Positions 1 to 64,000 of a stretch of DNA of 64,000 bases are shown here, in pieces (positions within the stretch are counted from its first letter, which is position 1; every line of letters starts with the position of its first letter). The DNA is taken from positions 26,486-90,485 of the forward strand of contig JAGAQV010000015.1 of NCBI GenBank assembly GCA_017622555.1. The letters run 5' to 3'. A model generated the notes under the pieces. It was not told the origin of the DNA. It saw only the letters and a program-made list of their open reading frames with translations, and made no database searches. Source of the stretch: Clostridia bacterium. Its GTDB lineage: Bacteria; Bacillota; Clostridia; Oscillospirales; Acutalibacteraceae. The translations under genes and the position numbers were made by a program.

Positions 1-107
1 GCTTTCTTTGGACCCATCACACCTAAGGTTCCCGCATCAATTCTTCAATTGCACAATGACGTAACTGTAATTTACAGTGAAAAATAAATTTTTTAGGGGA
101 AGTAAAA

Positions 108-572
108 ATGAGCTTAAAAACTAAAGGCAAAGGTTTTATAACTGAATTTCGTGATTTTATTATGCGCGGTAATGTTATTGATATGGCTGTCGGTGTTATC
201 GTTGCAACAGCATTTGGTAAAATCACCACAAGCCTTGTTAACGACGTAATTATGCCCTTCATTGGCTGGCTTATCGGTGATATCGACTTAAGTATGGTAA
301 ATATCACCTTGGTTGAAGAAGTGCTTAATGAAGCAGGTGAGGTTGTTAAGCCGGGTGTTGTTATTGGTATTGGTACCTTGCTTGTAACCGTTATTGATTT
401 TCTTATTATTGCATTTATTGTTTTTCTTATCATTAAAATTATGGCCAAGGCAAAAGAACTTGCTGAAGCTAAAAAAGCTAAGGAAGAACCTGCCCCTGAA
501 GCGCCTAAAGGTCCCACCACCGAAGAACTTTTGGCACAAATTCTTGAAGAAATCAAGAAGGATAAAGAATAA
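108..572 (+). CDS. mscL: Large-conductance mechanosensitive channel MscL
   Basis: Forms the pentameric membrane pore that opens under osmotic downshock. The 154-residue protein has the family layout: an N-terminal amphipathic stretch with FRDFIMRGNVIDMAVGV, a first membrane helix to about residue 50, a periplasmic loop, a second helix at about 83-112, and a charged C-terminal helix ending in EELLAQILEEI. It is slightly longer than the typical 130-150 residues. The start has a TTTAGGGGAAG ribosome site. It is followed by a strong terminator, so it is probably monocistronic. Confidence 0.95.
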   Translation: MSLKTKGKGFITEFRDFIMRGNVIDMAVGVIVATAFGKITTSLVNDVIMPFIGWLIGDIDLSMVNITLVEEVLNEAGEVVKPGVVIGIGTLLVTVIDFLIIAFIVFLIIKIMAKAKELAEAKKAKEEPAPEAPKGPTTEELLAQILEEIKKDKE

Positions 573-582
573 TCTTAAGCTT

Positions 583-612
583 AAACGCTTGGCTTTTGCC
601 AAGCGTTTTTTA
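583..612 (+). terminator. Rho-independent terminator of mscL
   Basis: An 11-bp perfect stem (AAACGCTTGGC / GCCAAGCGTTT) with a TTTT loop is followed by a T run, 10 nt after the mscL stop. Confidence 0.9.
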
Positions 613-647
613 TATAGTTATTGAGAAAATGATATTTAGGTGATATA

Positions 648-974
648 ATGACAATTGGTGATTTTATGAACAAAAAATTCGATAGATTTGAGTTATATGC
701 ACTGCTTCAAAAAATACCTAACGGCAAAGTTATAACATACGGTCAAGCGGCGGCATTGCTTGGGAACAGAGGCTGGGCAAGGGCAGTAGGAAACGCGCTT
801 CACCGCAATCCCGACGGCGAAAAATATCCTTGCTATAAGGTTGTTCACGGCGATGGGTCATTATGTGAGGCCTTTGTTTTTGGTGGTGTTGGCGAGCAAC
901 AGCGCCGTTTGGAAAATGAGGGAATTGAAGTAAAAAACAATAAAGTAGACCTTAAAAAGTATGGTTTATTTTAA
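648..974 (+). CDS. MGMT-family DNA alkyltransferase (DNA-binding domain only)
   Basis: Short 108-residue protein of the O6-alkylguanine-DNA alkyltransferase / Ada C-terminal family. Visible motifs are IPNGKVITYGQAA, RAVGNALHRNP and PCYKVVHGDG; the cysteine of the PCHRV active-site motif is kept although HR is replaced by YK. It lacks the N-terminal domain of full MGMT, so it is either a minimal repair protein or a lesion-sensing relative. An in-frame ATG at 666 with its own GGTGAT site is an alternative start. Confidence 0.8.
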   Translation: MTIGDFMNKKFDRFELYALLQKIPNGKVITYGQAAALLGNRGWARAVGNALHRNPDGEKYPCYKVVHGDGSLCEAFVFGGVGEQQRRLENEGIEVKNNKVDLKKYGLF

Positions 975-989
975 AATAGGGGGATAGAT

Positions 990-1316
990 GTGAGTACCTA
1001 TTTACCGTTATTTATGCTGCTGATAATTATTTTTGTTACACAGCGAAACGAAAAAATGATGATAAAAAATATTTTAAGTAAAAGAAAAACGGGGGATATC
1101 AAAATGTTTGAATTGGCAAAAAAATTCATAGGTAAGGAATGTGTTATTTACACCTTTAATTCACAAATTACAGGTGTTGTTAAGGATGTTAATAACGGCG
1201 GAATTTTAATTGAAAAATCTGGCGAATTAGAGGCCGTTAATTTTGATTTTATTGTAAGGATTAGGGAATATCCCCGTAATAAAAACGGCAAGAAAAAGTC
1301 GGTTATACTTGATTAA
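990..1316 (+). CDS. DUF6897-like small protein
   Basis: 108-residue protein with a hydrophobic N-terminus (about residues 4-17) and a C-terminal part (GKECVIYTF, NFDFIVRIREYPRNKNGKKKS) that I recognise as the DUF6897 family of Clostridia. The fold looks like a small beta-rich, LSM-like domain. The function is unknown. The GTG start follows AGGGGGAT; an internal ATG at 1104 would give only the conserved domain. Confidence 0.6.
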   Translation: MSTYLPLFMLLIIIFVTQRNEKMMIKNILSKRKTGDIKMFELAKKFIGKECVIYTFNSQITGVVKDVNNGGILIEKSGELEAVNFDFIVRIREYPRNKNGKKKSVILD

Positions 1317-1330
1317 CAGGGTAAATAAAA

Positions 1331-1810
1331 TTGAAAAAGAATATTGAAAAAACCAACGTTATGCGAATTCTTGACCAAAAGAAAATTGCTTATAACAGCT
1401 ACTGCTATGCTGACACTGATGCTATAAGCGGTATTGAGGTTGCAGCGGCTTTAAACCAAAACCCCGACCACGTGTTTAAAACGCTTGTTACGCAAGGTGC
1501 TTCAAAGAATTATTATGTGTTTTTGGTACCTGTTGCTAAAGAGCTCAATCTTAAAAAGGCGGCAAAGGCCGTTTCGGAAAAAAGTATTGAAATGATAAAA
1601 TTAAAGGATTTATTGTCCCTCACAGGCTATATACACGGCGGATGTTCGCCTATAGGCATGAAAAAACAGTTTAAAACTACCATACATTTTACTGCTGGTG
1701 ACTTTGAAACAATTCTTTTCAGTGCGGGTAAAATCGGTTATCAAGTAGAAGTTTCATTAGATGAGCTTAAAAAGGTTATAAGCTTTAACTTGTGTGATAT
1801 TATTTGTTAA
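1331..1810 (+). CDS. ybaK: Cys-tRNA(Pro)/Cys-tRNA(Cys) deacylase, YbaK family
   Basis: Trans-editing enzyme that hydrolyses misacylated Cys-tRNA(Pro). The 159-residue protein has the YbaK/EbsC fold signatures HVFKTLVTQG, FLVPVAKELNLKKAAKAV and GYIHGGCSPIGMKKQF. The length matches the family. A TTG start is used after an AGGGT site; no earlier in-frame start fits. Confidence 0.88.
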   Translation: MKKNIEKTNVMRILDQKKIAYNSYCYADTDAISGIEVAAALNQNPDHVFKTLVTQGASKNYYVFLVPVAKELNLKKAAKAVSEKSIEMIKLKDLLSLTGYIHGGCSPIGMKKQFKTTIHFTAGDFETILFSAGKIGYQVEVSLDELKKVISFNLCDIIC

Positions 1811-2013
1811 AGGCTATGACCTGAAAAAGCGGGGATAAGAATGAAAATTTTTTAAGCACAATATGTCTTACCAAATAATTGTAAAAACATATCTTGTGTT
1901 TATTTTAGCTAAATATATAATTGCCCACTTGAAATTACACACTTTATAGATCTCTTAAGTACATCGTTTCCATATACTGCGATCGCAATTGTTTGACAAA
2001 CTGTTGTAAAAAT

Positions 2014-2056
2014 AAAACCTCTGATAAATGGCTTTTAACCATTTATCAGAGGTTTT
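2014..2056. terminator. Bidirectional terminator between ybaK and the MATE gene
   Basis: An 18-bp perfect stem (AAAACCTCTGATAAATGG and its complement) with a 7-nt loop; A and T runs on either side suit termination in both directions between convergent genes. Confidence 0.85.
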
Positions 2057-2101
2057 ATTTTGCTTGAATATAACTTATAAAACTAACTTTGACAAGCATT
2101 T

Positions 2102-2135
2102 AGCATATCAAAAATTGATAGGCAGTAGACAAAGA
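2102..2135 (+). repeat. Imperfect direct repeat flanking the MATE gene, copy 1
   Basis: 34-nt segment matching 3721-3754 at 30 positions. Each copy contains a small dyad around AGCATATCAAAA. The pair brackets the MATE gene. Confidence 0.55.
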
Positions 2136-2157
2136 GCAAAGTCGATACTTTTATTTT

Positions 2158-3516
2158 TTAAGATAATGAATTTAATGCTTTCTTAAATTGAATGGTGAAA
2201 AGAATAGCGGTAAATGTTACGGCCATAACATCTGCAACAGGCTCTGCTGAATAAACACCCATCGTTTTATCTGTGATTAGTTGCGGCATCAAGTAGATAA
2301 GCGGCAAGAGCAAAACAAACTTGCGAACAATGGCAACGATAATGGAGCAAGGTGCATTGCCAATGGAAACGAAGGTCATTTGGCAAGCTATTTGAATACC
2401 GAAGATGCACATTACTCCGCAGTAGATTCGAAGTGCGGTTGCGGTAAAGGCTATGAGTGATGCATCGGGTGTAAATATCCCAGCAAATATTTGTGGAAAC
2501 AGCATAATAGCGCCCCAAATCATAAATGAATACGTAAGGCAAGATATAAGTAACAGCCAATATGTTTTCTTTACACGCTCGGTGTTTTTTGCGCCGAAGT
2601 TATAACTTAAAATCGGCTGTGCGCCCTGCGCAATACCTTGCATCGGCAACATGGCAAATTGCATCACGCTTGTAAGTATGGTCATTGCGCCAACGGCAAT
2701 ATCGCCGCCGTATTTAAGCAGTGAAGAATTGAAGCAGACCGAAATCACGCTTTCACTACTCTGCATAATAAAGGTTGCTGTTCCCAGTGCGATACAAGGA
2801 AAAACAAGTTTTCCGTCAATGCGGAAATTGTGTCTTTTAAGTTTAAGATAGGTCCTCTTTCCACAAAGGAACAGAAGCACCCAAATGCAAGAGATTGCTT
2901 GAGAAAGAATAGTAGCAAGCGCCGCACCTTTAACACCCATATTAAAACCGAAAATAAATATCGGGTCGAGAATAATGTTACTGACAGCACCGATCAGCAC
3001 TGTAATCATACTGATTTTTGTATAACCCTGTGCGGTGATAAACGCGCCCATACCAAGCGTAAGCTGAACAAATACCGTACCGATAGCGTAGATGTTCATA
3101 TAATCATTGGCGTAGCCGATAGTGTTTTCACTTGCACCGAACATCAAGAGTAAATCTTTGTTCCAAATCAGCAAAACGGTGGTCAAAACGGCAGAGATAA
3201 TAAGCTGCAAGGAAAAGCAACCGCCCATTATTTTTTCTGCAGAATCATTGTCGCCCTTGCCCATACAGATAGATGCCTTTGGCGCACCACCCGAAGCAAT
3301 AAGCGCCGCAAATGCCGAGATGATCATAATAATCGGCATACATACACCGACACCCGTAAGTGCAAGACTTCCGTCATCCGGCATATGACCGATATAAATG
3401 CGGTCGACTATGTTGTATAGCATATTGATAAGCTGGGCAACCACTGTCGGAACTGCCAATTTAAACAGCAGTTTGCCGATCGGCGCCGTGCCGAGCATTT
3501 CTTTGTTATCGCTCAT
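2158..3516 (-). CDS. MATE-family multidrug efflux transporter
   Basis: 452-residue integral membrane protein with 12 predicted helices. It is a cation-coupled drug/toxin exporter. The N-terminal pattern PIGKLLFKLAVPTVVAQLINM and IVDRIYIGH, followed by LALTGVGVCMPI, is typical of the bacterial NorM/DinF-like MATE group. Full length, starting at ATG. It is flanked by two near-identical 34-nt repeats, which may mark an old insertion. Confidence 0.9.
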   Translation of the reverse strand: MSDNKEMLGTAPIGKLLFKLAVPTVVAQLINMLYNIVDRIYIGHMPDDGSLALTGVGVCMPIIMIISAFAALIASGGAPKASICMGKGDNDSAEKIMGGCFSLQLIISAVLTTVLLIWNKDLLLMFGASENTIGYANDYMNIYAIGTVFVQLTLGMGAFITAQGYTKISMITVLIGAVSNIILDPIFIFGFNMGVKGAALATILSQAISCIWVLLFLCGKRTYLKLKRHNFRIDGKLVFPCIALGTATFIMQSSESVISVCFNSSLLKYGGDIAVGAMTILTSVMQFAMLPMQGIAQGAQPILSYNFGAKNTERVKKTYWLLLISCLTYSFMIWGAIMLFPQIFAGIFTPDASLIAFTATALRIYCGVMCIFGIQIACQMTFVSIGNAPCSIIVAIVRKFVLLLPLIYLMPQLITDKTMGVYSAEPVADVMAVTFTAILFTIQFKKALNSLS

Positions 3517-3812
3517 GTTTACGCTCCATTGAATTCAAAATTATAACATATATTATATAACATTTGTATTCATAATTCAAGTTGTCAGATAGCCTTTATG
3601 TAACAACGGCGGCGACGGTGTTGACGTTTTTCAAAATGGCGCCACATACTGTGAATTGCTGTGTTGGTTTCAAGCATCGGCCCCGTCTCACAATTATATC
3701 ATAAAAGAAAACTACCCTCAAGCATATCAAAATTTGATACGCAGCAAACAAAGAATAAGGGATTGAGAAATGCGGGTGAAAATGTTATACTATTTAACGA
3801 GGTGCAAATACT
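3517..3812. other. Intergenic region between divergent MATE and rhodanese genes
   Basis: About 295 bp without a gene. It carries an AT-rich stretch just upstream of the MATE gene that could hold its promoter, and the second copy of the flanking repeat near the right end. Confidence 0.6.
3721..3754 (+). repeat. Imperfect direct repeat flanking the MATE gene, copy 2
   Basis: Matches 2102-2135 at 30 of 34 positions in the same orientation. Confidence 0.55.
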
Positions 3813-4210
3813 ATGAAAAAATTGAGAGGACTTGTTTTAATGCTTTTAATATCACTTTCATTGTTTGGCTTGACCGCCTGTCAGGATGGTGGGAATAATG
3901 CCACCTACGAACAAATAACACCACAGCAAGTCAAAGAGATTATGGATACCGAACAAGATTATATTATTATAGATGCAAGAACTGAGGAAGAATTCGCCGA
4001 GGGACATATTGAAAATGCGATTTTGATTCCCGAATACGAAATTAAAGACAGAGCAGAAAAGAACTGCCGGATAAAGATGCTTTAATCCTCGTTTACTGCC
4101 GAAGCGGTAGACGAAGCAAAATCGCATCCGAAGAGCTTGCCCGACTCGGTTACACCAACGTAAAAGAATTCGGCGGTATCATCGACTGGCCGTATGAAAC
4201 AGTTAAATAG
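3813..4210 (+). pseudogene. Rhodanese-domain lipoprotein, frameshifted
   Basis: The first frame encodes a lipoprotein signal (LFGLTAC, lipobox cysteine at residue 23) and the first half of a rhodanese domain (YIIIDARTEEEFAEGHIENAILIP). It stops at 4085. The next frame continues the domain without a break: ELPDKDALILVYCRSGRRSK with the catalytic cysteine loop, then GYTNVKEFGGIIDWPYE, ending at 4210. One A appears to be missing from the run near 4055-4060. This is either a real mutation or a sequencing error in a homopolymer. Intact, it would be a surface-anchored sulfurtransferase-like protein. Confidence 0.8.
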
Positions 4211-4221
4211 AGGAAAACATT

Positions 4222-4950
4222 ATGAACAATCTATACGAAAAGAGTAAATTGTGGTTTGCGATTACCTGGATTATCAGTTACGTAGTCGGCGCAAGTTGTG
4301 CCGATGAGTTATCAAGATTTGTTAATTTAGAAAAAAGCATAACCCTTATTTTCCTATCCATTATGTCGGCGGTGGCAATTGTTTGGATGAAAAGAAATGG
4401 GTTGTTTTGTGAGTTCGGCCTTTGTAAAGCAAACATAAAAGCCTCAAAACTGCTCTATTACATACCGCTTATCATAATTGCCTCTTGCAACCTTTGGTTT
4501 GGTGTAACTTTAAATCTCAAACTTCTCGCGACCGCTTTTTATATAATTAGTATGTTTTTTGTCGGCTTTTTGGAAGAAATTATTTTCCGTGGTTTTTTGT
4601 TTAAAGCAATGGCTGAGAATAATCTCAAATCTGCTATTATTGTTTCAAGCGTTACTTTTGGAATCGGGCACTTTGTAAATCTTATAAACGGAAGTGGTGC
4701 CGAGTTTATACCAAATATCTGTCAGGTAGTGTCGGCAATAGCAATCGGTTTTCTGTTTGTGGTTTTTTTCTATAAAACTAAAAGTTTGTGGCCGTGTATT
4801 ATTGCACACGGTGTCCTTAATTCCCTTAGTGTATTTGCTGCAAAGACATCCAACACAAAGCAAATTATTGTGTCTGCCGTTATATCGGTGATTGCGGTGG
4901 TTTATGGATTATTTATTTTAAAAATTAAAAACAAGGAGAAATTATTATGA
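4222..4950 (+). CDS. CPBP-family intramembrane metalloprotease
   Basis: 242-residue multi-pass membrane protein of the Abi/CAAX-protease (CPBP) family. The three motifs are present: EEIIFRGFLF (EExxxR), FGIGHFVN (FxxxH) and IAHGVLNS. Members cleave membrane substrates or protect against bacteriocins; the substrate here is unknown. It overlaps the next start by 4 nt, so the two are probably co-translated. Confidence 0.85.
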   Translation: MNNLYEKSKLWFAITWIISYVVGASCADELSRFVNLEKSITLIFLSIMSAVAIVWMKRNGLFCEFGLCKANIKASKLLYYIPLIIIASCNLWFGVTLNLKLLATAFYIISMFFVGFLEEIIFRGFLFKAMAENNLKSAIIVSSVTFGIGHFVNLINGSGAEFIPNICQVVSAIAIGFLFVVFFYKTKSLWPCIIAHGVLNSLSVFAAKTSNTKQIIVSAVISVIAVVYGLFILKIKNKEKLL

Positions 4951-5885
4951 GTAGCTTTGAAAATTTAAGAATCGTTGACAACTTTTATCAAACATCGCTT
5001 TTCTTCCCAATGCCAACCGTTATTATCAGTACGCTTTGTGAAGATGGGTCGACTAATTGCGGTCCATATTCACTAGTTCAGCCTTATTATGTTGCGGGCA
5101 AGGACTATTACGCTATGCTTCTTTCTTGTCGCAATTCGTCAAACACCGCGCAAAACATTCTGCGCAACGGCAAGTGCGCGCTCAATTTTATTGACGACAA
5201 ACCCAGCACTTTTAAGGAGGCAGTTAAGCTTTCGTGGCCTGGGGATAAGCCTGAAGAAAAAATGCCGAAATGCAAGTTTCATTTAGAAACAAGTCTTTTA
5301 GAGGAAGAGTCGGGCGAGAAAAGACCAATGGTACTATCTGATGCAATTGAGGTTATCGAATGTACTTGGGTCTGTGAGCTTGACGGCGCTGATAAGGATG
5401 TAGCGGGTGAGCTTAACGGATATAAACCGCCTTACCACGATTTTAACGGTATTACAAGTGAATTCGGTGCACATTTTATTCTTAAAATAGATAAGATACT
5501 TATGAAGAAAAAGTATAAGAATGCTATTATAAACGGCGTAAAAGCAAAGGATTTCCCTCCGCTTCCTGTTGATTACGGATATCGTGACAGTAAGAATTTC
5601 TGGTTCCACAGAAAAAGGAGAATGCGTGCCGAGCTTCTTACGATGCGTGAGGCTTCGCTAACTTCAGTTCGCTATGCTGCCGACCGCATTGATGATAAAA
5701 TTAAGTTTACCGATGAAGCCTTAAAGACTGTCCTCGCCGTGCCGAGAGTTTTCTTGCCCTTGGTACTAAAAGGCTGTGTAGATTGGGCAAGAGAAAATGA
5801 TGTTGAGCTCATCGACGAAACCCATATGAAAATTATTCAGGACAAACGAGCTAAGGAAAAAGCGGCAAAGAATAAAGAGAAATAG
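4947..5885 (+). CDS. Flavin reductase-like FMN-binding protein with C-terminal helical domain
   Basis: 312 residues. The N-terminal about 200 residues fit the flavin-reductase-like split barrel (FFPMPTVIISTLCEDGSTNCGPYSLV, then LSCRNSSNTAQNI). The C-terminal part (KFTDEALKTVLAVPRVFLPLVLKGCVDWARENDVELI, broken here only by residue limits) resembles the small helical domain seen at the end of protochlorophyllide-reductase-like proteins. Substrate unknown. It lies in a tight run with CPBP and MmcQ genes. Confidence 0.7.
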   Translation: MSSFENLRIVDNFYQTSLFFPMPTVIISTLCEDGSTNCGPYSLVQPYYVAGKDYYAMLLSCRNSSNTAQNILRNGKCALNFIDDKPSTFKEAVKLSWPGDKPEEKMPKCKFHLETSLLEEESGEKRPMVLSDAIEVIECTWVCELDGADKDVAGELNGYKPPYHDFNGITSEFGAHFILKIDKILMKKKYKNAIINGVKAKDFPPLPVDYGYRDSKNFWFHRKRRMRAELLTMREASLTSVRYAADRIDDKIKFTDEALKTVLAVPRVFLPLVLKGCVDWARENDVELIDETHMKIIQDKRAKEKAAKNKEK

Positions 5886-5887
5886 TT

Positions 5888-6280
5888 ATGGATAGAGCAG
5901 TTTTAGATAAACACATAACCGATACATACGGTGCTGTGGCGGAATATATGTGGGAAAAGTATCCTACATTTGCGGTTTACCGCCACGAGAATAATAAAAA
6001 ATGGTTTGCCGTGATTATGGAAATCCCCAAATTAAAAATTGGGCTTAATGATGACGGTTTAGTAAACGTTGTTAATCTAAAATGCGACCCACTGCTCATT
6101 GGCTCGTTACTTTCAGAAAACGGTATTCATATGGGCTATCATATGAATAAAAATTATTGGATAACCGTGCGCCTTGATGGAAGTGTTGATGAGGCTAAAA
6201 TTAAATGGTTGCTTAATATGAGCTTTGATTTAACGGCAACAAAACCCAAAAAGAAAAAAAGTAGTAAAATAAACACTTGA
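5888..6280 (+). CDS. MmcQ/YjbR family protein
   Basis: 130-residue protein with the family core: YMWEKYPTFAVYRHENNKKWF, an MEIPKLKIGL strand, CDPLLIGSLL and the GYHMNKNYWITVRLDGSV motif. The family has a double-wing DNA-binding-like fold of unknown role. It starts 3 nt after the upstream gene. Confidence 0.85.
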   Translation: MDRAVLDKHITDTYGAVAEYMWEKYPTFAVYRHENNKKWFAVIMEIPKLKIGLNDDGLVNVVNLKCDPLLIGSLLSENGIHMGYHMNKNYWITVRLDGSVDEAKIKWLLNMSFDLTATKPKKKKSSKINT

Positions 6281-6329
6281 CTCTGACGTTGCGTTATAGT
6301 TTATACTCTGTTACGAGGGGTGATTTGCT

Positions 6330-7070
6330 ATGAAAATGCAAATAAATGAGTTCGCTAAACTCACAGGTGTAAGTGTGCGCACACTGCACTATTACGATGA
6401 AATTGGACTTTTAAAACCCGCCTTTGTGGACGAACAAAACGGATATAGGTTTTATGATGAAAATTCTCTCCTGCGTATGCAAGAGATACTGTTTTACCGT
6501 GAGCTTGATTTTGAACTAAAAAGCATTTCAGAGATTTTGTCCTCTCCCAATTATGATAAACGAAAAGCACTTGCCGAGCAACGAAAACTTTTGATTCTTA
6601 AAAAAGAACGATTAGAGAGAATTATCGATGCTTTGGACGGTGCGGAGAAAGGAAAGGTAACAATGACAGCGTTTGATAACAGCGATTATGAAACCGCGCG
6701 AAAGCAGTATGAAACCGAGGCAAAAAAACGTTGGGGTGCAACCGATGCCTATAAAGAACACGCAGAAAAAACTGCAAACTATACCGCAGACAAATGGCAA
6801 GAGGTGAACGATGGATTCAATACAGTCTTCGCCAAATTTGCCGAGTGCAAAAAGAATGGTAACTCTGCCGATTCTGACGAGGCACAAACACTCGTAAAAG
6901 AACTGCAAGATTATATAACCGAAAATTACTACACTTGCACCAACGAAATCCTCGCAGGACTAGGCCTTATGTATGTCGCCGATGAGCGCTTTAAAACAAA
7001 TATTGATAAGAACGGTGACGGTACTGCAGAGTTTATCAGTGAAGCAATAAAAGTTTATTGCAATAAATAA
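6330..7070 (+). CDS. MerR-family regulator with TipAS effector domain
   Basis: 246 residues. The N-terminal MerR winged helix (INEFAKLTGVSVRTLHYYDEIGLLKP) is followed by a coiled dimerisation helix and a C-terminal TipAS domain (YETEAKKRWGATDAYKEH, LGLMYVADERFKTNID). TipAS domains bind thiopeptide-like antibiotics and activate transcription. It may control the following methyltransferase gene or itself. Confidence 0.88.
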   Translation: MKMQINEFAKLTGVSVRTLHYYDEIGLLKPAFVDEQNGYRFYDENSLLRMQEILFYRELDFELKSISEILSSPNYDKRKALAEQRKLLILKKERLERIIDALDGAEKGKVTMTAFDNSDYETARKQYETEAKKRWGATDAYKEHAEKTANYTADKWQEVNDGFNTVFAKFAECKKNGNSADSDEAQTLVKELQDYITENYYTCTNEILAGLGLMYVADERFKTNIDKNGDGTAEFISEAIKVYCNK

Positions 7071-7094
7071 AATCTATTTTTAAGGAGAAATACA

Positions 7095-7766
7095 ATGACC
7101 TTAAAACTGTTTATCTCAGCAATAACAAAATTTATATTAGGTGTGGCTTTAGTAGGTCTTCTCATATTCTTACCTGCAGGCAGTCTGTCTTTCTTTAACG
7201 GTTGGTGGCTTTTAGGAATTTTATTTATTCCTATGTTCCTTGCGGGAATTGTAATGATGCTCAAAAACCCCGACCTATTAAAAAGCAGACTGAATGCAAA
7301 AGAAAAAAGGCAAGAGCAAAGTCTTGTTGTGAAATTAAGCGGTCTTATGTTTGTGGCTGGGTTTATTGTTGCAGGTCTTAACTTTCGCTTTAACCTATAC
7401 ACCTTGCCAAAGGGTGTTTCCATCGGTGCTGCGGTGGTGTTTTTGGTGGCATATATTCTCTATGCCGAGGTGCTTAGAGAAAATACATACCTAAGCCGTA
7501 CTATCGAAGTACAGGAAAACCAAAAGGTAATAGATACGGGACTGTACGGAATCGTCAGACACCCAATGTATAGTGTAACCTTGCTTTTGTTTTTATCAAT
7601 GCCGTTGGTACTAGGCTCGATATATTCGTTTTTGATTTTCCTCACATATCCTTTTATCATAGCCAAAAGGATTAAGGACGAGGAGAAATTCCTCGAAAAA
7701 GAACTCGACGGATACGTTCAGTATAAACAAAAAGTCAAGTACCGCTTGATACCGTTTATTTGGTAA
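7095..7766 (+). CDS. Isoprenylcysteine carboxyl methyltransferase-like membrane protein
   Basis: 223 residues with about five membrane helices. The C-terminal motif GLYGIVRHPMYSV plus KDEEKFLEKELDGYVQYKQK is the SAM-binding signature of the ICMT/PEMT family. Bacterial members methylate lipid-like or small substrates; the substrate is unknown. It follows the MerR gene by 24 nt with an AAGGAG site. Confidence 0.8.
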   Translation: MTLKLFISAITKFILGVALVGLLIFLPAGSLSFFNGWWLLGILFIPMFLAGIVMMLKNPDLLKSRLNAKEKRQEQSLVVKLSGLMFVAGFIVAGLNFRFNLYTLPKGVSIGAAVVFLVAYILYAEVLRENTYLSRTIEVQENQKVIDTGLYGIVRHPMYSVTLLLFLSMPLVLGSIYSFLIFLTYPFIIAKRIKDEEKFLEKELDGYVQYKQKVKYRLIPFIW

Positions 7767-7801
7767 CAGTAAATTAAAACCCATTTGTAAGGATGAAAGC
7801 A

Positions 7802-8314
7802 ATGATTATTTTAATTACAGGTGCTTCGCACACGGGCAAGACGGCTCTTGCTCAAAAACTACTCGAAAAATATAAATACCCATATCTATCGATAGACCAT
7901 CTTAAAATGGGCCTTATTCGTAGCGATAACACCGAGCTTACACCTTTGAGTGACGACAGTGCCTTGACCAAATATCTTTGGCCGATAGTTCGCGAAATGA
8001 TTAAAACCGCCATAGAAAACAAGCAAAATCTTATTGTTGAGGGTTGCTATATTCCGTTCACTTGGCAAGATGATTTTGATAAGGAATATCTCGACCATAT
8101 AAAATATTATTGCCTTGTGATGAGCGAAAATTATATAAGAAACAATTTTGATGATATTAAGAAATTCGCCTCAGTTATTGAAAAACGCATTGATGATGAC
8201 TGTTCGATTGATGGCTTATTGCAAGATAACTCACAGGTTTTAAACTTATGCAAAAAGCATAATGTAAACTATGTGCTTATTGATGATGAATATAAAATAA
8301 ATATTGATTTATAA
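7802..8314 (+). CDS. P-loop kinase-like ATPase
   Basis: About 170 residues with an N-terminal Walker A motif GASHTGKT and a small-molecule-kinase shape (YLSIDHLKMGLIR, LIVEGCYIP). It resembles adenylate-kinase or 2-phosphoglycerate-kinase-like proteins; substrate unknown. The ATG at 7802 is preferred over 7793 because AAGG lies directly against the latter. Confidence 0.7.
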   Translation: MIILITGASHTGKTALAQKLLEKYKYPYLSIDHLKMGLIRSDNTELTPLSDDSALTKYLWPIVREMIKTAIENKQNLIVEGCYIPFTWQDDFDKEYLDHIKYYCLVMSENYIRNNFDDIKKFASVIEKRIDDDCSIDGLLQDNSQVLNLCKKHNVNYVLIDDEYKINIDL

Positions 8315-8320
8315 CCAAAC

Positions 8321-8354
8321 AACCGCTGAAGCGTAAAAACTTCAGCGGTTTTAA
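8321..8354 (+). terminator. Terminator after the kinase gene
   Basis: 11-bp perfect stem AACCGCTGAAG / CTTCAGCGGTT with an 8-nt loop and a following T-rich stretch. Confidence 0.85.
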
Positions 8355-8359
8355 TATTA

Positions 8360-8520
8360 CTTATCAAAAGAAACAGGCTTTGTATCGTTTGTAGCAAATG
8401 CGTTAGGGCCTGGATCCGACATTGAAAAATACATTTTAGCGGCTTTGGTTGTGCCGAAATCTCGGTTAGAGCCTGCGGGTCGATATTGCCATAATATAAT
8501 TCTTTAATAAAGTCTTTCAA
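8360..8520 (-). pseudogene. Remnant of a DUF6809-like gene
   Basis: Reading leftward from an ATG at 8520, with AGGTT upstream, the first residues MKDFIKELYYGNIDPQ match the start of a small clostridial family (DUF6809). After about 30 residues the similarity is lost and the frame runs into the kinase terminator. Judged a truncated or frameshifted remnant. Confidence 0.5.
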
Positions 8521-8575
8521 AAACTAACCTCCGTTTGTTTTTGAGTTGAAATTTGGATAGTCTACCCAAAGAGAA

Positions 8576-8613
8576 AATCCGAACCCACCGCCTATTAGAC
8601 GGAGGTTCGGATT
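8576..8613 (-). terminator. Original terminator of the tRNA-Pro gene (now displaced)
   Basis: Read leftward, a 10-bp stem AATCCGAACC / GGTTCGGATT is followed by TTTTCT. It lies directly downstream of the 10-bp tRNA 3'-end copy, as expected for the host sequence that followed tRNA-Pro before prophage insertion. Confidence 0.65.
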
Positions 8614-8622
8614 ATTCGTGTT

Positions 8623-8632
8623 TGGTCGAGGT
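8623..8632 (+). other. attL core of the prophage (tRNA-Pro 3' end copy)
   Basis: TGGTCGAGGT is identical to 54407-54416, which is the CCA-bearing 3' end of tRNA-Pro(UGG) on the minus strand. The outer flank holds a tRNA-type terminator and the inner flank leads to the integrase. This sets prophage ends about 45.8 kb apart. Confidence 0.65.
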
Positions 8633-8735
8633 AGCGTTATAGTAATCAAGCGTAAATCCGCATAAATACTGGGTTTTTCGCAGCTATAAACAGTACATAT
8701 CCTTTGGTTACTATATGTTTTGTTAATCAAACTAA

Positions 8736-8797
8736 AAAAGTATTTAATTAACTTTAAATTTAATTACTTTAAAGTTAGTTATACACAATACTTTTTG
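8736..8797. repeat. Long AT-rich inverted repeat in the attL arm
   Basis: AAAAAGTATT...TTAACTTTAAA pairs with TTTAAAGTTAGTTA...AATACTTTTT across a short AT centre. It may be an integrase arm site or a terminator; it lies between attL and the integrase 3' end. Confidence 0.5.
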
Positions 8798-8811
8798 GTT
8801 AGATTTTAAAA

Positions 8812-8909
8812 TTATTCATTATTCATCAGCGAAGCGATTTCATCATTCATTATTCATTACGGAAATCCGTTTTAATGAATGATGAATATTGAATAATGAA
8901 GAATGAATA
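8812..8909. repeat. ATTATTCATTATTCAT-type palindromic repeat
   Basis: About 100 bp of reiterated ATTCATTATTCAT units whose right half (AATGAATGATGAAT, GAATAATGAA) is the complement of the left, giving a large imperfect hairpin. MITE-like in appearance; no gene. Confidence 0.5.
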
Positions 8910-8938
8910 GTACAAAATCAAAAATCCGCCGATTTTCA

Positions 8939-10459
8939 TCAGCGGATTTCCGATTTTGGTCGAGCGAAACCCTCAAAATCCGAACTTTTAAGGTATTTCT
9001 TTACATCGGATAAAGTGATTGTACTCTTTACACCCGAATTACTTGTATTATAGGTAATAATTATCTTCTTACCGCCTTTATCGTCTGTATCGAATACAAA
9101 AACTTTGTTTACAAGAGTGTCGATTATTCTTTGCTGATAATCGGGACTGTTTATATCGCCGTTGGTGAGTAAGTCGGTTAGCCAAAATTCTAACCGTTCT
9201 GCACTTACTAACGGCTTTTTATTTTCTTCTACGCTGATTTGCTTCATCAAGTCCGATTTCTGTGCGTTGAGGTCAAGAAGCCTATCTCCCACATCGTCAG
9301 TATCAATACCTTGCTCTACAAGTCGTAAGAGATTGCGTATGCTCGTCTGTGTGAGCTTTAATTCGTTTTGTAATGAAATTAGTCGGCTATGGTCGTTAAA
9401 CTCTTTCTCGGCTAATTCTGCGACTTTGTGGGCTATCTTACGAATAACCCCCGGCTGTAAAATTTTATTTATCGTTTCTTTAACTACTAACTGTTCAATC
9501 CAATCTTTTCGTTCTGCTGCCTTTTTACAAGTGCCTCGTTTCTTTCGGTCGCTACATTTATAATAATTGTAGATATTTCCTGTTTGGCTCGTACCACTTT
9601 CGCCGCACATTGAACTACCACAATGACCGCAGAATATTTTTCCTGTCAGCATATATTGAGCTGGTGCTTTCATTCGACCTGTCGTTCGCTTATTCCTTTT
9701 TAGCATTTCTTGAACTTTATCGAATGTTTCTCGGTCTATGATAGCCGGTACTCCGTTTTCAATTTCTAAATCGTTATATGAATATATACCTATATATTTC
9801 TTATTTACAAGAATACCCGATATACTACCTAAACGGAACGGCATACCTTTTACAGTACGATAACCTTTTTCATTTAATATATCAACTATTTGCCGTTGAG
9901 TTTTACCATTTGCGTATAAATCGAATATCTCTCTAACTATAGGTGCTGTAGCTGGGTCTATCTCAAATTTCTTATCAGCCGTTTTACGATAACCCAAAGG
10001 CATATAACCGCCTGTTATCATACATTTAAGAGCGTTTTCGTGCATACCTCGTTTGATACCTCGGGAGAGGTTTTCCGAATAGTATTCAGCCATACCCTCT
10101 AAAACAGACTCAAGGATAATTCCCTCTGGCTCGTCAGTTATGGATTGTTCAGTATAAAATAATCTAACACCGTTCTTTTTGAGTTGTGCCTTATAATGTG
10201 CAGAATCGTATCTGTTTCGGGCAAAACGGTCGAGTGTGTACATAATGACCGCTTGGAAGTGTCCTTTTGCACTGTCTTTAATTAGTCGTTGAAAATCGTC
10301 CCTCTTGTCTGTTTTACCAGACATAGCTCTGTCAACATATTCACCAATTATAGTTATATTGTTTTGTTCTGCATACGCTCTACATTTACGGATTTGACCC
10401 TCGATAGATTCTTCTCGTTGGTTGTGGCTCGAATAACGAGCATAAATTACACCATTCAT
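8939..10459 (-). CDS. int: Large serine recombinase (prophage integrase)
   Basis: 506-residue large serine integrase. Domains: catalytic resolvase domain at about 1-150 (VIYARYSSHNQREESIEGQ with the nucleophile serine, TLDRFARNRYDS), recombinase domain at about 160-280 (GYMPLGYRKT, YANGKTQRQIVDILN), zinc ribbon CGHCG...C...C at about 290-330, coiled coil at about 350-430. It is transcribed leftward toward attL. It is unusual because the att core lies in a tRNA gene, a target more typical of tyrosine integrases. Confidence 0.93.
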   Translation of the reverse strand: MNGVIYARYSSHNQREESIEGQIRKCRAYAEQNNITIIGEYVDRAMSGKTDKRDDFQRLIKDSAKGHFQAVIMYTLDRFARNRYDSAHYKAQLKKNGVRLFYTEQSITDEPEGIILESVLEGMAEYYSENLSRGIKRGMHENALKCMITGGYMPLGYRKTADKKFEIDPATAPIVREIFDLYANGKTQRQIVDILNEKGYRTVKGMPFRLGSISGILVNKKYIGIYSYNDLEIENGVPAIIDRETFDKVQEMLKRNKRTTGRMKAPAQYMLTGKIFCGHCGSSMCGESGTSQTGNIYNYYKCSDRKKRGTCKKAAERKDWIEQLVVKETINKILQPGVIRKIAHKVAELAEKEFNDHSRLISLQNELKLTQTSIRNLLRLVEQGIDTDDVGDRLLDLNAQKSDLMKQISVEENKKPLVSAERLEFWLTDLLTNGDINSPDYQQRIIDTLVNKVFVFDTDDKGGKKIIITYNTSNSGVKSTITLSDVKKYLKSSDFEGFARPKSEIR

Positions 10460-10470
10460 AACATACCTCT

Positions 10471-10778
10471 TTTGTTACATTTTCTGTTACAAAAACTCTA
10501 AAATCTGTTACAGAAAGTGTCCATAAACTCATTTTGCGGTTTTCAATTTGCACCGCTTTATCATTCAAAATGTGTAACAAATAAAAGTTTCTGTAACAAA
10601 ATGGACAGAAAGTGTAACACTAAAAACCCTTATTTTAAGCGGTTTCGTGGCACTTTTGTTACACAAACCATTTTCTTTTTCTAATTTTTATAGAGAATAA
10701 AATAATACATATAAAATAGTAAGAAAATAATATTATAAAGAATTTGCCAAAAGTTTTTGGTTTCTGTAACAAACGACC
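10471..10778. repeat. TGTWACA repeat array, copy 1 (early region)
   Basis: About 310 bp without a gene, between integrase and repressor. It holds eight TGTTACA/TGTAACA heptamers, several as TTTCTGTAACAAA. It is homologous to 33159-33470: a 26-nt stretch (10654-10679 and 33342-33367) is identical, and both end in an AT-rich stretch plus GGTTTCTGTAACAAAC. The 17-nt core at 10626-10642 is present in copy 2 in inverted orientation. Possible roles are replication iterons, recombinase sites or operators. Confidence 0.75.
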
Positions 10779-11246
10779 TTAATTCGAGGTCGCTTTTATT
10801 TTCTCATATTCATCGGCAGCAGCCGCTATAACTCTGGATTTACCTACTAAATTTAGTTTGTCGAACATAGACAGTAATTCCATTATTGCAGACATATCTT
10901 CCTCGTCCTTTATAGACACCGAACGGATTTCTCCGTTTTCTGTTGAGTGAGTAAGACCAAGCAGACGGTCAACCAATGCTTGTTTATCGCTATCACAAAG
11001 CTGGTACTGATGAATTAAGTCATTCCATTTAACAGGTTGTTGAAAAGCAGTTCTACCCAATATGTAATCAGCCGACACATCGAAAAAGTCAGCAATCTCG
11101 ACTATGAATTTTTGGTATGAGTGCATCTTTCCGCTTTTCCATTCGCTAACGGCAGTTGGTTGTAAGCCTAAAGCAGAGGTAAGGTCGCTATTTTTAATAC
11201 CTCGTTCTTCAATTAAACCGAGTATTCTTTCAACGCATTTATTCAT
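10779..11246 (-). CDS. CI-like XRE-family phage repressor
   Basis: 155 residues. The N-terminal helix-turn-helix (NSDLTSALGLQPTAVSEWKS) is followed by a DVSADYILGR segment and a C-terminal oligomerisation region without a LexA-type peptidase domain. It is divergent from the early operon and separated from it by promoters carrying TTAGAAATTTTCTAA palindromes, which are probably its operators. It is likely the lysogeny repressor. Confidence 0.85.
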   Translation of the reverse strand: MNKCVERILGLIEERGIKNSDLTSALGLQPTAVSEWKSGKMHSYQKFIVEIADFFDVSADYILGRTAFQQPVKWNDLIHQYQLCDSDKQALVDRLLGLTHSTENGEIRSVSIKDEEDMSAIMELLSMFDKLNLVGKSRVIAAAADEYEKIKATSN

Positions 11247-11270
11247 TAAAACACCTCATTTTGAAAATAA

Positions 11271-11322
11271 TTAGAAATTTTCTAAAATAATGCTTGACAA
11301 ATTAGAAAATTTCTATTATAAT
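11271..11322 (+). promoter_or_regulatory. Early rightward promoter with CI-type operators
   Basis: TTGACA (11294-11299), 17-bp spacer, TATAAT (11317-11322). The spacer contains TTAGAAAATTTCTAT, and a perfect palindrome TTAGAAATTTTCTAA lies at 11271-11285. A half-site TTAGAAATTT occurs again at about 11461. The same promoter-operator design recurs at 35705. Confidence 0.85.
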
Positions 11323-11365
11323 CGTAATTGTAAATCGAAAGTTGCTAAAAGACAATACAAAACCG

Positions 11366-11395
11366 ACCCTCTAAAATGGCTAAATTTTGAGGGGT
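11366..11395 (+). terminator. Leader hairpin downstream of the early promoter
   Basis: ACCCTC...AAAAT pairs with ATTTT..GAGGGGT, then a T-rich stretch, about 45 nt after the early promoter and before the first gene. It could be an attenuator. Confidence 0.45.
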
Positions 11396-11491
11396 GTGTT
11401 TCTTATTACCTAATTGCAATCGTAATTGTAACACAAGGTTAGAATTTTGTCAAGTGATGATTAGAAATTTAACAAGTCTGGAGGTGAACGA

Positions 11492-11704
11492 ATGAATGTC
11501 CGTGAAAGATTGAAAGCTCTCGGTAAAACGCAGAATTGGCTTATCGTTGAAATGAAAAAGCACGATGTCAGCGTACTTACATCGGAATTTAGCAACATTC
11601 TAAACGGTGTGCTTACTACTCCGAAAGCCGAGAGAGTTCTTAACCTTTGCGACAAAATCCTTACCGAATACGAAAAGGAGGTCGGAAAAAGTGCCGGAGG
11701 TTAA
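11492..11704 (+). CDS. Small phage early protein, HTH-like
   Basis: 70-residue protein starting after TCTGGAGGTG. The pattern MNVRERLKALGKTQNWLIVEM resembles small helix-turn-helix proteins at the start of clostridial phage early operons (Cro/antirepressor position). First gene of the rightward early operon; a Cro-like role is inferred from position. Confidence 0.55.
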   Translation: MNVRERLKALGKTQNWLIVEMKKHDVSVLTSEFSNILNGVLTTPKAERVLNLCDKILTEYEKEVGKSAGG

Positions 11705-11858
11705 ATTGACAGATTGGCAAATTAAAAACCTTGCCATTCCGTTGGTGAGCAAGGTTGCAGAACAGGTACAAGAGTTCTACGCAAAGCCAGAAAATGAACA
11801 ACGATTTAGAAAATGGTACGAGGAAACCTACGGTAAGCCTGTGCCTCAAGGAGTGTGA
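11691..11858 (+). CDS. Small conserved phage protein
   Basis: 55 residues from a GTG start after AAAGGAGG; overlaps the upstream gene by 14 nt. Sequence of the type LTDWQIKNLAIPLVSKVAEQVQEFY...FRKWYEETYG, common in clostridial prophages. Function unknown. Confidence 0.6.
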   Translation: MPEVKLTDWQIKNLAIPLVSKVAEQVQEFYAKPENEQRFRKWYEETYGKPVPQGV

Positions 11859-12395
11859 TTGAAAATGGCTTCGACAAAATCTCCTAAAAGGAAGCTGAAA
11901 ATTGTAATGCCCTACATAATTCTTATTGGTATTGTTCTTGTAATCTTCGGTATAGGATTTTTAATCGGTAGATTATGTATTCCTACCAAAGCGATAGACA
12001 ATACCACGCAAACAATTAACTCGACTGTTTCAACCACTGATGAAACAATCGCAGAAACAGAGCCACCTATCGAATGGCTTGAATTTAGAGCTACCGCTTA
12101 TTGCCCTTGCGAAAAGTGTTGCGGTAAGTGGGCGACATTAAGACCTAAAGACGAGAACGGACAAACCATTGTTTATGGTGCAACAGGTATTGTTTTGCAG
12201 TCGGGAGTAAGTATTGCTGCTGACACAAGTATTTACCCAATAGGTACAGTTCTTGAAATTCAAGGTTTTGGTGAGTTTATTGTTCAAGACAGAGGCGGCT
12301 CAATCAAAGGGAATCGAGTAGATATATATTTCGATACCCACGATGAAGCGGTTGATTTTGGAGTTCAAGTAGTGAAAGTTCGAGTTATAAAATGA
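11859..12395 (+). CDS. Membrane-anchored 3D-domain (lytic transglycosylase-like) protein
   Basis: 178 residues: basic N-terminus, one membrane helix (about 17-38), a Thr/Ser-rich linker, then a 3D domain (about 75-178) with ATAYCPCEKCCG, the IAADTSIYPIGT segment and VQDRGGSIKGNRVDIYF holding the conserved aspartates. Such domains act on peptidoglycan. Placement in the early operon, directly upstream of the remote DGR target gene, is unusual. The start is TTG at 11859 (AGGAG, 5 nt) or ATG at 11865. Confidence 0.75.
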   Translation: MKMASTKSPKRKLKIVMPYIILIGIVLVIFGIGFLIGRLCIPTKAIDNTTQTINSTVSTTDETIAETEPPIEWLEFRATAYCPCEKCCGKWATLRPKDENGQTIVYGATGIVLQSGVSIAADTSIYPIGTVLEIQGFGEFIVQDRGGSIKGNRVDIYFDTHDEAVDFGVQVVKVRVIK

Positions 12396-12492
12396 AAAAC
12401 CGCCTTTACCGATGCCCCGGTGAAAAGCGGTCTGGAAAAATATCCTACATCATTATATCACAAACTTTACGAAAAAGAAAGAGGTTTTTAGA

Positions 12493-12621
12493 ATGTCGGA
12501 AAATAATCCTGTGGTATGTCTTTGTTGGAATTGCGGCAAAGAAATCCACGCTGACGAAAGACAGAATTTCGTAAATGAAGAAATGTGGTGCAACGAATGT
12601 GCCGGAAATGGAGAAAACTAA
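12493..12621 (+). CDS. Small CxxC zinc-ribbon protein
   Basis: 42-residue protein with two cysteine pairs, CWNCG and CNECAG, forming a probable zinc knuckle. Its stop overlaps the ATG of the next gene (TAATG), so the two are translationally coupled. Function unknown; the pairing may be functional for the hypervariable protein. Confidence 0.6.
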   Translation: MSENNPVVCLCWNCGKEIHADERQNFVNEEMWCNECAGNGEN

Positions 12622-13166
12622 TGGAAAACTTAAATGTATTAAATATCGGTGAACGCTTTGAGTTCAAAGGTTTCGAGTGGAAAGTTCTTGATAAAGACGA
12701 AAGCGGTATCTTCGCTGTAATGACAGACTTTTGGCAGACACTTCCGTTCGATACGAACAACTGTAACAACTGGGAAAAATCTTCCCTCCGCAGAGTTCTT
12801 AATAGTGAATTTCTTGACATCATCGGCAAGAAAAATCTTGTTCCTGTCGAGAGCGACCTTATTGCCGATAACGGCGATAGAGCCTACGGTAAAACAACCG
12901 ATTATATCACTATTCTTTCTTGCGACCAGATTAGAAAGTATTTCGGTCTTGTTCCTAAATACGAAAGCGATTGGTCTTGGACACTTACTCCGTGGTCGTG
13001 CATCTCTGGTGGCGCTAACCGTGTTCGTTCTGTTTATCCGACAGGTACCATCTACGACTACGGTGCGAGCAACAGTAACGGAGTCGCCCCAGCTTGTAAA
13101 TTCGCATCTTCTAATCTTAAATTGTGCCGACAGGCACATCTCGTAGAGGTTGACGGCGATGAATAA
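12621..13166 (+). CDS. Remote DGR target: hypervariable DUF6273-like (C-type-lectin-fold) protein
   Basis: 181-residue protein with the DUF6273 pattern: FEFKGFEWKVLD, WEKSSLRRVLNSEFL, DYITILSCDQIRKYF, WSWTLTPWSC and GVAPACKF. The C-terminal 35 codons are a variable repeat of the DGR located 38 kb downstream. There is no signal peptide or membrane helix. The start was chosen at the ATG after GGAGAAAACTA; it overlaps the zinc-ribbon stop by 1 nt and the methyltransferase start by 8 nt. Its early-operon position suggests an intracellular or host-takeover role rather than a virion receptor-binding role, but that is inference. Confidence 0.88.
   Translation: MENLNVLNIGERFEFKGFEWKVLDKDESGIFAVMTDFWQTLPFDTNNCNNWEKSSLRRVLNSEFLDIIGKKNLVPVESDLIADNGDRAYGKTTDYITILSCDQIRKYFGLVPKYESDWSWTLTPWSCISGGANRVRSVYPTGTIYDYGASNSNGVAPACKFASSNLKLCRQAHLVEVDGDE
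12994..13097 (+). repeat. DGR variable repeat VR2 (remote)
   Basis: 104-bp segment aligning without gaps to the template repeat at 50796-50899. There are 16 differences, all at template adenines (of 35); none of the 69 non-A positions differs. The reading frame matches VR1 (Cys at the 5' end, GVAPAC at the 3' end). This pattern is the signature of adenine mutagenesis and retrohoming. Confidence 0.95.
13123..13138. promoter_or_regulatory. DGR target hairpin downstream of VR2 (GACA loop)
   Basis: TGTGCC-GACA-GGCACA, a 6-bp stem with a 4-nt loop, 25 nt after VR2 and inside the coding sequence. The equivalent hairpin after VR1 has an unrelated stem sequence but the same GACA loop, fitting the GRNA loop of known DGR target cruciforms. 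Confidence 0.85.
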
Positions 13167-13920
13167 TTGTTTTCGTAAGAACGGTGTAGCGTTGTTCAAT
13201 CAAGACTGTTTGGAAGTGCTACATTCGTTCCCAGACGAAAGCATTGATTTAATTGTGACAGACCCCCCCTATACTACAACACCCCGAGGTAACGCTGGTA
13301 ATAGTGGAGGAATGTTACAAAAGAAAATCAATAAGGACGGAAAGGTCTTTACCCACAACAGTATTACGGCTCTCGAATATGCTCCCGAGTTTTATCGTTT
13401 ACTCAAAGACGGTAGCCATTGTTACATAATGACGAATCATATACACCTTATCGAATTTCTTAATACCTTTACTGATTTGCGAACTGACGAGGAACGAAAG
13501 CAAGGTAAGAAACCCTACGGCTTTCATTTTATCAAAAGTTTGATTTGGAACAAAGGTAACAAGATACAAGGTCAGTTTTATATGAGCCAATTTGAGTATA
13601 TTTTATTCTTCCGAAAAGGACGAGGGGTAAAAATCAATAACTGTGGAACGGCTGATATTCTCGATATACCGAATAAGAAAACTAAAGGTGCAGACGGTAA
13701 AAATCTACACGATACCGAAAAGCCTGTAGAACTTATGAAAATACTTATCGAAAATTCAAGTCAACCAAACCAAATTGTATTAGACCCTTTTGCCGGGATA
13801 GGCGGTGTGCCAAGAGCTTGTATTCAAAGCGGTCGTAAATGTATTGCTTGTGAAATAGACCCTACCTACTGCGAAACAATGACTGAGTTAGTGGAGAGTG
13901 AAACATTATGCAAGTTATAA
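13159..13920 (+). CDS. Site-specific DNA methyltransferase (N4/N6, DPPY type)
   Basis: 253 residues of the DNA amino-methyltransferase family. Catalytic motif IV TDPPY lies near residues 34-38 and SAM-binding motif I LDPFAGIGG near residue 213, so the order is the beta class. A target-recognition region lies between. No restriction partner is seen nearby; it probably protects phage DNA. The ATG at 13159 overlaps the DGR target gene. Confidence 0.88.
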   Translation: MNNCFRKNGVALFNQDCLEVLHSFPDESIDLIVTDPPYTTTPRGNAGNSGGMLQKKINKDGKVFTHNSITALEYAPEFYRLLKDGSHCYIMTNHIHLIEFLNTFTDLRTDEERKQGKKPYGFHFIKSLIWNKGNKIQGQFYMSQFEYILFFRKGRGVKINNCGTADILDIPNKKTKGADGKNLHDTEKPVELMKILIENSSQPNQIVLDPFAGIGGVPRACIQSGRKCIACEIDPTYCETMTELVESETLCKL

Positions 13921-14153
13921 CAGTAGAAGACTGTCGCAATTTGCGAGAGCGATTTATGGAGTTCGCTAACCGACAAGAGCAACACGCTTTTCCTTTTCTT
14001 GCGATGATAAATCTTCGCTTGGACACAACGCTTGAGGCAATCGAAAAAGACGGCGAAGTTAAAAATCAAAAAGATATAAACGCTATGTTTCGTGTTGTTC
14101 TACGAGTTATGGGCGAAGACTACTCGGCTTACAAGGAGAACTTAAATGAATAA
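13908..14153 (+). CDS. Phage hypothetical protein
   Basis: 81 residues, predicted mainly helical (ITVEDCRNLRERFMEFANRQ). Overlaps both neighbours by a few nucleotides. Not recognised. Confidence 0.55.
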   Translation: MQVITVEDCRNLRERFMEFANRQEQHAFPFLAMINLRLDTTLEAIEKDGEVKNQKDINAMFRVVLRVMGEDYSAYKENLNE

Positions 14154-14547
14154 TAAAAAATTAGGTAACGAGTTTGAACGAGCGTTATGTGAATTGTTAT
14201 TCAATAAAGGCTTTTGGGTACATAATTTCGCAAACAAGACAACAGGTCAACCGGCAGATATAATTGCCTGTAAAAATAAAATTGCACTGTTGATTGATGC
14301 AAAAGAGTGTACTCGGGACAGTTACGATACCCGGAGAATAGAGGAAAACCAGAAAAATTCAATGTTTCTTTGGGAGCAGTGCGGAAATGGTTTAGGCTAT
14401 TTCGCTCTAAAACTTTCCGATGAAACTATCTATATGATTAACCATAATGCTATGTTACTTGCTCGGCAGCACAAAAGAACGCTAAATAAAAACGACATAA
14501 TTGCACTTGGAATACCTTTTAAAGATTGGTTGGTGCAGTTTGAATGA
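14146..14547 (+). CDS. RecU/Hjc-like Holliday junction resolvase
   Basis: 133 residues with a PD-(D/E)xK nuclease core: GNEFERALCELL, then PADIIACKNKIALLIDAKE. The size and motifs match phage Holliday-junction resolvases that process recombination or replication intermediates. It fits the polymerase/ERF/YqaJ recombination module downstream. Confidence 0.75.
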   Translation: MNNKKLGNEFERALCELLFNKGFWVHNFANKTTGQPADIIACKNKIALLIDAKECTRDSYDTRRIEENQKNSMFLWEQCGNGLGYFALKLSDETIYMINHNAMLLARQHKRTLNKNDIIALGIPFKDWLVQFE

Positions 14548-15518
14548 GAGAGCCAAATACGCAATATATTTTATCTCTTTCTTATGGTAAGGATAGTTTG
14601 GCTTGTCTTGAGGCGATACGCTTACTCGGTTTGCCTCTTGACAGAATAGTACACGCTGAAATATGGGCGACTGATACTATACCGGCTGACTTACCGCCTA
14701 TGGTCGATTTTAAGCAGAAAGCAGACTGTATTATCGAGGAAAGGTATGGTATTACGGTCGAACATATCTGTGCGACCCGAGAGAGAGAGAGAGAGGAACG
14801 ACTCTCATACGAAAAGCAATTCTACACCTTGCGGTTTAACAAAGAACGACAAGATTACAGTTTGTACGGATTCCCTGTACGAAAAGGACAATGGTGTACT
14901 TCCAAACTCAAAACAGAAGTCCTCACCAAGTTCTTTAATCAAAGTAACATACGAAATGCTGTTCTACGAGATACCGACAAGGGTAACGAAAAACAGTCGT
15001 TTTCAAGACGGAATAGTGGGTTTTCCGATACGAGCGATGCCGTGGTGCAATTCCCGATTGAAAACACGACCGTTGAACAAAGTGCTTTTTCTCAATGCCC
15101 CAAGCACAAGGGGCATAAAACAAATATTGTGCAGTATCTCGGCATAGCAGCAGACGAGCCAGAAAGAATAGAGCGACATACCAAACAAGGCATAATTTTA
15201 CCTCTGGTCGAACTCGGTTGGGACGAACAGATGTGTCGTAAATGGTGTGAAGAAAACGATTTGTTATCGCCTATTTATACTACCGCAACACGAGGCGGTT
15301 GTTGGTTTTGTCATAATCAAGGTGTCGAGCAGTTACGACTTTTGCGAAAAGATTACCCAGAATATTGGGAACTTATGCTCAAATGGGATAACGACAGTCC
15401 TGTTACTTTCCACCCAGACGGACATACAGTACACGATTTTGAGAAAAGGTTTGCTGCCGAAGACAAAGGGCTTATAAAAGCCGGAGATACAAAGTTTAGG
15501 TGGAAACAAGTTCTTTGA
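14544..15518 (+). CDS. PAPS reductase-like protein (mosaic ORF)
   Basis: 324 residues. The N-terminus has the N-type ATP-pyrophosphatase loop SLSYGKDSLACLE; the C-terminal half has LGIAADEPERIERH and GGCWFCHNQG. Phage relatives are thought to act in thiol or DNA-modification chemistry. The middle (about 14940-15090) is odd: a neighbouring frame, not the ORF frame, encodes a second copy of the conserved GFPxR...WCxSxLKT segment already present in frame at about 14868-14930. The ORF therefore carries an out-of-frame homologous insert. A (GA)8 tract lies at 14779-14794. Confidence 0.75.
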   Translation: MREPNTQYILSLSYGKDSLACLEAIRLLGLPLDRIVHAEIWATDTIPADLPPMVDFKQKADCIIEERYGITVEHICATREREREERLSYEKQFYTLRFNKERQDYSLYGFPVRKGQWCTSKLKTEVLTKFFNQSNIRNAVLRDTDKGNEKQSFSRRNSGFSDTSDAVVQFPIENTTVEQSAFSQCPKHKGHKTNIVQYLGIAADEPERIERHTKQGIILPLVELGWDEQMCRKWCEENDLLSPIYTTATRGGCWFCHNQGVEQLRLLRKDYPEYWELMLKWDNDSPVTFHPDGHTVHDFEKRFAAEDKGLIKAGDTKFRWKQVL

Positions 15519-16918
15519 AAGGAGGAAAAGGTCTGAAAGTAATTATAAGCAACGAAATAACAGTATATGAGCCAAGCGGTGAACTAACCAAATGGTGTAA
15601 GGAAAATCTCATTGTAAATAATCCAGAATGGGAGAAAAAATTTCGTATGAAGTTATGGCTCGGAGATACCCCCGAAAAACTATGGCTTTACAAAATAGAT
15701 GCTGGAGCGTTGATTTTACCGTTCGGTGTATTTAAGACGATTTATCCGATGATAGCCGGTGCAGAGATTACGCTTGATTTCCCCGACACAAGACCTGTCG
15801 ATTACAAAAGCACGATAAGTCTTTTCGACTATCAGCAACCGGCAGTAAACGCTTTATACTCGGCTGGTATGGGTATTCTTGAGTCAAAAGCTGGTAGTGG
15901 TAAAACACAAATGGGACTGGCTCTCGTAGCTCAACTCGGTTGTAAAACTTTGTGGCTAACCCATACTCACGATTTGTTAGACCAAAGCAAGAAACGAGCC
16001 GCCGAATATATGGATAGTTCTCTTTTCGGGGACATCACAAACGGCAAAGTAAACATCGGCAAAGGAATTACATTCGCAACCGTTCAAACCCTTGCTAAAC
16101 AAGATTTAACACAGTTTAGAACTACTTGGGATTGTATTATTGTTGATGAATGTCATAGAGTAGCTGGGTCGCCTACATCGTTAAATCAATTTGCAAAAGT
16201 TCTATCATCATTGGCTTGTCGTCATAAGTACGGACTATCAGCAACGGTACACCGGGCAGACGGTTTAACGAAATGTATTTTTATGTATCTTGGAAATATC
16301 GCCTATAAAGTTCCCGATTCAGCGGTTGCTGATAAGGTAATGACAGTAGGAATTGACCGCAGAGATACAGGAATTACAATCCATAAATCTTGTCTTGATA
16401 CTGACGGTACACTCGTTCACGCAAAGCTCGTCAATTATCTTGCTGGGAATACTCGTAGAAACTTCTGTATCGTTAATGACCTTATTGAGAACGAAGAACA
16501 TTCAAACTTAATATTGTCCGATAGACTTGAACATTTAAGGTGGCTAATGACGGCTCTACCCGATGAATTACAAGATTTATGCGTGATGATTGACGGCAAT
16601 ATGACGAGCAAGAAAGCAAAAGCCGAAAGACAACAGGCGATTGACGATATGCGAAGCGGTAAAAAGAGGTATTTGTTTGCGAGTTACAGACTTGCAAAGG
16701 AGGGGTTAGACATTCCCCGACTTGACAGATTATACCTTACCACTCCTCAAAAAGATTTTGCCGTAATAGTTCAAAGCGTGGGAAGAATTGCCCGAACATT
16801 CGAGGGCAAAACAGACCCGATATGCTACGACTATGTGGACGACATCGACTATTTGGAAAACGCTTATAAACAGCGTTGCCGACATTACCGTAAAAGCGGT
16901 TGTGAAATCTTAAAGTAA
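15500..16918 (+). CDS. Phage SF2 DNA helicase
   Basis: About 470 residues with superfamily-2 motifs: Walker A ESKAGSGKTQ, IIVDECHR (DExH box), SATVHRADG (motif III) and QSVGRIART (motif VI). A replication/recombination helicase of the phage early module. The best ribosome site (AAAGGAGG) lies inside the longest reading frame, so the real start may be the CTG near 15533 rather than ATG 15500. Confidence 0.88.
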   Translation: METSSLKGGKGLKVIISNEITVYEPSGELTKWCKENLIVNNPEWEKKFRMKLWLGDTPEKLWLYKIDAGALILPFGVFKTIYPMIAGAEITLDFPDTRPVDYKSTISLFDYQQPAVNALYSAGMGILESKAGSGKTQMGLALVAQLGCKTLWLTHTHDLLDQSKKRAAEYMDSSLFGDITNGKVNIGKGITFATVQTLAKQDLTQFRTTWDCIIVDECHRVAGSPTSLNQFAKVLSSLACRHKYGLSATVHRADGLTKCIFMYLGNIAYKVPDSAVADKVMTVGIDRRDTGITIHKSCLDTDGTLVHAKLVNYLAGNTRRNFCIVNDLIENEEHSNLILSDRLEHLRWLMTALPDELQDLCVMIDGNMTSKKAKAERQQAIDDMRSGKKRYLFASYRLAKEGLDIPRLDRLYLTTPQKDFAVIVQSVGRIARTFEGKTDPICYDYVDDIDYLENAYKQRCRHYRKSGCEILK

Positions 16919-16937
16919 GTATGAAAGGAGAAACGAA

Positions 16938-18335
16938 ATGGCAATTAAAATTTTAATCGGTGGCTCTCCTTGTACTTATTGGTCTATTGCACAAAAGAAC
17001 AATCGTGAAACCGAAGCCAGTGGTATGGGTTGGGAATTGTTTAAAAATTACCTCATAGCACGAGAAAAATTCAAACCCGATTATTTTCTTTACGAAAACA
17101 ACAAATCGGCAGCACAGCCAATTAAAGACCAAATTAGCCGTGAGTTAGGTGTTGACCTTATGTACATAAACTCGTCTTTGGTATCAGCACAAAACAGACA
17201 AAGGTTTTATGCTTTTAATTGGACTGTCGAGCAACCAGAGGACAGAGGTATTTTATTAAAGGACATTCTCGAAACAGGAGAAGATTTAACAGGTAACGAT
17301 AAGTCTTTTTGCCTCACATCATCATACGGCGGTGCAGTTCCGTGGAATACCATTGAGAGAAATCAACGAAATATGGTAGCTGAACGAATACCAGAGTACA
17401 GTTGTGAAAAATCAAGACCACTGACCGCTTCCTATGCTAACAAGAGTAGTACAGAGGGTAGTTTACCGAGTAATTGTTTCCCGGACAATCCAAACAAACA
17501 AGTTTGGGATATGATTGCCGAGCCTGTTCGAGTAGGAGATTTGCCGAACGCAAAAGGCGAAATAAGTGGTAGTCAAGCAACACGAATTTACAGTGTTGAC
17601 GGAAAGTCTGTAAATTTGGTAGCGAACGGAGGAGGACAAGGTGCTAAAACAGGCTTGTATGCCGTACCGACCGAAAGTGCGATGTTTACCCCTCCGCACG
17701 GCTGGAATAAAGGAATAATGTCATACGAGAAATCTCCCACCTTAACAACTCGAACGGCTACTCAACAGACAAGTGTTGTCATTCAAGATGCAAAAGTTGG
17801 TAAGAAAATAATTAAAGGTGAAAAGCCCCTTGCACTTATCAACAAGGTTTATGAGGTTAAAAACAACATCATAACGATAAACGGCAAGGAATACCCGATT
17901 AAACTTGCAGACGGCTTTTATATCATTCGTAAGTTGACCCCAATAGAGTGTGAGCGATTACAAACTCTCCCCGACAATTACACAAAAGCCGTAAGTAATG
18001 CTCAACGCTACAAAGGTTTAGGTAACGGCTGGACGGCAGAGGTTATTATTCATATTCTTAACGGCATTTTGAAAGATGTTCCGAAAGACGAAGAAATAAT
18101 TGTACTCTCTCTCTATGACGGCATCGGCACAGGGCGATATTGCTTTGACAAAATGGGTTTTACCAATGTCAAATATCACGCTTACGAGATTGACCCATAC
18201 CCTATCAAAGTGGCTATGGACAATTATTCCGACATCATACAACACGGCGATGCTTTTGCAGTCCGTGACGATGATTGGAAACCTCCACAGACTCGTTCGG
18301 AATGGCTTGACGAACTGTTGGAGGTAGAAGAATGA
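16938..18335 (+). CDS. DNA cytosine-5 methyltransferase, circularly permuted
   Basis: 465 residues. The catalytic motif IV (GGSPCTYWS) is at the extreme N-terminus, followed by ENN (motif VI) and SAQNRQRFYAF (motif VIII), a central recognition region, RKLTPIECERLQTLP and GLGNGWT (IX-X). Only then comes the SAM-binding motif I (LSLYDGIGTGRYCF...YEIDP) near residue 392. The motif order IV-X-I is permuted relative to canonical C5 enzymes. Probably protects phage DNA from host restriction. Confidence 0.85.
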   Translation: MAIKILIGGSPCTYWSIAQKNNRETEASGMGWELFKNYLIAREKFKPDYFLYENNKSAAQPIKDQISRELGVDLMYINSSLVSAQNRQRFYAFNWTVEQPEDRGILLKDILETGEDLTGNDKSFCLTSSYGGAVPWNTIERNQRNMVAERIPEYSCEKSRPLTASYANKSSTEGSLPSNCFPDNPNKQVWDMIAEPVRVGDLPNAKGEISGSQATRIYSVDGKSVNLVANGGGQGAKTGLYAVPTESAMFTPPHGWNKGIMSYEKSPTLTTRTATQQTSVVIQDAKVGKKIIKGEKPLALINKVYEVKNNIITINGKEYPIKLADGFYIIRKLTPIECERLQTLPDNYTKAVSNAQRYKGLGNGWTAEVIIHILNGILKDVPKDEEIIVLSLYDGIGTGRYCFDKMGFTNVKYHAYEIDPYPIKVAMDNYSDIIQHGDAFAVRDDDWKPPQTRSEWLDELLEVEE

Positions 18336-20908
18336 TAATTTATACCTACGACTTTGAAGTATTTAAGTATGATTGGCTTGTTGTTTTCAAGCGAATTACA
18401 GACGGAAAATACTTCATATACCACAACGACAATGCCGCAGTTAAACGCTTTATGCGAAATAACGGCGACAGTATTTTGGGCGGTTTTAATGAGAAACATT
18501 ACGACTGCCACATATTAAAAGCCGTAGCTTGTGGTGCAGATAACGCTTTAGTAAAAGAGATTAACGATTATATAATCGCTGGTAATCAAGGCTTCGACCA
18601 TTGGTTTATAAAACAAAATTACCTATGGTTTAACCATTTTGACATCAAAGACGATATGCAAAAAGGTCTTTCACTTAAAGCTATTGAGGGACATTTAGGA
18701 CTCAATGTTGAAGAAACAAGCGTTCCTTTCGATATTGACCGTCCTTTGACCCCCGAAGAACTTGAAATGACTATACATTATTGTAAACACGATGTCGATG
18801 TAGCCGAACATTTAATCAAAATACGAAAAGGTTATCTTGACGGCAAAATGGCTCTCGGTCGTATGAAAGATATACCCGACACAAAGTCGTTATACGCTAC
18901 AAATGCCAAGATAACAGCGATGTTCTTGGGTGCAACACAGCGTAAATGGAATGACGAACGAGAGTATAAATACCCAGAAAATCTAAATCGTGAGCGTATT
19001 CCCCCAGAGGTTTTTGATTTCTTTGAAAAAATACACGACTACTCAATACCGTCTAAAAAATTATTCAAAATGAAATTAAAAACAATGGTCGATGAATGTT
19101 TATTTGTTTACGGCTATGGAGGAATACACGGAGCAATACCGACCTATCAAGAGGAAGAACAAGGCACACGAATAATACGCAACTACGATGTGGCTTCGCT
19201 TTATCCCTCACTAATGATTTACTGTGGTTATACGAGCCGAAACATTGAATCGGCTGCGTTCTACGAAAAGGTATATCACGACAGGCTTGCCGCAAAAGCG
19301 AACGGCGACAAAAAGACGGCTAACACCTTAAAATTGTGCTTAAACACAACTTACGGTGCGATGCTAAACCAATACAACGGACTATTTGACCCTTTAATGG
19401 GGCGGTCAGTATGTATATCAGGACAATTATTTTTAACAGAGTTGGCTTGTGGTTATCTCGAAAAATGCAATACTGTGAAAATTATACAGATAAATACGGA
19501 CGGTGTAATGATTTCGTTCGATAAATCGGAATATGAAGCCGTTAAATCCGTAAATGCAGAATGGGAGAAACGAACACAATTCACTCTTGAAGAAGACGAA
19601 ATCCGCAAGGTCGTCCAAAAAGATGTAAATAACTACATAATTATCAAAAAAGACGGCTCTACAAAAGTCAAAGGTGGTTATTTGACTTATGGTATGTCAC
19701 AGGCTGGAGCTTGGAACATCAACAACAATGCAACTATTATCAAAAAAGCACTTTTGGAATATTTTGCTAACAATGTTCCTGTTGAAGAAACTATTTATGG
19801 TTGCAACGATATTTTTGAGTTCCAATTTATAGCAAAAGCCGGACAGAAATACAAAGAAGCGTATCACATCGTGGACGAAGAGAAAGTTCCTGTTCAAAAG
19901 GTAAACAGGGTTTATGCAACCAAAGACGAAAGATACGGTACTTTAAGCAAAGTCAAAGTTGTAGTCTGTGACGATGACGAGGAAGAACAGGAAAGGTCGC
20001 AAAAGATTGAGAGTTTACCCGAGCATTGCATCATTGACAACGATAACCACCTTACCATAGCGGAAGTGGACAAAGACTTTTACATTAGAGTAGCCCAAAA
20101 AAGAGTCAATGACTTTTTGGGAATTAAAACCAAGAAAGGTAGGAAAACAAAAATGGCAAACACATCTGCTGCCAAAAAGGCAACCGAACAAAAGACGGAG
20201 GGTATGAGCTTTTTAGAAAAACTGTTCTACCTCCAAAACCTAATGGACGAATACGAATGGGAAAAAGACGGCAAAAATATGCACCAAAAGTATAAGTTCA
20301 TTTCCGAAAAACAGTACAAGCACAACTTTAAGGCGGCTCGTAGAAAAGCCGGTCTTCTCTGGGAATGTGAGTGTTTAGGTGCGGTCTATATCCCTAATGT
20401 AAGCGACAAAATGCACCTTGTTAAAGCATCGTTCCTCGGTCGTTTGACCGACCCGAAATCTGGGGAATACAGGGAGTATCGCTTTGAGGGTACGGGTGCA
20501 GACAACGGCGACAAGGCTCTTTATAAAGCCTACACAGGCGGTCTTAAATTCTTCCTTGCAGACCAATATCTCGTTGCAGAGGGTAACGACCCCGAGTTTG
20601 ACGAGAGTGTTGACGAGGATAATAGCGAAGATACTGCTCCTGTTGTAGCATCAACAAAACCGGCTACAAACGAGGAACGCACCGAAATCAAGAACGAACT
20701 TACTGATAAAGATGCTCCGGCTACCAAGTTGCAGACAAATCAGCTTAAAAAGTCGTTGAAGATGTTGCGAGAGGCAGACCCGACACAAGAGGATTTTATT
20801 CAGCAAGTGGCAGAAGCAACTAACAATTTTACCGAAATCAGCAAAGCCAAATGTGAGAAACTTATGCTTAAAATCGGTGAAATGATTGACGAGGCTGGGG
20901 AGGAATAA
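18332..20908 (+). CDS. Family-B DNA polymerase fused to ERF-type annealase
   Basis: 858 residues. The N-terminal 3'-5' exonuclease region (YTYDFEVFKYDW, GGFNEKHYDCHIL) and the polymerase motifs YDVASLYPS (A), KLCLNTTYGAM (B) and INTDGVMI (C) define a phage family-B replicase. After about residue 605 the frame continues into a full ERF-like single-strand annealing protein. A ribosome site (AAAGGTAGG) and ATG at 20154 lie exactly at the junction, and a TAG occurs there in a neighbouring frame. The fusion therefore probably arose by a small indel that removed the polymerase stop. Confidence 0.85.
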   Translation: MIIYTYDFEVFKYDWLVVFKRITDGKYFIYHNDNAAVKRFMRNNGDSILGGFNEKHYDCHILKAVACGADNALVKEINDYIIAGNQGFDHWFIKQNYLWFNHFDIKDDMQKGLSLKAIEGHLGLNVEETSVPFDIDRPLTPEELEMTIHYCKHDVDVAEHLIKIRKGYLDGKMALGRMKDIPDTKSLYATNAKITAMFLGATQRKWNDEREYKYPENLNRERIPPEVFDFFEKIHDYSIPSKKLFKMKLKTMVDECLFVYGYGGIHGAIPTYQEEEQGTRIIRNYDVASLYPSLMIYCGYTSRNIESAAFYEKVYHDRLAAKANGDKKTANTLKLCLNTTYGAMLNQYNGLFDPLMGRSVCISGQLFLTELACGYLEKCNTVKIIQINTDGVMISFDKSEYEAVKSVNAEWEKRTQFTLEEDEIRKVVQKDVNNYIIIKKDGSTKVKGGYLTYGMSQAGAWNINNNATIIKKALLEYFANNVPVEETIYGCNDIFEFQFIAKAGQKYKEAYHIVDEEKVPVQKVNRVYATKDERYGTLSKVKVVVCDDDEEEQERSQKIESLPEHCIIDNDNHLTIAEVDKDFYIRVAQKRVNDFLGIKTKKGRKTKMANTSAAKKATEQKTEGMSFLEKLFYLQNLMDEYEWEKDGKNMHQKYKFISEKQYKHNFKAARRKAGLLWECECLGAVYIPNVSDKMHLVKASFLGRLTDPKSGEYREYRFEGTGADNGDKALYKAYTGGLKFFLADQYLVAEGNDPEFDESVDEDNSEDTAPVVASTKPATNEERTEIKNELTDKDAPATKLQTNQLKKSLKMLREADPTQEDFIQQVAEATNNFTEISKAKCEKLMLKIGEMIDEAGEE
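20154..20908 (+). CDS. erf: ERF-family single-strand annealing protein (internal start)
   Basis: 251-residue product if translation restarts at ATG 20154, which has its own AAAGGTAGG site. The core KYKFISEKQYKHNFKAAR, RKAGLLWE and GTGADNGDKALYKAYTG matches ERF recombinases, which pair complementary strands. It works with the YqaJ-type exonuclease encoded immediately downstream. The C-terminal third is acidic and linker-like. Confidence 0.75.
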
Positions 20909-20912
20909 TTAA

Positions 20913-21995
20913 ATGCGTGAATTTGTGGACAAGCATATTGAGATTGATATTCCTAAACGCTGTAAAAAGTTGACAGGTACTCGTTTCGCCTCCGTACTCG
21001 GTCTTGATAAATGGAATACTCCGTTTAAGACTTGGTGTGCTATTACCAAAACTTACGAAGACCCTTTTACCGACAACATCTATACCGTTGCTGGTAAGAC
21101 TATTGAGCCGAAGATTATAGCGTATTTGAACAAGGCATATTTCCTTAATTCCGTAAAATCTCCGACTGACATTTACGGAGAGGGATATTTTCAAAGAACA
21201 TTCGGAGATTTTTTCCCCGATGTTAAAGTTTTCGGCGGTATGTGGGATGCTCTCGTTTATTACGATGATGAAATTTCTGCGGTTGTAGAAATTAAAACAA
21301 CCAAGAGAGCAGAAGATTGGGCTGACGGCAAAGCACCTATTCACTATTCGTTACAGGCAGCGTTGTACGCTTATTTGCTCGGTGTTGATGATATTGTTAT
21401 GGTTGCTGCTTTTCTCGAAGATAAGGATTATCCTATCGACAACAAAGACGGTACATTCGATACTACACCGACAGAAAAGTTTGTACCGAGCGTGGACAAT
21501 ACCATAATCGACAATTTTTCACTCAAAGAGCGATTTCCCGATTTTGAAGACAGAATCGACAAAGCTATCGAATGGTGGCAGACCTATGTTGAAACAGGTA
21601 TTTCCCCAGACTTTGACGAAAAGAGAGATGCCGACATTCTTTCTGTATTGCGAACTAACACTATTTCAGCCGATACTGACATTATGGATTTAATCGCAGA
21701 AGCCGAAAAATTGTCGGAAGAAATCGCAGCAGTTCAATCTACTGTCGCAGATAAGGAAAGTCGCCTCAAGGATCTAAAAGACCTCATAAAAGAATACGGC
21801 TCTCGTCAGTTCCGAGAGGGCGATAAAAAGGTATCTTTCAAGTCCAATAAATACGAGTGGACTATCAGCCGTAGCTCTACTACGACTATTGACAAGACAG
21901 CACTCAAAAAGGACGGATTACTTGATAAGTATTCAAAGGTAAGCGAAACTATCAAACTTAATCCCCCTAAACTGATAGAAAAGGAGGAAAACTAA
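20913..21995 (+). CDS. YqaJ-like viral recombinase/exonuclease
   Basis: 360 residues of the lambda-exonuclease-like PD-(D/E)xK superfamily: GTRFASVLGLDKWNTPF, AGKTIEPKI, FGGMWDAL and AVVEIKTTKR. The C-terminal coiled segment (about 245-290) is typical of YqaJ proteins in phages. Resects DNA ends for the ERF annealase. Confidence 0.88.
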   Translation: MREFVDKHIEIDIPKRCKKLTGTRFASVLGLDKWNTPFKTWCAITKTYEDPFTDNIYTVAGKTIEPKIIAYLNKAYFLNSVKSPTDIYGEGYFQRTFGDFFPDVKVFGGMWDALVYYDDEISAVVEIKTTKRAEDWADGKAPIHYSLQAALYAYLLGVDDIVMVAAFLEDKDYPIDNKDGTFDTTPTEKFVPSVDNTIIDNFSLKERFPDFEDRIDKAIEWWQTYVETGISPDFDEKRDADILSVLRTNTISADTDIMDLIAEAEKLSEEIAAVQSTVADKESRLKDLKDLIKEYGSRQFREGDKKVSFKSNKYEWTISRSSTTTIDKTALKKDGLLDKYSKVSETIKLNPPKLIEKEEN

Positions 21996-21997
21996 TC

Positions 21998-22477
21998 GTG
22001 AAATTTGAAAAGTTTTTAAAATCTCTCGGCGGTCACGGAGTTATTTATACCAAGGGTACAGACCGTTGGTTAGCATCTACGACAGTTCTTGCTAAAATTC
22101 CCGACAGTATGGTTGGTGTGATTGCCGAAAAGATTACAGAAATTCCCGAGGGTCTGCGTTGTTTCATCGACAACGACATCAGTAACGACCCTTGCGAACT
22201 CGTTAAGGCGGTTATGCCTGTTGCAAATGGTGGTATAAAAGATTGTATTCGCATCTTTGCGACAGAGAGTGGCGACATTCGTATTCCTATCGCAAACGAT
22301 GAATACACGCTGATAGACCGCAGCGACCTTTTGGAAATCAACCGTACCTATAATTCGGTTGAAAACACTTTTGAACCGAAAGCTCTTATTGTACGAGAGT
22401 ACAATTCAAACCCAGACGAAGATGCCGAAATAGTGGGTATCATTTTCCCTGTATCAAATTTTAAGGAGGACAAGTAA
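21998..22477 (+). CDS. Phage hypothetical protein in the recombination module
   Basis: 159 residues, GTG start with AAGGAGG upstream. No recognised motif; a beta-rich pattern is likely (IRIFATESGDIRIPI). It lies between the exonuclease and SSB-like genes, so a replication or recombination accessory role is plausible by position only. Confidence 0.55.
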   Translation: MKFEKFLKSLGGHGVIYTKGTDRWLASTTVLAKIPDSMVGVIAEKITEIPEGLRCFIDNDISNDPCELVKAVMPVANGGIKDCIRIFATESGDIRIPIANDEYTLIDRSDLLEINRTYNSVENTFEPKALIVREYNSNPDEDAEIVGIIFPVSNFKEDK

Positions 22478-22479
22478 TT

Positions 22480-22941
22480 ATGGCTTGGAAATTATCACAA
22501 GGCGGTTTTAACATCGTACCAGAGGGAACACACATTTTTAAAATTACAGGTTGCGAGTGGGACGAAGATTTTGGAAAACTCGAACTCACACTCGAAACAG
22601 CAAACGGTTATAAGCATATCGAAAGATTTAGCTTGATTGACGAGAACGGAGAAATCAACGAAAAAGCAAACAATGCCTATTCTTTCTTCGCTCGTACTGC
22701 TCTTAACAATCCGTCACTTGACGAGATTGAGCATACAGACCTTATCGGTTGTTATATTAAAGCGACCGTTGAACACGAAAAGGTTAAGAGTAAGAAAGAC
22801 CCAGAGAAAACACTTACTTTTGCAAAACTCGGTGATAAAGAACCAGCAAGTGGTTTCGACAAAACTACCACTGCTGCACCTAAAACCGAAAAATCTGCTC
22901 CAAAAAGCAACAAGGTCAATCTTGACGAACTGTTAGGTTAG
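22480..22941 (+). CDS. SSB-like DNA-binding protein
   Basis: 153 residues. The N-terminal about 115 residues look like an OB-fold of the DUF669-type phage SSB-like family (GTHIFKITGCEW, GKLELTLETANGYKHIERF). The tail is low complexity and ends in LDELLG. Probably the single-strand binding protein of the replication module. Confidence 0.65.
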   Translation: MAWKLSQGGFNIVPEGTHIFKITGCEWDEDFGKLELTLETANGYKHIERFSLIDENGEINEKANNAYSFFARTALNNPSLDEIEHTDLIGCYIKATVEHEKVKSKKDPEKTLTFAKLGDKEPASGFDKTTTAAPKTEKSAPKSNKVNLDELLG

Positions 22942-22950
22942 TGATGTGCT

Positions 22951-22975
22951 GGGGGGGGGTAAGCACTTTTACCCC
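22951..22975 (+). promoter_or_regulatory. G9 tract and GGGGTAA/TTACCCC hairpin
   Basis: Nine consecutive G residues (22951-22959) overlap a 7-bp hairpin GGGGTAA...TTACCCC between the SSB-like gene and the next small gene. Possible weak terminator; the G-run could slip. Confidence 0.4.
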
Positions 22976-23002
22976 TCCCTGTACTCGCAGAAAGGTGTAA
23001 TT

Positions 23003-23113
23003 ATGAAAAGACTAAAACTATGGCTTATGCGAGGAAAGAAATGCCGTCATTGTTGCCTATGGTGTAGATACTTCGATGTGTGTGTACAAGAGTTGGGAGG
23101 CGAACAAAATTGA
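23003..23113 (+). CDS. Small cysteine-rich protein
   Basis: 36 residues with CRHCCLWCRYFDVC; start after AAAGGTG. Stop overlaps the primase ATG (TGATG). Possible metal-binding microprotein; not recognised. Confidence 0.5.
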   Translation: MKRLKLWLMRGKKCRHCCLWCRYFDVCVQELGGEQN

Positions 23114-25050
23114 TGCGATATATTAAACTCGGTAGCGACAAAAAGCCTATGGAGAAATTATCTAACGGTGGACACCCCCTTGCCGAAGTCGAAGATTTTG
23201 ACAATTTGGGTGTACTCGTACCAGAGCCTATGGTCGTGTTCGATTTTGACAGTCCTACCGATGCTGAAATCATACAAAACATAGTCGAAGAATTGGACAT
23301 ACATTGTAATATGATGAAAACAACACGAGGAGTCCATTTATGGTTTAAGTCGGACGAGCCGATGAAAAATCTTATCAAAACTCGTTGTGCTTGTGGTCTA
23401 TATTATGATGTGCGTTCGTGGGGTAAGTTGTGCTTTACTGTCGTTAAAAAAGACGGAGAGTGGAGAGAGTGGCTTCGTACATATAAACTTGACGACCTCG
23501 ACACTATTCCAGCGTGGTTAAGACCTCTTTCGTTCGGTAAATACAAATTTAAGGGTATGAAAGACGGTGACGGACGGAATCAAGCGTTATATGAGTACAT
23601 TCTTGTAATGCAACAAAAAGGCTATAATCGAGAGCAAATACGCAAAACTATCAAGATTATTAACCAGTTCGTATTCGGCGAATCATTGGAAGATTACGAG
23701 ATAGATACTATCTTGCGTGATGAGTCTTTTAAGTCCGAAGAAGAAATTGCTACCGATAATAGTTCCGCTTACTTCGATGAAGACGGAAAATTCAAACATA
23801 ACATATTTGCTAACGCTTTAATTCACGATATGCGTATTGTAACGATGAACGAAAGTATTTATGTTTATGAAGACGGCTATTACAAAAATTATTCAAGAGC
23901 CGGTCGCAGTATTGAAAGACGAATGATTGAAATGTACCCGAAAATCAAAACTGCACAGCGTACAGAAGTTTTGAATTATATCAAGATAATCACCTGTATT
24001 AAACCAGAAGATGTTGACCCTAACGAGTACATTATCAATCTTAAAAACACTCGTTTTGACCTCCGTACCAATAAACCCTTACCTTTTGACCCATCGATTA
24101 TAGAGTTTGCTCGCATTCCTGTAAATTATGACCCGAACGCTTATTGTGCTGACCTCGATAAATGTTTGAATAAGACATTTTGTGGCGATAGAGAGGTAAT
24201 CGACTTATTTGAAGAAATGGTCGGTTATATGCTTATTAAAAATTGTCGTTTCCGTAAAGGCTTTTTATGTTACGGTGGCGGTAGTAACGGTAAGAGTACA
24301 ATCCTTAATCTTTTGAAAAAGTTTATAGGAGAGGCAAACTGCTCCACTATTGAAATGGAAAAACTATCGGACAAATTCAAAACCGCAGAACTTGAAAACA
24401 AACTTGTAAACATTGGTGACGATATTAACCGAAAAGATATTACAGATACAGGCTTATTGAAAAAACTCTTTACAGGAGAAAGCGTTATGGTTGAACGCAA
24501 AAACTCACAGCCGTTTAATCTTAAATCATACGCTAAATTGATTTTCTCCTGTAATGAAATACCTCGTATCGCAGATAAATCTCACGGTATGTATTCCCGA
24601 CTGATGTTAATACCCTTTACAGCATCGTTCAGTTCTGCCGATGAAGACTTTGACCCTTTTATCGAAGACAAGATTACCACTGATGAGGCATTGTCGTATC
24701 TGTTGAATATGGGATTGAGAGGGTTAAGACGATTACTCGCAAATAACGATTTCACTTATCCGTCAGTAGTCAAAAAGGCACTCGAAACATACAAAACTGA
24801 TAACTCGACTGTCTTAACTTGGATAGCCGAAGAAAATATCGGTCTTGATACTATTATGGCTGACACCACTGACCGATTATTCTCGGAATTTAAGGATTGG
24901 TGTAGTCGCAGTGATATTAAATTCGGTGCATCTATTCGCACATTCCATAAAGAAATTGAGGAAAAATTCAATCTTACAAGAGTTCGCACACGAAAACCTA
25001 ACGGCGAAAGTAACGAGCGTTCTTGGAAGTTTGTCGTAAATTTAGATTAG
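23113..25050 (+). CDS. D5-type primase-helicase
   Basis: 645 residues. The N-terminal part has a prim-pol-like acidic motif (FDFDSPTD) and TTRGVHLWFK. The centre is a D5_N-like region (YDPNAYCADLDKCLN), then an SF3 helicase with Walker A YGGGSNGKST and LVNIGDDINRKD. The C-terminus is winged-helix-like. Primes and unwinds the phage DNA for the family-B polymerase. Confidence 0.88.
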   Translation: MRYIKLGSDKKPMEKLSNGGHPLAEVEDFDNLGVLVPEPMVVFDFDSPTDAEIIQNIVEELDIHCNMMKTTRGVHLWFKSDEPMKNLIKTRCACGLYYDVRSWGKLCFTVVKKDGEWREWLRTYKLDDLDTIPAWLRPLSFGKYKFKGMKDGDGRNQALYEYILVMQQKGYNREQIRKTIKIINQFVFGESLEDYEIDTILRDESFKSEEEIATDNSSAYFDEDGKFKHNIFANALIHDMRIVTMNESIYVYEDGYYKNYSRAGRSIERRMIEMYPKIKTAQRTEVLNYIKIITCIKPEDVDPNEYIINLKNTRFDLRTNKPLPFDPSIIEFARIPVNYDPNAYCADLDKCLNKTFCGDREVIDLFEEMVGYMLIKNCRFRKGFLCYGGGSNGKSTILNLLKKFIGEANCSTIEMEKLSDKFKTAELENKLVNIGDDINRKDITDTGLLKKLFTGESVMVERKNSQPFNLKSYAKLIFSCNEIPRIADKSHGMYSRLMLIPFTASFSSADEDFDPFIEDKITTDEALSYLLNMGLRGLRRLLANNDFTYPSVVKKALETYKTDNSTVLTWIAEENIGLDTIMADTTDRLFSEFKDWCSRSDIKFGASIRTFHKEIEEKFNLTRVRTRKPNGESNERSWKFVVNLD

Positions 25051-25061
25051 AGGTGTAAATA

Positions 25062-25217
25062 ATGGGATTAGCAAGACAATTAAAAAGAAAACAGCAGTTG
25101 AAAGAAATCCGCAATTCGTGGTGTACTAAATGTGGAACAAAACTTAAAGTTCGCAAGGGCAAAGCCGTATGTGATAAATGCGGTGCAGAATATGGAAAGG
25201 TGCGTGATAGAGTATGA
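25062..25217 (+). CDS. Small zinc-ribbon protein
   Basis: 51 residues: basic helix (LARQLKRKQQLKEIRN) then CTKCG...CDKCG, a probable zinc ribbon. ATGA overlap with the next gene. Confidence 0.6.
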   Translation: MGLARQLKRKQQLKEIRNSWCTKCGTKLKVRKGKAVCDKCGAEYGKVRDRV

Positions 25218-25534
25218 AACGAGCAGAAGTATTAGACGAAGCTAAAAAGTGTGTCTGCGGTCAAAGAGAACAGGACTATGGCTCTCCCGAAGATAATTTC
25301 TCTACGATTGGTTATCTCTGGTCTGCATACTTACGAGCCGCACACCCTAATCTCAATATCGCACTAAACGAAGTTACACCAAAAGATGTAGCGATTATGA
25401 TGTCGTTGCTTAAAGTTGCAAGAATTGCCACAGGGTCAAGTCCCGATAGTTTTATTGACCTTGCCGGATATGCCGCTTGTGCTGGAGAAATTGCAACGAG
25501 AGAGAACAAGAAAGTCGAGGAGGGCAGTTTATGA
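25214..25534 (+). CDS. DUF6378-like phage protein
   Basis: 106 residues. QREQDYGSPEDNFSTIGYLW and DVAIMMSLLKVARIATG match a phage family annotated DUF6378, related in pattern to helical nucleotide-pyrophosphohydrolase-like proteins. Function unproven. Confidence 0.65.
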   Translation: MKRAEVLDEAKKCVCGQREQDYGSPEDNFSTIGYLWSAYLRAAHPNLNIALNEVTPKDVAIMMSLLKVARIATGSSPDSFIDLAGYAACAGEIATRENKKVEEGSL

Positions 25535-25830
25535 AGCCATATTATGCAGATTATGTCAACCATATCTTACGCTTTTATTTTCGCTATAATAAGAATAAAG
25601 GCTTTAAGAACGATGTTGACAAAACCAATTACATAGCTGCGGACAAAGTTGTTCAGCGACTAACAGACGGCGAAAAATCGGTACTTGGTACAGTATTCAC
25701 CGAAGATAATACCAATCTCGGTGAATGTGTATCTCTTGCCTCAAGGTTACACGCTTGGGAAGTTCAGCAGATTTGGACTTTAATTTCCACAGTAACAGTT
25801 AAAATTGCGAAAGAAAGGAGATTGTTATAA
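25531..25830 (+). CDS. Phage hypothetical protein
   Basis: 99 residues starting MKPYYADYVNHILRFY; ATGA overlap upstream and overlap with the terminase gene downstream. The helical pattern resembles small phage regulators before the terminase, but no specific match is recognised. Confidence 0.55.
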   Translation: MKPYYADYVNHILRFYFRYNKNKGFKNDVDKTNYIAADKVVQRLTDGEKSVLGTVFTEDNTNLGECVSLASRLHAWEVQQIWTLISTVTVKIAKERRLL

Positions 25831-26393
25831 TGGCTTATGATAAGCAGACAAAGGACGAGGTACAGGCTCTTGTAGAACAAAATACAAAGAGAATGACTCG
25901 TGAACAGTATTTGCACCCACAAACCAAGAAAGGCGATAACGCTCGATATTTGCGTAACGCTATGGAGGCTTTTTCTCTACCCCCTATTGATATAGCCGAT
26001 GCTCAACAAGTAGGCGAACGAATAACTTGGTATTTTAACCATTGTATCAATGAGGATATGAAACCCGGTCTTGCCGGATTGTGCAACGCTCTCGGTATAA
26101 GCCGTATGACATTCTTTAATTGGCAATCGAAAGTTACTCGTGACAGAAAAGAACATCACGAACTTGCAGTTAAGGCGAAAGGTTTAATTGAGGAATTGTA
26201 CGAACAGTATATGATGAACGGTAAAATTAACCCTGTGTCTGGTATATTCCTTATGAAGAATAATTTTGAGGGGTATTATGACAGACAAGATGTTGTTATT
26301 AGTCCCGGTAACAATCCTTTAGAGCCGCAGAAAGACGAAAACGAACTCAAACGCTTGTATTCTGCTAACGATGTGGAGGACGACTATGAGTAA
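25830..26393 (+). CDS. terS: Terminase small subunit-like protein
   Basis: 187 residues. A central helix-turn-helix (LAGLCNALGISRMTFFNWQS) and GKINPVSGIFLMKNNFEGY match phage small terminases that recognise packaging sites. The large subunit lies 7.6 kb downstream, which is unusual; an accessory island separates the two. Confidence 0.75.
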   Translation: MAYDKQTKDEVQALVEQNTKRMTREQYLHPQTKKGDNARYLRNAMEAFSLPPIDIADAQQVGERITWYFNHCINEDMKPGLAGLCNALGISRMTFFNWQSKVTRDRKEHHELAVKAKGLIEELYEQYMMNGKINPVSGIFLMKNNFEGYYDRQDVVISPGNNPLEPQKDENELKRLYSANDVEDDYE

Positions 26394-26697
26394 TCCTGTA
26401 GTCGAACATTTCAATTTGTTAAATAGGAATAACCTCGGAGATTGTCAAGAGTGCATACATTATACCGTTTGTCAAGAGGTCGAGCATTTACAACAGAGAA
26501 CACAATTCAAATGGTACAAAGCAGAATCCGGCTGTCCTCATTTTGCGAGAAAATCAATACCTGTACCTATTGCTAATAAGGGAAAGTCGGGACAGTTTGC
26601 ACCAGTTTGTGGTAAATGCGGTGGAATTATGGATTTGCTACAAGGCGAACTGAATTACTGCCCGAATTGCGGCACTGAAATAAATTGGGAGGGTTAA
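26386..26697 (+). CDS. Cysteine-rich zinc-finger-like protein
   Basis: 103 residues with CQECIHYTVC, a central Cys/His pair (CPHF), and a C-terminal zinc ribbon CGKCGG...CPNCG. Start at ATG after GGAGG. Function unknown. Confidence 0.6.
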   Translation: MSNPVVEHFNLLNRNNLGDCQECIHYTVCQEVEHLQQRTQFKWYKAESGCPHFARKSIPVPIANKGKSGQFAPVCGKCGGIMDLLQGELNYCPNCGTEINWEG

Positions 26698-26699
26698 TA

Positions 26700-26804
26700 A
26701 TGGGCGAAAGAACGGAACAAAACATTATCGTTGCTGAAACAGGCGAAGAATTGAAAGATTTAACGCAATACCCCGACATAATTCCTCCCGAAACAGAGGT
26801 ATAA
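26700..26804 (+). CDS. Small acidic protein
   Basis: 34 residues, MGERTEQNIIVAETGEEL..., acidic with a proline-rich end; ATG directly after the upstream stop with GGAGGG upstream. Not recognised. Confidence 0.45.
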   Translation: MGERTEQNIIVAETGEELKDLTQYPDIIPPETEV

Positions 26805-26805
26805 T

Positions 26806-27087
26806 ATGAATGATAATAAAAATTTCGTATTTGATTACGGTATCATAGAATTTAAACATAGATTTAATATGACTCGTTCTCTCGATGATTACAAGGTTAC
26901 AACGCTAAATAAATGTATTCGTATGGGAATTGAGTATAAATATTATACTATGGCTCGTGATAAACTTATCGCAGAAGTACAAATCGTTTACAAGGACGAA
27001 AACGACAATCTGCGTTGCCTCAAGGCTGACTTGCACGATTTTACATTTGCGATTAAACACAAGGGAGATATGCAAATCAATCTGTAA
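26806..27087 (+). CDS. Phage hypothetical protein
   Basis: 93 residues, mixed alpha/beta pattern; last gene of the rightward early operon before a bidirectional terminator. Not recognised. Confidence 0.5.
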   Translation: MNDNKNFVFDYGIIEFKHRFNMTRSLDDYKVTTLNKCIRMGIEYKYYTMARDKLIAEVQIVYKDENDNLRCLKADLHDFTFAIKHKGDMQINL

Positions 27088-27216
27088 GCCTTGCAGACAA
27101 GCCACAGGCTTTAATTTGAGCGACTTTCAGTACAAGGTAATGAAATTATACCCCTTAACAACAAAACGCTCTACAGGGCAAAATAAAAGCCGTCTGTGAA
27201 GACGGTAAAATAATAA

Positions 27217-27249
27217 AGGACTTCAACTTCAAAAGCTGGAGTCCTTTGT
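27217..27249. terminator. Bidirectional terminator between convergent operons
   Basis: AAAGGACT...AGTCCTTT hairpin with internal pairing and T-rich flanks on both sides, exactly between the rightward early operon and the leftward island operon. Confidence 0.8.
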
Positions 27250-27250
27250 T

Positions 27251-28381
27251 TTATTTAATAGCGTTGTGCTTCCAATAATCAACCACTCGTTCGATGTCGC
27301 TATCACTGATGTATGCACTCTGGAAGCGTATCTCACTAACTTGGCTCGGGAGTTTCAGCAAGGCATCGCCCATACCTGTTAATGTTTCTGCTCCCTTGTG
27401 GTCGAGTATCGTAATGCTATCTCGTATTGATGATGTCTGCAAGGCAATCTTGCAAGGAATGTTTGACTTAATTAAACCTGTGATAACATTTACTGTCGGT
27501 CGTTGTGTAGCGATGATTAAATGAATACCGGCGGCTCGACCTAACTGTGCTATACGGATTATGCTTTGTTCACATTCATATTTACTTGTGAGCATAAGGT
27601 CAGCAAGTTCATCAATGACTACCACTATCGAGGGTAAACCCATATCGGAGGCTTTCTTAAAACCCTGTGCTGCCATAACATTATACCGTCTGTCCATTTC
27701 ATCACATACCGCCTCAAGCGTTGCAACGGCTGATGTATGGTCTTTCACAATAGGACAATCCAAATGTGGTAGTCCCTCATACTTGGATAATTCCACTTTC
27801 TTGGGGTCTATCATTACAAAACGCAAGGTAGCTGGAGTTTCACTATATAGTAACGATACAATCATACTGTTAAGCAATACGGACTTACCACTACCTGTTG
27901 CACCAGCTATTAAAATGTGTGGCATCTTACCTACGGATAATACAACTGATTCATTGTCGCAAGAACAACCGAGGCAAGTTCGGAGAGTTCGGTTGTACTC
28001 GTTAAAGGTTTTAGTTAGCATACACTCTTGTATAGTAACAGTCTTTCGCTTGACGGTGGGTATTTCTAAAGCAAAATCACCGCTGCGACTTGCTATCTGT
28101 TTTACGCTGGAGTGTACTCTTGCTGATACAACCGCAAGTGGCTTTTTCAACTGTGTAATTTGTAATACATTATTGAGCTTAAAATGATAGGTTGCAACCT
28201 GTGGAGCAACAACTTGTTTTACCAATTCGCAAGGGACTCCACACGCTGTTATTACTTTTGCAATTTCTGTACCATTGTAATATTCAGCCTGTGCTTCATC
28301 GCTGGGTGTACTCATTACTTTAATACTCGGAGTAACCCAGACTTTTTGAGTTGGCTCGGGTGTATTTCTTCTTTGTAACAT
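27251..28381 (-). CDS. FtsK/SpoIIIE-like DNA translocase ATPase
   Basis: 376 residues: an N-terminal about 130-residue region as in FtsK motor alpha domains, Walker A GATGSGKS, Walker B VVVIDELADLM, then RIAQLGRAAGIHLIIATQRP and SNIPCKIA, the core FtsK signature. It lacks membrane helices and the C-terminal gamma winged helix of chromosomal FtsK/SpoIIIE. Phage or ICE-type soluble translocase; possible roles are transfer, segregation or inhibition of a host translocase. Last gene of the leftward operon, just downstream of a candidate twister ribozyme. Confidence 0.88.
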   Translation of the reverse strand: MLQRRNTPEPTQKVWVTPSIKVMSTPSDEAQAEYYNGTEIAKVITACGVPCELVKQVVAPQVATYHFKLNNVLQITQLKKPLAVVSARVHSSVKQIASRSGDFALEIPTVKRKTVTIQECMLTKTFNEYNRTLRTCLGCSCDNESVVLSVGKMPHILIAGATGSGKSVLLNSMIVSLLYSETPATLRFVMIDPKKVELSKYEGLPHLDCPIVKDHTSAVATLEAVCDEMDRRYNVMAAQGFKKASDMGLPSIVVVIDELADLMLTSKYECEQSIIRIAQLGRAAGIHLIIATQRPTVNVITGLIKSNIPCKIALQTSSIRDSITILDHKGAETLTGMGDALLKLPSQVSEIRFQSAYISDSDIERVVDYWKHNAIK

Positions 28382-28394
28382 TTAATACCTCCTA

Positions 28395-28461
28395 CGGACT
28401 ATCGGAGCTTGTGACCGTCTGTCCGGCTGCATTACGGAGGGTGTCGCCCTCCTCACTCTGC
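28395..28461 (-). ncRNA. Candidate twister ribozyme upstream of the FtsK-like gene
   Basis: Read leftward the element begins with GCAGAG at the stop of the upstream gene, then a P1 hairpin GGAGGG-CGACA-CCCUCC, G-UAA, UGC (pairing with the initial GCA as P2), AGCC, then a P4 hairpin CGG-UCACAAGCU-CCG enclosed by GGAC/GUCC. The order P2'-GAG-P1'/P1-UAA-P2-GCC-P4 with a CAAGC loop is the twister core, circularly permuted relative to type P1. It shares its core with the element at 31346-31422, with covarying P2 and P4. Confidence 0.7.
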
Positions 28462-28691
28462 TAAATAAATCTACCTCCAAGGAAAGATAACTTTGTCGGG
28501 TCTGTGTAATATCTTTCTCGGTCGATTAGTGCTAACTGCTGCAACGCTTCGTCTGTCGTGTCGTATGTGTCCATACTCTTTCGAGTGCAAAACTCTTTTG
28601 AATCGTTGTATATCTCTAAAATTTTATAGCCTGTGAGTTCTTTCGTGATTCTGTAAAGGCTTTTTCCTATTCGTTTATCTCTGTGTAACAT
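28461..28691 (-). CDS. Island operon small protein A
   Basis: 76 residues, basic N-terminus (MLHRDKRIGKSLYRITKE). No recognised family. Ends at the start of the twister candidate. Confidence 0.5.
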   Translation of the reverse strand: MLHRDKRIGKSLYRITKELTGYKILEIYNDSKEFCTRKSMDTYDTTDEALQQLALIDRERYYTDPTKLSFLGGRFI

Positions 28692-28702
28692 CGTGATACC
28701 TC

Positions 28703-28912
28703 TTAATAATAAACTGTGTTAAAACCGCCGTGCCAAGTGTCATAAACTATACAATCTTTTGGTAGTTCGTTAATTAAATCTTCCCATTGATAATCTGGGT
28801 TTGTTCTAGCTCTGGTAATAGCGTTTTCGATGTCTTGTGCTGTACTTTCCTGTGCTACGATAACGGCATCAACGCTGCCCTCGTCCATATCTTTTAATAT
28901 TACTATTCGCAT
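28703..28912 (-). CDS. Island operon small protein B
   Basis: 69 residues, acidic, MRIVILKDMDEGSVDAVIVAQE. Preceded by a GGAGG site. Not recognised. Confidence 0.5.
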   Translation of the reverse strand: MRIVILKDMDEGSVDAVIVAQESTAQDIENAITRARTNPDYQWEDLINELPKDCIVYDTWHGGFNTVYY

Positions 28913-28923
28913 TGTTAAACCTC

Positions 28924-29166
28924 CTAAAATGTTTCGTCAAATAAATATGTGCCATTCTTTTTGTAACAGTCGTTCCAATGTTCAACAAGTTGTCCGGCTG
29001 CTTTCTTTGTATCGCAAATGTTGGCTGATACAATATTCGGAATACTTTTGAGCATAGACCATACATTGTTGCTGCCGGGGACTTTCATCATATAGCTATA
29101 ATGTTTTTCTTTTCCCTCTTTAATTTCTGTTGTAGTAACAACTAAATAATGGTTATTGTTTAGCAT
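28924..29166 (-). CDS. Island operon small protein C
   Basis: 80 residues with beta-strand pattern HYLVVTTTEIKEGKEKHYSYM. Preceded by AGG-type site. Not recognised. Confidence 0.5.
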   Translation of the reverse strand: MLNNNHYLVVTTTEIKEGKEKHYSYMMKVPGSNNVWSMLKSIPNIVSANICDTKKAAGQLVEHWNDCYKKNGTYLFDETF

Positions 29167-29177
29167 TTCTTTTTACC

Positions 29178-29486
29178 TCATTTCACTAACAAAATTGTGT
29201 TATTGTCTGTTATACGCTTGTTTCTAAAATAAGCTGCTATAATATAAAGCTGTGTCAATGTTAAATAGTAACGGCTCTGTCCTGTCGCAAGAGGTTTAGC
29301 ATAACAGAGGCGGTGCATTTCTTCCGATGTGATTATATGCTTTTCTCTCACGCTTGAGGCGGTAGAATTATATTGACCTGTCAACGCTGTGTTGAGTTCG
29401 TCAAACTCCTCGGGACTAACAGTTATACGCTGTCGGTAATATGTGCCTGTATTCTCGTTATGTTCTCCAATGTATGCAACTTTCAT
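29178..29486 (-). CDS. Island operon small protein D
   Basis: 102 residues. ATGA overlap with the upstream membrane microprotein. Ends in a hydrophobic/aromatic region (YYLTLTQLYIIAAYF). Not recognised. Confidence 0.5.
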   Translation of the reverse strand: MKVAYIGEHNENTGTYYRQRITVSPEEFDELNTALTGQYNSTASSVREKHIITSEEMHRLCYAKPLATGQSRYYLTLTQLYIIAAYFRNKRITDNNTILLVK

Positions 29487-29614
29487 TTTGTAAACCTCTT
29501 TTTGATTTTAGTAAATTGTTTTTGCTCCCACTCTGCGATTGACTCCTCGTGCATAAATCCATAAATAAGGGCAGCAACAACTATAAATTCAATAACAGTT
29601 TGGATTATAAACAT
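29483..29614 (-). CDS. Island operon membrane microprotein
   Basis: 43 residues: a single hydrophobic helix (MFIIQTVIEFIVVAALIYGF) followed by a charged tail rich in K and E. Overlaps both neighbours (10 nt and ATGA), supporting real translation. Confidence 0.5.
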   Translation of the reverse strand: MFIIQTVIEFIVVAALIYGFMHEESIAEWEQKQFTKIKKRFTK

Positions 29615-29943
29615 TCTAACAACTCCTTTGCTACAATCGTTAGTGTTTCTTTTATATCGTCAGCATCTTCGATTAGCGTTCGTATGCTGTCGGGGACTCC
29701 TCTTTGACCTCTCATATTTACATACAATTCAGCGTGGTCGTCTGGGTCAAAATCGTCTGCGTTTTTGTCAAACGCTCTACAAAATCCCTCGTTCGTGCCG
29801 TCATACCATATAGTTTCAATAACATTTTCCCTGGCATCACTATAAAATTCAATCTCACGGTAAAATTGACCGTCCTGTTTTTCTCTTTTGTGTAGCGTAA
29901 TATCGTGCTGTTCTAAAATATCAGTAGTCTTTTTAGATAACAT
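29605..29943 (-). CDS. Island operon protein E
   Basis: 112 residues, very acidic centre (DKNADDFDPDDHAELYV). The pattern FYSDARENVIETIWYDGT...GFCRAFDKNADDFD resembles small phage anti-host or anti-CRISPR-sized proteins only in charge and size. No family recognised. Confidence 0.5.
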   Translation of the reverse strand: MLSKKTTDILEQHDITLHKREKQDGQFYREIEFYSDARENVIETIWYDGTNEGFCRAFDKNADDFDPDDHAELYVNMRGQRGVPDSIRTLIEDADDIKETLTIVAKELLECL

Positions 29944-29947
29944 TGTT

Positions 29948-30148
29948 TTAACCTCTCTTTACTGTTGACAACTGTGTCATTACTTCTTTGTTGCTTTCGA
30001 TTTCTTCATTGATATACATAGCGTAAGACTGTAACGCATCATTCAAAATACGCTTTTGATAATACGGACTAACAGACAACATTATATTTTGTACTGTTTT
30101 TGTATCGTTCTCACGCTCTCGGACAAGTTCATCAATATAATTTTTCAT
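29948..30148 (-). CDS. Island operon small protein F
   Basis: 66 residues, helical (MKNYIDELVRERENDTKTVQ). Not recognised. Confidence 0.5.
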   Translation of the reverse strand: MKNYIDELVRERENDTKTVQNIMLSVSPYYQKRILNDALQSYAMYINEEIESNKEVMTQLSTVKRG

Positions 30149-30152
30149 TGTT

Positions 30153-30839
30153 TTACACTCCTTTTCTAACCGGCATCAATAAAGCATCATCGCCGGACTC
30201 GTTTATAAAATATATAGCTTTCAACAACGGACTGTGTAACGAGGCTGTTGCTCTCGTACTGCTTCCCAGAATAGCTAAAACTTCTGCGAGTTTTTCACCG
30301 TCCACGGCTGGAAGCCCCTCCCCGAAGTCATAAGTCGGACTAAATTTTTTAATATGTTTATTCAATGCTTTTTGAGTCTTGTTGTGGGCTGTCAATTCTG
30401 CGAGGCTTGGAAGTGTCAACACTTCGCCGCTATTCTTTGATGTACTGTTTAAAATCTCAACATAATTTAGCGGAGTTTCTCCGGCTGGGTATTCTTGGAG
30501 GGGTAACGGCTCGGAGAGTCTTACACAACTACAAGAGCCTCCGATAATCTGTTTACCGTCCGAAACATAAGCCCCGAAAGATTTATCAAGTTTTTCAAGC
30601 TGTTTGAAAATCTTTTCGGCTGCTTTCTTGGCTGACAACTTGCCGGAGGCTTTTGCTGCTTCGTTTTTCAAGTCCTCTTGTAAATCCTTTAATAAGTCGG
30701 TCAATAATGCCGGGGTCGTGCCTGTGTCCCCGAATCGCTTCGGGGATTTGCTCAACATATAAAAGGCGGCTTTTCTGTCTTCCTCTGGTAAGCTCACAAT
30801 AATATTATTTACTTTTTCAATCAATTTTTCGGTCGTCAT
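30153..30839 (-). CDS. Island operon protein G
   Basis: 228 residues, largest orphan of the operon; helical with KASGKLSAKKAAEKIFKQLEKL and a GGSCSC motif. Preceded by AAGGAGTACGAGAAA. No family recognised. Confidence 0.5.
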   Translation of the reverse strand: MTTEKLIEKVNNIIVSLPEEDRKAAFYMLSKSPKRFGDTGTTPALLTDLLKDLQEDLKNEAAKASGKLSAKKAAEKIFKQLEKLDKSFGAYVSDGKQIIGGSCSCVRLSEPLPLQEYPAGETPLNYVEILNSTSKNSGEVLTLPSLAELTAHNKTQKALNKHIKKFSPTYDFGEGLPAVDGEKLAEVLAILGSSTRATASLHSPLLKAIYFINESGDDALLMPVRKGV

Positions 30840-30853
30840 TTTCTCGTACTCCT

Positions 30854-30985
30854 TTAATCTACATAATCAAATAATTTTTCAAGTGTTCTAACGCTAAATT
30901 TTTGCAACTGCTCCCGGCTGTTATTGTTCGTTTTGCGTTGCATTATTTCATCAATTAACCATTGTTTATACTCTGCTTGAGTCAT
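30854..30985 (-). CDS. Island operon small protein H
   Basis: 43 residues (MTQAEYKQWLIDEIMQRK...), ATGA overlap with the upstream gene, ending shortly before the ribosome site of protein G. Not recognised. Confidence 0.5.
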   Translation of the reverse strand: MTQAEYKQWLIDEIMQRKTNNNSREQLQKFSVRTLEKLFDYVD

Positions 30986-31320
30986 ACTGTGCCTCCGTTC
31001 TTCAAACAAAATTCTTTTAGTAATTCTTCAACGGCTTTTTGCTTTTCTTCAAAAGATGCTTTATTTTCCCAGCTCCATATATTACGAGCTTTTTTCTCGT
31101 ACTCCTCGCAACCGTTCAAGCGTTCGCCGGGCATACCTCTGTAGCCTGTGCAAATTGTCAAGCCGTAAATATGGAATACATCAAAATTCCAACCATAAAC
31201 GCCGCAAGTGTAAGCCGATGCATCGTGATTTCTCAATAAATGTTGAATTTCACAATAGCCGCAACTTTTCAAATTTTCGCCCGAAGTGGTGAGGGCTTTT
31301 CTTGTTGTTCTGTACTTCAT
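30982..31320 (-). CDS. Island operon protein I
   Basis: 112 residues with several cysteines (CGYCEIQH, CGVYGWNFDVF, ICTGY). The start at 31320 follows GGAGGT; the longer frame upstream runs through the structured RNA element and is not used. Not recognised. Confidence 0.5.
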   Translation of the reverse strand: MKYRTTRKALTTSGENLKSCGYCEIQHLLRNHDASAYTCGVYGWNFDVFHIYGLTICTGYRGMPGERLNGCEEYEKKARNIWSWENKASFEEKQKAVEELLKEFCLKNGGTV

Positions 31321-31345
31321 AATATAATTACCTCCAAAATAATAT

Positions 31346-31422
31346 AATTGTCTGGTCTGGGCTTGTAACCAGCTACCCGGCAACATTACCGGCGGAGGCT
31401 GTCCCTCCGTCCGTTACTCTGT
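31346..31422 (-). ncRNA. Candidate twister ribozyme upstream of protein I
   Basis: Begins with ACAGAG right after the upstream stop, then an extended P1 hairpin (CGG-A-CGGAGG-GACA-GCCUCCG-CCG), G-UAA, UGU (pairing with the initial ACA), UGCC, and a P4 hairpin CUGG-UUACAAGC-CCAG. Compared with 28395-28461, P2 changes from GCA/UGC to ACA/UGU and P4 from CGG/CCG to CUGG/CCAG while GAG, UAA, GCC and ACAAGC are kept. That pattern is compensatory. Confidence 0.7.
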
Positions 31423-31423
31423 T

Positions 31424-31825
31424 TTAAAATGTAATATTGTGCTTTTTGCAAAGTGTTGAAAACTCTCTAAAAATTAAATAATAGTAAGCCGCTTCAACCT
31501 GTAAATCGTTGTAACGCTCCGCCTCTGCTTCGGTCTGCTCGTGCCACTCTCGGAGGGTTTGCCTCTGGTTATAATATGTAAATTCAACATTGAGGCAACT
31601 GGGAAGCCCTTGCAAGAAACTTTTAAACGCTTCGTATCTGTTCGGGGTTCGTCTTTGCTCAAATGGACAGTACCAGCTTTTAAACTGTTCAACTACATTT
31701 TGAAGCTTTTCGGGGGTCGTTGCGTTCTCGTTCTCGTGGTCGTTCTCATAATCCCACGGATTCCCGAGGCGGTCGATGATGTGCTGCTGTACTTTGTTTT
31801 TAAATTCTTTTGTTGTCGTTCTCAT
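31424..31825 (-). CDS. First gene of the island operon
   Basis: 133 residues, charged and aromatic (MRTTTKEFKNKVQQHIIDRLG, EQFKSWYCPFEQRRTPNRYEAF). Closest gene to the leftward promoter. Not recognised. Confidence 0.5.
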   Translation of the reverse strand: MRTTTKEFKNKVQQHIIDRLGNPWDYENDHENENATTPEKLQNVVEQFKSWYCPFEQRRTPNRYEAFKSFLQGLPSCLNVEFTYYNQRQTLREWHEQTEAEAERYNDLQVEAAYYYLIFREFSTLCKKHNITF

Positions 31826-32008
31826 TGTGTTTAGTTCCTTTCTTTATTGGTTTATATTGTTTCTTTGTTGCTGTGTTGCTTTTGTTCGATGTGTCGAGTA
31901 TTTACACGAAATAAAAAGCAACATATTTTTATATAACCGCCTCGGCTGCTCTGTGTACTGTGTGCCGTGGGTATGTTATATAATACGATAATTTTCGTAT
32001 CTGTCTAT

Positions 32009-32037
32009 ATTATATACGATTATTTTCGTATTGTCAA
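32009..32037 (-). promoter_or_regulatory. Leftward promoter of the island operon with operator in the spacer
   Basis: On the minus strand TTGACA, a 17-bp spacer containing TACGAAAATAATCGTA, then TATAAT. Related ACGATWATTTTCGTA sites lie at 31984-31999 and 32056-32071. It is the mirror image of the rightward promoter at 32268. Confidence 0.85.
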
Positions 32038-32267
32038 TAGCAAATTATAAAATTTTTCGATTATTTTCGTATTTCTTTTAATGTATTGTTATTGTGTACT
32101 TTTTCAATATATAATAGAGTCGTCCGTGTTTTTGTTCGTTCTTCATCTGCTCCGGCTCTGGTATTGTCGGAGGACTACCCCGGGGGCTATTTTTGTTTAT
32201 ATATAATGTATGGTGAACCCCACGAGTACCGAAAAATATAAAAAGGCAAAATTTTCAAAAATTAGTA
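32038..32267. other. Intergenic core of the divergent switch
   Basis: No gene. Contains the third operator copy (32056-32071) and GC-rich hairpins at about 32150-32200 (CTCCG...CGGAG, then CCCCGGGGG followed by TATTTTTG) that may terminate readthrough. Confidence 0.5.
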
Positions 32268-32296
32268 TTGACAATTCGATTATATTCGTATATAAT
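32268..32296 (+). promoter_or_regulatory. Rightward promoter of the HTH/resolvase pair with operator in the spacer
   Basis: TTGACA (32268-32273), 17-bp spacer with TTCGATTATATTCGTA (32275-32290), TATAAT (32291-32296), then an AAAAGGAGG ribosome site. The HTH protein encoded next is the likely autorepressor. Confidence 0.85.
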
Positions 32297-32322
32297 CGTA
32301 ACAAAAGGAGGTATAAACGACT

Positions 32323-32547
32323 ATGAATACCAAAGAATGTTTGAAAGCAATTATGGAAATAAAAGGTGTAGGTACAAACAAACTTGCTGACCGTATGGGA
32401 AAACCGCCTCGTTTTGTTAGCGATAGAATAAGGTCAAACAACATCGGTATTGCACACCTTAACGAATTATTGCGTATGCTCGATTACAAAATTGTACTTA
32501 TGCCAAGAGATGTACGAGAACAAGAGGAGTGGTTTAGAATAGAATGA
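32323..32547 (+). CDS. Small HTH repressor-like protein
   Basis: 74 residues with a helix-turn-helix (GTNKLADRMGKPPRFVSDRIRSN). Short XRE-like protein, probably binding the repeated ACGATWATNTTCGTA sites in its own and the divergent promoter. ATGA overlap with the resolvase gene. Confidence 0.7.
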   Translation: MNTKECLKAIMEIKGVGTNKLADRMGKPPRFVSDRIRSNNIGIAHLNELLRMLDYKIVLMPRDVREQEEWFRIE

Positions 32548-33158
32548 GAACATTCGCTTATTTACGAGTATCAAGCAAAGACCAAAACCTTGCTCGTCAA
32601 ATTGTATCGGTAAAAGAATACCGACCAAATATTAAGGACGAGCGTATTTATGCAGACAAAAAGTCGGGTAAAGATTTCAACCGTACTGAATACCAAAAGT
32701 TGAAAACCGCAATTCGTCCCGGCGATGAACTGATAATCCCCGAACTTGACAGGCTCGGCAGAAACAAAGAAGAAATAAAAGCCGAACTTCGAGATTTTAA
32801 AGAGAGAAAAGTTCTTGTACGAATATTGAATGTTCCTACTACGCTTATAGAAATTCAAGGACAGGACTGGATATTCGATATGATAAATAACATATTGATT
32901 GAAGTCCTCGGTGCTATCTCGGAAGAAGAACGAAACAAAATTCGTACTCGTCAGCGTGAGGGCATAGATGCTATGCCGGTAATAGACGGCAAAAGAGTAT
33001 CAGCTAAAACAGGACGAGAAATTGGAAGACCTACGAAAGAGATTTCCGATTTTCAAAAAATTCTGCAAAAACAAAAAGACGGTGAAATCACCGTCAAACA
33101 AGGTTGCTCTATTTTAGGCATAGGTCGTAGTAAATGGTACGAGCTTACTCGGGCATAA
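32544..33158 (+). CDS. Small serine resolvase/invertase
   Basis: 204 residues: catalytic domain (TFAYLRVSSKDQNLARQI with the active serine, IPELDRLGRNKEE), long dimer helix, and a C-terminal HTH (TVKQGCSILGIGRSKWYEL). Resolvase/invertase-sized, unlike the 506-residue integrase. Its recombination sites could be the TGTWACA repeat regions, one of which starts directly after its stop. Confidence 0.88.
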   Translation: MRTFAYLRVSSKDQNLARQIVSVKEYRPNIKDERIYADKKSGKDFNRTEYQKLKTAIRPGDELIIPELDRLGRNKEEIKAELRDFKERKVLVRILNVPTTLIEIQGQDWIFDMINNILIEVLGAISEEERNKIRTRQREGIDAMPVIDGKRVSAKTGREIGRPTKEISDFQKILQKQKDGEITVKQGCSILGIGRSKWYELTRA

Positions 33159-33470
33159 TTTGTTACACTTTCTGTTACATTTTCTGTCCATTTTCTTGTT
33201 TTGTTACAAAAAGTTTCTGTAACAAGCATTGAGAAAAATCGCATTTGTTACATTTTCTTTCTGTAACATTTTGAGTTTCTGTAACAAAGTGTAACAGAAA
33301 ATGTAACACAAGAATCCGCTTAAAATAAGGGTTTATCGGCATTTTGTTACACAAACCATTTTCTTTTCTCTATTTCTAAAGAAAAATAAAAATATATAAG
33401 AAATAATAAAGAAAAATAATATATAAAAGAATTTAGCAATTTTTCGTGGTTTCTGTAACAAACCTCATTT
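33159..33470. repeat. TGTWACA repeat array, copy 2
   Basis: About 310 bp without a gene and with eleven TGTTACA/TGTAACA heptamers. Same organisation and orientation as 10471-10778, except that the 17-nt core ACCCTTATTTTAAGCGG is inverted here (33315-33331). The two copies bracket 22.7 kb of early and accessory genes. Confidence 0.75.
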
Positions 33471-33502
33471 TCAGCATCAAAACTACGAAAGGAAAATCGA
33501 AT

Positions 33503-33970
33503 ATGAATTGTCCCAGATGTCATTCCGATAATGTGAATTTTCAAGTTGTATCGGAGAAACAAAAGACAGGTTGTTTTATGTTTTTACTATTCGGAATATT
33601 TAATCTCTTACGACCGAACAAAACTCAATCCTATGCCGTCTGTCAAAATTGCGGTAAGTCGTGGAAAGTAAAACCTTTTCAAAAAGTGAAAGCAATTTCT
33701 GCTACACCGACTGAAATCGTTGAGGGAAATGTTAAACTCATAAGACACTATCGAACGCTCTACAAAGATGTGGCTGTGAAGATTACAATAAACGACCAGA
33801 TTGTGAAATTAGGTAACGGAGAAACGAAAGGTGTTGAATTACCAAAAGGTGAATATCAATTACAAGTGAAGATGTACGGAGCAAAACCGACATCGTATCT
33901 TTTGAATGTTGATGATTCACCGATAGCGTTGACTTTTGAACGCAAAGGGAATAAAATTATAATAAACTAA
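33503..33970 (+). CDS. Zinc-ribbon protein with hydrophobic segment
   Basis: 155 residues. N-terminal CPRCH...CQNCG zinc ribbon interrupted by a hydrophobic stretch (GCFMFLLFGIFNLL), then a basic linker and a beta-rich C-terminal domain (KITINDQIVKLGNGETKGVELPKGEY). Start ATG after AAAGGAAAA. Probably membrane-associated; function unknown. Confidence 0.55.
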   Translation: MNCPRCHSDNVNFQVVSEKQKTGCFMFLLFGIFNLLRPNKTQSYAVCQNCGKSWKVKPFQKVKAISATPTEIVEGNVKLIRHYRTLYKDVAVKITINDQIVKLGNGETKGVELPKGEYQLQVKMYGAKPTSYLLNVDDSPIALTFERKGNKIIIN

Positions 33971-33975
33971 ACTCT

Positions 33976-34024
33976 AACGCATAATTGCGATGCCTTAATT
34001 GGCTTTGCGATTGTGCGTTTTCTT
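33976..34024 (+). terminator. Hairpin terminator/attenuator before terL
   Basis: AACGCATAATTGC pairs with GCGATTGTGCGTT (one bulge, one wobble), with an inner GCC/GGC stem, followed by TTTTCTTTT. It lies just before the terL ribosome site. Confidence 0.65.
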
Positions 34025-34036
34025 TTGGAGGTCTTT

Positions 34037-35674
34037 ATGGACAAAGTAATAAATAAAATTTTTGAAAAAATAGAAAAAGAGCCGTTAAACGAACGGCTCT
34101 ACAATGACTGCTTCGATTGTATCAAGATTATTTTTCAAACTGACAAAGCGAAATCATTTGAATACAACGGAAAGCTTCGTCAACTTTGCTTGAAAGCGAA
34201 AAAAGAAAGCAAGAATTGGGACTTTATACAGTCGCTCGAAGAAATACGCAAAGAGAGTTATCACCTTGAGGCGAAAGATGTCTTTGACTCGTATCTAATC
34301 TATCTCGAATGGAACAGACCAGCTAAAAAGAAGTTTTATATTCCTCGCCGCAAACAACTGAAAACTCTGGTTGAAGATTTACAAGACCTTGCTGACAGAA
34401 AAATAGACTTTTTGGGAATATCATTACCCCCTCGTGTCGGCAAGTCAACACTCTGCATTATGTTTATGACTTGGATAATGGGTAAATACCCGGAAACCGC
34501 CAATGTAATGAGTGGACATAGTGATAAATTGACGGACGGATTTTACCGAGAAATCTTATCAATCATTACCGACCCGAATACTTACCTGTGGAACGAGGTT
34601 TTTCCTAATGTTCAAATTGTGGATAACTCTGCGAAGAACGAAACGATTGACCTCGTTCGCAAGAAACGATTTCCGACAATCACCTGTCGTTCAATCGGCG
34701 GTACTTTGACAGGTGCGGTTGAAATTGGTGAGGACGGTATCTTGTATTCGGACGACTTGATTGAGGACTTGGAAGAATCACTCAACCCCGACAGACTTCA
34801 AGCGAAATACGATGCATACCTTAACCAGCTTAAAGACCGTAAGAAAGACGGAGCGTTGGAGTTAATGGTTGGTACACGCTGGAATGTGTTTGACCCTCTC
34901 GGCAGAATACACGACCAATATCAAGATAATCCTCGTTATCGCTTTAGAGTAATTCCGGCTCTTAACGAAGACGATGAGAGCAACTTCGACTATATGTACG
35001 GAGTGGGATTTTCAACAGAATATTATCACGATATGCGAAATTCAATAGATGCAGCAACTTGGTGGGCGAAGTATATGGGTCAACCTTATATTCGAGAGGG
35101 TTTGTTATTCCCACAAGACGAGTTAAATTACTATAACGGAGTATTACCAGAGGGAGAGCCAGTCAAAAAAGCTGTATGTGATGTAGCTTGGGGCGGTGGC
35201 GACTCTCTTTCAATGCCGTTTGCATACATTTTTGGCGATAGTGTCTATATTCACGATGTCATTTTCAACACAGGCGATAAAGAAGTTACATACCCTGTTG
35301 TAGTAGGTAGGTCAAAACAACATTTACCGAGTACGGAACGCTTTGAGGCGAATAACGGCGGTGCAGAATATGCCGATAAAGTTGATACTTTGTTACGAAA
35401 AGACGGAGTACATATCAATATTTACTCACGAAAAGCACCAAATACCCAATCAAAACTGGCTCGTATAATTCAATATGCCCCCGACATACGAAAATTCTTC
35501 TTTATTGCTCCAAAACATCAGTCAAAAGAGTATAAACGATTTATGTCCGAGGTTACAACCTTTGTACAGACAGGAAAAAACCCTCACGATGATGCCTGTG
35601 ATAGTTTAGCTATGTTGGCTGACGAACTTTTCCACGGTGTAGGTGAAACCGTTGTTTTCAAACGACCTTTTTAG
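34037..35674 (+). CDS. terL: Terminase large subunit
   Basis: 545 residues. ATPase motifs: SLPPRVGKS (Walker A) and GILYSDDLIED (Walker B). Nuclease acidic residues: DVAWGGGDS and DDACDSLAML. The packaging motor that translocates and cuts phage DNA. The ATG at 34037 follows GGAGG. Confidence 0.93.
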   Translation: MDKVINKIFEKIEKEPLNERLYNDCFDCIKIIFQTDKAKSFEYNGKLRQLCLKAKKESKNWDFIQSLEEIRKESYHLEAKDVFDSYLIYLEWNRPAKKKFYIPRRKQLKTLVEDLQDLADRKIDFLGISLPPRVGKSTLCIMFMTWIMGKYPETANVMSGHSDKLTDGFYREILSIITDPNTYLWNEVFPNVQIVDNSAKNETIDLVRKKRFPTITCRSIGGTLTGAVEIGEDGILYSDDLIEDLEESLNPDRLQAKYDAYLNQLKDRKKDGALELMVGTRWNVFDPLGRIHDQYQDNPRYRFRVIPALNEDDESNFDYMYGVGFSTEYYHDMRNSIDAATWWAKYMGQPYIREGLLFPQDELNYYNGVLPEGEPVKKAVCDVAWGGGDSLSMPFAYIFGDSVYIHDVIFNTGDKEVTYPVVVGRSKQHLPSTERFEANNGGAEYADKVDTLLRKDGVHINIYSRKAPNTQSKLARIIQYAPDIRKFFFIAPKHQSKEYKRFMSEVTTFVQTGKNPHDDACDSLAMLADELFHGVGETVVFKRPF

Positions 35675-35704
35675 CAAATTACTAACAATTTTGCATTATA
35701 AGTC

Positions 35705-35733
35705 TTGACAAATTAGAAATTTTCTAATATAAT
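35705..35733 (+). promoter_or_regulatory. Late promoter with CI-type operator
   Basis: TTGACA, 17-bp spacer AATTAGAAATTTTCTAA, TATAAT. The spacer is a perfect copy of the operator palindrome found at 11271, so the same repressor probably silences the structural operon directly. Confidence 0.85.
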
Positions 35734-35787
35734 ACAGGTGTATAATTGTATAAACAGGGTTAAAACACCCGATTTTTCGCATTTTAA

Positions 35788-35838
35788 GGCATTATTGCTT
35801 GTCCGAAAGGACTCGTAATAGTGCCATTTTTTTTTTAT
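35788..35838 (+). terminator. Leader hairpin/attenuator of the structural operon
   Basis: GGCATTATTGC pairs with GTAATAGTGCC around an inner GTCC-GAAA-GGAC stem, followed by ATTTTTTTTTT. It lies between the late promoter and the portal gene, so transcription must pass it; antitermination or conditional termination is implied. Confidence 0.75.
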
Positions 35839-35860
35839 TTTAAGCAAAGGGGGTCAAGTC

Positions 35861-37366
35861 GTGAAAGCCATACCTGTTAGGAACTACTTTGGTCGAACTG
35901 TTCTCTATACGAACGAGAAAGAAATCACAGCAGACAACATCGTAAGTGTTTTACAGTCCGTTCTGCCCGACTTTCAAAAGAATAAGGAAGAAACGGAATA
36001 TCTTTATAACTATTTTCGTGGGAATCAGCCCATTCTCAAACGCAAAAAGAAAGTTCGCCCAGAAATTAACAATCGTGTAGTGGAAAATCACGCTCACGAA
36101 ATTGTTTCGTTCAAAGTTGGCTACGAATTTGGTGAGCCTGTTCAGTATGTTCGCAGAGCGACCAATAGCGGTAAAGAATTACTTGAAAAACCGACTGCTC
36201 TCGAAAACGAGGATATGGAAGTCACTTCAAAAATCGCACTGCTTAACGAGTTTATGTTTCAGCAAGATAAAGCAACAAAAGACAAAGACCTTGCAGAATC
36301 ATTTTTCGTATGCGGTACGGCTTATCGAATGGTATTACCTCCCGAGGTAGAAGTCCCAGAGGGTGAAAGTCCTTTCGAGATAGATACACTCGATGCTCGA
36401 TATACAGGGATTGTCTATTACAAAGGGTTTGGTAAAAAACCTCTTATGTCTATTCAAGAGGTTGAAAAAGCAGACAAGACTATCGTGTATTGTTGCTACA
36501 CCAATGATACTTATTATGAGATTACCGAAGATACAATTACTCACAGTGAGGGTCATTTACTCGGTCATATTCCCATAATTGAATATCCGGCGAATAATTC
36601 TCGTATAGGTGCTTTTGAGTTGGTTATGAGTTTGCTCGACCAAATCAACAATGCAGAGTCTAATCGTATTGACGGTATTGAGCAGTTTATTCAAGCGTTT
36701 ATGAAGTTCATAAATGTACGCATAGACAAAGAAACTTTTGAAGAACTCAAAGAAATGGGAGCAATCGCTTTCAAAAGCGACCCTCAAACTCCGGCTGATA
36801 TTGACATCGTTTCTTCGGAACTCAATCAGCAACAAGTTCAAACAGTTATCGACCATTTGTATCAAATGGTGTTGATAATCTGCGGTATGCCGGACAGAAA
36901 CGGAACTAACCGAACGACAGGCGATACAGGTCAAGCGGTTATTCTTCGTGACGGCTGGTCTGCTGCTGCGGCAAAAGCGAAAGATACTGAATCAATGTTC
37001 AAGTTATCGGAAAAACGCTTTTTACGATTGGTTTTGAAGTTGGTTAAAGATACAGAAGATATAGATATTCGCTTATCGGACATTGATATAAAACTTCGTC
37101 CGTGTAATACCGACAATCTTCTTACCAAGACTCAAGGTCTTCAAAATATGCTTGAGGCTGGTATTCACCCACAAATTGCGATTACTACTTGCGGTTTGTT
37201 TGGCGACCCCGAACAAGTTTACATTGATTCGTTGCCTTACATTCGTAACAAGTGGAAAACAAAGGACGAGGCAGATGCCGATAACCCTATGCTCAACGGT
37301 AATGTTGACGAGGACGATAACAATATCGTACCGGCTAACAATAAACCGAATCCTAAAGAAGAATAA
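35861..37366 (+). CDS. Portal protein (SPP1 gp6-like)
   Basis: 501 residues. Characteristic segments are NNRVVENHAHEIVSFKVGYEFG, NPHNSRIGAFELV-like PANNSRIGAFELVMSLLDQIN and GTNRTTGDTGQAVILRDGWSAA. Forms the dodecameric vertex through which DNA is packaged. GTG start after AAAGGGGG. Confidence 0.9.
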   Translation: MKAIPVRNYFGRTVLYTNEKEITADNIVSVLQSVLPDFQKNKEETEYLYNYFRGNQPILKRKKKVRPEINNRVVENHAHEIVSFKVGYEFGEPVQYVRRATNSGKELLEKPTALENEDMEVTSKIALLNEFMFQQDKATKDKDLAESFFVCGTAYRMVLPPEVEVPEGESPFEIDTLDARYTGIVYYKGFGKKPLMSIQEVEKADKTIVYCCYTNDTYYEITEDTITHSEGHLLGHIPIIEYPANNSRIGAFELVMSLLDQINNAESNRIDGIEQFIQAFMKFINVRIDKETFEELKEMGAIAFKSDPQTPADIDIVSSELNQQQVQTVIDHLYQMVLIICGMPDRNGTNRTTGDTGQAVILRDGWSAAAAKAKDTESMFKLSEKRFLRLVLKLVKDTEDIDIRLSDIDIKLRPCNTDNLLTKTQGLQNMLEAGIHPQIAITTCGLFGDPEQVYIDSLPYIRNKWKTKDEADADNPMLNGNVDEDDNNIVPANNKPNPKEE

Positions 37367-37492
37367 GGTTTCAAACGGTAATAACCGTTAAAACATACGA
37401 CACAGAAGTCGATAAAAGACAAAACGAGAGAGAACTCGACAAACGCAAAATATAGTTGCAGAGAAGCAACCGAAAAACACAGGAGGTATCTT

Positions 37493-38104
37493 ATGGCAGA
37501 TATTCAAACATTACTCGGTGAAGATTACCGAGAGGGTATGACAGTTGAGGAAATCAATGCCGTACTCGCAAATCGTCAGCTTGTTGACCCTACCACTTTG
37601 CCCAAGTCGGTGGAAAAAACAGTATTTGACAAAACGGCATCGGAACTTGCGAAAGTGAAAAAGGAACTTGCCGAACTGAAAAACAGTAATATGACGGACG
37701 ATGAAAAGGTACAGGCAGCCATTACCGCCGCAAACAACAAAGAAAAAGAGTTTACTGCGAAAAGTAATCGTCTGGAAGTAGAAAAACTTTTCGTTTCGGG
37801 TGGATTAACCGAACAGGATTATGCAGATGTCATTGACGACATTGTTTCGGAAGATGTCGATAAAACAATGAAACTTGCTAAAAATCTTTTAGCGGTTATT
37901 ACCAATCAAAAATCAGCTACGGAAAAGGCACTCCGAGCCGAGTTACAGAGGAGTACACCAAGGACACCTGCTGGTGACGGTAGTAAATCCTCTAAAAAGG
38001 ATTACGCTACTGAAATTTCCGAGGCACTCGCACGAGGCGATACTGCCGGTGCAGCCGCTTTAATGCGAAAACAACAAGAAGAACTAATTGACAAAGGAGA
38101 ATAA
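37493..38104 (+). CDS. Capsid scaffolding protein
   Basis: 203 residues, highly charged and helical (about 45-110 coiled coil), position directly before the capsid gene; pattern of DUF4355-like scaffolds. The upstream 125-bp gap holds only small hairpins. Confidence 0.75.
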   Translation: MADIQTLLGEDYREGMTVEEINAVLANRQLVDPTTLPKSVEKTVFDKTASELAKVKKELAELKNSNMTDDEKVQAAITAANNKEKEFTAKSNRLEVEKLFVSGGLTEQDYADVIDDIVSEDVDKTMKLAKNLLAVITNQKSATEKALRAELQRSTPRTPAGDGSKSSKKDYATEISEALARGDTAGAAALMRKQQEELIDKGE

Positions 38105-38109
38105 ATGTT

Positions 38110-39138
38110 ATGGCTAAAAATGAAGCTAATGTTATGACTTCCCATAATCTGTTGAACTATAGCGGTATGCTTTTCAACAAGGGAAACACTAAAACACCTT
38201 TTTCGACTCTTATTGGTGGTAAGAGTCGTAACACAAATCACTGGGTATTTGCTACTTCGCAGTCTTACGCTACAGGTGGCGGTGAATCCCAGCCGTCTAT
38301 CAGCGAATCTGCATCTTTGACTGCTCCTAATCCCGAGTTTGTTACTCGCAAACAGGAGAGTAATGTGTGCCAGATTTTCCAGAGAGCTTTGGCTATCTCT
38401 TATGGTAAGCAGAGTTCTATGGGTCAGCTTTCTGGTTTGAACATCGCTGGACAGGAAGCAAATCCAGCTAACGAACTTGATTTCCAAGTTGCTAACACTA
38501 TGGCAGCAATCGCAAACGACATTGAATTTACTTTCCTTAACGGAACTTTCCAAGACGGAAATTATGACGATGTGGCTTATAAGACCAGAGGTATTATTAC
38601 CGCAATCGAGTCTAACATCACTGCGGCAGAGGGTGCATCTCTCGGTTATTGGCTTGTTGCAGAACTCATTAAGTCTATTTCGGACGGCTTTGCACCTACT
38701 GACAGTCTTGTTCTTATGTGCAACTCTGTTCACATTATGCAGTTAAACGCTGATGCTTCTGCTAATGGTCTTACTGTTATTCCGGCAGCAAGAGAAATCA
38801 ACGGTATTAAGATTGATGAACTCATTACACCTTTTGGTAATGTTGGTATTGCCGCTAACCCTCGTGTTCCAGCTGGTACAGTTCTCGTATTCAATCCTAC
38901 TATCTGTGCTCCTGTTTATATGCCTGTTCCCGGAAAGGGCAACTTCTTCCTCGAACCCCTTGCTAAAACAGGTGCGGCTGATAAGTACCAGATTTATGGA
39001 CAGGCTGGTCTTGACTATGGTGCAGAGTGGTATCACGGCAAAATCACCGGTCTTTCTACTGACTTTGCTGCTCCCGAATACAGCAAGAAAGTATATGTAG
39101 CCGGTGGCACTATTACTACCGAAACTACTGCGGAATAA
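38110..39138 (+). CDS. Major capsid protein (HK97 fold, SU10/DUF5309-like)
   Basis: 342 residues: FVTRKQESNVCQIFQRALAIS, ELDFQVANTMAAIANDIE, TFLNGT and the C-terminal TAGADKYQ-like TGAADKYQIYGQAGLDYG match SU10/DUF5309 capsids. Follows the scaffold by 5 nt. Confidence 0.88.
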   Translation: MAKNEANVMTSHNLLNYSGMLFNKGNTKTPFSTLIGGKSRNTNHWVFATSQSYATGGGESQPSISESASLTAPNPEFVTRKQESNVCQIFQRALAISYGKQSSMGQLSGLNIAGQEANPANELDFQVANTMAAIANDIEFTFLNGTFQDGNYDDVAYKTRGIITAIESNITAAEGASLGYWLVAELIKSISDGFAPTDSLVLMCNSVHIMQLNADASANGLTVIPAAREINGIKIDELITPFGNVGIAANPRVPAGTVLVFNPTICAPVYMPVPGKGNFFLEPLAKTGAADKYQIYGQAGLDYGAEWYHGKITGLSTDFAAPEYSKKVYVAGGTITTETTAE

Positions 39139-39157
39139 TTTACAGGAGGGAACATAA

Positions 39158-39481
39158 GTGGCAGACAGTTATAAACTTACAAAACTACGGCGACAGGTCG
39201 GGGCTAATGCAAGTGAAGACGACTTGCTACTTATGTTCCTTACCGATGCTGAAAGAGCGATACTTAATCGGCTCTATCCTATGGACGAAGATATAAAGGC
39301 TTCGCTTCCTACTCGATACGAGTCAAGACAGATTGAGATTGCTGTTTTCCTTTACAACAAACAAGGTGCGGAGGGTCAAATATCGCACAAAGAGAATGGC
39401 ATTGACCGTACATACGAAAATGCTTCAATTCCCGAATCTATGCTCTCCGATATTATGCCTTATCCGAGTATTCCTAAATGA
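39158..39481 (+). CDS. Head-tail connector (gp6-like)
   Basis: 107 residues, helical, with DDLLLMFLTDAERAILNRLYP and QIEIAVFLYNKQGAEGQ, the pattern of phage gp6-like DNA-packaging connectors. Confidence 0.75.
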   Translation: MADSYKLTKLRRQVGANASEDDLLLMFLTDAERAILNRLYPMDEDIKASLPTRYESRQIEIAVFLYNKQGAEGQISHKENGIDRTYENASIPESMLSDIMPYPSIPK

Positions 39482-39837
39482 GAACACTCAAACGAAATGA
39501 GAGAATTATCTATTATGCTCTGTTCATAAAGAACGAGCCAATCAAGGACGAGGACGGTTACGATACAAGCGAAACTACTCCTATCTATAGTGAGCCTGTT
39601 GAACTTCGTATCAATACCTCCCCAGCAAATGGAGAGAGTGCGACTCGACAGTTCGGTGATGTTCTTGATTACGATAGAACTCTCGTTACTTGTGATACAG
39701 ACCTACCTCTTACTGAAACATCGGTATTATGGATTGATGAAACTGACACCTCTAAACCTTTTGACTATGTGGTTAAAAAGATTGGGGACGGTGTAAATTC
39801 TAATCTTATTGCCGTAAAGAAAGTAGAGGTGCGATAA
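39478..39837 (+). CDS. Head closure protein
   Basis: 119 residues, beta-rich, ATGA overlap with the connector gene. Position and content (RQFGDVLDYDRTLVT) match head-closure/stopper proteins. Confidence 0.65.
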   Translation: MRTLKRNERIIYYALFIKNEPIKDEDGYDTSETTPIYSEPVELRINTSPANGESATRQFGDVLDYDRTLVTCDTDLPLTETSVLWIDETDTSKPFDYVVKKIGDGVNSNLIAVKKVEVR

Positions 39838-39839
39838 GT

Positions 39840-40319
39840 ATGCACAAGATTACTGTATCTCTCGGAAATATTGACGATGCTATTCGCCAAATTGAAGAAT
39901 ACGAAAAGAAAGTACAGGAGAAAATCAAAGAATTTCTCACACGACTGCTTGAAGACGGTGCAAATATTGCGAAAGCCAAAATTATGGAATTAGATGCGAT
40001 AGAGAGTAGCGAACTTCAAGACAGTTTACAATATACCCTCTACAAAGAGGGAAACAAAGGTATTATTTTCACAGATTGCTCACACGCTTGTTTTGTGGAA
40101 TTTGGTACAGGTGTTAGAGGGTCAGCAAGTCCTCACCCTACTATGCCGTGGGCTTACGATAGCAACGGACACGGAGAGGACGGCTGGTATTATTATGACA
40201 CCAAACAAGGTCGAGTTCGATTTACACAAGGTATGCCGTCAAGACCTTTTATGTACGAAACCGCAAGAGAATTAGAACAGAAAGCCGTTGAAATCGCAAG
40301 GGAGGTGTTTTCACAATGA
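39840..40319 (+). CDS. HK97 gp10-like minor capsid/tail-joining protein
   Basis: 159 residues: helical N-terminus then SHACFVEFGTGVRG and RPFMYETARELEQKA, the gp10 signature. Overlaps the next gene. Confidence 0.8.
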   Translation: MHKITVSLGNIDDAIRQIEEYEKKVQEKIKEFLTRLLEDGANIAKAKIMELDAIESSELQDSLQYTLYKEGNKGIIFTDCSHACFVEFGTGVRGSASPHPTMPWAYDSNGHGEDGWYYYDTKQGRVRFTQGMPSRPFMYETARELEQKAVEIAREVFSQ

Positions 40320-40708
40320 TAGATATTGAAAACAAATTATATACCATAGTGAAAAACAAAATGCCGAGTGATATAAATATGGACTCTATGTATTCTAATA
40401 GCAGTAAATTACCGCTTTGTACTTTGGTGGTAATGGACAACTCGGTGTACGAGCCTTTTATAAACTCTGCAAGAATCGAAAACGCAGCATCTATAATGTT
40501 GGAAGTTAATGCTTATTCAAACAAGATAGCCGGTAAAAAGGAAGAATGTAAGAAAATCATTAAAACCGCAGATGATGTTTTGTCGGGTATGGGGCTCACA
40601 AGAACTTTTTGTCAACCTACACCTAATTTGGAAGATGCAACAGTTTATAGAATTACTGCTCGTTATAGAGCAATCGTTGATAAAGACCTAAAAATTTACA
40701 GGAGGTAA
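40316..40708 (+). CDS. Tail terminator-like protein
   Basis: 130 residues with the alpha/beta pattern and RITARYRAIVD strand of tail-completion proteins; position between gp10-like and major tail genes. Confidence 0.65.
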   Translation: MIDIENKLYTIVKNKMPSDINMDSMYSNSSKLPLCTLVVMDNSVYEPFINSARIENAASIMLEVNAYSNKIAGKKEECKKIIKTADDVLSGMGLTRTFCQPTPNLEDATVYRITARYRAIVDKDLKIYRR

Positions 40709-40715
40709 ATTCGTT

Positions 40716-41126
40716 ATGGAAAAAACTACTATCAATACCTTTTTGATGCACTCTGCAACCGCAGACGGAGAGTTTAAGAAACTTGTTGATATTACGAGTT
40801 ATCCCGAACTTTTTTCTGCTCCCGAAAAACTTGATATTTCCAATATGTCGAGTAAGCAGAAGAAGTACACTCCCGGTATGGTAGATGTTCCCGACCAAGA
40901 GTTTGGCTACATTTACGACAAAGCCGCATACAAGGAAATCAAAGCGTTGGAGGGTACAGACCATTACTACCAGCTTCGTTTCGGTGAGAACGGCGAATAC
41001 GGCTGTTGGCAGTGGCACGGTGATGTGTTTACAAGTTTTTCCGGCGGTAGCGTAGGCTCTGCTCGTGAAGCTAAACTCATTACTTATCCAGCTGACGATA
41101 TTGAAGAAGTAACAATCAACTCTTAA
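40716..41126 (+). CDS. Major tail tube protein
   Basis: 136 residues, beta-rich; SNMSSKQKKYTPGMVDVPDQEFGY and an Ig-free tube-protein length. Placed directly before the tail chaperone genes. Confidence 0.75.
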   Translation: MEKTTINTFLMHSATADGEFKKLVDITSYPELFSAPEKLDISNMSSKQKKYTPGMVDVPDQEFGYIYDKAAYKEIKALEGTDHYYQLRFGENGEYGCWQWHGDVFTSFSGGSVGSAREAKLITYPADDIEEVTINS

Positions 41127-41143
41127 TTTGGAGGAATTAAATT

Positions 41144-41482
41144 ATGGCTGCAAAACAAATTATTCTTAAAGACCAGAAAACAGGTAAGGAATACACTCTT
41201 GAATTTAATCGCAAGAGTATTGAATCAATGGAAAGACAGGGTTTTATTGCTGCTGACATCAGTAAAAAGCCTATGACAATGCTCCCAGCGTTGTTTGCCG
41301 GTGCGTTCCAGATGCACCACAGATTTGTTGAAAATAGTGTAATTAAAGACTTGCTCTATCAAATCAAAAACAAGGATGCGTTTATTGAAAAACTCTCCGA
41401 AATGTTTAACGAGCCGCTTATTGACCTTGTTGACGAACCAGAGGAAGACGAGGGAAACATCGAGTGGGAAGCGAGCTGGTAA
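41144..41482 (+). CDS. Tail assembly chaperone (gpG-like, DUF5055)
   Basis: 112 residues (LEFNRKSIESMERQGFIA, FAGAFQMHHRFV) of the tail-chaperone family. It carries a canonical slippery site near its 3' end that yields a second, extended product. Confidence 0.8.
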   Translation: MAAKQIILKDQKTGKEYTLEFNRKSIESMERQGFIAADISKKPMTMLPALFAGAFQMHHRFVENSVIKDLLYQIKNKDAFIEKLSEMFNEPLIDLVDEPEEDEGNIEWEASW

Positions 41483-41494
41483 GCCCAGCTTCCC
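41452..41494 (+). promoter_or_regulatory. Programmed -1 ribosomal frameshift signal
   Basis: Slippery heptamer G GGA AAC (41452-41458) sits in the zero frame (GAG GGA AAC). Seven nt later a 7-bp stem GGGAAGC (41466-41472) / GCTTCCC (41488-41494) can stall the ribosome. Slipping -1 leads directly into the frame of the 41464-41889 gene, as in lambda G-GT. Confidence 0.9.
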
Positions 41495-41889
41495 CTTTAA
41501 CTTTTACAGAACAATTTGAGGCACAATGTCCGTTTTACCTATCTATCGGTATGACTTATGACGAATTTTGGTATGGGTCAGCCGACCGAGTGATTTATTA
41601 TCGCAAAGCGTACAAAATAAAGCAAAAGCGAAATAATGATTTGGCTTGGTTAAATGGTCGCTATGTTTATGATGCTCTCAAAGCAATCGTTCCAGCGTTA
41701 CGAGGTCTATCGAAAGAGCCTGTCGAACAGTATCTTGACGAGCCTTATCCTTATACCAAAGAAGATGTTATTGAGTATAAGAATAGGAAAATGCTCGAAA
41801 AGGCTCAAAAATACCGTGAGTATGCCGAGGCTCGAAACGCTGAAAGACAAGCACGAGAGGAGGCGATGAAAAATGGGGACAACGATTGA
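41464..41889 (+). CDS. Tail assembly chaperone frameshift extension (gpT-like)
   Basis: About 140 residues in the -1 frame relative to the chaperone, overlapping its end by 19 nt and lacking a ribosome site, so it is probably made only as a fusion. Contains FYLSIGMTYDEFWYG and a basic C-terminal helix, typical of the T segment that recruits the tape measure. Confidence 0.8.
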   Translation: MGSELVSPASPLTFTEQFEAQCPFYLSIGMTYDEFWYGSADRVIYYRKAYKIKQKRNNDLAWLNGRYVYDALKAIVPALRGLSKEPVEQYLDEPYPYTKEDVIEYKNRKMLEKAQKYREYAEARNAERQAREEAMKNGDND

Positions 41890-44437
41890 CCAATTAGAGA
41901 TTGAGGTCGTTACTCAATCGGACAAAGCAAGTAAGGGTTTAGAGAAACTTGAAGAAACACTTACAAAGATTAAGAAAATCTCGGAATCATCGGGGTTAGA
42001 TAAAGTCTGTGCTAAATTGGAGAAAATTGCATCTCTTAATTTTTCAAACCTTGCCCCTCTGGAAAAACTCTCCAAAACAACAGGCTCGTTAGGAGAAATG
42101 AGCGACAAAATCAAAGATGTTACCTCTGCGATAGGTGATGTGCCAAGTGAAATTGGGACGACAGTTGATGTCGGCGGTATAAGCGATACAGTTAGTGAGA
42201 TAGAATCTGCAACTGCGGCTATAAACGATATACCGAAGACAGTCGATGTTCCTGTTAATACTCCCGGTGTTGATGTTGCTAATACAAAAATATCACTTTT
42301 TACCAAAATAATCGGCGGTGTCAAAGCGGTTACAGGAGCAACAGGACGAGGGCTTTTGAAACTTGGTGGCTACTTCAAGACATTGGGTGCATCTGCTGCG
42401 ACAAGTTGTGCAAAGGCTAAAAAGGGTCTTTTCCAAGTGTTAAACATTGTATTGGTATATGGCGGTGCTTTTCGTCTTTTTATGATGTTTACGCAAGGTG
42501 TGTCGGAGGGTTTGCAGAACATATCACAATATAGTGACGAAACTGCTAATTCGATGAACAAATTATCAACGATGTCGCTTTATTTGAAAAACTCTATCGG
42601 TGCAGCGTTATATCCTGTTATTGTTGCGATAACACCAGCGTTAGAAGCTATGGCTGATGCCATTATAAAGGCATTGAACGCATTTAATCAGTTTGTATCT
42701 GCGTGGGGCGGTGCAACCACTTTTGTCAGGGCTAAAAAGGTCTTGAAAGAGTATGGTGAAACTGCTACTGCAACTGCGAACAAGATTAAAAAGTCTTTTG
42801 CCGGAATGGACGAAATAACTGTCATTGGTAATAACGATAGCGGCTCTGCATCAAGTAGTACACCCGATTACAGTTCTATGTTTGAAACTGCCCCTATATC
42901 CGATACAACATCGGCAGTAGTGGAAAATCTAAAAGCAAATCTCGAAAACTTAAAAGCCGCCCTCGGCGGTGCTGCTCTTGTTGTAGGTGCAATCCTTACA
43001 TTCTCGGGAGCAAATGTACCTCTCGGTTTAGGCTTAATGGTTGTTGGCGGTTATGCTTTAGCATCTGCTGCGACAGAAAATTGGGGTTATGCTGACGGAA
43101 TGTTGCAAGATAAGTTTACAAGCATAATGTTGATTATATCGGGAGCATTGATAGTTGTTGGTGCAATTCTTGCGTTCTCGGGTGCTGCTACAGGTTTGGG
43201 TATCGCTTTGATGATTGGCGGTGCGGCTACATTAGCAACGGCTGTCGCTGAAAATTGGGAGGGCTTACCGAACAACATTAAAAACACAATAACTATTATC
43301 GGTCTTGCAGTTGGTGCGGCTTCACTTGTACTTGGTACAATCCTAACTTTCACAGGTGCGGCTATTCCTCTTGGTATAGGTCTAATGATAGTTGGTGCTG
43401 CGGAACTCGCAACTGCCGCAGTGTTAGGTTGGGAAGCACTACCTAACGATATTAAACAAACTCTCACAATTATCGGTCTTGCGGTAAGTGCCGCTTTACT
43501 CGTGTTGGGTGCTTGTTTGACCTTTACAGGTGCGGCTATTCCTCTTGGTATAGCATTACTTGTTTTAGGTGCAGCCGGATTAGTTGCAACGGCTAAAATT
43601 GGTTGGAACACAATGTCCGACAAGGTTAAAAATACTATCTCAATTATTACGGCAATATTATCTACTGCGTTGTTAGTAATCGGTATTATTCTTTGTGTAA
43701 CAGGTGTCGGTATTCCTTTGGGTGTCGCACTCATTGTACTTGGTGCTGCTGGATTAGCAACGGCGATAGCGGTAAATTGGGATTGGGTTAAGGATAAAAT
43801 CAACACTGTATTATCGGCAGCGTTGGCAATTATTTCGGGCTTTGGTCTTGTGCTTGGTATTTTGTTATGCTTGACAGGAGCCGGAGTTCCGTTAGGTATC
43901 GCCTTAATTTTTGCATCTATCAAGGGTGTAAAAGCCGCCTCCGATATGGACGATAACCCTGTTACTCGTTTTATTAAGAAAATGGTAAACGGAATTATCG
44001 GGATATTTGAAAGCGGTGTTAATTTTATAATCAAGATGTTAAACAAACTTTCTTGGGAAGTTCCCGATTGGGTGCCGGTTATAGGTGGTAGCACTTTCGG
44101 TTTTAACATTAAACCTATTAGTATTCCTCGCCTCAAGGACGGAGGTTTCCCAGACGGAGAAGACGGTTTGTTCTACGCAAATCACAACGAATTGGTTGGT
44201 AAATTCTCAAACGGCAGAACTGCTGTAGCAAATAACGACCAAATTGTTGACGGTATTCGTAGCGGTGTTTACGATGCAAACCAAGAACAGAACAATCTGC
44301 TCCGTGAACAGAATAGGTTGCTTCGTCAACTTCTCGATAGAGATAATAACGGAGAAATCAATGTATCTACTATCACAAAAGCACAAAGCAGAAACAATCG
44401 CCGTCACGGTAAAACAATCGTGCCGGTAGGAACATAA
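41873..44437 (+). CDS. Tape measure protein
   Basis: 854 residues. N-terminal coiled segments, a membrane-like stretch near 195-210, and from about residue 360 to 690 roughly six tandem hydrophobic repeats of about 50 residues of the form VLGxxLTFTGAAIPLGIxLxVxGAAxLAT. The C-terminal about 100 residues resemble tape-measure tails. Sets tail length and is injected with DNA. Confidence 0.9.
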   Translation: MGTTIDQLEIEVVTQSDKASKGLEKLEETLTKIKKISESSGLDKVCAKLEKIASLNFSNLAPLEKLSKTTGSLGEMSDKIKDVTSAIGDVPSEIGTTVDVGGISDTVSEIESATAAINDIPKTVDVPVNTPGVDVANTKISLFTKIIGGVKAVTGATGRGLLKLGGYFKTLGASAATSCAKAKKGLFQVLNIVLVYGGAFRLFMMFTQGVSEGLQNISQYSDETANSMNKLSTMSLYLKNSIGAALYPVIVAITPALEAMADAIIKALNAFNQFVSAWGGATTFVRAKKVLKEYGETATATANKIKKSFAGMDEITVIGNNDSGSASSSTPDYSSMFETAPISDTTSAVVENLKANLENLKAALGGAALVVGAILTFSGANVPLGLGLMVVGGYALASAATENWGYADGMLQDKFTSIMLIISGALIVVGAILAFSGAATGLGIALMIGGAATLATAVAENWEGLPNNIKNTITIIGLAVGAASLVLGTILTFTGAAIPLGIGLMIVGAAELATAAVLGWEALPNDIKQTLTIIGLAVSAALLVLGACLTFTGAAIPLGIALLVLGAAGLVATAKIGWNTMSDKVKNTISIITAILSTALLVIGIILCVTGVGIPLGVALIVLGAAGLATAIAVNWDWVKDKINTVLSAALAIISGFGLVLGILLCLTGAGVPLGIALIFASIKGVKAASDMDDNPVTRFIKKMVNGIIGIFESGVNFIIKMLNKLSWEVPDWVPVIGGSTFGFNIKPISIPRLKDGGFPDGEDGLFYANHNELVGKFSNGRTAVANNDQIVDGIRSGVYDANQEQNNLLREQNRLLRQLLDRDNNGEINVSTITKAQSRNNRRHGKTIVPVGT

Positions 44438-44455
44438 GGAAAGGGGGGTATTTAT

Positions 44456-44830
44456 ATGGCTATGAATTATAATCCGATAAGGTCGGTTGACGGAGTGGCT
44501 GTTAAATGCCCTTCTACTTATAAATGGAAGCAAGAAGATTTGTCTAATAAGAACGCTGGTCGTACCGAAGATACCGTTATGGACAAAAATCGTATCGGTC
44601 AAATCGTAGGTATCGAACTATCTTGGAACAATGTTACTATCGCAGAGGGTGCAAAGATTTTACAGCAATTTGACCCCGAATATGTTGAGGTTGACTATCT
44701 CGATGCGAAACAGGGCAAGTATGTCAAAAGCGTTTTCTATGTAGGCGACCGTTCTGCTCCTCTTTATAATGCAGAGTGTGGTAGGTGGAGCAACATTTCG
44801 TTCAACCTTGTAGAAAGGTCAGGTGTGTAA
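44456..44830 (+). CDS. Distal tail/tail tube initiator-like protein
   Basis: 124 residues, between tape measure and baseplate hub; beta-rich (DPEYVEVDYLDAKQGKYV). Conserved in siphophage tail clusters of this type. Confidence 0.6.
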   Translation: MAMNYNPIRSVDGVAVKCPSTYKWKQEDLSNKNAGRTEDTVMDKNRIGQIVGIELSWNNVTIAEGAKILQQFDPEYVEVDYLDAKQGKYVKSVFYVGDRSAPLYNAECGRWSNISFNLVERSGV

Positions 44831-46443
44831 TGTATCCTTTATCACAAGAAGCTCTTGACCTTTTTAATCAAAACTACAGACAGACCGTAGAAATTATTTT
44901 TTACGGTGTTGATGAAACAATTACTATCACGGAGTCCGATGTTATTCTCGGCTCTATGACAGTTGACCGCACTTGTATATCTGGCTCTCGTATTGAAATA
45001 GGCTCGGCTGTTGCTGCCGAATTTGCTATTACTCTTGATAACGGAGGAGGCAAATTTGACAACATTAAATTTGAGGGTGCTGAACTTTTTGTACGAGTGG
45101 GTGTTACTAAATACAATGCTCGTAAATGGGAAAACGCTCAAACGCAGTATGTACCTATTGGTTATTTCACAATAGACGAGCCATATCGTAAATTATCGAC
45201 TATTCCTATTTCTGCATTAGACAGAATGGTATTGTTTGATAAGCCTGTCGATTGGTCTTTATTTACATTTCCAATGACAGTCAAAAGTTTGTTATCACAA
45301 ACTTGTACGATATGTAATGTAACGCTTGGCACAGATATAAGTGATAAACCGAATAGCGATTATATTATCAACGAAGCACCTACCGATGAAACAACCTATC
45401 GTCAAATCATTCAGTGGGTGGCTGAATTAACTGCTACTTGCGGTTTTATAGATTGGGAGGGTAAATTACAACTCTCTTGGTATAACCCTACTACGACTAA
45501 AATTACACCATCCGAACGCTATTCTTCGGATATGTTGGAAAACGACATTGTAATAAGCGGTGTACAAGTTGTTGATGAAGACTCGAACATTTACTTAATA
45601 GGCGATGATGCTTATGCTTTTAACATCGAGGGCAACAGTTTGATTCAGCACGATTTTCAAGCGGTTTCGGAAGCAATATATTCCGTAGTCGGTGGCTTTA
45701 CCTATCGTCCTTACGAATGTACCACGAAACCTATGCCACAAGTTTTCCCTATGGACATAGTGGAATATGTGGACAAAGACGGAATATCGCATAATACGAT
45801 TGTTACAAATGTTACCTTTACTTTGAACGGCGGTACTGCTATTCAAGGACAGGGCGAAACAGAAACAAACAATGGTTATGCAACGGCTAACCCTTTAACC
45901 AAACGAGAATCGTTGATAATTAAAACAATAAAAAATGCCTTAAACGAAACACTTAATAGCAGTGTTCAATCGCTTTTGGCATTTAACGAATTGATTACTA
46001 ATTCACTTGGAGTTTATTCTACGGTAATACCGCAAGAAGACGGCTCTAAAAAATATTATATGCACGATGCTCCTACGCTTGAGGCAAGTACCACAATTTA
46101 TACTCAAAACGCTGGAGGCTTTGCTTACACCAATAGCGGTTGGAATGGTGGAAATCCTGTATGGGAGTCTGGTTTTTCAAAAGACGGTAATGTTATCGCT
46201 AAAAAAGTGAACGCATACGGAATTGAGGTAGCAGACCCCTCCACAAAGTATTCATCGCAAATTACCCCCGGTGTTTTCTCGGTATGGTATGGTGCTATGC
46301 AAATCTTGACAGTAAACGGCGATGAAAGTGTATTTACAAAGGTAAATATTAAAAATCAAGCCGAGTGTGGCAAGATTAGAGTTCTGCCCCACATCGTTGA
46401 CGGAACTCTCTTGGGAACAAACATTGTGTATATAGACGATTAG
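44830..46443 (+). CDS. Baseplate hub/tail protein
   Basis: 537 residues from an ATG overlapping the upstream stop (TAATG). N-terminal MYPLSQEALDLFNQNYRQTVEI and a gp44-like hub core (TTYRQIIQWVAELTATCGFIDWEGKL), then a fibre-like C-terminus. Probable Tal/Dit-type baseplate component. Confidence 0.75.
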   Translation: MYPLSQEALDLFNQNYRQTVEIIFYGVDETITITESDVILGSMTVDRTCISGSRIEIGSAVAAEFAITLDNGGGKFDNIKFEGAELFVRVGVTKYNARKWENAQTQYVPIGYFTIDEPYRKLSTIPISALDRMVLFDKPVDWSLFTFPMTVKSLLSQTCTICNVTLGTDISDKPNSDYIINEAPTDETTYRQIIQWVAELTATCGFIDWEGKLQLSWYNPTTTKITPSERYSSDMLENDIVISGVQVVDEDSNIYLIGDDAYAFNIEGNSLIQHDFQAVSEAIYSVVGGFTYRPYECTTKPMPQVFPMDIVEYVDKDGISHNTIVTNVTFTLNGGTAIQGQGETETNNGYATANPLTKRESLIIKTIKNALNETLNSSVQSLLAFNELITNSLGVYSTVIPQEDGSKKYYMHDAPTLEASTTIYTQNAGGFAYTNSGWNGGNPVWESGFSKDGNVIAKKVNAYGIEVADPSTKYSSQITPGVFSVWYGAMQILTVNGDESVFTKVNIKNQAECGKIRVLPHIVDGTLLGTNIVYIDD

Positions 46444-46453
46444 AGGTGAGGTT

Positions 46454-48439
46454 ATGGCAACTTTTACAAGTAATTCTTATGACGGTAGATATTTGCAATT
46501 AACGATTACTGAATCTGTAAATGTTATAGCGAACACCTCTACTTTAACTTGGACATTGAAATCTCTCGGCGGTGCAGTAAATTACTATTCTACTGGACCG
46601 ACAACGGTAACAATCAATGGTACGCAAGTTTATTACAAAGCTCGTACAGGGTGGAGTACAGAACAGTTCCCAGCCGCAAAAGGAACGACAAGCGGTACGA
46701 TAACAGTTGCTCATAACAGCAACGGTGCAAAAAGTATTTCAGTCGGTTTCTCTACGGCGATTTACACATCGGCGGTAACAGAACACGGCGGTACAATGAC
46801 CTTAACCACTATCGACCGTTCTGCACCGACTGTATCAGTGTCAACTTCAAGCGTTACGGCAAGTTCTGTAATAATTACTGCTACATCGAGTGCAAAAGCC
46901 GATGATTTTGATTACAGTCTGGACGGCGGCTCAACTTGGTACGGACTTTCTACTACGGCTGGTACAACGGCGACAAAGACTGTTACAGGACTTTCGCCAA
47001 ATACAAGTTATTCGATTAAAGTTCGTGCAAGACGACAATACAATCAAGTTTGGGGTACATCTTCTGCGACATCTATAAAAACATTAGGTAATACCCTACT
47101 TAATTCTGTAAACACCTTTACAGTAGATGTAGCAAGTCCTGTTTTGACTATGAATTGGACTGTGTATGCATCGTTTACACATACGCTTGTCATTAAAGAC
47201 GGCAGTACAACGGTGTTGACAATTACAGGATTGACTTGTAGCACAGGTACAAACAATAAAACGATTACGCTTACATCTGCACAGAGAACGACAATTCTCA
47301 ACTATATGTCGAGTAAGAAATCGTTTACAGGAACTTTCTACTTAACTACATACAGTGGTAGCACACAAATCGGTAGTACAGTTAGTAAGACCGCAACGGT
47401 GCAGACTACCTCGGGTACATCTGCTCCGACTTTCTCTGGTTTTACTCACAAAGATAGTGACGATAACGGAACAGTCGATATTACAGGTAGCGACCAGATT
47501 TATATTAAAGGCTATTCAACACTTGAAATAACCATTGGCTCTGTAGCCGCTAAAAATGGTGCAAGTATTTCGTCCTATAAGGTGACGGTTGGCTCTACGA
47601 GTAAAACATTTACTACTACTACTATTGATTATGGTGTGATAGGTGTTTCTGGTACGGTAACATTGAAAGTAGAAGCGATTGACAGTCGAGGTTATTCTAC
47701 GGCGGTGTCAAAGAATATAATGGTAATTGATTATTCCGATATATCAATCGACCATTATACAGTTCGCCGTAAGAACGAAGTCGAAGCAACGGTGCAGTTG
47801 AGTTTTTCGGGAAAAATGTCCCCGATTACTGTAAACAATGTTGTGAAAAATACGCTTGTATCGGGTAAGTTTAGATACGCTCAAAACGGCGGTAGCTACT
47901 CGGGCTGGTGTAATATGACAGTTTCGTTCACTTCATCAACATTTGAATTTGCTACTCTCGAACTATCAAATAGTAGCGGTGTAATTGAATTTAATCCAAA
48001 CTATGCGTACAGTATTCAAATTAGAGTAACGGACAGGCTTCATACCGATACCATTACGCTTGTACTCAACAAAGGCACACCGCTTGTAGCGTTAAGGTCT
48101 AAAAAAGTAGGTATCAACACACCCGACCCACAAGATGCTCTCGATGTTCGTGAGGGTAATATCTTAATGAACGGCTATCGAATTATGGGTTTTGTATCAG
48201 TGTTGGGGAATACGGAAGATTTGAATAATTACAAAGAAAACGGTATTTTTACACAGGCAGCAAATGCAAATGCGAGTACGGACAGACATTATCCCGTAGC
48301 ACGAGCTGGTTATTTGGAAGTTATTACAAATCCGTCTGGGTATGTTTTACACAGATACACCACTTACGATTGTACGGCTATCTATTTGAGATATTTTTAT
48401 TCAAACTCTTGGAGTTCTTGGAAAACTATTACCCTGTAA
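46454..48439 (+). CDS. Tail fibre/baseplate protein with DUF859, FN3-like and pyocin-knob domains
   Basis: 661 residues. N-terminal DUF859-like beta domain, FN3-like repeats (AKADDFDYSLDGGSTW, TGLSPNTSYSIKVRARR), a fibre linker with GINTPDPQDALDV, and a C-terminal pyocin-knob-like domain (DLNNYKENGIFT, ...TTYDCTAIYLRYF). A receptor-contact or structural fibre. Confidence 0.8.
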   Translation: MATFTSNSYDGRYLQLTITESVNVIANTSTLTWTLKSLGGAVNYYSTGPTTVTINGTQVYYKARTGWSTEQFPAAKGTTSGTITVAHNSNGAKSISVGFSTAIYTSAVTEHGGTMTLTTIDRSAPTVSVSTSSVTASSVIITATSSAKADDFDYSLDGGSTWYGLSTTAGTTATKTVTGLSPNTSYSIKVRARRQYNQVWGTSSATSIKTLGNTLLNSVNTFTVDVASPVLTMNWTVYASFTHTLVIKDGSTTVLTITGLTCSTGTNNKTITLTSAQRTTILNYMSSKKSFTGTFYLTTYSGSTQIGSTVSKTATVQTTSGTSAPTFSGFTHKDSDDNGTVDITGSDQIYIKGYSTLEITIGSVAAKNGASISSYKVTVGSTSKTFTTTTIDYGVIGVSGTVTLKVEAIDSRGYSTAVSKNIMVIDYSDISIDHYTVRRKNEVEATVQLSFSGKMSPITVNNVVKNTLVSGKFRYAQNGGSYSGWCNMTVSFTSSTFEFATLELSNSSGVIEFNPNYAYSIQIRVTDRLHTDTITLVLNKGTPLVALRSKKVGINTPDPQDALDVREGNILMNGYRIMGFVSVLGNTEDLNNYKENGIFTQAANANASTDRHYPVARAGYLEVITNPSGYVLHRYTTYDCTAIYLRYFYSNSWSSWKTITL

Positions 48440-48454
48440 TAAGGAGGTTAAAAT

Positions 48455-49147
48455 ATGGCTCTTATCGTAAAACAACTTTCGGTCGATGTTGCACAGGAAA
48501 ATATATTCCAGTCAATTATCGCAAAACAGTACGATACGGATTCTCGTTTTCTAACAGTTAGATTAACGAACGAGGGAGAACAGATTACTGTTAGTCCCAC
48601 ATCGGTTATCATCATAAACGCTGTAAGAGAAGATAACGAGGCAAAGGCTTTCGCCGGTACTGTAAACGAAGACGGCACGGTTACAGTTCCTATTACTTAT
48701 TGGATGCTCGAATTGGACGGAATTGTCAAGTGTGATATTTCGGTTATTGACTCCGAGCAAAGAAAATTGACTACAACTTCTTTCACAATAAGCGTAGAAG
48801 CCGCCGCTTACTCTGGTACAGACATTACAGAGAACGAAAGTTACGATGTTCTTGTTTCCCTAATTGGTGAAATATCGGAAATACAAGCAGTCGAAGCCTC
48901 AAGAGTTGAGGCTGAAATTGCGAGAGTAGAAGCTGAAACTGCTCGTATTACTGCCGAACAGGAAAGAATATCGGCAGAAACCGCCAGAGCGACAAGCGAA
49001 CAAAATCGTGTGTCAGCTTGGGCGAACGCTCTCGGCATTAAAGAAATCTATATCAATAATGTCGATGAAAACAAACAATATTTATTTCAGTTGCAAATCG
49101 TAAATGGTAAACCTGTGCTTTATTACGAAGAAGCAACGGCAGAATAA
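48455..49147 (+). CDS. BppU-family baseplate upper protein
   Basis: 230 residues: N-terminal BppU-like beta domain (about 1-115), then a long heptad coiled coil (EASRVEAEIARVEAETARI...) and a short C-terminal domain. Links baseplate to the receptor-binding protein that follows. Confidence 0.8.
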   Translation: MALIVKQLSVDVAQENIFQSIIAKQYDTDSRFLTVRLTNEGEQITVSPTSVIIINAVREDNEAKAFAGTVNEDGTVTVPITYWMLELDGIVKCDISVIDSEQRKLTTTSFTISVEAAAYSGTDITENESYDVLVSLIGEISEIQAVEASRVEAEIARVEAETARITAEQERISAETARATSEQNRVSAWANALGIKEIYINNVDENKQYLFQLQIVNGKPVLYYEEATAE

Positions 49148-49161
49148 GGAGGTAAAAATCA

Positions 49162-50316
49162 ATGTCAGTATTGAATCTTTTATCGGAAGAAACTTTTATT
49201 GAGAAAATGGACAACCAGAACATTCTCCTTGCAGCGATTGCGAGTAACGGCGGCGGTGTGAAAATCACTTCTTGGAGTGCCGTTCAGCAGATTGTTCGTT
49301 TAGGTCTTGCATCAAAGGTTTTTGCTATCGGCGACCAATTCATTAGCACAAAAGGCGATGCACAGTTGGTATGGGACATTATAGGTTTCGACCACGATGT
49401 TCCAGCTGACAGTCAGTTCAAGCACAGTATGACAATTCAACTTCACGATTGTTATACTTCTGCTCAATTCGATGCACGAGAAGCATTATATTACGCTGCG
49501 GAAGATTTACCGGCTGGTACATACAATTTTAGTATTGTATCACAACCTTGGTACACTGCCGATAACGGCAAGACTTTCCAATTTACTTTGGCGAACGATT
49601 TAGCCGCCGGTGGACAGATTGTTCTTGAAATGACCTACAACCAAGCTCTTGCTGGAAAAAGCGTTAAAGTTTACGAAAATAGCACTTCGACAACTGCTAT
49701 CGAAACTTGTACTATCAGTGAGGGAACAGGCGGTACGGCTTTAGGCGAAACAGACGGCTCGGTTGAAAATCTTAACCATATTCAAAGAGCTATTATGGGG
49801 TCTAACCGTTGGTCGCACTCTGCAATCAAGCAGTGGCTTAACAGTAATAAAGCCGCTAACGGTTGGTGGACTGCTAAAAACAATTTTGACAGACCGTCTT
49901 CACAGGTAACATCGGCTGGTTTCTTAACAGATATGGACAGTGAATTTTTGGCGGTTATCGGTGAGGTAAACAAGCGTACTGCTCTCAATACCGTTACTGA
50001 CGGAGGCGGTTATGAAGATAGCAAGGAGTTGATGTTCTTGCTCTCTCGTAGCGAACTGTATGGTGGTTTGGAAAATAGCGTGAATGAGGGTGAGCCTTAT
50101 CCTTACTACGCAAATTATTCCGACCTATCAGCACCGGGTACGGCGGAAGACAGCAACCGAATCAAGTATAGAAACGGCTCGGCACAATATTGGTGGCAGA
50201 GGTCGTGCCACTCTGGTAACGCTAGCCTTGTTCGTCATGGTACTCCGGCAGGTAGCGTCTACGACAACAATGCGCACAGCAGGTACGGAGTCGCCCCAGC
50301 TTGTAACATTATCTAA
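49162..50316 (+). CDS. DGR target: tail/receptor-binding protein with variable lectin-like C-terminus
   Basis: 384 residues. Early residues form a phage-structure domain; from about residue 80 to the end it follows the DUF6273/C-type-lectin pattern (FAIGDQFISTKGDAQLVWDIIGFD, SAIKQWLNSN, LTDMDSEFLAVIGEV, LMFLLSRSELYGG, YWWQRSC, GVAPACNII). The last 38 codons contain VR1, diversified by the adjacent template repeat. It is the main variable adhesin of the virion. Confidence 0.92.
   Translation: MSVLNLLSEETFIEKMDNQNILLAAIASNGGGVKITSWSAVQQIVRLGLASKVFAIGDQFISTKGDAQLVWDIIGFDHDVPADSQFKHSMTIQLHDCYTSAQFDAREALYYAAEDLPAGTYNFSIVSQPWYTADNGKTFQFTLANDLAAGGQIVLEMTYNQALAGKSVKVYENSTSTTAIETCTISEGTGGTALGETDGSVENLNHIQRAIMGSNRWSHSAIKQWLNSNKAANGWWTAKNNFDRPSSQVTSAGFLTDMDSEFLAVIGEVNKRTALNTVTDGGGYEDSKELMFLLSRSELYGGLENSVNEGEPYPYYANYSDLSAPGTAEDSNRIKYRNGSAQYWWQRSCHSGNASLVRHGTPAGSVYDNNAHSRYGVAPACNII
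50201..50304 (+). repeat. DGR variable repeat VR1
   Basis: 104 bp aligning without gaps to the template at 50796-50899: 15 differences at template adenines and 2 T-to-G differences. Ends 12 nt before the target-gene stop. Confidence 0.95.
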
Positions 50317-50327
50317 AATCCAAAAAT

Positions 50328-50345
50328 CTGCTCCGACAGGAGCAG
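50328..50345. promoter_or_regulatory. DGR target hairpin downstream of VR1 (GACA loop)
   Basis: CTGCTCC-GACA-GGAGCAG, a perfect 7-bp stem with a 4-nt GACA loop, 23 nt after VR1. Matches the stem plus GRNA-loop target recognition hairpins of known DGRs. Confidence 0.9.
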
Positions 50346-50364
50346 TATTAAGACGGAGGGAATT

Positions 50365-50778
50365 ATGTCAGTTGTTAAGTCAAAGCGTGGCGAGGGTCAG
50401 TTGGTTGTTATAACCAAAGCCGAAGAACTTGCGGAATACAGTGTTAAAATCTGTAAGAACGAGAAACACTTTCCGAAAGCATTTCGCTGGTGCTTTACAA
50501 TGAAAATAGTCGATGAAGCGGTATCAATATACACTCTTATTCGTGAAGCAAATACAATATTTGTTACGACCAAAGAGGATTATAGTATTCGCCGCCGTAA
50601 ACAACTTGAGGCATTGTCGTTGACTGATTCCCTTTTGGGTCTTATCGACCTTGCGAAAAGAGTTTACGGATTAGATTCCGATAGAGTTGAGCATTGGGCT
50701 TTACTTGTAAAGAATGTTAGTAAACCTTTGCGTAAATGGTTGAAATCCGATGAAGAAAGATATAAGGATATAGGTTGA
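50365..50778 (+). CDS. avd: Accessory variability determinant (Avd)
   Basis: 137 residues predicted as a four-helix bundle (AFRWCFTMKIVDEAVSIYTLIREANTI, RKQLEALSLTDSLLGLIDLAKRVYGL), basic, located between the target gene and the template repeat. Avd binds the reverse transcriptase and template RNA in DGR retrohoming. Confidence 0.85.
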   Translation: MSVVKSKRGEGQLVVITKAEELAEYSVKICKNEKHFPKAFRWCFTMKIVDEAVSIYTLIREANTIFVTTKEDYSIRRRKQLEALSLTDSLLGLIDLAKRVYGLDSDRVEHWALLVKNVSKPLRKWLKSDEERYKDIG

Positions 50779-50795
50779 TAGTTGTAAGCTCGTTC

Positions 50796-50899
50796 GGTCG
50801 TGCAACTCTGGTAACGCTAACAATGTTCGTAATGTTAATCCGACAGGTAACATCAACAACAACAATGCGAACAACAGTAACGGAGTCGCCCCAGATTGT
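50796..50899 (+). repeat. DGR template repeat (TR)
   Basis: 104-bp non-coding donor with 35 adenines, 28 of them in 14 AAY codons in the VR reading frame, between avd and the reverse transcriptase gene. Its transcript is the template for mutagenic cDNA that replaces VR1 and VR2. No GACA-loop hairpin follows it. Confidence 0.95.
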
Positions 50900-51002
50900 G
50901 AGATATGCTCGTATAAAGTAGGTCTATTTAGACAGAAATCAATGCACTCACACAAGGAACTATCACCCTGTCCTATGAGAAATAGGCGAAAAAGGAGCGT
51001 TG

Positions 51003-51065
51003 ATGTCGTTTACTCCCAGAAGTAAGTACGACTACGAACAACGACTAATATTTTTAATCTTATGA
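51003..51065 (+). CDS. Short leader ORF coupled to the reverse transcriptase
   Basis: 20-codon frame (MSFTPRSKYDYEQRLIFLIL) with a good AAAGGAG site, ending in ATGA at the reverse transcriptase start. The RT gene itself has no clear ribosome site, so coupling is likely. May simply be a translation-coupling device. Confidence 0.45.
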   Translation: MSFTPRSKYDYEQRLIFLIL

Positions 51066-52123
51066 ATATAAAAGTTGATGATTTTACAGTTAGAGATTCT
51101 GTTTGCAGTTTCGATAATCTTTATAACGCTATGCTAAAATGTCGCAGAAATGTAATGTGGAAAGATAGCGTGGCTGGATATGTGAAGAACGGATTGATAA
51201 ATATTCTCGATTTGAAACAATCTCTTATGGACGATACATACAAGATTTCGTCATATTCGAGATTTAAGGTTTACGAGCCAAAAGAACGAGATATTATCAG
51301 CACTCGAATTAAAGACAGAGTGTTTCAGCGTAGTCTTTGCGACAACTATTTGTATGAAAATGTAACAAGGTCGTTTATAAACGACAATGCTGCTTGTCAA
51401 ATAGGCAAAGGTACATTGTATGCTCGAAATCGTTTAGTACGGCATTTGCAGAAATATTATCGCAAACACGGTACACAAGGTTGGGTACTTAAATGCGATA
51501 TTAAAAATTATTTCGGTAGCACACCTCACTCGGTCGCAAAAGATGCCATAAGCCGTAGCGTTTATGACGATTGGGCTGTCGGCGAAGTAAATCGCATAAT
51601 TGACAGTTTTAATCAAGGTGAAGATGCTACTATCGGTATGGGACTCGGCTCACAAGTTACACAGTTAATACAACTTGCGGTACTTGACCCTATCGACCAC
51701 CGTATTAAAGAACAGAAACACATTAAATATTATGTTCGATATATGGACGATTTCATTTTAATTCATCACGACAAAGCATATCTCGAAGAATGTCGAAAAG
51801 ATATTGAAAAGTGGTTATCCGAGCTGGGATTGCAGTTGAGCGAAAAGAAAACACAGTTATTCCCTGTAACACAGCCGATTAGTTTTCTTGGTTTTAGTTT
51901 TCGGCTTACCGATACAGGAAAGATTGTAAAGAAAATTCGTCCCGAACGAATATCTCACGAAAGACGGAAACTCCGTAAACTTGCTCAAAGAGTAAAGGAC
52001 GGCAAAATGACCCGAGAGGAAGTCGATAGTTGCTACCAAAGTTGGAAAGCACACGCTTCCTACGGAGATACCCACAATTTGATTTTGCGAATGGACAAAT
52101 TTTACAAAGAATTATGGAGGTAA
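51062..52123 (+). CDS. DGR reverse transcriptase
   Basis: 353 residues. RT motifs: KCDIKNYF (144-151), GMGLGSQ (192-198, the SQ form typical of DGR RTs instead of group II PQG), RYMDD (226-230) and FLGFSFR. No maturase or endonuclease domain. It copies TR RNA with adenine-specific errors and drives homing into both variable repeats. Confidence 0.93.
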   Translation: MNIKVDDFTVRDSVCSFDNLYNAMLKCRRNVMWKDSVAGYVKNGLINILDLKQSLMDDTYKISSYSRFKVYEPKERDIISTRIKDRVFQRSLCDNYLYENVTRSFINDNAACQIGKGTLYARNRLVRHLQKYYRKHGTQGWVLKCDIKNYFGSTPHSVAKDAISRSVYDDWAVGEVNRIIDSFNQGEDATIGMGLGSQVTQLIQLAVLDPIDHRIKEQKHIKYYVRYMDDFILIHHDKAYLEECRKDIEKWLSELGLQLSEKKTQLFPVTQPISFLGFSFRLTDTGKIVKKIRPERISHERRKLRKLAQRVKDGKMTREEVDSCYQSWKAHASYGDTHNLILRMDKFYKELWR

Positions 52124-52128
52124 AATCT

Positions 52129-52596
52129 ATGTTTAAGTTCTTAACTAAAAACGACCAAATTGTCAAGGACGGCAAAAAGACAGAACAGTTGGCGGCAAGA
52201 CAGACAAGTACCGAACTTGCAACATCAGTAGCATTTGTTACATTAGCCGAAAGCGGCTCGATTGACGATGTTACCGCTACCGAACATACTGACCTTTTCT
52301 CTCCGTGGGTAGAAAATATCGCATACAAGGTAGGCGACTTGAGGCAGTACGACAACAATCTTTATCGTTGCGTACAGGCTCATACTTCACAAGCCGATTG
52401 GACTCCAGATGTTTCTGCATCTCTTTGGAGCAAAGTGGGCGACCCCACAGAAGAATACCCCGAATGGTCGCAACCTATTGGCTCTCACGATGCTTATGCT
52501 ATGGGAGATAAAGTATCTTACGACAACAAAAAGTGGGTATCTACCGTTGATGCTAATGTTTGGCAACCGGGGGTATATGGTTGGAATGAGGTGTAA
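52129..52596 (+). CDS. Phage tail/cell-wall-binding protein with CBM5/12-like repeats
   Basis: 155 residues. The N-terminal part looks like a siphophage tail-associated small protein. Then VGDLRQYDNNLYRCVQAHTSQADW...SLWSKVG and a second MGDKVSYDNKKWVSTVDANVWQPG repeat match chitin-binding-like (CBM5/12) modules. Possibly carbohydrate adhesion before lysis. Confidence 0.7.
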   Translation: MFKFLTKNDQIVKDGKKTEQLAARQTSTELATSVAFVTLAESGSIDDVTATEHTDLFSPWVENIAYKVGDLRQYDNNLYRCVQAHTSQADWTPDVSASLWSKVGDPTEEYPEWSQPIGSHDAYAMGDKVSYDNKKWVSTVDANVWQPGVYGWNEV

Positions 52597-52599
52597 GCG

Positions 52600-52884
52600 A
52601 TGTCCGAACTCACAACTATTGTTACCTTAATCGGTGAAATAGGTGTTTTAATTGGAGTTATTACACCTGTGATTGTGAGTATGCGTAAGATTTCAAACGG
52701 AACTAAATGTCAGCTTCGTAGCGAAATGCTCCGTATTTATTATCACAACCACGAGAAAGGTATAATCCGTCAGTACGAGTATGAAAACTTTGTAATGCTT
52801 TATGAAGCGTATAAAGCACTCAAAGGTAACTCATTCATTGACAAAATATACGAAGAAGTTAAATCTTGGGAAATTGTTTCATAG
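52600..52884 (+). CDS. Small membrane protein, possible holin component
   Basis: 94 residues with one N-terminal membrane helix (IVTLIGEIGVLIGVITPVIV) and a charged helical tail. Position directly before the amidase suggests a holin-like or lysis role. Confidence 0.55.
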   Translation: MSELTTIVTLIGEIGVLIGVITPVIVSMRKISNGTKCQLRSEMLRIYYHNHEKGIIRQYEYENFVMLYEAYKALKGNSFIDKIYEEVKSWEIVS

Positions 52885-52895
52885 GAGGTATTTTT

Positions 52896-53924
52896 ATGGT
52901 ACTCAAACAGTGTATTCTCACTCGTAACGATTGTTACACTAAAGGAACAAAAATGACAGGCGGTAAGCCGACAGGTATTGTAGTACATTCGACAGGTGCG
53001 AATAATCCTAATTTAAAAAGATATGTTCAACCTTTGCCGACCGATAAGGACTACAATACCATAATGGCAGACCTCGGCGACAATATTTACGATAACGATT
53101 GGAACAAAAGTTATAAAGCTGGTGAAATCAATCGTCAAGTATGCGTTCACGCTTTCATCGGTAAGAACGCTGCCGGTAATATCGAAACATACCAAACCCT
53201 ACCTTTCAACATTTGTTGTTGGGGTGTAGGAGGCGGCGCAAAAGGTAGTTATAATAATAACCCCCGAGCAAGAGTACAGTTTGAAATTTGCGAAGACGGT
53301 CTTACCGATAAAACATATTTCGATGCAGTATTCAAAGAAGCTATCGAATTTTGTGCTTATCTTTGTAAGGTTTACAATTTACCTGTAAGTTCTATCAGTT
53401 CACACGCTGAAAGCTACAAAGCCGGTTATGGCAGTAATCACGGCGACTGCGACCATTGGCTTAAAAAGTTTGGTAAGGATATGGATTGGTTTAGAGCCGA
53501 AGTTAAAGCGTTGCTTACTGCTGAACAAACTAATACCGCAACTACTAAAAAACTTTACAGAGTACAAGTCGGTGCTTACGCTGTTAAGAAAAACGCTGAC
53601 GGAATGGCTAACCGCCTCAAGAACGCTGGATTTAATACATATATGGTTAAGTCGGGTACTCTGTACAAAGTACAGGTCGGTGCTTATTCGGTAAAGGCAA
53701 ATGCTACAAATATGCTTAATACTCTTAAAAAAGCCGGTTTCAGTGGTTATGTAACAACTTCAACAGGTACGGCTGTTGCAATATCTTCTCTTAAATCGGT
53801 TGATGAAATTGCAAGAGAAGTTATTAACGGTAAGTGGGGTAACGGCTCTGCCAGAAAGAAGAAACTCACTGCCGCCGGTTATGACTATGCAACAATTCAA
53901 AAACGAGTTAATGAACTCTGTTAA
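52896..53924 (+). CDS. Endolysin: N-acetylmuramoyl-L-alanine amidase with SPOR and CW_7 domains
   Basis: 342 residues. Amidase_2 domain (about 1-205): GIVVHSTGANNPNL, VCVHAFIG, FNICCWGVGGG, ISSHAES, HGDCDHWL with zinc-binding His/Cys residues. Two SPOR-like repeats (LYRVQVGAYAVKKNADGM, LYKVQVGAYSVKANATNM), then a CW_7 wall-binding motif (SVDEIAREVINGKWGNG). Start at ATG 52896 after GGAGG. Confidence 0.9.
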   Translation: MVLKQCILTRNDCYTKGTKMTGGKPTGIVVHSTGANNPNLKRYVQPLPTDKDYNTIMADLGDNIYDNDWNKSYKAGEINRQVCVHAFIGKNAAGNIETYQTLPFNICCWGVGGGAKGSYNNNPRARVQFEICEDGLTDKTYFDAVFKEAIEFCAYLCKVYNLPVSSISSHAESYKAGYGSNHGDCDHWLKKFGKDMDWFRAEVKALLTAEQTNTATTKKLYRVQVGAYAVKKNADGMANRLKNAGFNTYMVKSGTLYKVQVGAYSVKANATNMLNTLKKAGFSGYVTTSTGTAVAISSLKSVDEIAREVINGKWGNGSARKKKLTAAGYDYATIQKRVNELC

Positions 53925-53942
53925 TTTATTGGAGGTAAGATT

Positions 53943-54308
53943 ATGAATTTCAACGAAATTATTACAAACTTCATCAGCGAATATGGTACTACAATTCTGT
54001 ATTCCGTTATCACTATCGTATTTACCTTTTTAGGCACTGTTTGTAAAAACCTTGCAAAGAAGTATCTCAACGATAAGACCAAACAGGCGGTTGCTAAAAC
54101 TGTCGTACAGGCAGTCGAGCAGATTTACAAGGATTTGCACGGCGAAGAAAAACTCAATATGGCTATTGACTCTGCTACTGAAATGTTGGCTGAAAAAGGA
54201 ATTACAGTTACCGAACTTGAAATCCGTATGTTGATTGAGGCGGCAGTCGGCGAATTTAACGAAGCATTTAAGAAAACCTCTGCCACAACCGAAGAAATTA
54301 CAGAATAA
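53943..54308 (+). CDS. Phage holin (LLH family)
   Basis: 121 residues: N-terminal helix TTILYSVITIVFTFLGTV, then a charged helical tail (AKTVVQAVEQIYKDLHGEEKLN), matching holin_LLH. Last prophage gene, 99 nt from the tRNA. Confidence 0.8.
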   Translation: MNFNEIITNFISEYGTTILYSVITIVFTFLGTVCKNLAKKYLNDKTKQAVAKTVVQAVEQIYKDLHGEEKLNMAIDSATEMLAEKGITVTELEIRMLIEAAVGEFNEAFKKTSATTEEITE

Positions 54309-54314
54309 ACAGAA

Positions 54315-54351
54315 AAATACCGAGTAGGACATTAAGTCTTACTCGGTATTT
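54315..54351 (+). terminator. Terminator at the end of the late operon
   Basis: AAATACCGAGTA / TACTCGGTATTT 12-bp stem with inner GAC/GTC pairing, followed by T-rich DNA. Confidence 0.85.
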
Positions 54352-54406
54352 CTATTACAAGTCCAAAGCACTCTTTTATTATAAAAAAGTTCGAACTTGT
54401 CAGTTG

Positions 54407-54416
54407 TGGTCGAGGT
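54407..54416 (+). other. attR core of the prophage
   Basis: TGGTCGAGGT, identical to 8623-8632; host tRNA lies to the right and phage DNA to the left. Confidence 0.65.
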
Positions 54417-54482
54417 GACAGGGCTCGAACCTGCGGCATCTAGTTCCCAAAACTAGTGCGCTACCAACTGCGCCACACCTCG
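54407..54482 (-). tRNA. tRNA-Pro(UGG), CCA encoded
   Basis: 76 nt with acceptor stem CGAGGTG/CACCTCG, D arm, anticodon arm CTAGT-TTTGGGA-ACTAG reading anticodon TGG, T arm with GGTTCGAGCC, discriminator A and genomic CCA. The 3' end doubles as the prophage attR core; the phage supplies a new short terminator-like sequence (AGTTCGAACTTTTTT). Confidence 0.92.
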
Positions 54483-54643
54483 ATTTGATTTTTGGTTTTT
54501 AAAATTTCAATTGAAACAAAAAACTGTTTTGGTAACCCTCTTGCGGTACCCAAAACTTTTTTACGGCTCATACGCCTAAAAGTTTTGACCGCTGCGCTTC
54601 GTTTTGCTCGCTGCATCTCACACCGTGAGCGCTCGCAACCTCA

Positions 54644-54680
54644 CCCAAAACCAGTGCGCTACCAACTGCGCCACACCTCG
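54644..54680 (-). pseudogene. Truncated tRNA-Pro 5' half
   Basis: 36 of 37 nt identical to the 5' half of the intact tRNA (54446-54482), ending in the anticodon loop. The anticodon stem carries one change. The intervening DNA is AT-rich with a CAAAACTTTT/AAAAGTTTTG hairpin and no gene. Cannot form a tRNA. Confidence 0.8.
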
Positions 54681-54767
54681 TTTCAACTTCATTGATTATA
54701 CTCTAAATTAAACGGTTTGTCAATAATGCATTTTGAATATTTTAAAACCGTAGGATGTTTTTATTAA

Positions 54768-55121
54768 TTATATCAGTTTTTCTTCCCATTCGGTTTGTTT
54801 AAAGCCTATCAGTACGAAATTATCACCTATAAGTAACGGTCTTTTTACAAGCATACCATCAGTGGAAAGTAATTCTAACATTTGTTTTTCGGACATTTGT
54901 GGCAGCTTGTTTTTAAGGTCAAGCGCTTTATATAAAAGTCCGCTTGTGTTAAAAAAACTTTTAAGTGGTTGTTGGCTTTGTTTATACCATTTTAAAAGCT
55001 CGTCAAAGGTCGGGTTATCAGGCTTAATATCTCTTAGTTCGTATTGTATATTATTATCATCAAGCCACTTTTTAGCCTTTTGGCAGGTAGTACATTTTGG
55101 GTAGCAAATAAAGTTAAGCAT
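54768..55121 (-). CDS. ArsC/Spx-family protein
   Basis: 117 residues with the CTTC motif after YPKC, the DIKPDNPTFDEL segment and KRPLLIGDNFVLIGFK end, matching the thioredoxin-fold ArsC/Spx/MgsR family. Could be an Spx-like regulator or a reductase; not distinguishable here. Confidence 0.85.
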   Translation of the reverse strand: MLNFICYPKCTTCQKAKKWLDDNNIQYELRDIKPDNPTFDELLKWYKQSQQPLKSFFNTSGLLYKALDLKNKLPQMSEKQMLELLSTDGMLVKRPLLIGDNFVLIGFKQTEWEEKLI

Positions 55122-55139
55122 AAAAACACCTCATTTAAT

Positions 55140-55670
55140 TTATTCAATGGTTTTTACAAGTTCGTTTAAATCTTTGCGCTTTTTTGTGCGAAGTTTATAT
55201 TCTTCAGTTGGGTAGCCAATTGAAATTACAAGCCTAACTTCACCCGAAATGCTACAAATTTCTTTGATTTTGTTACTGTCAAGCCAACCCAAAATGCAGC
55301 TGCCAAGCCCTTGCGCTGTGGCTTCGGCAGTTATATAAGCCGCCACAATGCCAATATCAATTGAACGGTAATCGTTGCTTTTAAACTTTGCACCCAGTGC
55401 GGCAGTGCGGTTGTAGGGCGTTTCGGATATTACCACCTGAACGGGTGCGTCGGCAGTAAATTTATTCATACCCATACCCATGGTTGCTTTTGCCACCTGA
55501 TGTGCCTTTTCGCCCTTGCAAACGGTTATAAAATAAGGTTGACCGTTGCAGGCGGAAGGGGAAAGACGTGCGGCGTTTAATATAGCTTCAAGTTTTTCAT
55601 TTTCAACGGGTCGTGATGCATCAAAACTGCGGCAGGACTGTCTTTCATTTGCAATTTCAGTAAAGTTCAT
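55140..55670 (-). CDS. Nitroreductase-family FMN oxidoreductase
   Basis: 176 residues: RQSCRSFDASRPV, AARLSPSACNGQPYF, DIGIVAAYITAEATAQGLGSC and ISIGYPTEEYKLR, the nitroreductase FMN-binding pattern. Full length, starts at ATG. Confidence 0.9.
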   Translation of the reverse strand: MNFTEIANERQSCRSFDASRPVENEKLEAILNAARLSPSACNGQPYFITVCKGEKAHQVAKATMGMGMNKFTADAPVQVVISETPYNRTAALGAKFKSNDYRSIDIGIVAAYITAEATAQGLGSCILGWLDSNKIKEICSISGEVRLVISIGYPTEEYKLRTKKRKDLNELVKTIE

Positions 55671-55778
55671 ATAACTACCTCAAAACACTTTAATTATTAT
55701 TATATTACCACACAAGCGTAAATTTGTAAACTCAATGATTTTTAAATGAATAGCCACAAAAATCAAAAAAGCGTATAA

Positions 55779-55808
55779 AAAAGACTACCGTCTGTGCGGT
55801 AGTCTTTT
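55779..55808. terminator. Bidirectional terminator between nitroreductase and cotJC
   Basis: AAAAGACTACCG / CGGTAGTCTTTT 12-bp stem with a short loop. Confidence 0.85.
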
Positions 55809-55812
55809 GCTT

Positions 55813-56346
55813 TTATCTACAAGTTTGTTTATCAAAATTGGGGTTGAATGCATAGAAGTTTTTGCTGTTCAGTCGGTCGGTGGTTAAACGTAACGCTTCA
55901 CCGAAACGTTGGTAATGCACAATTTCACGCTGGCGCAAGAACTTTAACGGTTCTAAAATATCTGGGTCGTCGATAAGGCGAATAAGGTTATCGTAAGTAA
56001 CCCTTGCCTTTTGTTCTGCTGCTAAGTCTTCGTGCAAATCGGCCAAAACGTCGCCCTTGGACTGAATATATTCAGCGCGCCAGGGAAGACCTGCCGCCGC
56101 TTGCGGATAAACTGAAGCGGTGTGGTCAACAAAGTATTTGTCAAATCCGCTTTGTTTAATTTCTTCGGGTGTTAAATCTCGTGTTAATTGGTGTACCATT
56201 GCGCATACCATTTCAAGATGCGCTAATTCTTCGGTGCCAACGTCGGTTAATATACCTTTTACTTCATTAAAGGGCTGACCGTAACGTTGGGTTAAATAAC
56301 GCATAGATGCGCCGAGCTCGCCATCAGGGCCTGCATACTGTATTTG
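55813..56346 (-). pseudogene. cotJC: cotJC / manganese catalase-like spore coat gene, 3' part, interrupted
   Basis: The reading frame codes for all but about the first 25-30 residues of CotJC. Just inside the junction it reads IQYAGPDGELGASMRYLTQRY, then GTEELAHLEMVCAMV, DVLADLHEDLAAEQKARVTY and FLRQREIVHYQRF with the dimanganese ligand pattern. Upstream the frame runs into the 3' end of the recombinase gene. The first internal Met could mimic a short complete gene, but the family start is missing. The missing 5' part should lie beyond the element, outside the window. Confidence 0.88.
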
Positions 56347-56360
56347 GATATATAATTTTA
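56330..56360. other. Junction of the cotJC-interrupting element
   Basis: cotJC codons end within about 20 bp of the recombinase stop codon (56358-56360). The att core should lie here, near the CAGTATGCAGG that codes QYAG. The exact core needs the other junction. Confidence 0.6.
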
Positions 56361-57788
56361 ATGGAAATAAACTTCAAATTTGTTTTCGCGCTTTATGAAG
56401 ACTATTTTTTCAATAATCGTTCGCAGGGCGGCGTTTTTGGCCGCTTCGCTTTGTTTGGGGTCTTTGACCACCTTTAATACACCGAGAACCTTTTTTGAAT
56501 ATTCTTTTGCACTGATTTTTGGTGCGGGGGTTTTTGTTAAAAGCTTTTCGAACTTTGAAATGTTTTCAAGAATTTTAGCTTTGTTTTGTTTATATTCCTC
56601 AAGGGTGTCGATGCCGTTTTGATAAGCCATTTTCACACGGTTAAGCTTGGCTTTTTCATTTTCAATTAGGCGGGAATAATCGGCATATTCTTCGGCAGCG
56701 GAATCGGTGTTTGCGGCCGAAACATTGAAGCTGTTGTTTTTAACCGCTTCTTGAAGGTAATCGATAATTGCTTTATTTGCTTTATTAAGTGAAATACTAT
56801 GCGAAACCTTACAAGAGCCTTTTGCGTAACTATGACATTGAAACGCCGGACATTTAGTGTTAATTAATATTAAGGTTGAATTACACTCAGAGCAACGGAC
56901 CAAACCTTTGAGCATATATTTTACGGGCTGTTCGCGGCGTTGAAATTTTCCGTACATACGCTTTTGAGCATTTAGCTTATCCTGCACTGCGTTAAAAAGC
57001 TCTTCAGATATTATAGGTGCGTGCTTACCATCGGTAATCATTATGTTGGGGTTATCATAATGACGGGTAGAAGCTGCTCGGCCGTCAAGGCTCCAACGGA
57101 TTTTGCCAATGTATACGGGGTTTCGGAGCATATACTCGATACAACGGTTATCAGGCATATTACCACGAGTTGTGCGCATACCCAAATCACCGTATTTAAC
57201 TGCAATTGCACGAAGTCCCAAGCCGTTAAGATAATCGGTAAATATTCCTTTTATAAACTGTGCATCAGCGTTAGGGATATATTGATTATCTTTAGAATCA
57301 TAACCAATAGGTGGGGGAGCTACAGGAAGTCCACGGGAAGCTCGTTCCTTCATACCTCGTTTAACCTCTTGGCTGAGGTTTACAAGGTAGTATGAGTCGG
57401 TCCATTCGATAATTCTTTCTACAAGGTCGCCAAAAGCGCCTTCGGGCAGCGGCTCAGAAATTGAAACAACGTCGATACCGTTGCGCTTGAGCATTGACTT
57501 TAAGGTGATGGCTTCTTCCTGGTTGCGTGCGAAGCGGCTAAACTTCCAAACAAGAATCATATCAAAGGGTTTAGGTTTCTTTTTTGAAAGCGCAATAAGC
57601 TCAAGGAAACGGTCACGCTTTGCCATGCTTTTGCCCGATTTGCCGCCGTCTTCCATAAAAATACAGTCTTCAAGCAGAGTTATATTATTTTTTTCGGCAT
57701 AGTCGCGGATAACCTTTAATTGACTGTCCGGACTGAATTCAAGTTGGTCATCCGTTGACACACGGATATAAGCGGCAGCGGTAAGCAA
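56358..57788 (-). CDS. Large serine recombinase of the cotJC element
   Basis: 476 residues: catalytic domain (AAYIRVSTDDQLEFSPDSQ, LVWKFSRFARNQEEA), recombinase domain (GLPVAPPPIGYDSKDNQY, MLRNPVYIGKIRW), zinc ribbon CSEC...C...C, coiled coil. Its 3' end abuts the cotJC junction, the position expected for an integrase/excisionase at an element end. TTG start after GAGGTG. Distinct from the prophage integrase. Confidence 0.92.
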   Translation of the reverse strand: MLTAAAYIRVSTDDQLEFSPDSQLKVIRDYAEKNNITLLEDCIFMEDGGKSGKSMAKRDRFLELIALSKKKPKPFDMILVWKFSRFARNQEEAITLKSMLKRNGIDVVSISEPLPEGAFGDLVERIIEWTDSYYLVNLSQEVKRGMKERASRGLPVAPPPIGYDSKDNQYIPNADAQFIKGIFTDYLNGLGLRAIAVKYGDLGMRTTRGNMPDNRCIEYMLRNPVYIGKIRWSLDGRAASTRHYDNPNIMITDGKHAPIISEELFNAVQDKLNAQKRMYGKFQRREQPVKYMLKGLVRCSECNSTLILINTKCPAFQCHSYAKGSCKVSHSISLNKANKAIIDYLQEAVKNNSFNVSAANTDSAAEEYADYSRLIENEKAKLNRVKMAYQNGIDTLEEYKQNKAKILENISKFEKLLTKTPAPKISAKEYSKKVLGVLKVVKDPKQSEAAKNAALRTIIEKIVFIKRENKFEVYFH

Positions 57789-57845
57789 TTTCTACACCTC
57801 GGCTTTGTAGTATTTTGGTATAATTTAGAATTAAAAGTTAAAAAC

Positions 57846-57852
57846 TGTCGAA
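57846..57852 (+). promoter_or_regulatory. Perfect Spo0A box between recombinase and spo0A-like gene
   Basis: TGTCGAA, the 0A-box consensus, in the 127-bp divergent intergenic region. A TTCGACA (reverse form) also occurs at 60134-60140. A single 7-mer is weak evidence alone, but the adjacent Spo0A-domain gene raises its weight. Confidence 0.5.
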
Positions 57853-57915
57853 TTATAAAGATATACGAAATAATTGGCAGATTATATAAGAAAAAAGCAA
57901 AATGGAGGAAGCATA

Positions 57916-58257
57916 ATGCAAAATTATATCAAGGGATTATTGGGATCTATGGCGGTAAGTGCAAAGTATAGGGGATATCCCATAACGGTAGTGGCTTGTG
58001 AGCTGCTTTTGGAAGATGAAATGCTTCTGTATGCAGTTAATAAGGAACTATATCCTAAAGTGGCACAGCGGTGCAAGTGTTCAGGAACAACTATTGAAAG
58101 AAACATTCGCACGGTGATAATGCATATATGGGATAGAAACCGCCAAAAATTATTTGAAATTGCGGGTTACGAAATGGACGCCCCGCCAACCGTTACTGAA
58201 TTTTTGGGAATACTTATCAGTCACCTGCAGCGAAGCGAAACGGTAATGAAGAAATGA
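57916..58257 (+). CDS. Orphan Spo0A C-terminal (DNA-binding) domain protein
   Basis: 113 residues covering only the Spo0A effector domain: RGYPITVVACELLLEDEMLL, LYPKVAQRCKCSGTTIERNI, IRTVIMHIWDRNR and PTVTEFLGILISHL line up with the Spo0A C domain ([28 protein letters not shown] in B. subtilis has the same spacing). No receiver domain, so not controlled by phosphorelay. Divergent from the recombinase. Start at ATG 57916 after GGAGGA. Confidence 0.85.
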   Translation: MQNYIKGLLGSMAVSAKYRGYPITVVACELLLEDEMLLYAVNKELYPKVAQRCKCSGTTIERNIRTVIMHIWDRNRQKLFEIAGYEMDAPPTVTEFLGILISHLQRSETVMKK

Positions 58258-58272
58258 ATGTTTAATGAATGA

Positions 58273-58312
58273 CTCCGTCTTGGTGTTGGTAGCATCAGGA
58301 CGGAGGTTTTTT
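58273..58312 (+). terminator. Terminator of the Spo0A-like gene
   Basis: CTCCGTC...GACGGAG stem with a long loop, followed by TTTTTTATT. Confidence 0.75.
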
Positions 58313-58320
58313 ATTAAGTT

Positions 58321-59031
58321 TTATTTTTCTTGCAAACGCTTTTCGCAAGCCGAACAAATGCGCTCAATACCATCAACCTTAGTTGTTGTAGCGCATACAT
58401 TGTTGGAATTGCGTATGTAGTGACAGTCACGGTATATATGGTAAACTTCACCGTGCGGTGTGTAATAGAAAACAGTAGTTGTGTTATTTGATGGCGCTGA
58501 GCTTTGGCTTGGCGCCTGATTTTGTTGTGTTGGCTGACTGTTATTTGCTTGGGGTAAAAATATATCGTAGCAAAGCAAACAAAATATAACGGAAAACAGA
58601 AAGCATAAAACGGCTATAAGAATTTTAATGATGTTGAACAGCCGTTTTATATCATAGTCAGAGTCTAGAAGATAATGCGCAAATAGATTTGCCTCACGTT
58701 CAAACTGTCGTTTATTTTGCTTTTGCGGGTCGTGCTTAAGCTGAATGTGACCGAGCTCGTGCGCCAAAGCAAATAGTTGTTTCTGCTACGGCATAGAATC
58801 GTCGACGAAGATATGGCCGATACCATTTTCATCAATAAATGACAAAGCATCGGCATCTTGGGCTTCATCGTAAAGGCCGAAGGCAATTAGCAAAGTTTCG
58901 GATGTTGAGTATTTCCGAACAGCAAAATTGCGTTTGCTTACAGCAGCAGAAAGATTTTTGAGATTAATATTTCTGTTGTGTAGGCGGATGGTTTTTGTAA
59001 ATTTAATTGCAGTATGTTTAATATAGTTCAT
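58321..59031 (-). pseudogene. ImmA-like metallopeptidase interrupted by an in-frame TAG
   Basis: One frame encodes an ImmA/IrrE-like protein: an N-terminal half ending DENGIGHIFVDDSMP, a TAG at 58786-58788, then QKQLFALAHELGHIQLKH with the HExxH zinc motif, EREANLFAHYLL, a membrane helix (about IKILIAVLCFLFSVIFCLLC) and a C-terminal CxxC domain. ImmA proteases cleave ImmR repressors in ICEs. The single amber codon is either a nonsense mutation, readthrough or sequence error. Start at ATG 59031 after AGGAGG. Confidence 0.8.
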
Positions 59032-59097
59032 AACATACACCTCCTGTAACACAATTTAATGTTACGGGAGATATTTTGCAAGTAACGAAAAATAACA

Positions 59098-59598
59098 CTA
59101 TTTCATTGTTTTTGCAACTTGGATTAATGCCTGGCGGCTTTCGGGGGATAAGTTTACCGCAGTTGCAAGTAATTCCCTTATATCTTCGGGCATATCGGCG
59201 CTGATGGGAATGTTGCCGCCGTTTTCAACGATTTGTAAAAGTGCATTTATTTGTTCAGGGGGATAGGGCATTAACGCTTTGGCTAATTTGTTGATTTCAT
59301 TTACTGATTTATTATCGGGTGCAGTATGGTTGTGGATTTCTTTGTTATTCATATTGAATATGAGCAAAGTTCTTGAGTTTGAATTATGATGTATTTGTTT
59401 TTCTTCATCCATAATGAAAGAAGGGTCGACTTGAAGAGCATGGGCCAACAATAGAATTTTATCGCGTCGCATATTGGCAATATCGCCGCTTTCCCATCTT
59501 GAAACAGTTGCTTCGCTTACTCCGGTTTTCTTAGCAACTTCAAGCATAGTCAAATCTAATTCGATGCGGCGGGCCTTAAGTTTTTGATGAATATTCAT
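59098..59598 (-). CDS. ImmR-like XRE repressor
   Basis: 166 residues: HTH (MLEVAKKTGVSEATVSRWESGD), linker, and a C-terminal helical region (PEDIRELLATAVNLSPESRQALIQVAK) as in ICE/phage ImmR-type repressors. Paired with the adjacent ImmA-like gene; operators lie in its upstream region. Confidence 0.85.
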   Translation of the reverse strand: MNIHQKLKARRIELDLTMLEVAKKTGVSEATVSRWESGDIANMRRDKILLLAHALQVDPSFIMDEEKQIHHNSNSRTLLIFNMNNKEIHNHTAPDNKSVNEINKLAKALMPYPPEQINALLQIVENGGNIPISADMPEDIRELLATAVNLSPESRQALIQVAKTMK

Positions 59599-59657
59599 AT
59601 AGATACCTCGTTGATAATACTGATAAATGTTATATCACGATTTCAGTATAATACATG

Positions 59658-59760
59658 ACTTGCAAAAAAGCAAGTGAAAAATATTTTTTTCAAAAAAACT
59701 TGCGAAAAAGTATTGACAATGAAAAAAATGTGTGGTATATTCAACTTACGGGAACGCAAG
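59658..59760. promoter_or_regulatory. Divergent promoter/operator region of the element
   Basis: Rightward promoter TTGACA (59713-59718), 17 bp, TATATT (59736-59741). Operators: perfect 18-bp palindrome ACTTGCAAAAAAGCAAGT (59658-59675), half-site ACTTGCG (59698-59704), and ACTTACGGGAACGCAAG (59744-59760) over the start site. A leftward promoter with TATACT overlaps the first palindrome. Confidence 0.8.
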
Positions 59761-59778
59761 AAAATGGAGGTGAAAAGA

Positions 59779-59985
59779 ATGTTTAATCAAAATCTACTTA
59801 AAGCTAAGCTTGTAGAAAAGGGTATATCGGTAATACAATTATGTAATGATTTGGGGATATGTGAAGCTACATTTTATCGGAAATTAATACGAAATGGTGA
59901 CTTCTCACGTTTCGAAATTAAATGTATTACTGAAACATTAGGATTAAGTGAAGAAGAACGCGATAAAATTTTTTTTGCTGCATAA
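59779..59985 (+). CDS. Small HTH protein (Cro/excisionase-like)
   Basis: 68 residues with an HTH (VIQLCNDLGICEATFYRKLIRNG). Start at ATG after GGAGGTG. First rightward gene; likely Cro- or Xis-like regulator. Confidence 0.7.
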   Translation: MFNQNLLKAKLVEKGISVIQLCNDLGICEATFYRKLIRNGDFSRFEIKCITETLGLSEEERDKIFFAA

Positions 59986-60002
59986 CTTACGGAAACGCAA
60001 GT
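59985..60002. promoter_or_regulatory. Additional ImmR-type operator
   Basis: ACTTACGGAAACGCAAGT, near-copy of the site at 59744, overlapping the stop of the HTH gene; a half-site CGCAAGT recurs at 60326-60332. Confidence 0.65.
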
Positions 60003-60018
60003 TATCCTATCTAATAAA

Positions 60019-60240
60019 ATCGCTTGTTGCGTCAAGCGATTAGATTAGGGCAGTTGCTCGATACGAAAAGTTCAGGCATTGAGGCGCTATGGCTTGCATT
60101 CCTCGCCTGCCAACACGCAAATTGTTTTAACTTTTCGACAGTGCGTAACTACTGACGGAGTACCCTGACAACACTGTCATTCCCATGGTGAGGAAAGCTC
60201 GAGGCAGGGGCGCAACATTTTAGAGTCGTAAAATATAGGT
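60019..60240 (+). ncRNA. Candidate structured RNA or origin region
   Basis: No gene between 59986 and 60395. Hairpins: AATCGCTTG/CAAGCGATT; CGAAAAGTT/AACTTTTCG enclosing CAGGC.GAGG/CCTCGCCTG; GACAGTG/CACTGTC. Then a conserved-looking single strand GTGAGGAAAGCTCGAGGCAG. The nesting and GC content stand out from the AT-rich surroundings. It could be a regulatory RNA or the element's replication origin. No known RNA family recognised. Confidence 0.45.
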
Positions 60241-60395
60241 ATTAATTGCATTAATACAATTACGATTTCTAACATAATGCATCATCCCCTTTCTTATTTC
60301 AGGATGGTTTTATTATAAACCAATTCGCAAGTAAAAGCAACGATTTTGCAAAAAAAGTTGCAAAAATATATTTTTTTGAAAAGTAGGTGAAAACT

Positions 60396-60644
60396 ATGCC
60401 GAAAGGAAAACAAAGATTCAGAAACCGACTTTTTATTTTGCGAAAATGTGCGACGTTGTCACAGGACGAGGTTTGTGAGAGTGTGGGTGTTACGAAAAGA
60501 ACACTTTACAATTACGAGCATTGCATTCTTCCGATACCGTCGGACAAACTGATGGCGTTTGCTCGGCTTTATAGGTGCAGTACAGACCATATTTTATATT
60601 TTGATGATGAAAAGGCGGTTGGGAATGAAACAGGTAATAAGTAA
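60396..60644 (+). CDS. XRE-family HTH protein
   Basis: 82 residues: LSQDEVCESVGVTKRTLYNYEHC is a clear HTH of the Cro/CI family. ATG after GTAGGTG. Second rightward regulator of the element. Confidence 0.75.
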   Translation: MPKGKQRFRNRLFILRKCATLSQDEVCESVGVTKRTLYNYEHCILPIPSDKLMAFARLYRCSTDHILYFDDEKAVGNETGNK

Positions 60645-60759
60645 AGACGGCAGAGTAGTTTGTGTTACTACTGCCCCATATAACAAGCAAACGGTAGCGG
60701 CTTTAAAGAAAGCCGGATATAAAGTTCGGGAGGTGCAGGATGGAAAAACAGAAAATTGA
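60625..60759 (+). CDS. Small hypothetical protein
   Basis: 44 residues (MKQVISKDGRVVCVTTAPYNKQTVAALKKAGYKVREVQ...), overlaps the upstream gene by 20 nt. Alpha/beta microprotein; not recognised. Confidence 0.5.
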   Translation: MKQVISKDGRVVCVTTAPYNKQTVAALKKAGYKVREVQDGKTEN

Positions 60760-60922
60760 AGCGGTGATGCAGGCGGCGAGTGAGCTTAACTTTCAGGAAT
60801 GGCTTAAGGTGTCTCGAGCAATAACTAAGACGTTTGAAGAAAAGGAAGAACGTAACCGTTCACAGCTTAAGCTTAGCGGTACTGACCGTATTAAGTATTA
60901 CTTTAATATCCCCGGGTTATAG
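60740..60922 (+). CDS. Small helical protein
   Basis: 60 residues, helical and charged; start after GGGAGGTGCAGG, overlapping the upstream gene. Not recognised. Confidence 0.5.
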   Translation: MEKQKIEAVMQAASELNFQEWLKVSRAITKTFEEKEERNRSQLKLSGTDRIKYYFNIPGL

Positions 60923-60966
60923 GACAAAATGCGATTTTAATATTTTAGAAAGGGAAGGTGATTATT

Positions 60967-61188
60967 GTGGCAAAGGGCCAACCGATAACTGTTGTCGGAT
61001 ATTTGGTTATATCTGAGGATAATATAAAACCCCTGACCGAATTAACGGCAGAGGAAGAAAAACAATGGGCCGAACGGCGCGATGCACGATTTAAAAGCGT
61101 AATGACGGATTATTACCGTCAGCATCCCGATGAATTTGAGTTATTGGAGGATGCCCCGCCGGATGCCAAAGTTGATTTTTACATATAA
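60967..61188 (+). CDS. Small acidic protein
   Basis: 73 residues from a GTG after AGGGAAGG; ends in an acidic, proline-containing tail. Not recognised. A GCGCCTT/AAGGCGC hairpin follows. Confidence 0.5.
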   Translation: MAKGQPITVVGYLVISEDNIKPLTELTAEEEKQWAERRDARFKSVMTDYYRQHPDEFELLEDAPPDAKVDFYI

Positions 61189-61268
61189 AAAACGCGCCTT
61201 CGAAGCGGCTAACTTCAAAAGGCGCAAAGCAAAATGATTTACCTATATTATAAACGAAAGAAGTGTAA

Positions 61269-61553
61269 ATGTCAATGGATAATTACATAACTATTTCCGG
61301 TGCGCCGTTATGGGTGTGTTTGGGACTTATCGCAGTAATATTTATATGTTTAATAATTCTTGGGCGTTCCTACATTAAAGAATGCAGGGAGAATCAGTAT
61401 TATAAAGACAAGTGTCACAGGCTATGCCGTGAACTGAGCATTTGTCAATTGGAAGCTATGAGTCAGGATGTAAGGGTTGGGCAACTCCCTCCGTCACGGA
61501 CAAGCCGTGACACCTCCCTCAATGATGGAGGCTTTGAAAGGAAAGTGATATAA
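61269..61553 (+). CDS. Small membrane protein
   Basis: 94 residues with one membrane helix (ISGAPLWVCLGLIAVIFICLIILG) and a charged tail; possible start also at 61275. The C-terminal 20 residues come from an inserted hairpin-forming repeat. Spanin/lysis-like shape, but no partner seen. Confidence 0.5.
   Translation: MSMDNYITISGAPLWVCLGLIAVIFICLIILGRSYIKECRENQYYKDKCHRLCRELSICQLEAMSQDVRVGQLPPSRTSRDTSLNDGGFERKVI
61477..61530. repeat. Dispersed hairpin repeat at the end of the membrane protein gene
   Basis: GTCACGG-ACAAG-CCGTGAC and CCTCC...GGAGG hairpins within GCAACTCCCTCCGTCACGG; GC-rich and palindromic, of the type scattered in many gut Clostridia genomes. It supplies the C-terminal codons of the gene it lies in. 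Confidence 0.45.
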
Positions 61554-61964
61554 ATGCCGATAGAGGTTAAGAACAAATGTGTTATATGTGGCGACAGGGA
61601 TGCCGAAAATTACGTTTGGTGTGATATGCGCCACGACTTTATATGTTTTAACTGTCACAGCAAGTGTGAGCATTACGACGGCAACTGTTTTATGAAGAAC
61701 GCTGACTGCAAGCTGAAGCATAACACCGACAACCGTCAAATATTCGTTTTCACTGCAAACAGTGAAGAGGTTGCCGGCACACGTTTAACGTATAAAAATT
61801 ACACGCTTGAGCAACTGAACGCACGCTGGGAAGCAATACATAAGAGTTATCTTGCATCAAATGATGCAACACACCGTGCGGCGTATAGGGTACACTTAGC
61901 GGCAATATATCTTGAAATACAGGATAAGCAGAGCGCTTACGTGTGTATTCATAATCCAAACTAA
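61554..61964 (+). CDS. Cysteine-rich hypothetical protein
   Basis: 136 residues; N-terminal treble-clef-like cysteines (CVICGD, CDMRHDFICFNCHSKC) and a helical C-terminus. Probable zinc-binding protein. Followed by a GGACTGGCG-GAAA-CGTCAGTCC hairpin at 61972-61993. Confidence 0.55.
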   Translation: MPIEVKNKCVICGDRDAENYVWCDMRHDFICFNCHSKCEHYDGNCFMKNADCKLKHNTDNRQIFVFTANSEEVAGTRLTYKNYTLEQLNARWEAIHKSYLASNDATHRAAYRVHLAAIYLEIQDKQSAYVCIHNPN

Positions 61965-62146
61965 ATTTAACGGACTGGCGGAAACGTCAGTCCAAAATGT
62001 TCTTTGAAAAGCGGGTTGTGTTTTAATTTTTTAAAGAGCTGAAAACGGCTCTTATTCGGCCTTGTAATCTATGTTATTAATTCGGCCACAAAATATTCAC
62101 GAGACCGCAAAAATAAAGAAAACTGTAAAAAGGAAAGCAAAGTGAA

Positions 62147-62584
62147 ATGATGAGTGAAAATAATACAAATATAAACACAGTGCAAAAGTCACAGTCGACG
62201 TCAGGTCAAGTCAAGGAAAAGCTTCTGCAGCACATAAAACAATATTCGTTTTATGTCGTGAACGATTATGTTCGCGAAATAATTGAAATAGACTGTTTTG
62301 ATGAAGCGGACAAGTATTTTGCCGAAACAATTGCAAATATTATCACCGAGGTGTTAATTCTTCCCGATGATGCGCCTGTAAGGATTTCAGGTTATAACCT
62401 TTCAGCCAAGACTGTTGCGCTGATATTTTTAGATATCAGATATGAGCACGTGGCAGGTGTGATACAACGCTTCAGGGAAGCCAATTACAAAATTAAGCAT
62501 ATAAAAACATACCTTCGTACCGCGCTTTATAATTCATTTTTTGAATTTGAAGCCAGGGAAGAAAATTTGGTTAACAGTTGTTAA
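62147..62584 (+). CDS. Hypothetical protein with replication-initiator-like C-terminus
   Basis: 145 residues, helical; the C-terminal KIKHIKTYLRTALYNSFFE pattern resembles the last helices of RepA/DUF6017-type initiators. No DNA-binding domain otherwise recognised. Lies just before the Rep-like gene. Confidence 0.45.
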   Translation: MMSENNTNINTVQKSQSTSGQVKEKLLQHIKQYSFYVVNDYVREIIEIDCFDEADKYFAETIANIITEVLILPDDAPVRISGYNLSAKTVALIFLDIRYEHVAGVIQRFREANYKIKHIKTYLRTALYNSFFEFEAREENLVNSC

Positions 62585-62596
62585 AGGCGGTAGGGT

Positions 62597-63472
62597 ATGG
62601 AAAGAGAAAAGAAAATAATATCGGGCCCGCTTTTAGAGGTTGATTTCTTTCCCGTGTGGGCCGATGGGCGACGGATGCCCTCAAGGGCACCGAAGGAAAA
62701 GCGGTCAACTGCTGCGCAACAAAAGTATAACGATACACAAATGCGCAAAAAGGCGATAAGAGATATTAACGCTAATTTCGATAGCGGCGATATTTTTATG
62801 TGCCCCACATACGAACAAAGCAAGGCGCCGCAAAGCTATGAGGAAGCGCTGAAGGATTCGGACAATTACCTGCGCCGAATCAAGCGCAGACGTGAGAACG
62901 AACTGAAGCGAGTTAATAAGCTTTTGGCGGCGGGAAGCCAGGACAGGCGGCTATTAAGTGCCAAAAAGAAGCTTGAAGCCCCGTTTAAGTATTACTATTC
63001 GATAGAAGAGGTTAAATATAAAACGGGCCGATATGCCGGACGGAGTAACTGGCATTTTCACATGTTTGTAACGGGTGGGCTTGCCCGTGAAGATTATGAA
63101 GACTGTTGGCCGAACGGCGTAAGAGTAAATGCTGACCGTTTTCAGCCCGAAAGGTTCGGACCTGAAGCAGCGGCACGGTACTTTACTAAGGATGCGCAAG
63201 GTCGCCGAAGAATTAAGCACAGTCGCAACCTTCAGAAGCCTGAAACAAAGGTTAAGGATGCCACATTTACACGAAGGGGGGTTGAGCTACTCGCCAAGCG
63301 CCGTGCTGATGACGCGGCGTATTGGGAAAAACGTTATAAGGGGTATAAGTTTATTCGAACGTTCCCGCGTTATAACGAATATAACGGGCATTGGTATCTG
63401 AGTGTGATTATGTACCGAAGCGACCAAGCCGTTTTACCCGAGTGGAAGGTGGGTGATTGGCTGACGGAATAG
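62597..63472 (+). CDS. rep: Putative HUH-type replication protein
   Basis: 291 residues, basic. The centre has YYSIEEVKYKTGRYAGRSNWHFHMFVTGG with a HxH pair in a hydrophobic strand and later EAAARYFTKD with a Tyr, the order of HUH endonucleases. Could be the rolling-circle initiator or relaxase of the element. The match is partial. Confidence 0.45.
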   Translation: MEREKKIISGPLLEVDFFPVWADGRRMPSRAPKEKRSTAAQQKYNDTQMRKKAIRDINANFDSGDIFMCPTYEQSKAPQSYEEALKDSDNYLRRIKRRRENELKRVNKLLAAGSQDRRLLSAKKKLEAPFKYYYSIEEVKYKTGRYAGRSNWHFHMFVTGGLAREDYEDCWPNGVRVNADRFQPERFGPEAAARYFTKDAQGRRRIKHSRNLQKPETKVKDATFTRRGVELLAKRRADDAAYWEKRYKGYKFIRTFPRYNEYNGHWYLSVIMYRSDQAVLPEWKVGDWLTE

Positions 63473-63535
63473 ATTTATTGCACGAATTTTAAAGTAATTT
63501 AATAAGTTTTAAAGTAATAAAAGGAGCAAAGTGAA

Positions 63536-64000
63536 ATGATAGTAAATATCAAAATCGAAAAGTTATTTCCCATCCTCAAAATCCAAGAAAAAACATTGGC
63601 GATGTGGAAGAATTAGCAAACAGCATTAAAGAAAGCGGTATTTTTCAAAATTTAACCGTTGTTGAAGGCGGCGCAGGTGTACCTGAAGGCGATAGCGGCT
63701 ATACCGTTATTATCGGTCACAGACGTTTAGCAGCTTCGAAATTAGCCGGTCTTACTGAACTACCGTGTGCAGTTGTTGAAATGGCCGAAAAGGAACAAAT
63801 TGCAACTATGCTGCTTGAGAATATGCAGCGTTCAGATCTTACTTTAGTTGAACAGGCGCAAGGTTTTCAGATGATGTTAGACCTTGGTGATACTCACGAA
63901 GAAATAGCGCAAAAGACCGGTTTTGCAGTTTCTACCATTAAAAAGCGATTGAAAATCAATTTGCTTGATGCCGATTCGCTTAATAAGCGTGACGGTGATG
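63536..64000 (+). pseudogene. ParB-family partition protein, frameshifted, cut by window end
   Basis: From ATG 63536 the first 12 codons (VNIKIEKLF) fit a ParB start, but the frame then shifts at the CCC run 63569-63571; the next frame gives HPQNPRKNIGDVEELANSI, GYTVIIGHRRLAASKLAG, ATMLLENMQRSDLTLVEQA and the HTH EEIAQKTGFAVSTIKKRLKIN. One C seems missing. Segregation protein of the element, or sequence error. Confidence 0.75.

Follow-up and report, generated by a model that had tools for sequence, protein, structure and literature searches.

A single DGR of a temperate prophage almost certainly has a genuine second target, a variable repeat (VR2) that lies 38 kb from the template repeat (TR), in a small gene of the phage early operon. 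We found this arrangement in the window, by which we mean the whole 64,000-nucleotide stretch of Clostridia DNA analysed here. Phage DGR targets are generally taken to be tail adhesins; were a hypervariable early protein to be under selection, phages would have to keep diversity in store for a partner encountered after entry as well. Our explanation as a whole, in which we place moderate confidence, is that one DGR, made up of a reverse transcriptase (RT), Avd and the TR, would feed two target sites, with the first repeat (VR1) diversifying the product of a gene that adjoins a BppU-like baseplate gene, and VR2 diversifying an early protein of 181 aa that binds inside the cell. Handles on the question are offered by a covarying DNA hairpin in the early gene, and by the prophage of the isolate R. 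bicirculans 80/3, which has both targets.

One template and two variable repeats

The RT, Avd and TR are clustered at 50.3-52.1 kb of the window, where the Avd accessory gene (50365..50778), the TR (50796..50899, with 35 adenines) and the gene for an RT of 353 aa (51062..52123) follow each other on the plus strand. The RT is of the DGR type by its matches to PHROG 1423 (8.6e-96) and RVT_1 (3e-17), and its translation contains YMDD, which we take to be the reverse transcriptase motif. Avd was assigned by its match to PHROG 3206 (9.8e-22), its score of 19.5 bits against Pfam bAvd being under the cut-off of 40. Just upstream on the same strand, the first target gene (49162..50316), which encodes 384 aa with a DUF6273 C-terminus, comes after the adjoining BppU_N-domain gene and holds VR1 (50201..50304).

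The second target gene (12621..13166, plus strand) carries VR2 (12994..13097, plus strand) near the C-terminus of its product. VR2 aligned with the TR over 104 bp without a gap, and each of the 16 differences fell at one of the 35 TR adenines, with none at the 69 other bases; the probability that 16 random differences would all land on adenines is 1.5e-9. VR1 differed from the TR at 15 of the 35 adenines and at 2 of the 69 other bases, and both repeats show the DGR hallmark of differing from their template almost exclusively at its adenines. After VR2 and VR1, the third-best match to the TR in the window had 35 non-adenine mismatches, and in a whole-genome BLAST search at E 0.001 the TR, VR1 and VR2 were the only places matched. 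The preliminary description had reported the same ungapped, adenine-only match and had proposed a single RT for two targets separated by 38 kb; recomputation reproduced the match, with gene and repeat coordinates exact, and the proposal is supported.

VR1 and VR2 were altered independently of each other: they have 7 changed positions in common (6.9 expected), and 4 of these carry the same base. The last difference in VR2, from GATTGT in the TR to GCTTGT, is common to both VRs and to 10/10 aligned sequences (the window and nine relatives), and for this reason it is probably a fixed IMH/IMH* (homing-site) difference; when it is set aside, the mutagenic changes in VR2 probably number about 15. 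In the frame common to both targets, no TR codon can turn into a stop, which holds for two of the three frames. Two further contigs (L241 and L242) share 91-92% identity with the window in the cassette region and have a TR identical to that of the window, with VR1 rewritten differently in each (11 differences, 0 non-adenine, in L241; 15, 1 non-adenine, in L242). Because the TR is identical while the VR1s differ, this comparison indicates that the DGR lineage of the window has acted at VR1.

Hairpins behind the repeats

In Bordetella phage BPP-1, a downstream hairpin with a GRNA loop and a GC-rich stem is required for efficient homing, and in phage DGRs such hairpins have stems of 7-10 bp and lie 4-34 bp after the VR (PMC3240598). 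In the window, the hairpin CTGCTCC-GACA-GGAGCAG (50328..50345, plus strand) stands between genes 24 nt past VR1, and the hairpin TGTGCC-GACA-GGCACA (13123..13138, plus strand) lies inside the coding sequence of the VR2 gene, 26 nt past VR2. Both follow this description in loop and distance, with a stem of 7 bp at VR1 and of 6 bp at VR2. No homing-type hairpin was found after the TR, unlike VR1 and VR2, and stems of at least 6 bp with a GRNA loop occurred in 7/3197 overlapping 60-nt windows of the 64-kb sequence. The comparison suggests that the coding hairpin resembles the homing signal of BPP-1 in loop and distance. BPP-1 is also like the window in its TR/VR pair, RT and Avd, but it has a single tail-fibre target, and its stem, of 8 bp, stands at the gene end (PMC3240598). 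In the mechanism that we propose, adenine-mutated TR cDNA would home in trans to VR2 by means of the same 3' homing block and the GACA-loop DNA hairpin that lies in frame, a step that sequence and covariation support.

The hairpin of the VR2 type was present in all ten aligned sequences, the nine relatives having been picked for sharing the hairpin block; it occurs in three stem states, is fully paired throughout, and covaries at 2/6 pairs. The encoded residues differ between stem states (Cys, Arg or His; Ala or Val), and the loops are GACA, GTCA and GCCA, that is, GNCA and not strictly GRNA. In shuffle controls, the observed pairing, changed cells and covariation score were each reached in 0/500; two controls were unexceptional, the pairs changed on both sides being reached in 109/500 and the number of pair types in 498/500. 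In the wider family of 42 loci, a hairpin of at least 5 bp with a GNNA loop near the gene end was present in 26 and absent in 16, and in Toutatis, Lelie, nd4 and nd12 none was found after VR1 or after the second VR. The hairpin argument is therefore limited to the phage group of the window.

The early gene and its product

Annotation of the window ORFs by Pfam- and PHROG-type matches gave, on the minus strand, a large serine integrase (8939..10459) and a divergent Cro/CI-type repressor (10779..11246), followed on the plus strand by a 3D-domain protein that has a hydrophobic segment of the membrane type (11859..12395), a Cys-rich small ORF of 42 aa (12493..12621), the VR2 gene, an N6/N4 DNA methyltransferase (13159..13920) and a Hjc/RecU-like nuclease, beyond which come a helicase, a second methyltransferase and a DNA polymerase. 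Reading frames overlap the VR2 gene on both sides, the small ORF by one base at its start (TAATG), and the methyltransferase start at its end. At the head of the rightward operon we predict a sigma-70-type promoter, TTGACA-17-TATAAT (11294..11322, plus strand), a 12/12 consensus opposed by a minus-strand site of 11/12; sites of at least 9/12 numbered 7, against 5.9 expected. No terminator-like site was found on the plus strand from this promoter to the VR2 gene. With a simple ORF caller, a divergent repressor-cluster ORF was found upstream within 7 kb in 14/36 loci.

Elsewhere in the window, an 858-aa ORF (18332-20908) matches a DNA polymerase over residues 3-604 and an Erf-like annealing protein over 604-853 and may be a fusion of the two, and a PAPS-reductase-like protein with a weak match to SspD (DNA phosphorothioation) is encoded at 14544-15518, near two DNA methyltransferase genes. 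A tRNA-Pro (TGG) lies on the minus strand at 54407-54482.

The VR2 protein matched PHROG 9958 over nearly its full length (6.4e-48; residues 2-164 of 181, profile positions 5-177 of 210). The preliminary description had placed its gene in the early operon, between a 3D-domain gene and a DNA methyltransferase, and had called the protein DUF6273-like and cytoplasmic-looking; the placement was upheld, the protein has no membrane segment, and the DUF6273 label is right but weak, with 20.0 bits against the curated Pfam cut-off of 23.5. Among nine scanned relatives, 5 scored above this cut-off, 3 below it, and 1 had no match to DUF6273. Single-sequence and profile searches of the PDB returned nothing useful beyond a weak profile match to the IgA protease 9qa6 (1.3e-4), and the N-terminal domain of one IgA protease of this type has been termed DUF6273 (PMC12402451). 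A C-type-lectin fold has been modelled for DUF6273-like proteins (PMC10743442), and the VR2 protein, which belongs to this group, may share it. Tentaclins are defined by an N-terminal lectin domain followed by Ig-like domains (PMC10743442), and the VR2 protein, with 181 aa and no further Pfam domain, lacks this architecture.

The maximum 19-residue Kyte-Doolittle window was 0.7 in the VR2 protein and 2.84 in its 3D-domain neighbour, and 0/50 complete relatives longer than 150 aa, near-duplicates counted, exceeded 1.6; a cytosolic location is accordingly what we predict for the family member in the window. It is probable, judging from these sequence features, that the gene is expressed early and that the protein is cytosolic. 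Since the early promoter faces the repressor, lytic-early expression would be likelier than lysogenic expression.

The strongest competing explanation would give the early-encoded protein the kind of role that Mtd has in BPP-1, as a second receptor-binding or virion protein, with both targets serving adsorption. Host binding has been suggested for the small target of the nd4 and nd12 two-target DGRs, and an adsorption role is the hypothesis put forward for their target2 proteins (PMC10743442). The early position of the gene is compatible with a virion protein, the protein belongs to the group with the modelled lectin fold (PMC10743442), and the other target of this TR is encoded next to a gene of baseplate type. 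However, the VR2 gene is surrounded by early, replication and modification genes in the window, as its counterparts are, according to their annotation, in Toutatis, Brigit and nd4, and Pfam detected no structural N-terminal domain in the VR2 protein or in the nine scanned relatives. On balance we consider a virion role unlikely, although it retains an appreciable share of the probability.

An intracellular binding or counter-defence role appears to be the best reading of the VR2 protein. Its least certain part is that a cytosolic binder of the C-type-lectin fold would turn its variable face toward a changeable partner inside the cell, and not toward a surface receptor. Candidate partners would be a host defence or control protein, or a protein of a rival phage. 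Models of defence proteins gave no match to the VR2 protein at E 0.01, and therefore a known anti-defence identity is not assignable to it; that the partner makes this a counter-defence or host-control function is a tentative proposal, to which we give somewhat less than an even chance. Genomes would be rewritten during one cycle, and a newly made VR2 allele could take effect immediately in the following infection, since its gene stands in the operon behind the repressor-facing promoter. More speculatively still, temperate phages of gut Clostridia may carry a DGR-diversified early intracellular binder that is re-randomised in each lineage, so that progeny would bring differing inhibitors, prepared beforehand against host defence or rival phages, into the next cell; this would be diversity like that of an antibody repertoire, except that it would be intracellular and would serve the phage.

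Another explanation assigns the VR2 protein a role in the lysogen, such as superinfection exclusion of variable rivals. This would suit a temperate phage in which a gene for a hypervariable binder adjoins the repressor region and the gene for a 3D-domain protein with a membrane-type segment, but the repressor is predicted to silence the operon, and the VR2 protein has no such segment itself. We regard action in the lysogen as improbable.

Related phages and natural variation

A phage DGR with two targets is not new in kind, because such arrangements are reported in PMC10743442, PMC11792537 and PMC12629997; papers from 2023-2025 describe second DGR targets, one of them near a methyltransferase, and about 13% of prokaryotic DGR cassettes have two targets (cited in PMC10743442). 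For nd4 and nd12 (PMC10743442), as for the window, recomputation gave one TR and two targets, one of them close to the RT and the other small, DUF6273-only and with the VR at its 3' end. Their near-RT target is a tentaclin, and, unlike in the window, no such hairpin was found behind the VRs; neither an early-operon position nor a coding hairpin is raised in the available part of PMC10743442. In the Faecalibacterium phages Lelie and CP11 (PMC11792537), the second VR likewise lies in a small DUF6273 protein, an arrangement that we recomputed for Lelie, whereas the gene neighbourhood around the second target is another one. Variation of the DGR type was seen when genomes of the CP11 group were aligned, and reads of Lelie and CP11 gave no sign of VR activity, according to the portion of PMC11792537 at hand. 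Four inducible gut prophage species (PMC12629997), compared by description only, have a distal second VR, for which an arms-race role was proposed; unlike the window, they likely have other hosts, the Bacteroidota phages Wilby, Saffi and Shia being tied to the same figure panel.

FP_Toutatis and FP_Brigit (PMC5883640) share with the window a small DUF6273-type early gene with an adenine-only VR 37-41 kb from the TR. As far as the accessible text of PMC5883640 goes, one target is named per phage, the Toutatis target has no assignable function, and the early VR of Brigit is not mentioned. That repeat, an adenine-only second VR in gp06 (L039:4373-4445) with 7/18 adenines changed, is in a gene right after HTH regulators. 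In FP_Toutatis, the annotated small DUF6273 gene gp80 (L007:49048-49200) contains the TR itself (49076-49176), an apparent misannotation. The DGRs of Treponema denticola and Stenotrophomonas, known by citation in PMC10743442, also use one template for several targets, up to eight, but belong to cellular genomes and have similar target genes. In the titles and abstract starts of the literature searched, no target behind an early promoter and no covarying coding hairpin was described.

The VR2 gene is uncommon: relatives at E 1e-8 were present in 6/198 genomes near the host, its own genome included, and matches to PHROG 9958 at E 1e-10 in 30/394 genomes of the order, compared with 0/14 control genomes. 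An adenine-restricted VR in a small gene distant from the RT was found in 29 further records, not dereplicated, among them G016:C48, Toutatis, Lelie, nd4, nd12, Brigit, G344, G230, G423, G172, R. bicirculans, L213, L215, L222, the IMG/VR records G506, G509, G511, G520, G527, G534, G536, G540 and G544 (the last weak, with 4/22 adenines changed), and G561 and G562; the rest of the 29, G441, G171, L218 and L223, have the RT on another contig. Target-to-TR distances in the records named first were about 7 to 41 kb. In the complete chromosome of R. bicirculans 80/3, a prophage-like region (L238-L240, about 1731-1764 kb) holds the RT, Avd, TR and VR1, with VR2 in a 180-aa gene 20 kb away.

The link between gene and RT on which the preliminary description had staked its reading held in part. 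Among IMG/VR records of at least 10 kb with the gene, the RT was found in 26/43, and 21 of these 26 have a VR in the gene, whereas 17/43, some of them 36-174 kb long, gave no RT, and for the gene in G205 and G329 a cognate TR was not found. The same test detected no VR in the gene of G515, G516, G519, G525 and G529, which hold both RT and gene. Genomes reached from named contigs had the RT in 7/11 cases and a VR in the gene in 7/7, that of L219 being tandem. A search based on the RT gave 18 loci, and the records of 9 were searched for the gene, leaving out short records and L258 (44 kb, 41-residue match). Three of five records of at least 34 kb reached from the RT (G561-G565) carry a VR in a small family gene, two distant and one tandem, and the others, G563 and G564, have VR1 only. 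No gene-matching TR was found on the contigs examined for G476, G286 and G016:C13; for G441 and G171 it lay on a contig other than the one first examined, and G046 had just a weak repeat pair far from the gene. No RT was found at E 1e-20 in G476, G286 and G046. A second layout, in which a pair of VRs with a spacing of about 0.6 kb adjoins the TR, accounts for 11 of the 21 VR-positive IMG/VR records; such a pair, spaced by about 0.5-0.6 kb and immediately next to the TR, was seen in L093, L097, L098, L102, L104, L108-L111, L116, L127 and L219-L221.

Variation at the early target was evaluated in 16 pairs of similar loci and, in addition, between R. bicirculans and MT839794; adenines were mapped for L075/L076 and for this last comparison only. 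L075 and L076 differ at 17 positions over 5600 bp, 17/17 of them inside the VR2-type repeat and at adenines of the template of L075, whose record carries its own RT and TR; 12/12 changed codons are nonsynonymous. The preliminary description would have been contradicted by an early copy that is fixed in relatives or equally variable at non-adenine positions, and in this pair the copy is hypervariable at template adenines only. Between R. bicirculans 80/3 and the fecal scaffold MT839794, the 2508-bp stretch that holds the early gene, one of three aligned, contains 42 mismatches, with 20 in the 95-nt VR and 19 of those 20 at TR adenines. In relatives, then, adenine-directed target variation is ongoing, as seen in these two comparisons and in the VR1 alleles of L241 and L242. 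In other pairs, most differences fell in the VR-holding bins at the end of the gene (13/13 in L111/L116, 12/14 in L104/L108, 15/20 in L004/L006, 15/24 in L005/L006, and 10/12 in L099/L101, where the gene has a longer tail). Contrary pairs were L083/L084, with 0 of 14 differences in these bins, L004/L005, with 2/165, L111/L112, with one difference, and L121/L128, which are identical. Six pairs with 359 to 2751 differences were set aside (L004/L086, L077/L079, L077/L081, L079/L081, L115/L118 and L094/L099).

A further explanation, which is very improbable, makes VR2 a passive relic, the duplicated end of a lectin to which homing is still drawn although it serves no purpose. The genes without a cognate TR in G205 and G329 would suit a relic, as would G511, in which the VR2 reading frame is broken inside the repeat (L082:8100-8340) by a homing or a sequencing error. 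Against it stand the covarying hairpin, the same arrangement in many distant phages, and the conservation of the remainder of the gene. Outside the VR, dN/dS was ~0.1 in pairs of relatives with measurable dS (e.g., 0.105/0.885 and 0.15/1.2), the other pairs being saturated and the window's own gene being in no listed pair because no relative shares more than 62% with it outside the VR. These ratios indicate that purifying selection acts outside the VR in the VR2-type genes of relatives.

Ordinary duplication, gene conversion or assembly error as the source of the adenine pattern can all but be dismissed, for although repeats can mislead assemblers and the early gene frame is lost at the VR in contigs L086 and L106, the complete chromosome of R. 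bicirculans has a similar arrangement, as do independent assemblies, VR1 and VR2 share no more changed positions than expected, and the L075/L076 result refutes such an origin for relatives. Past the VR, L086 is unrelated to L004, perhaps through an assembly jump between repeats.
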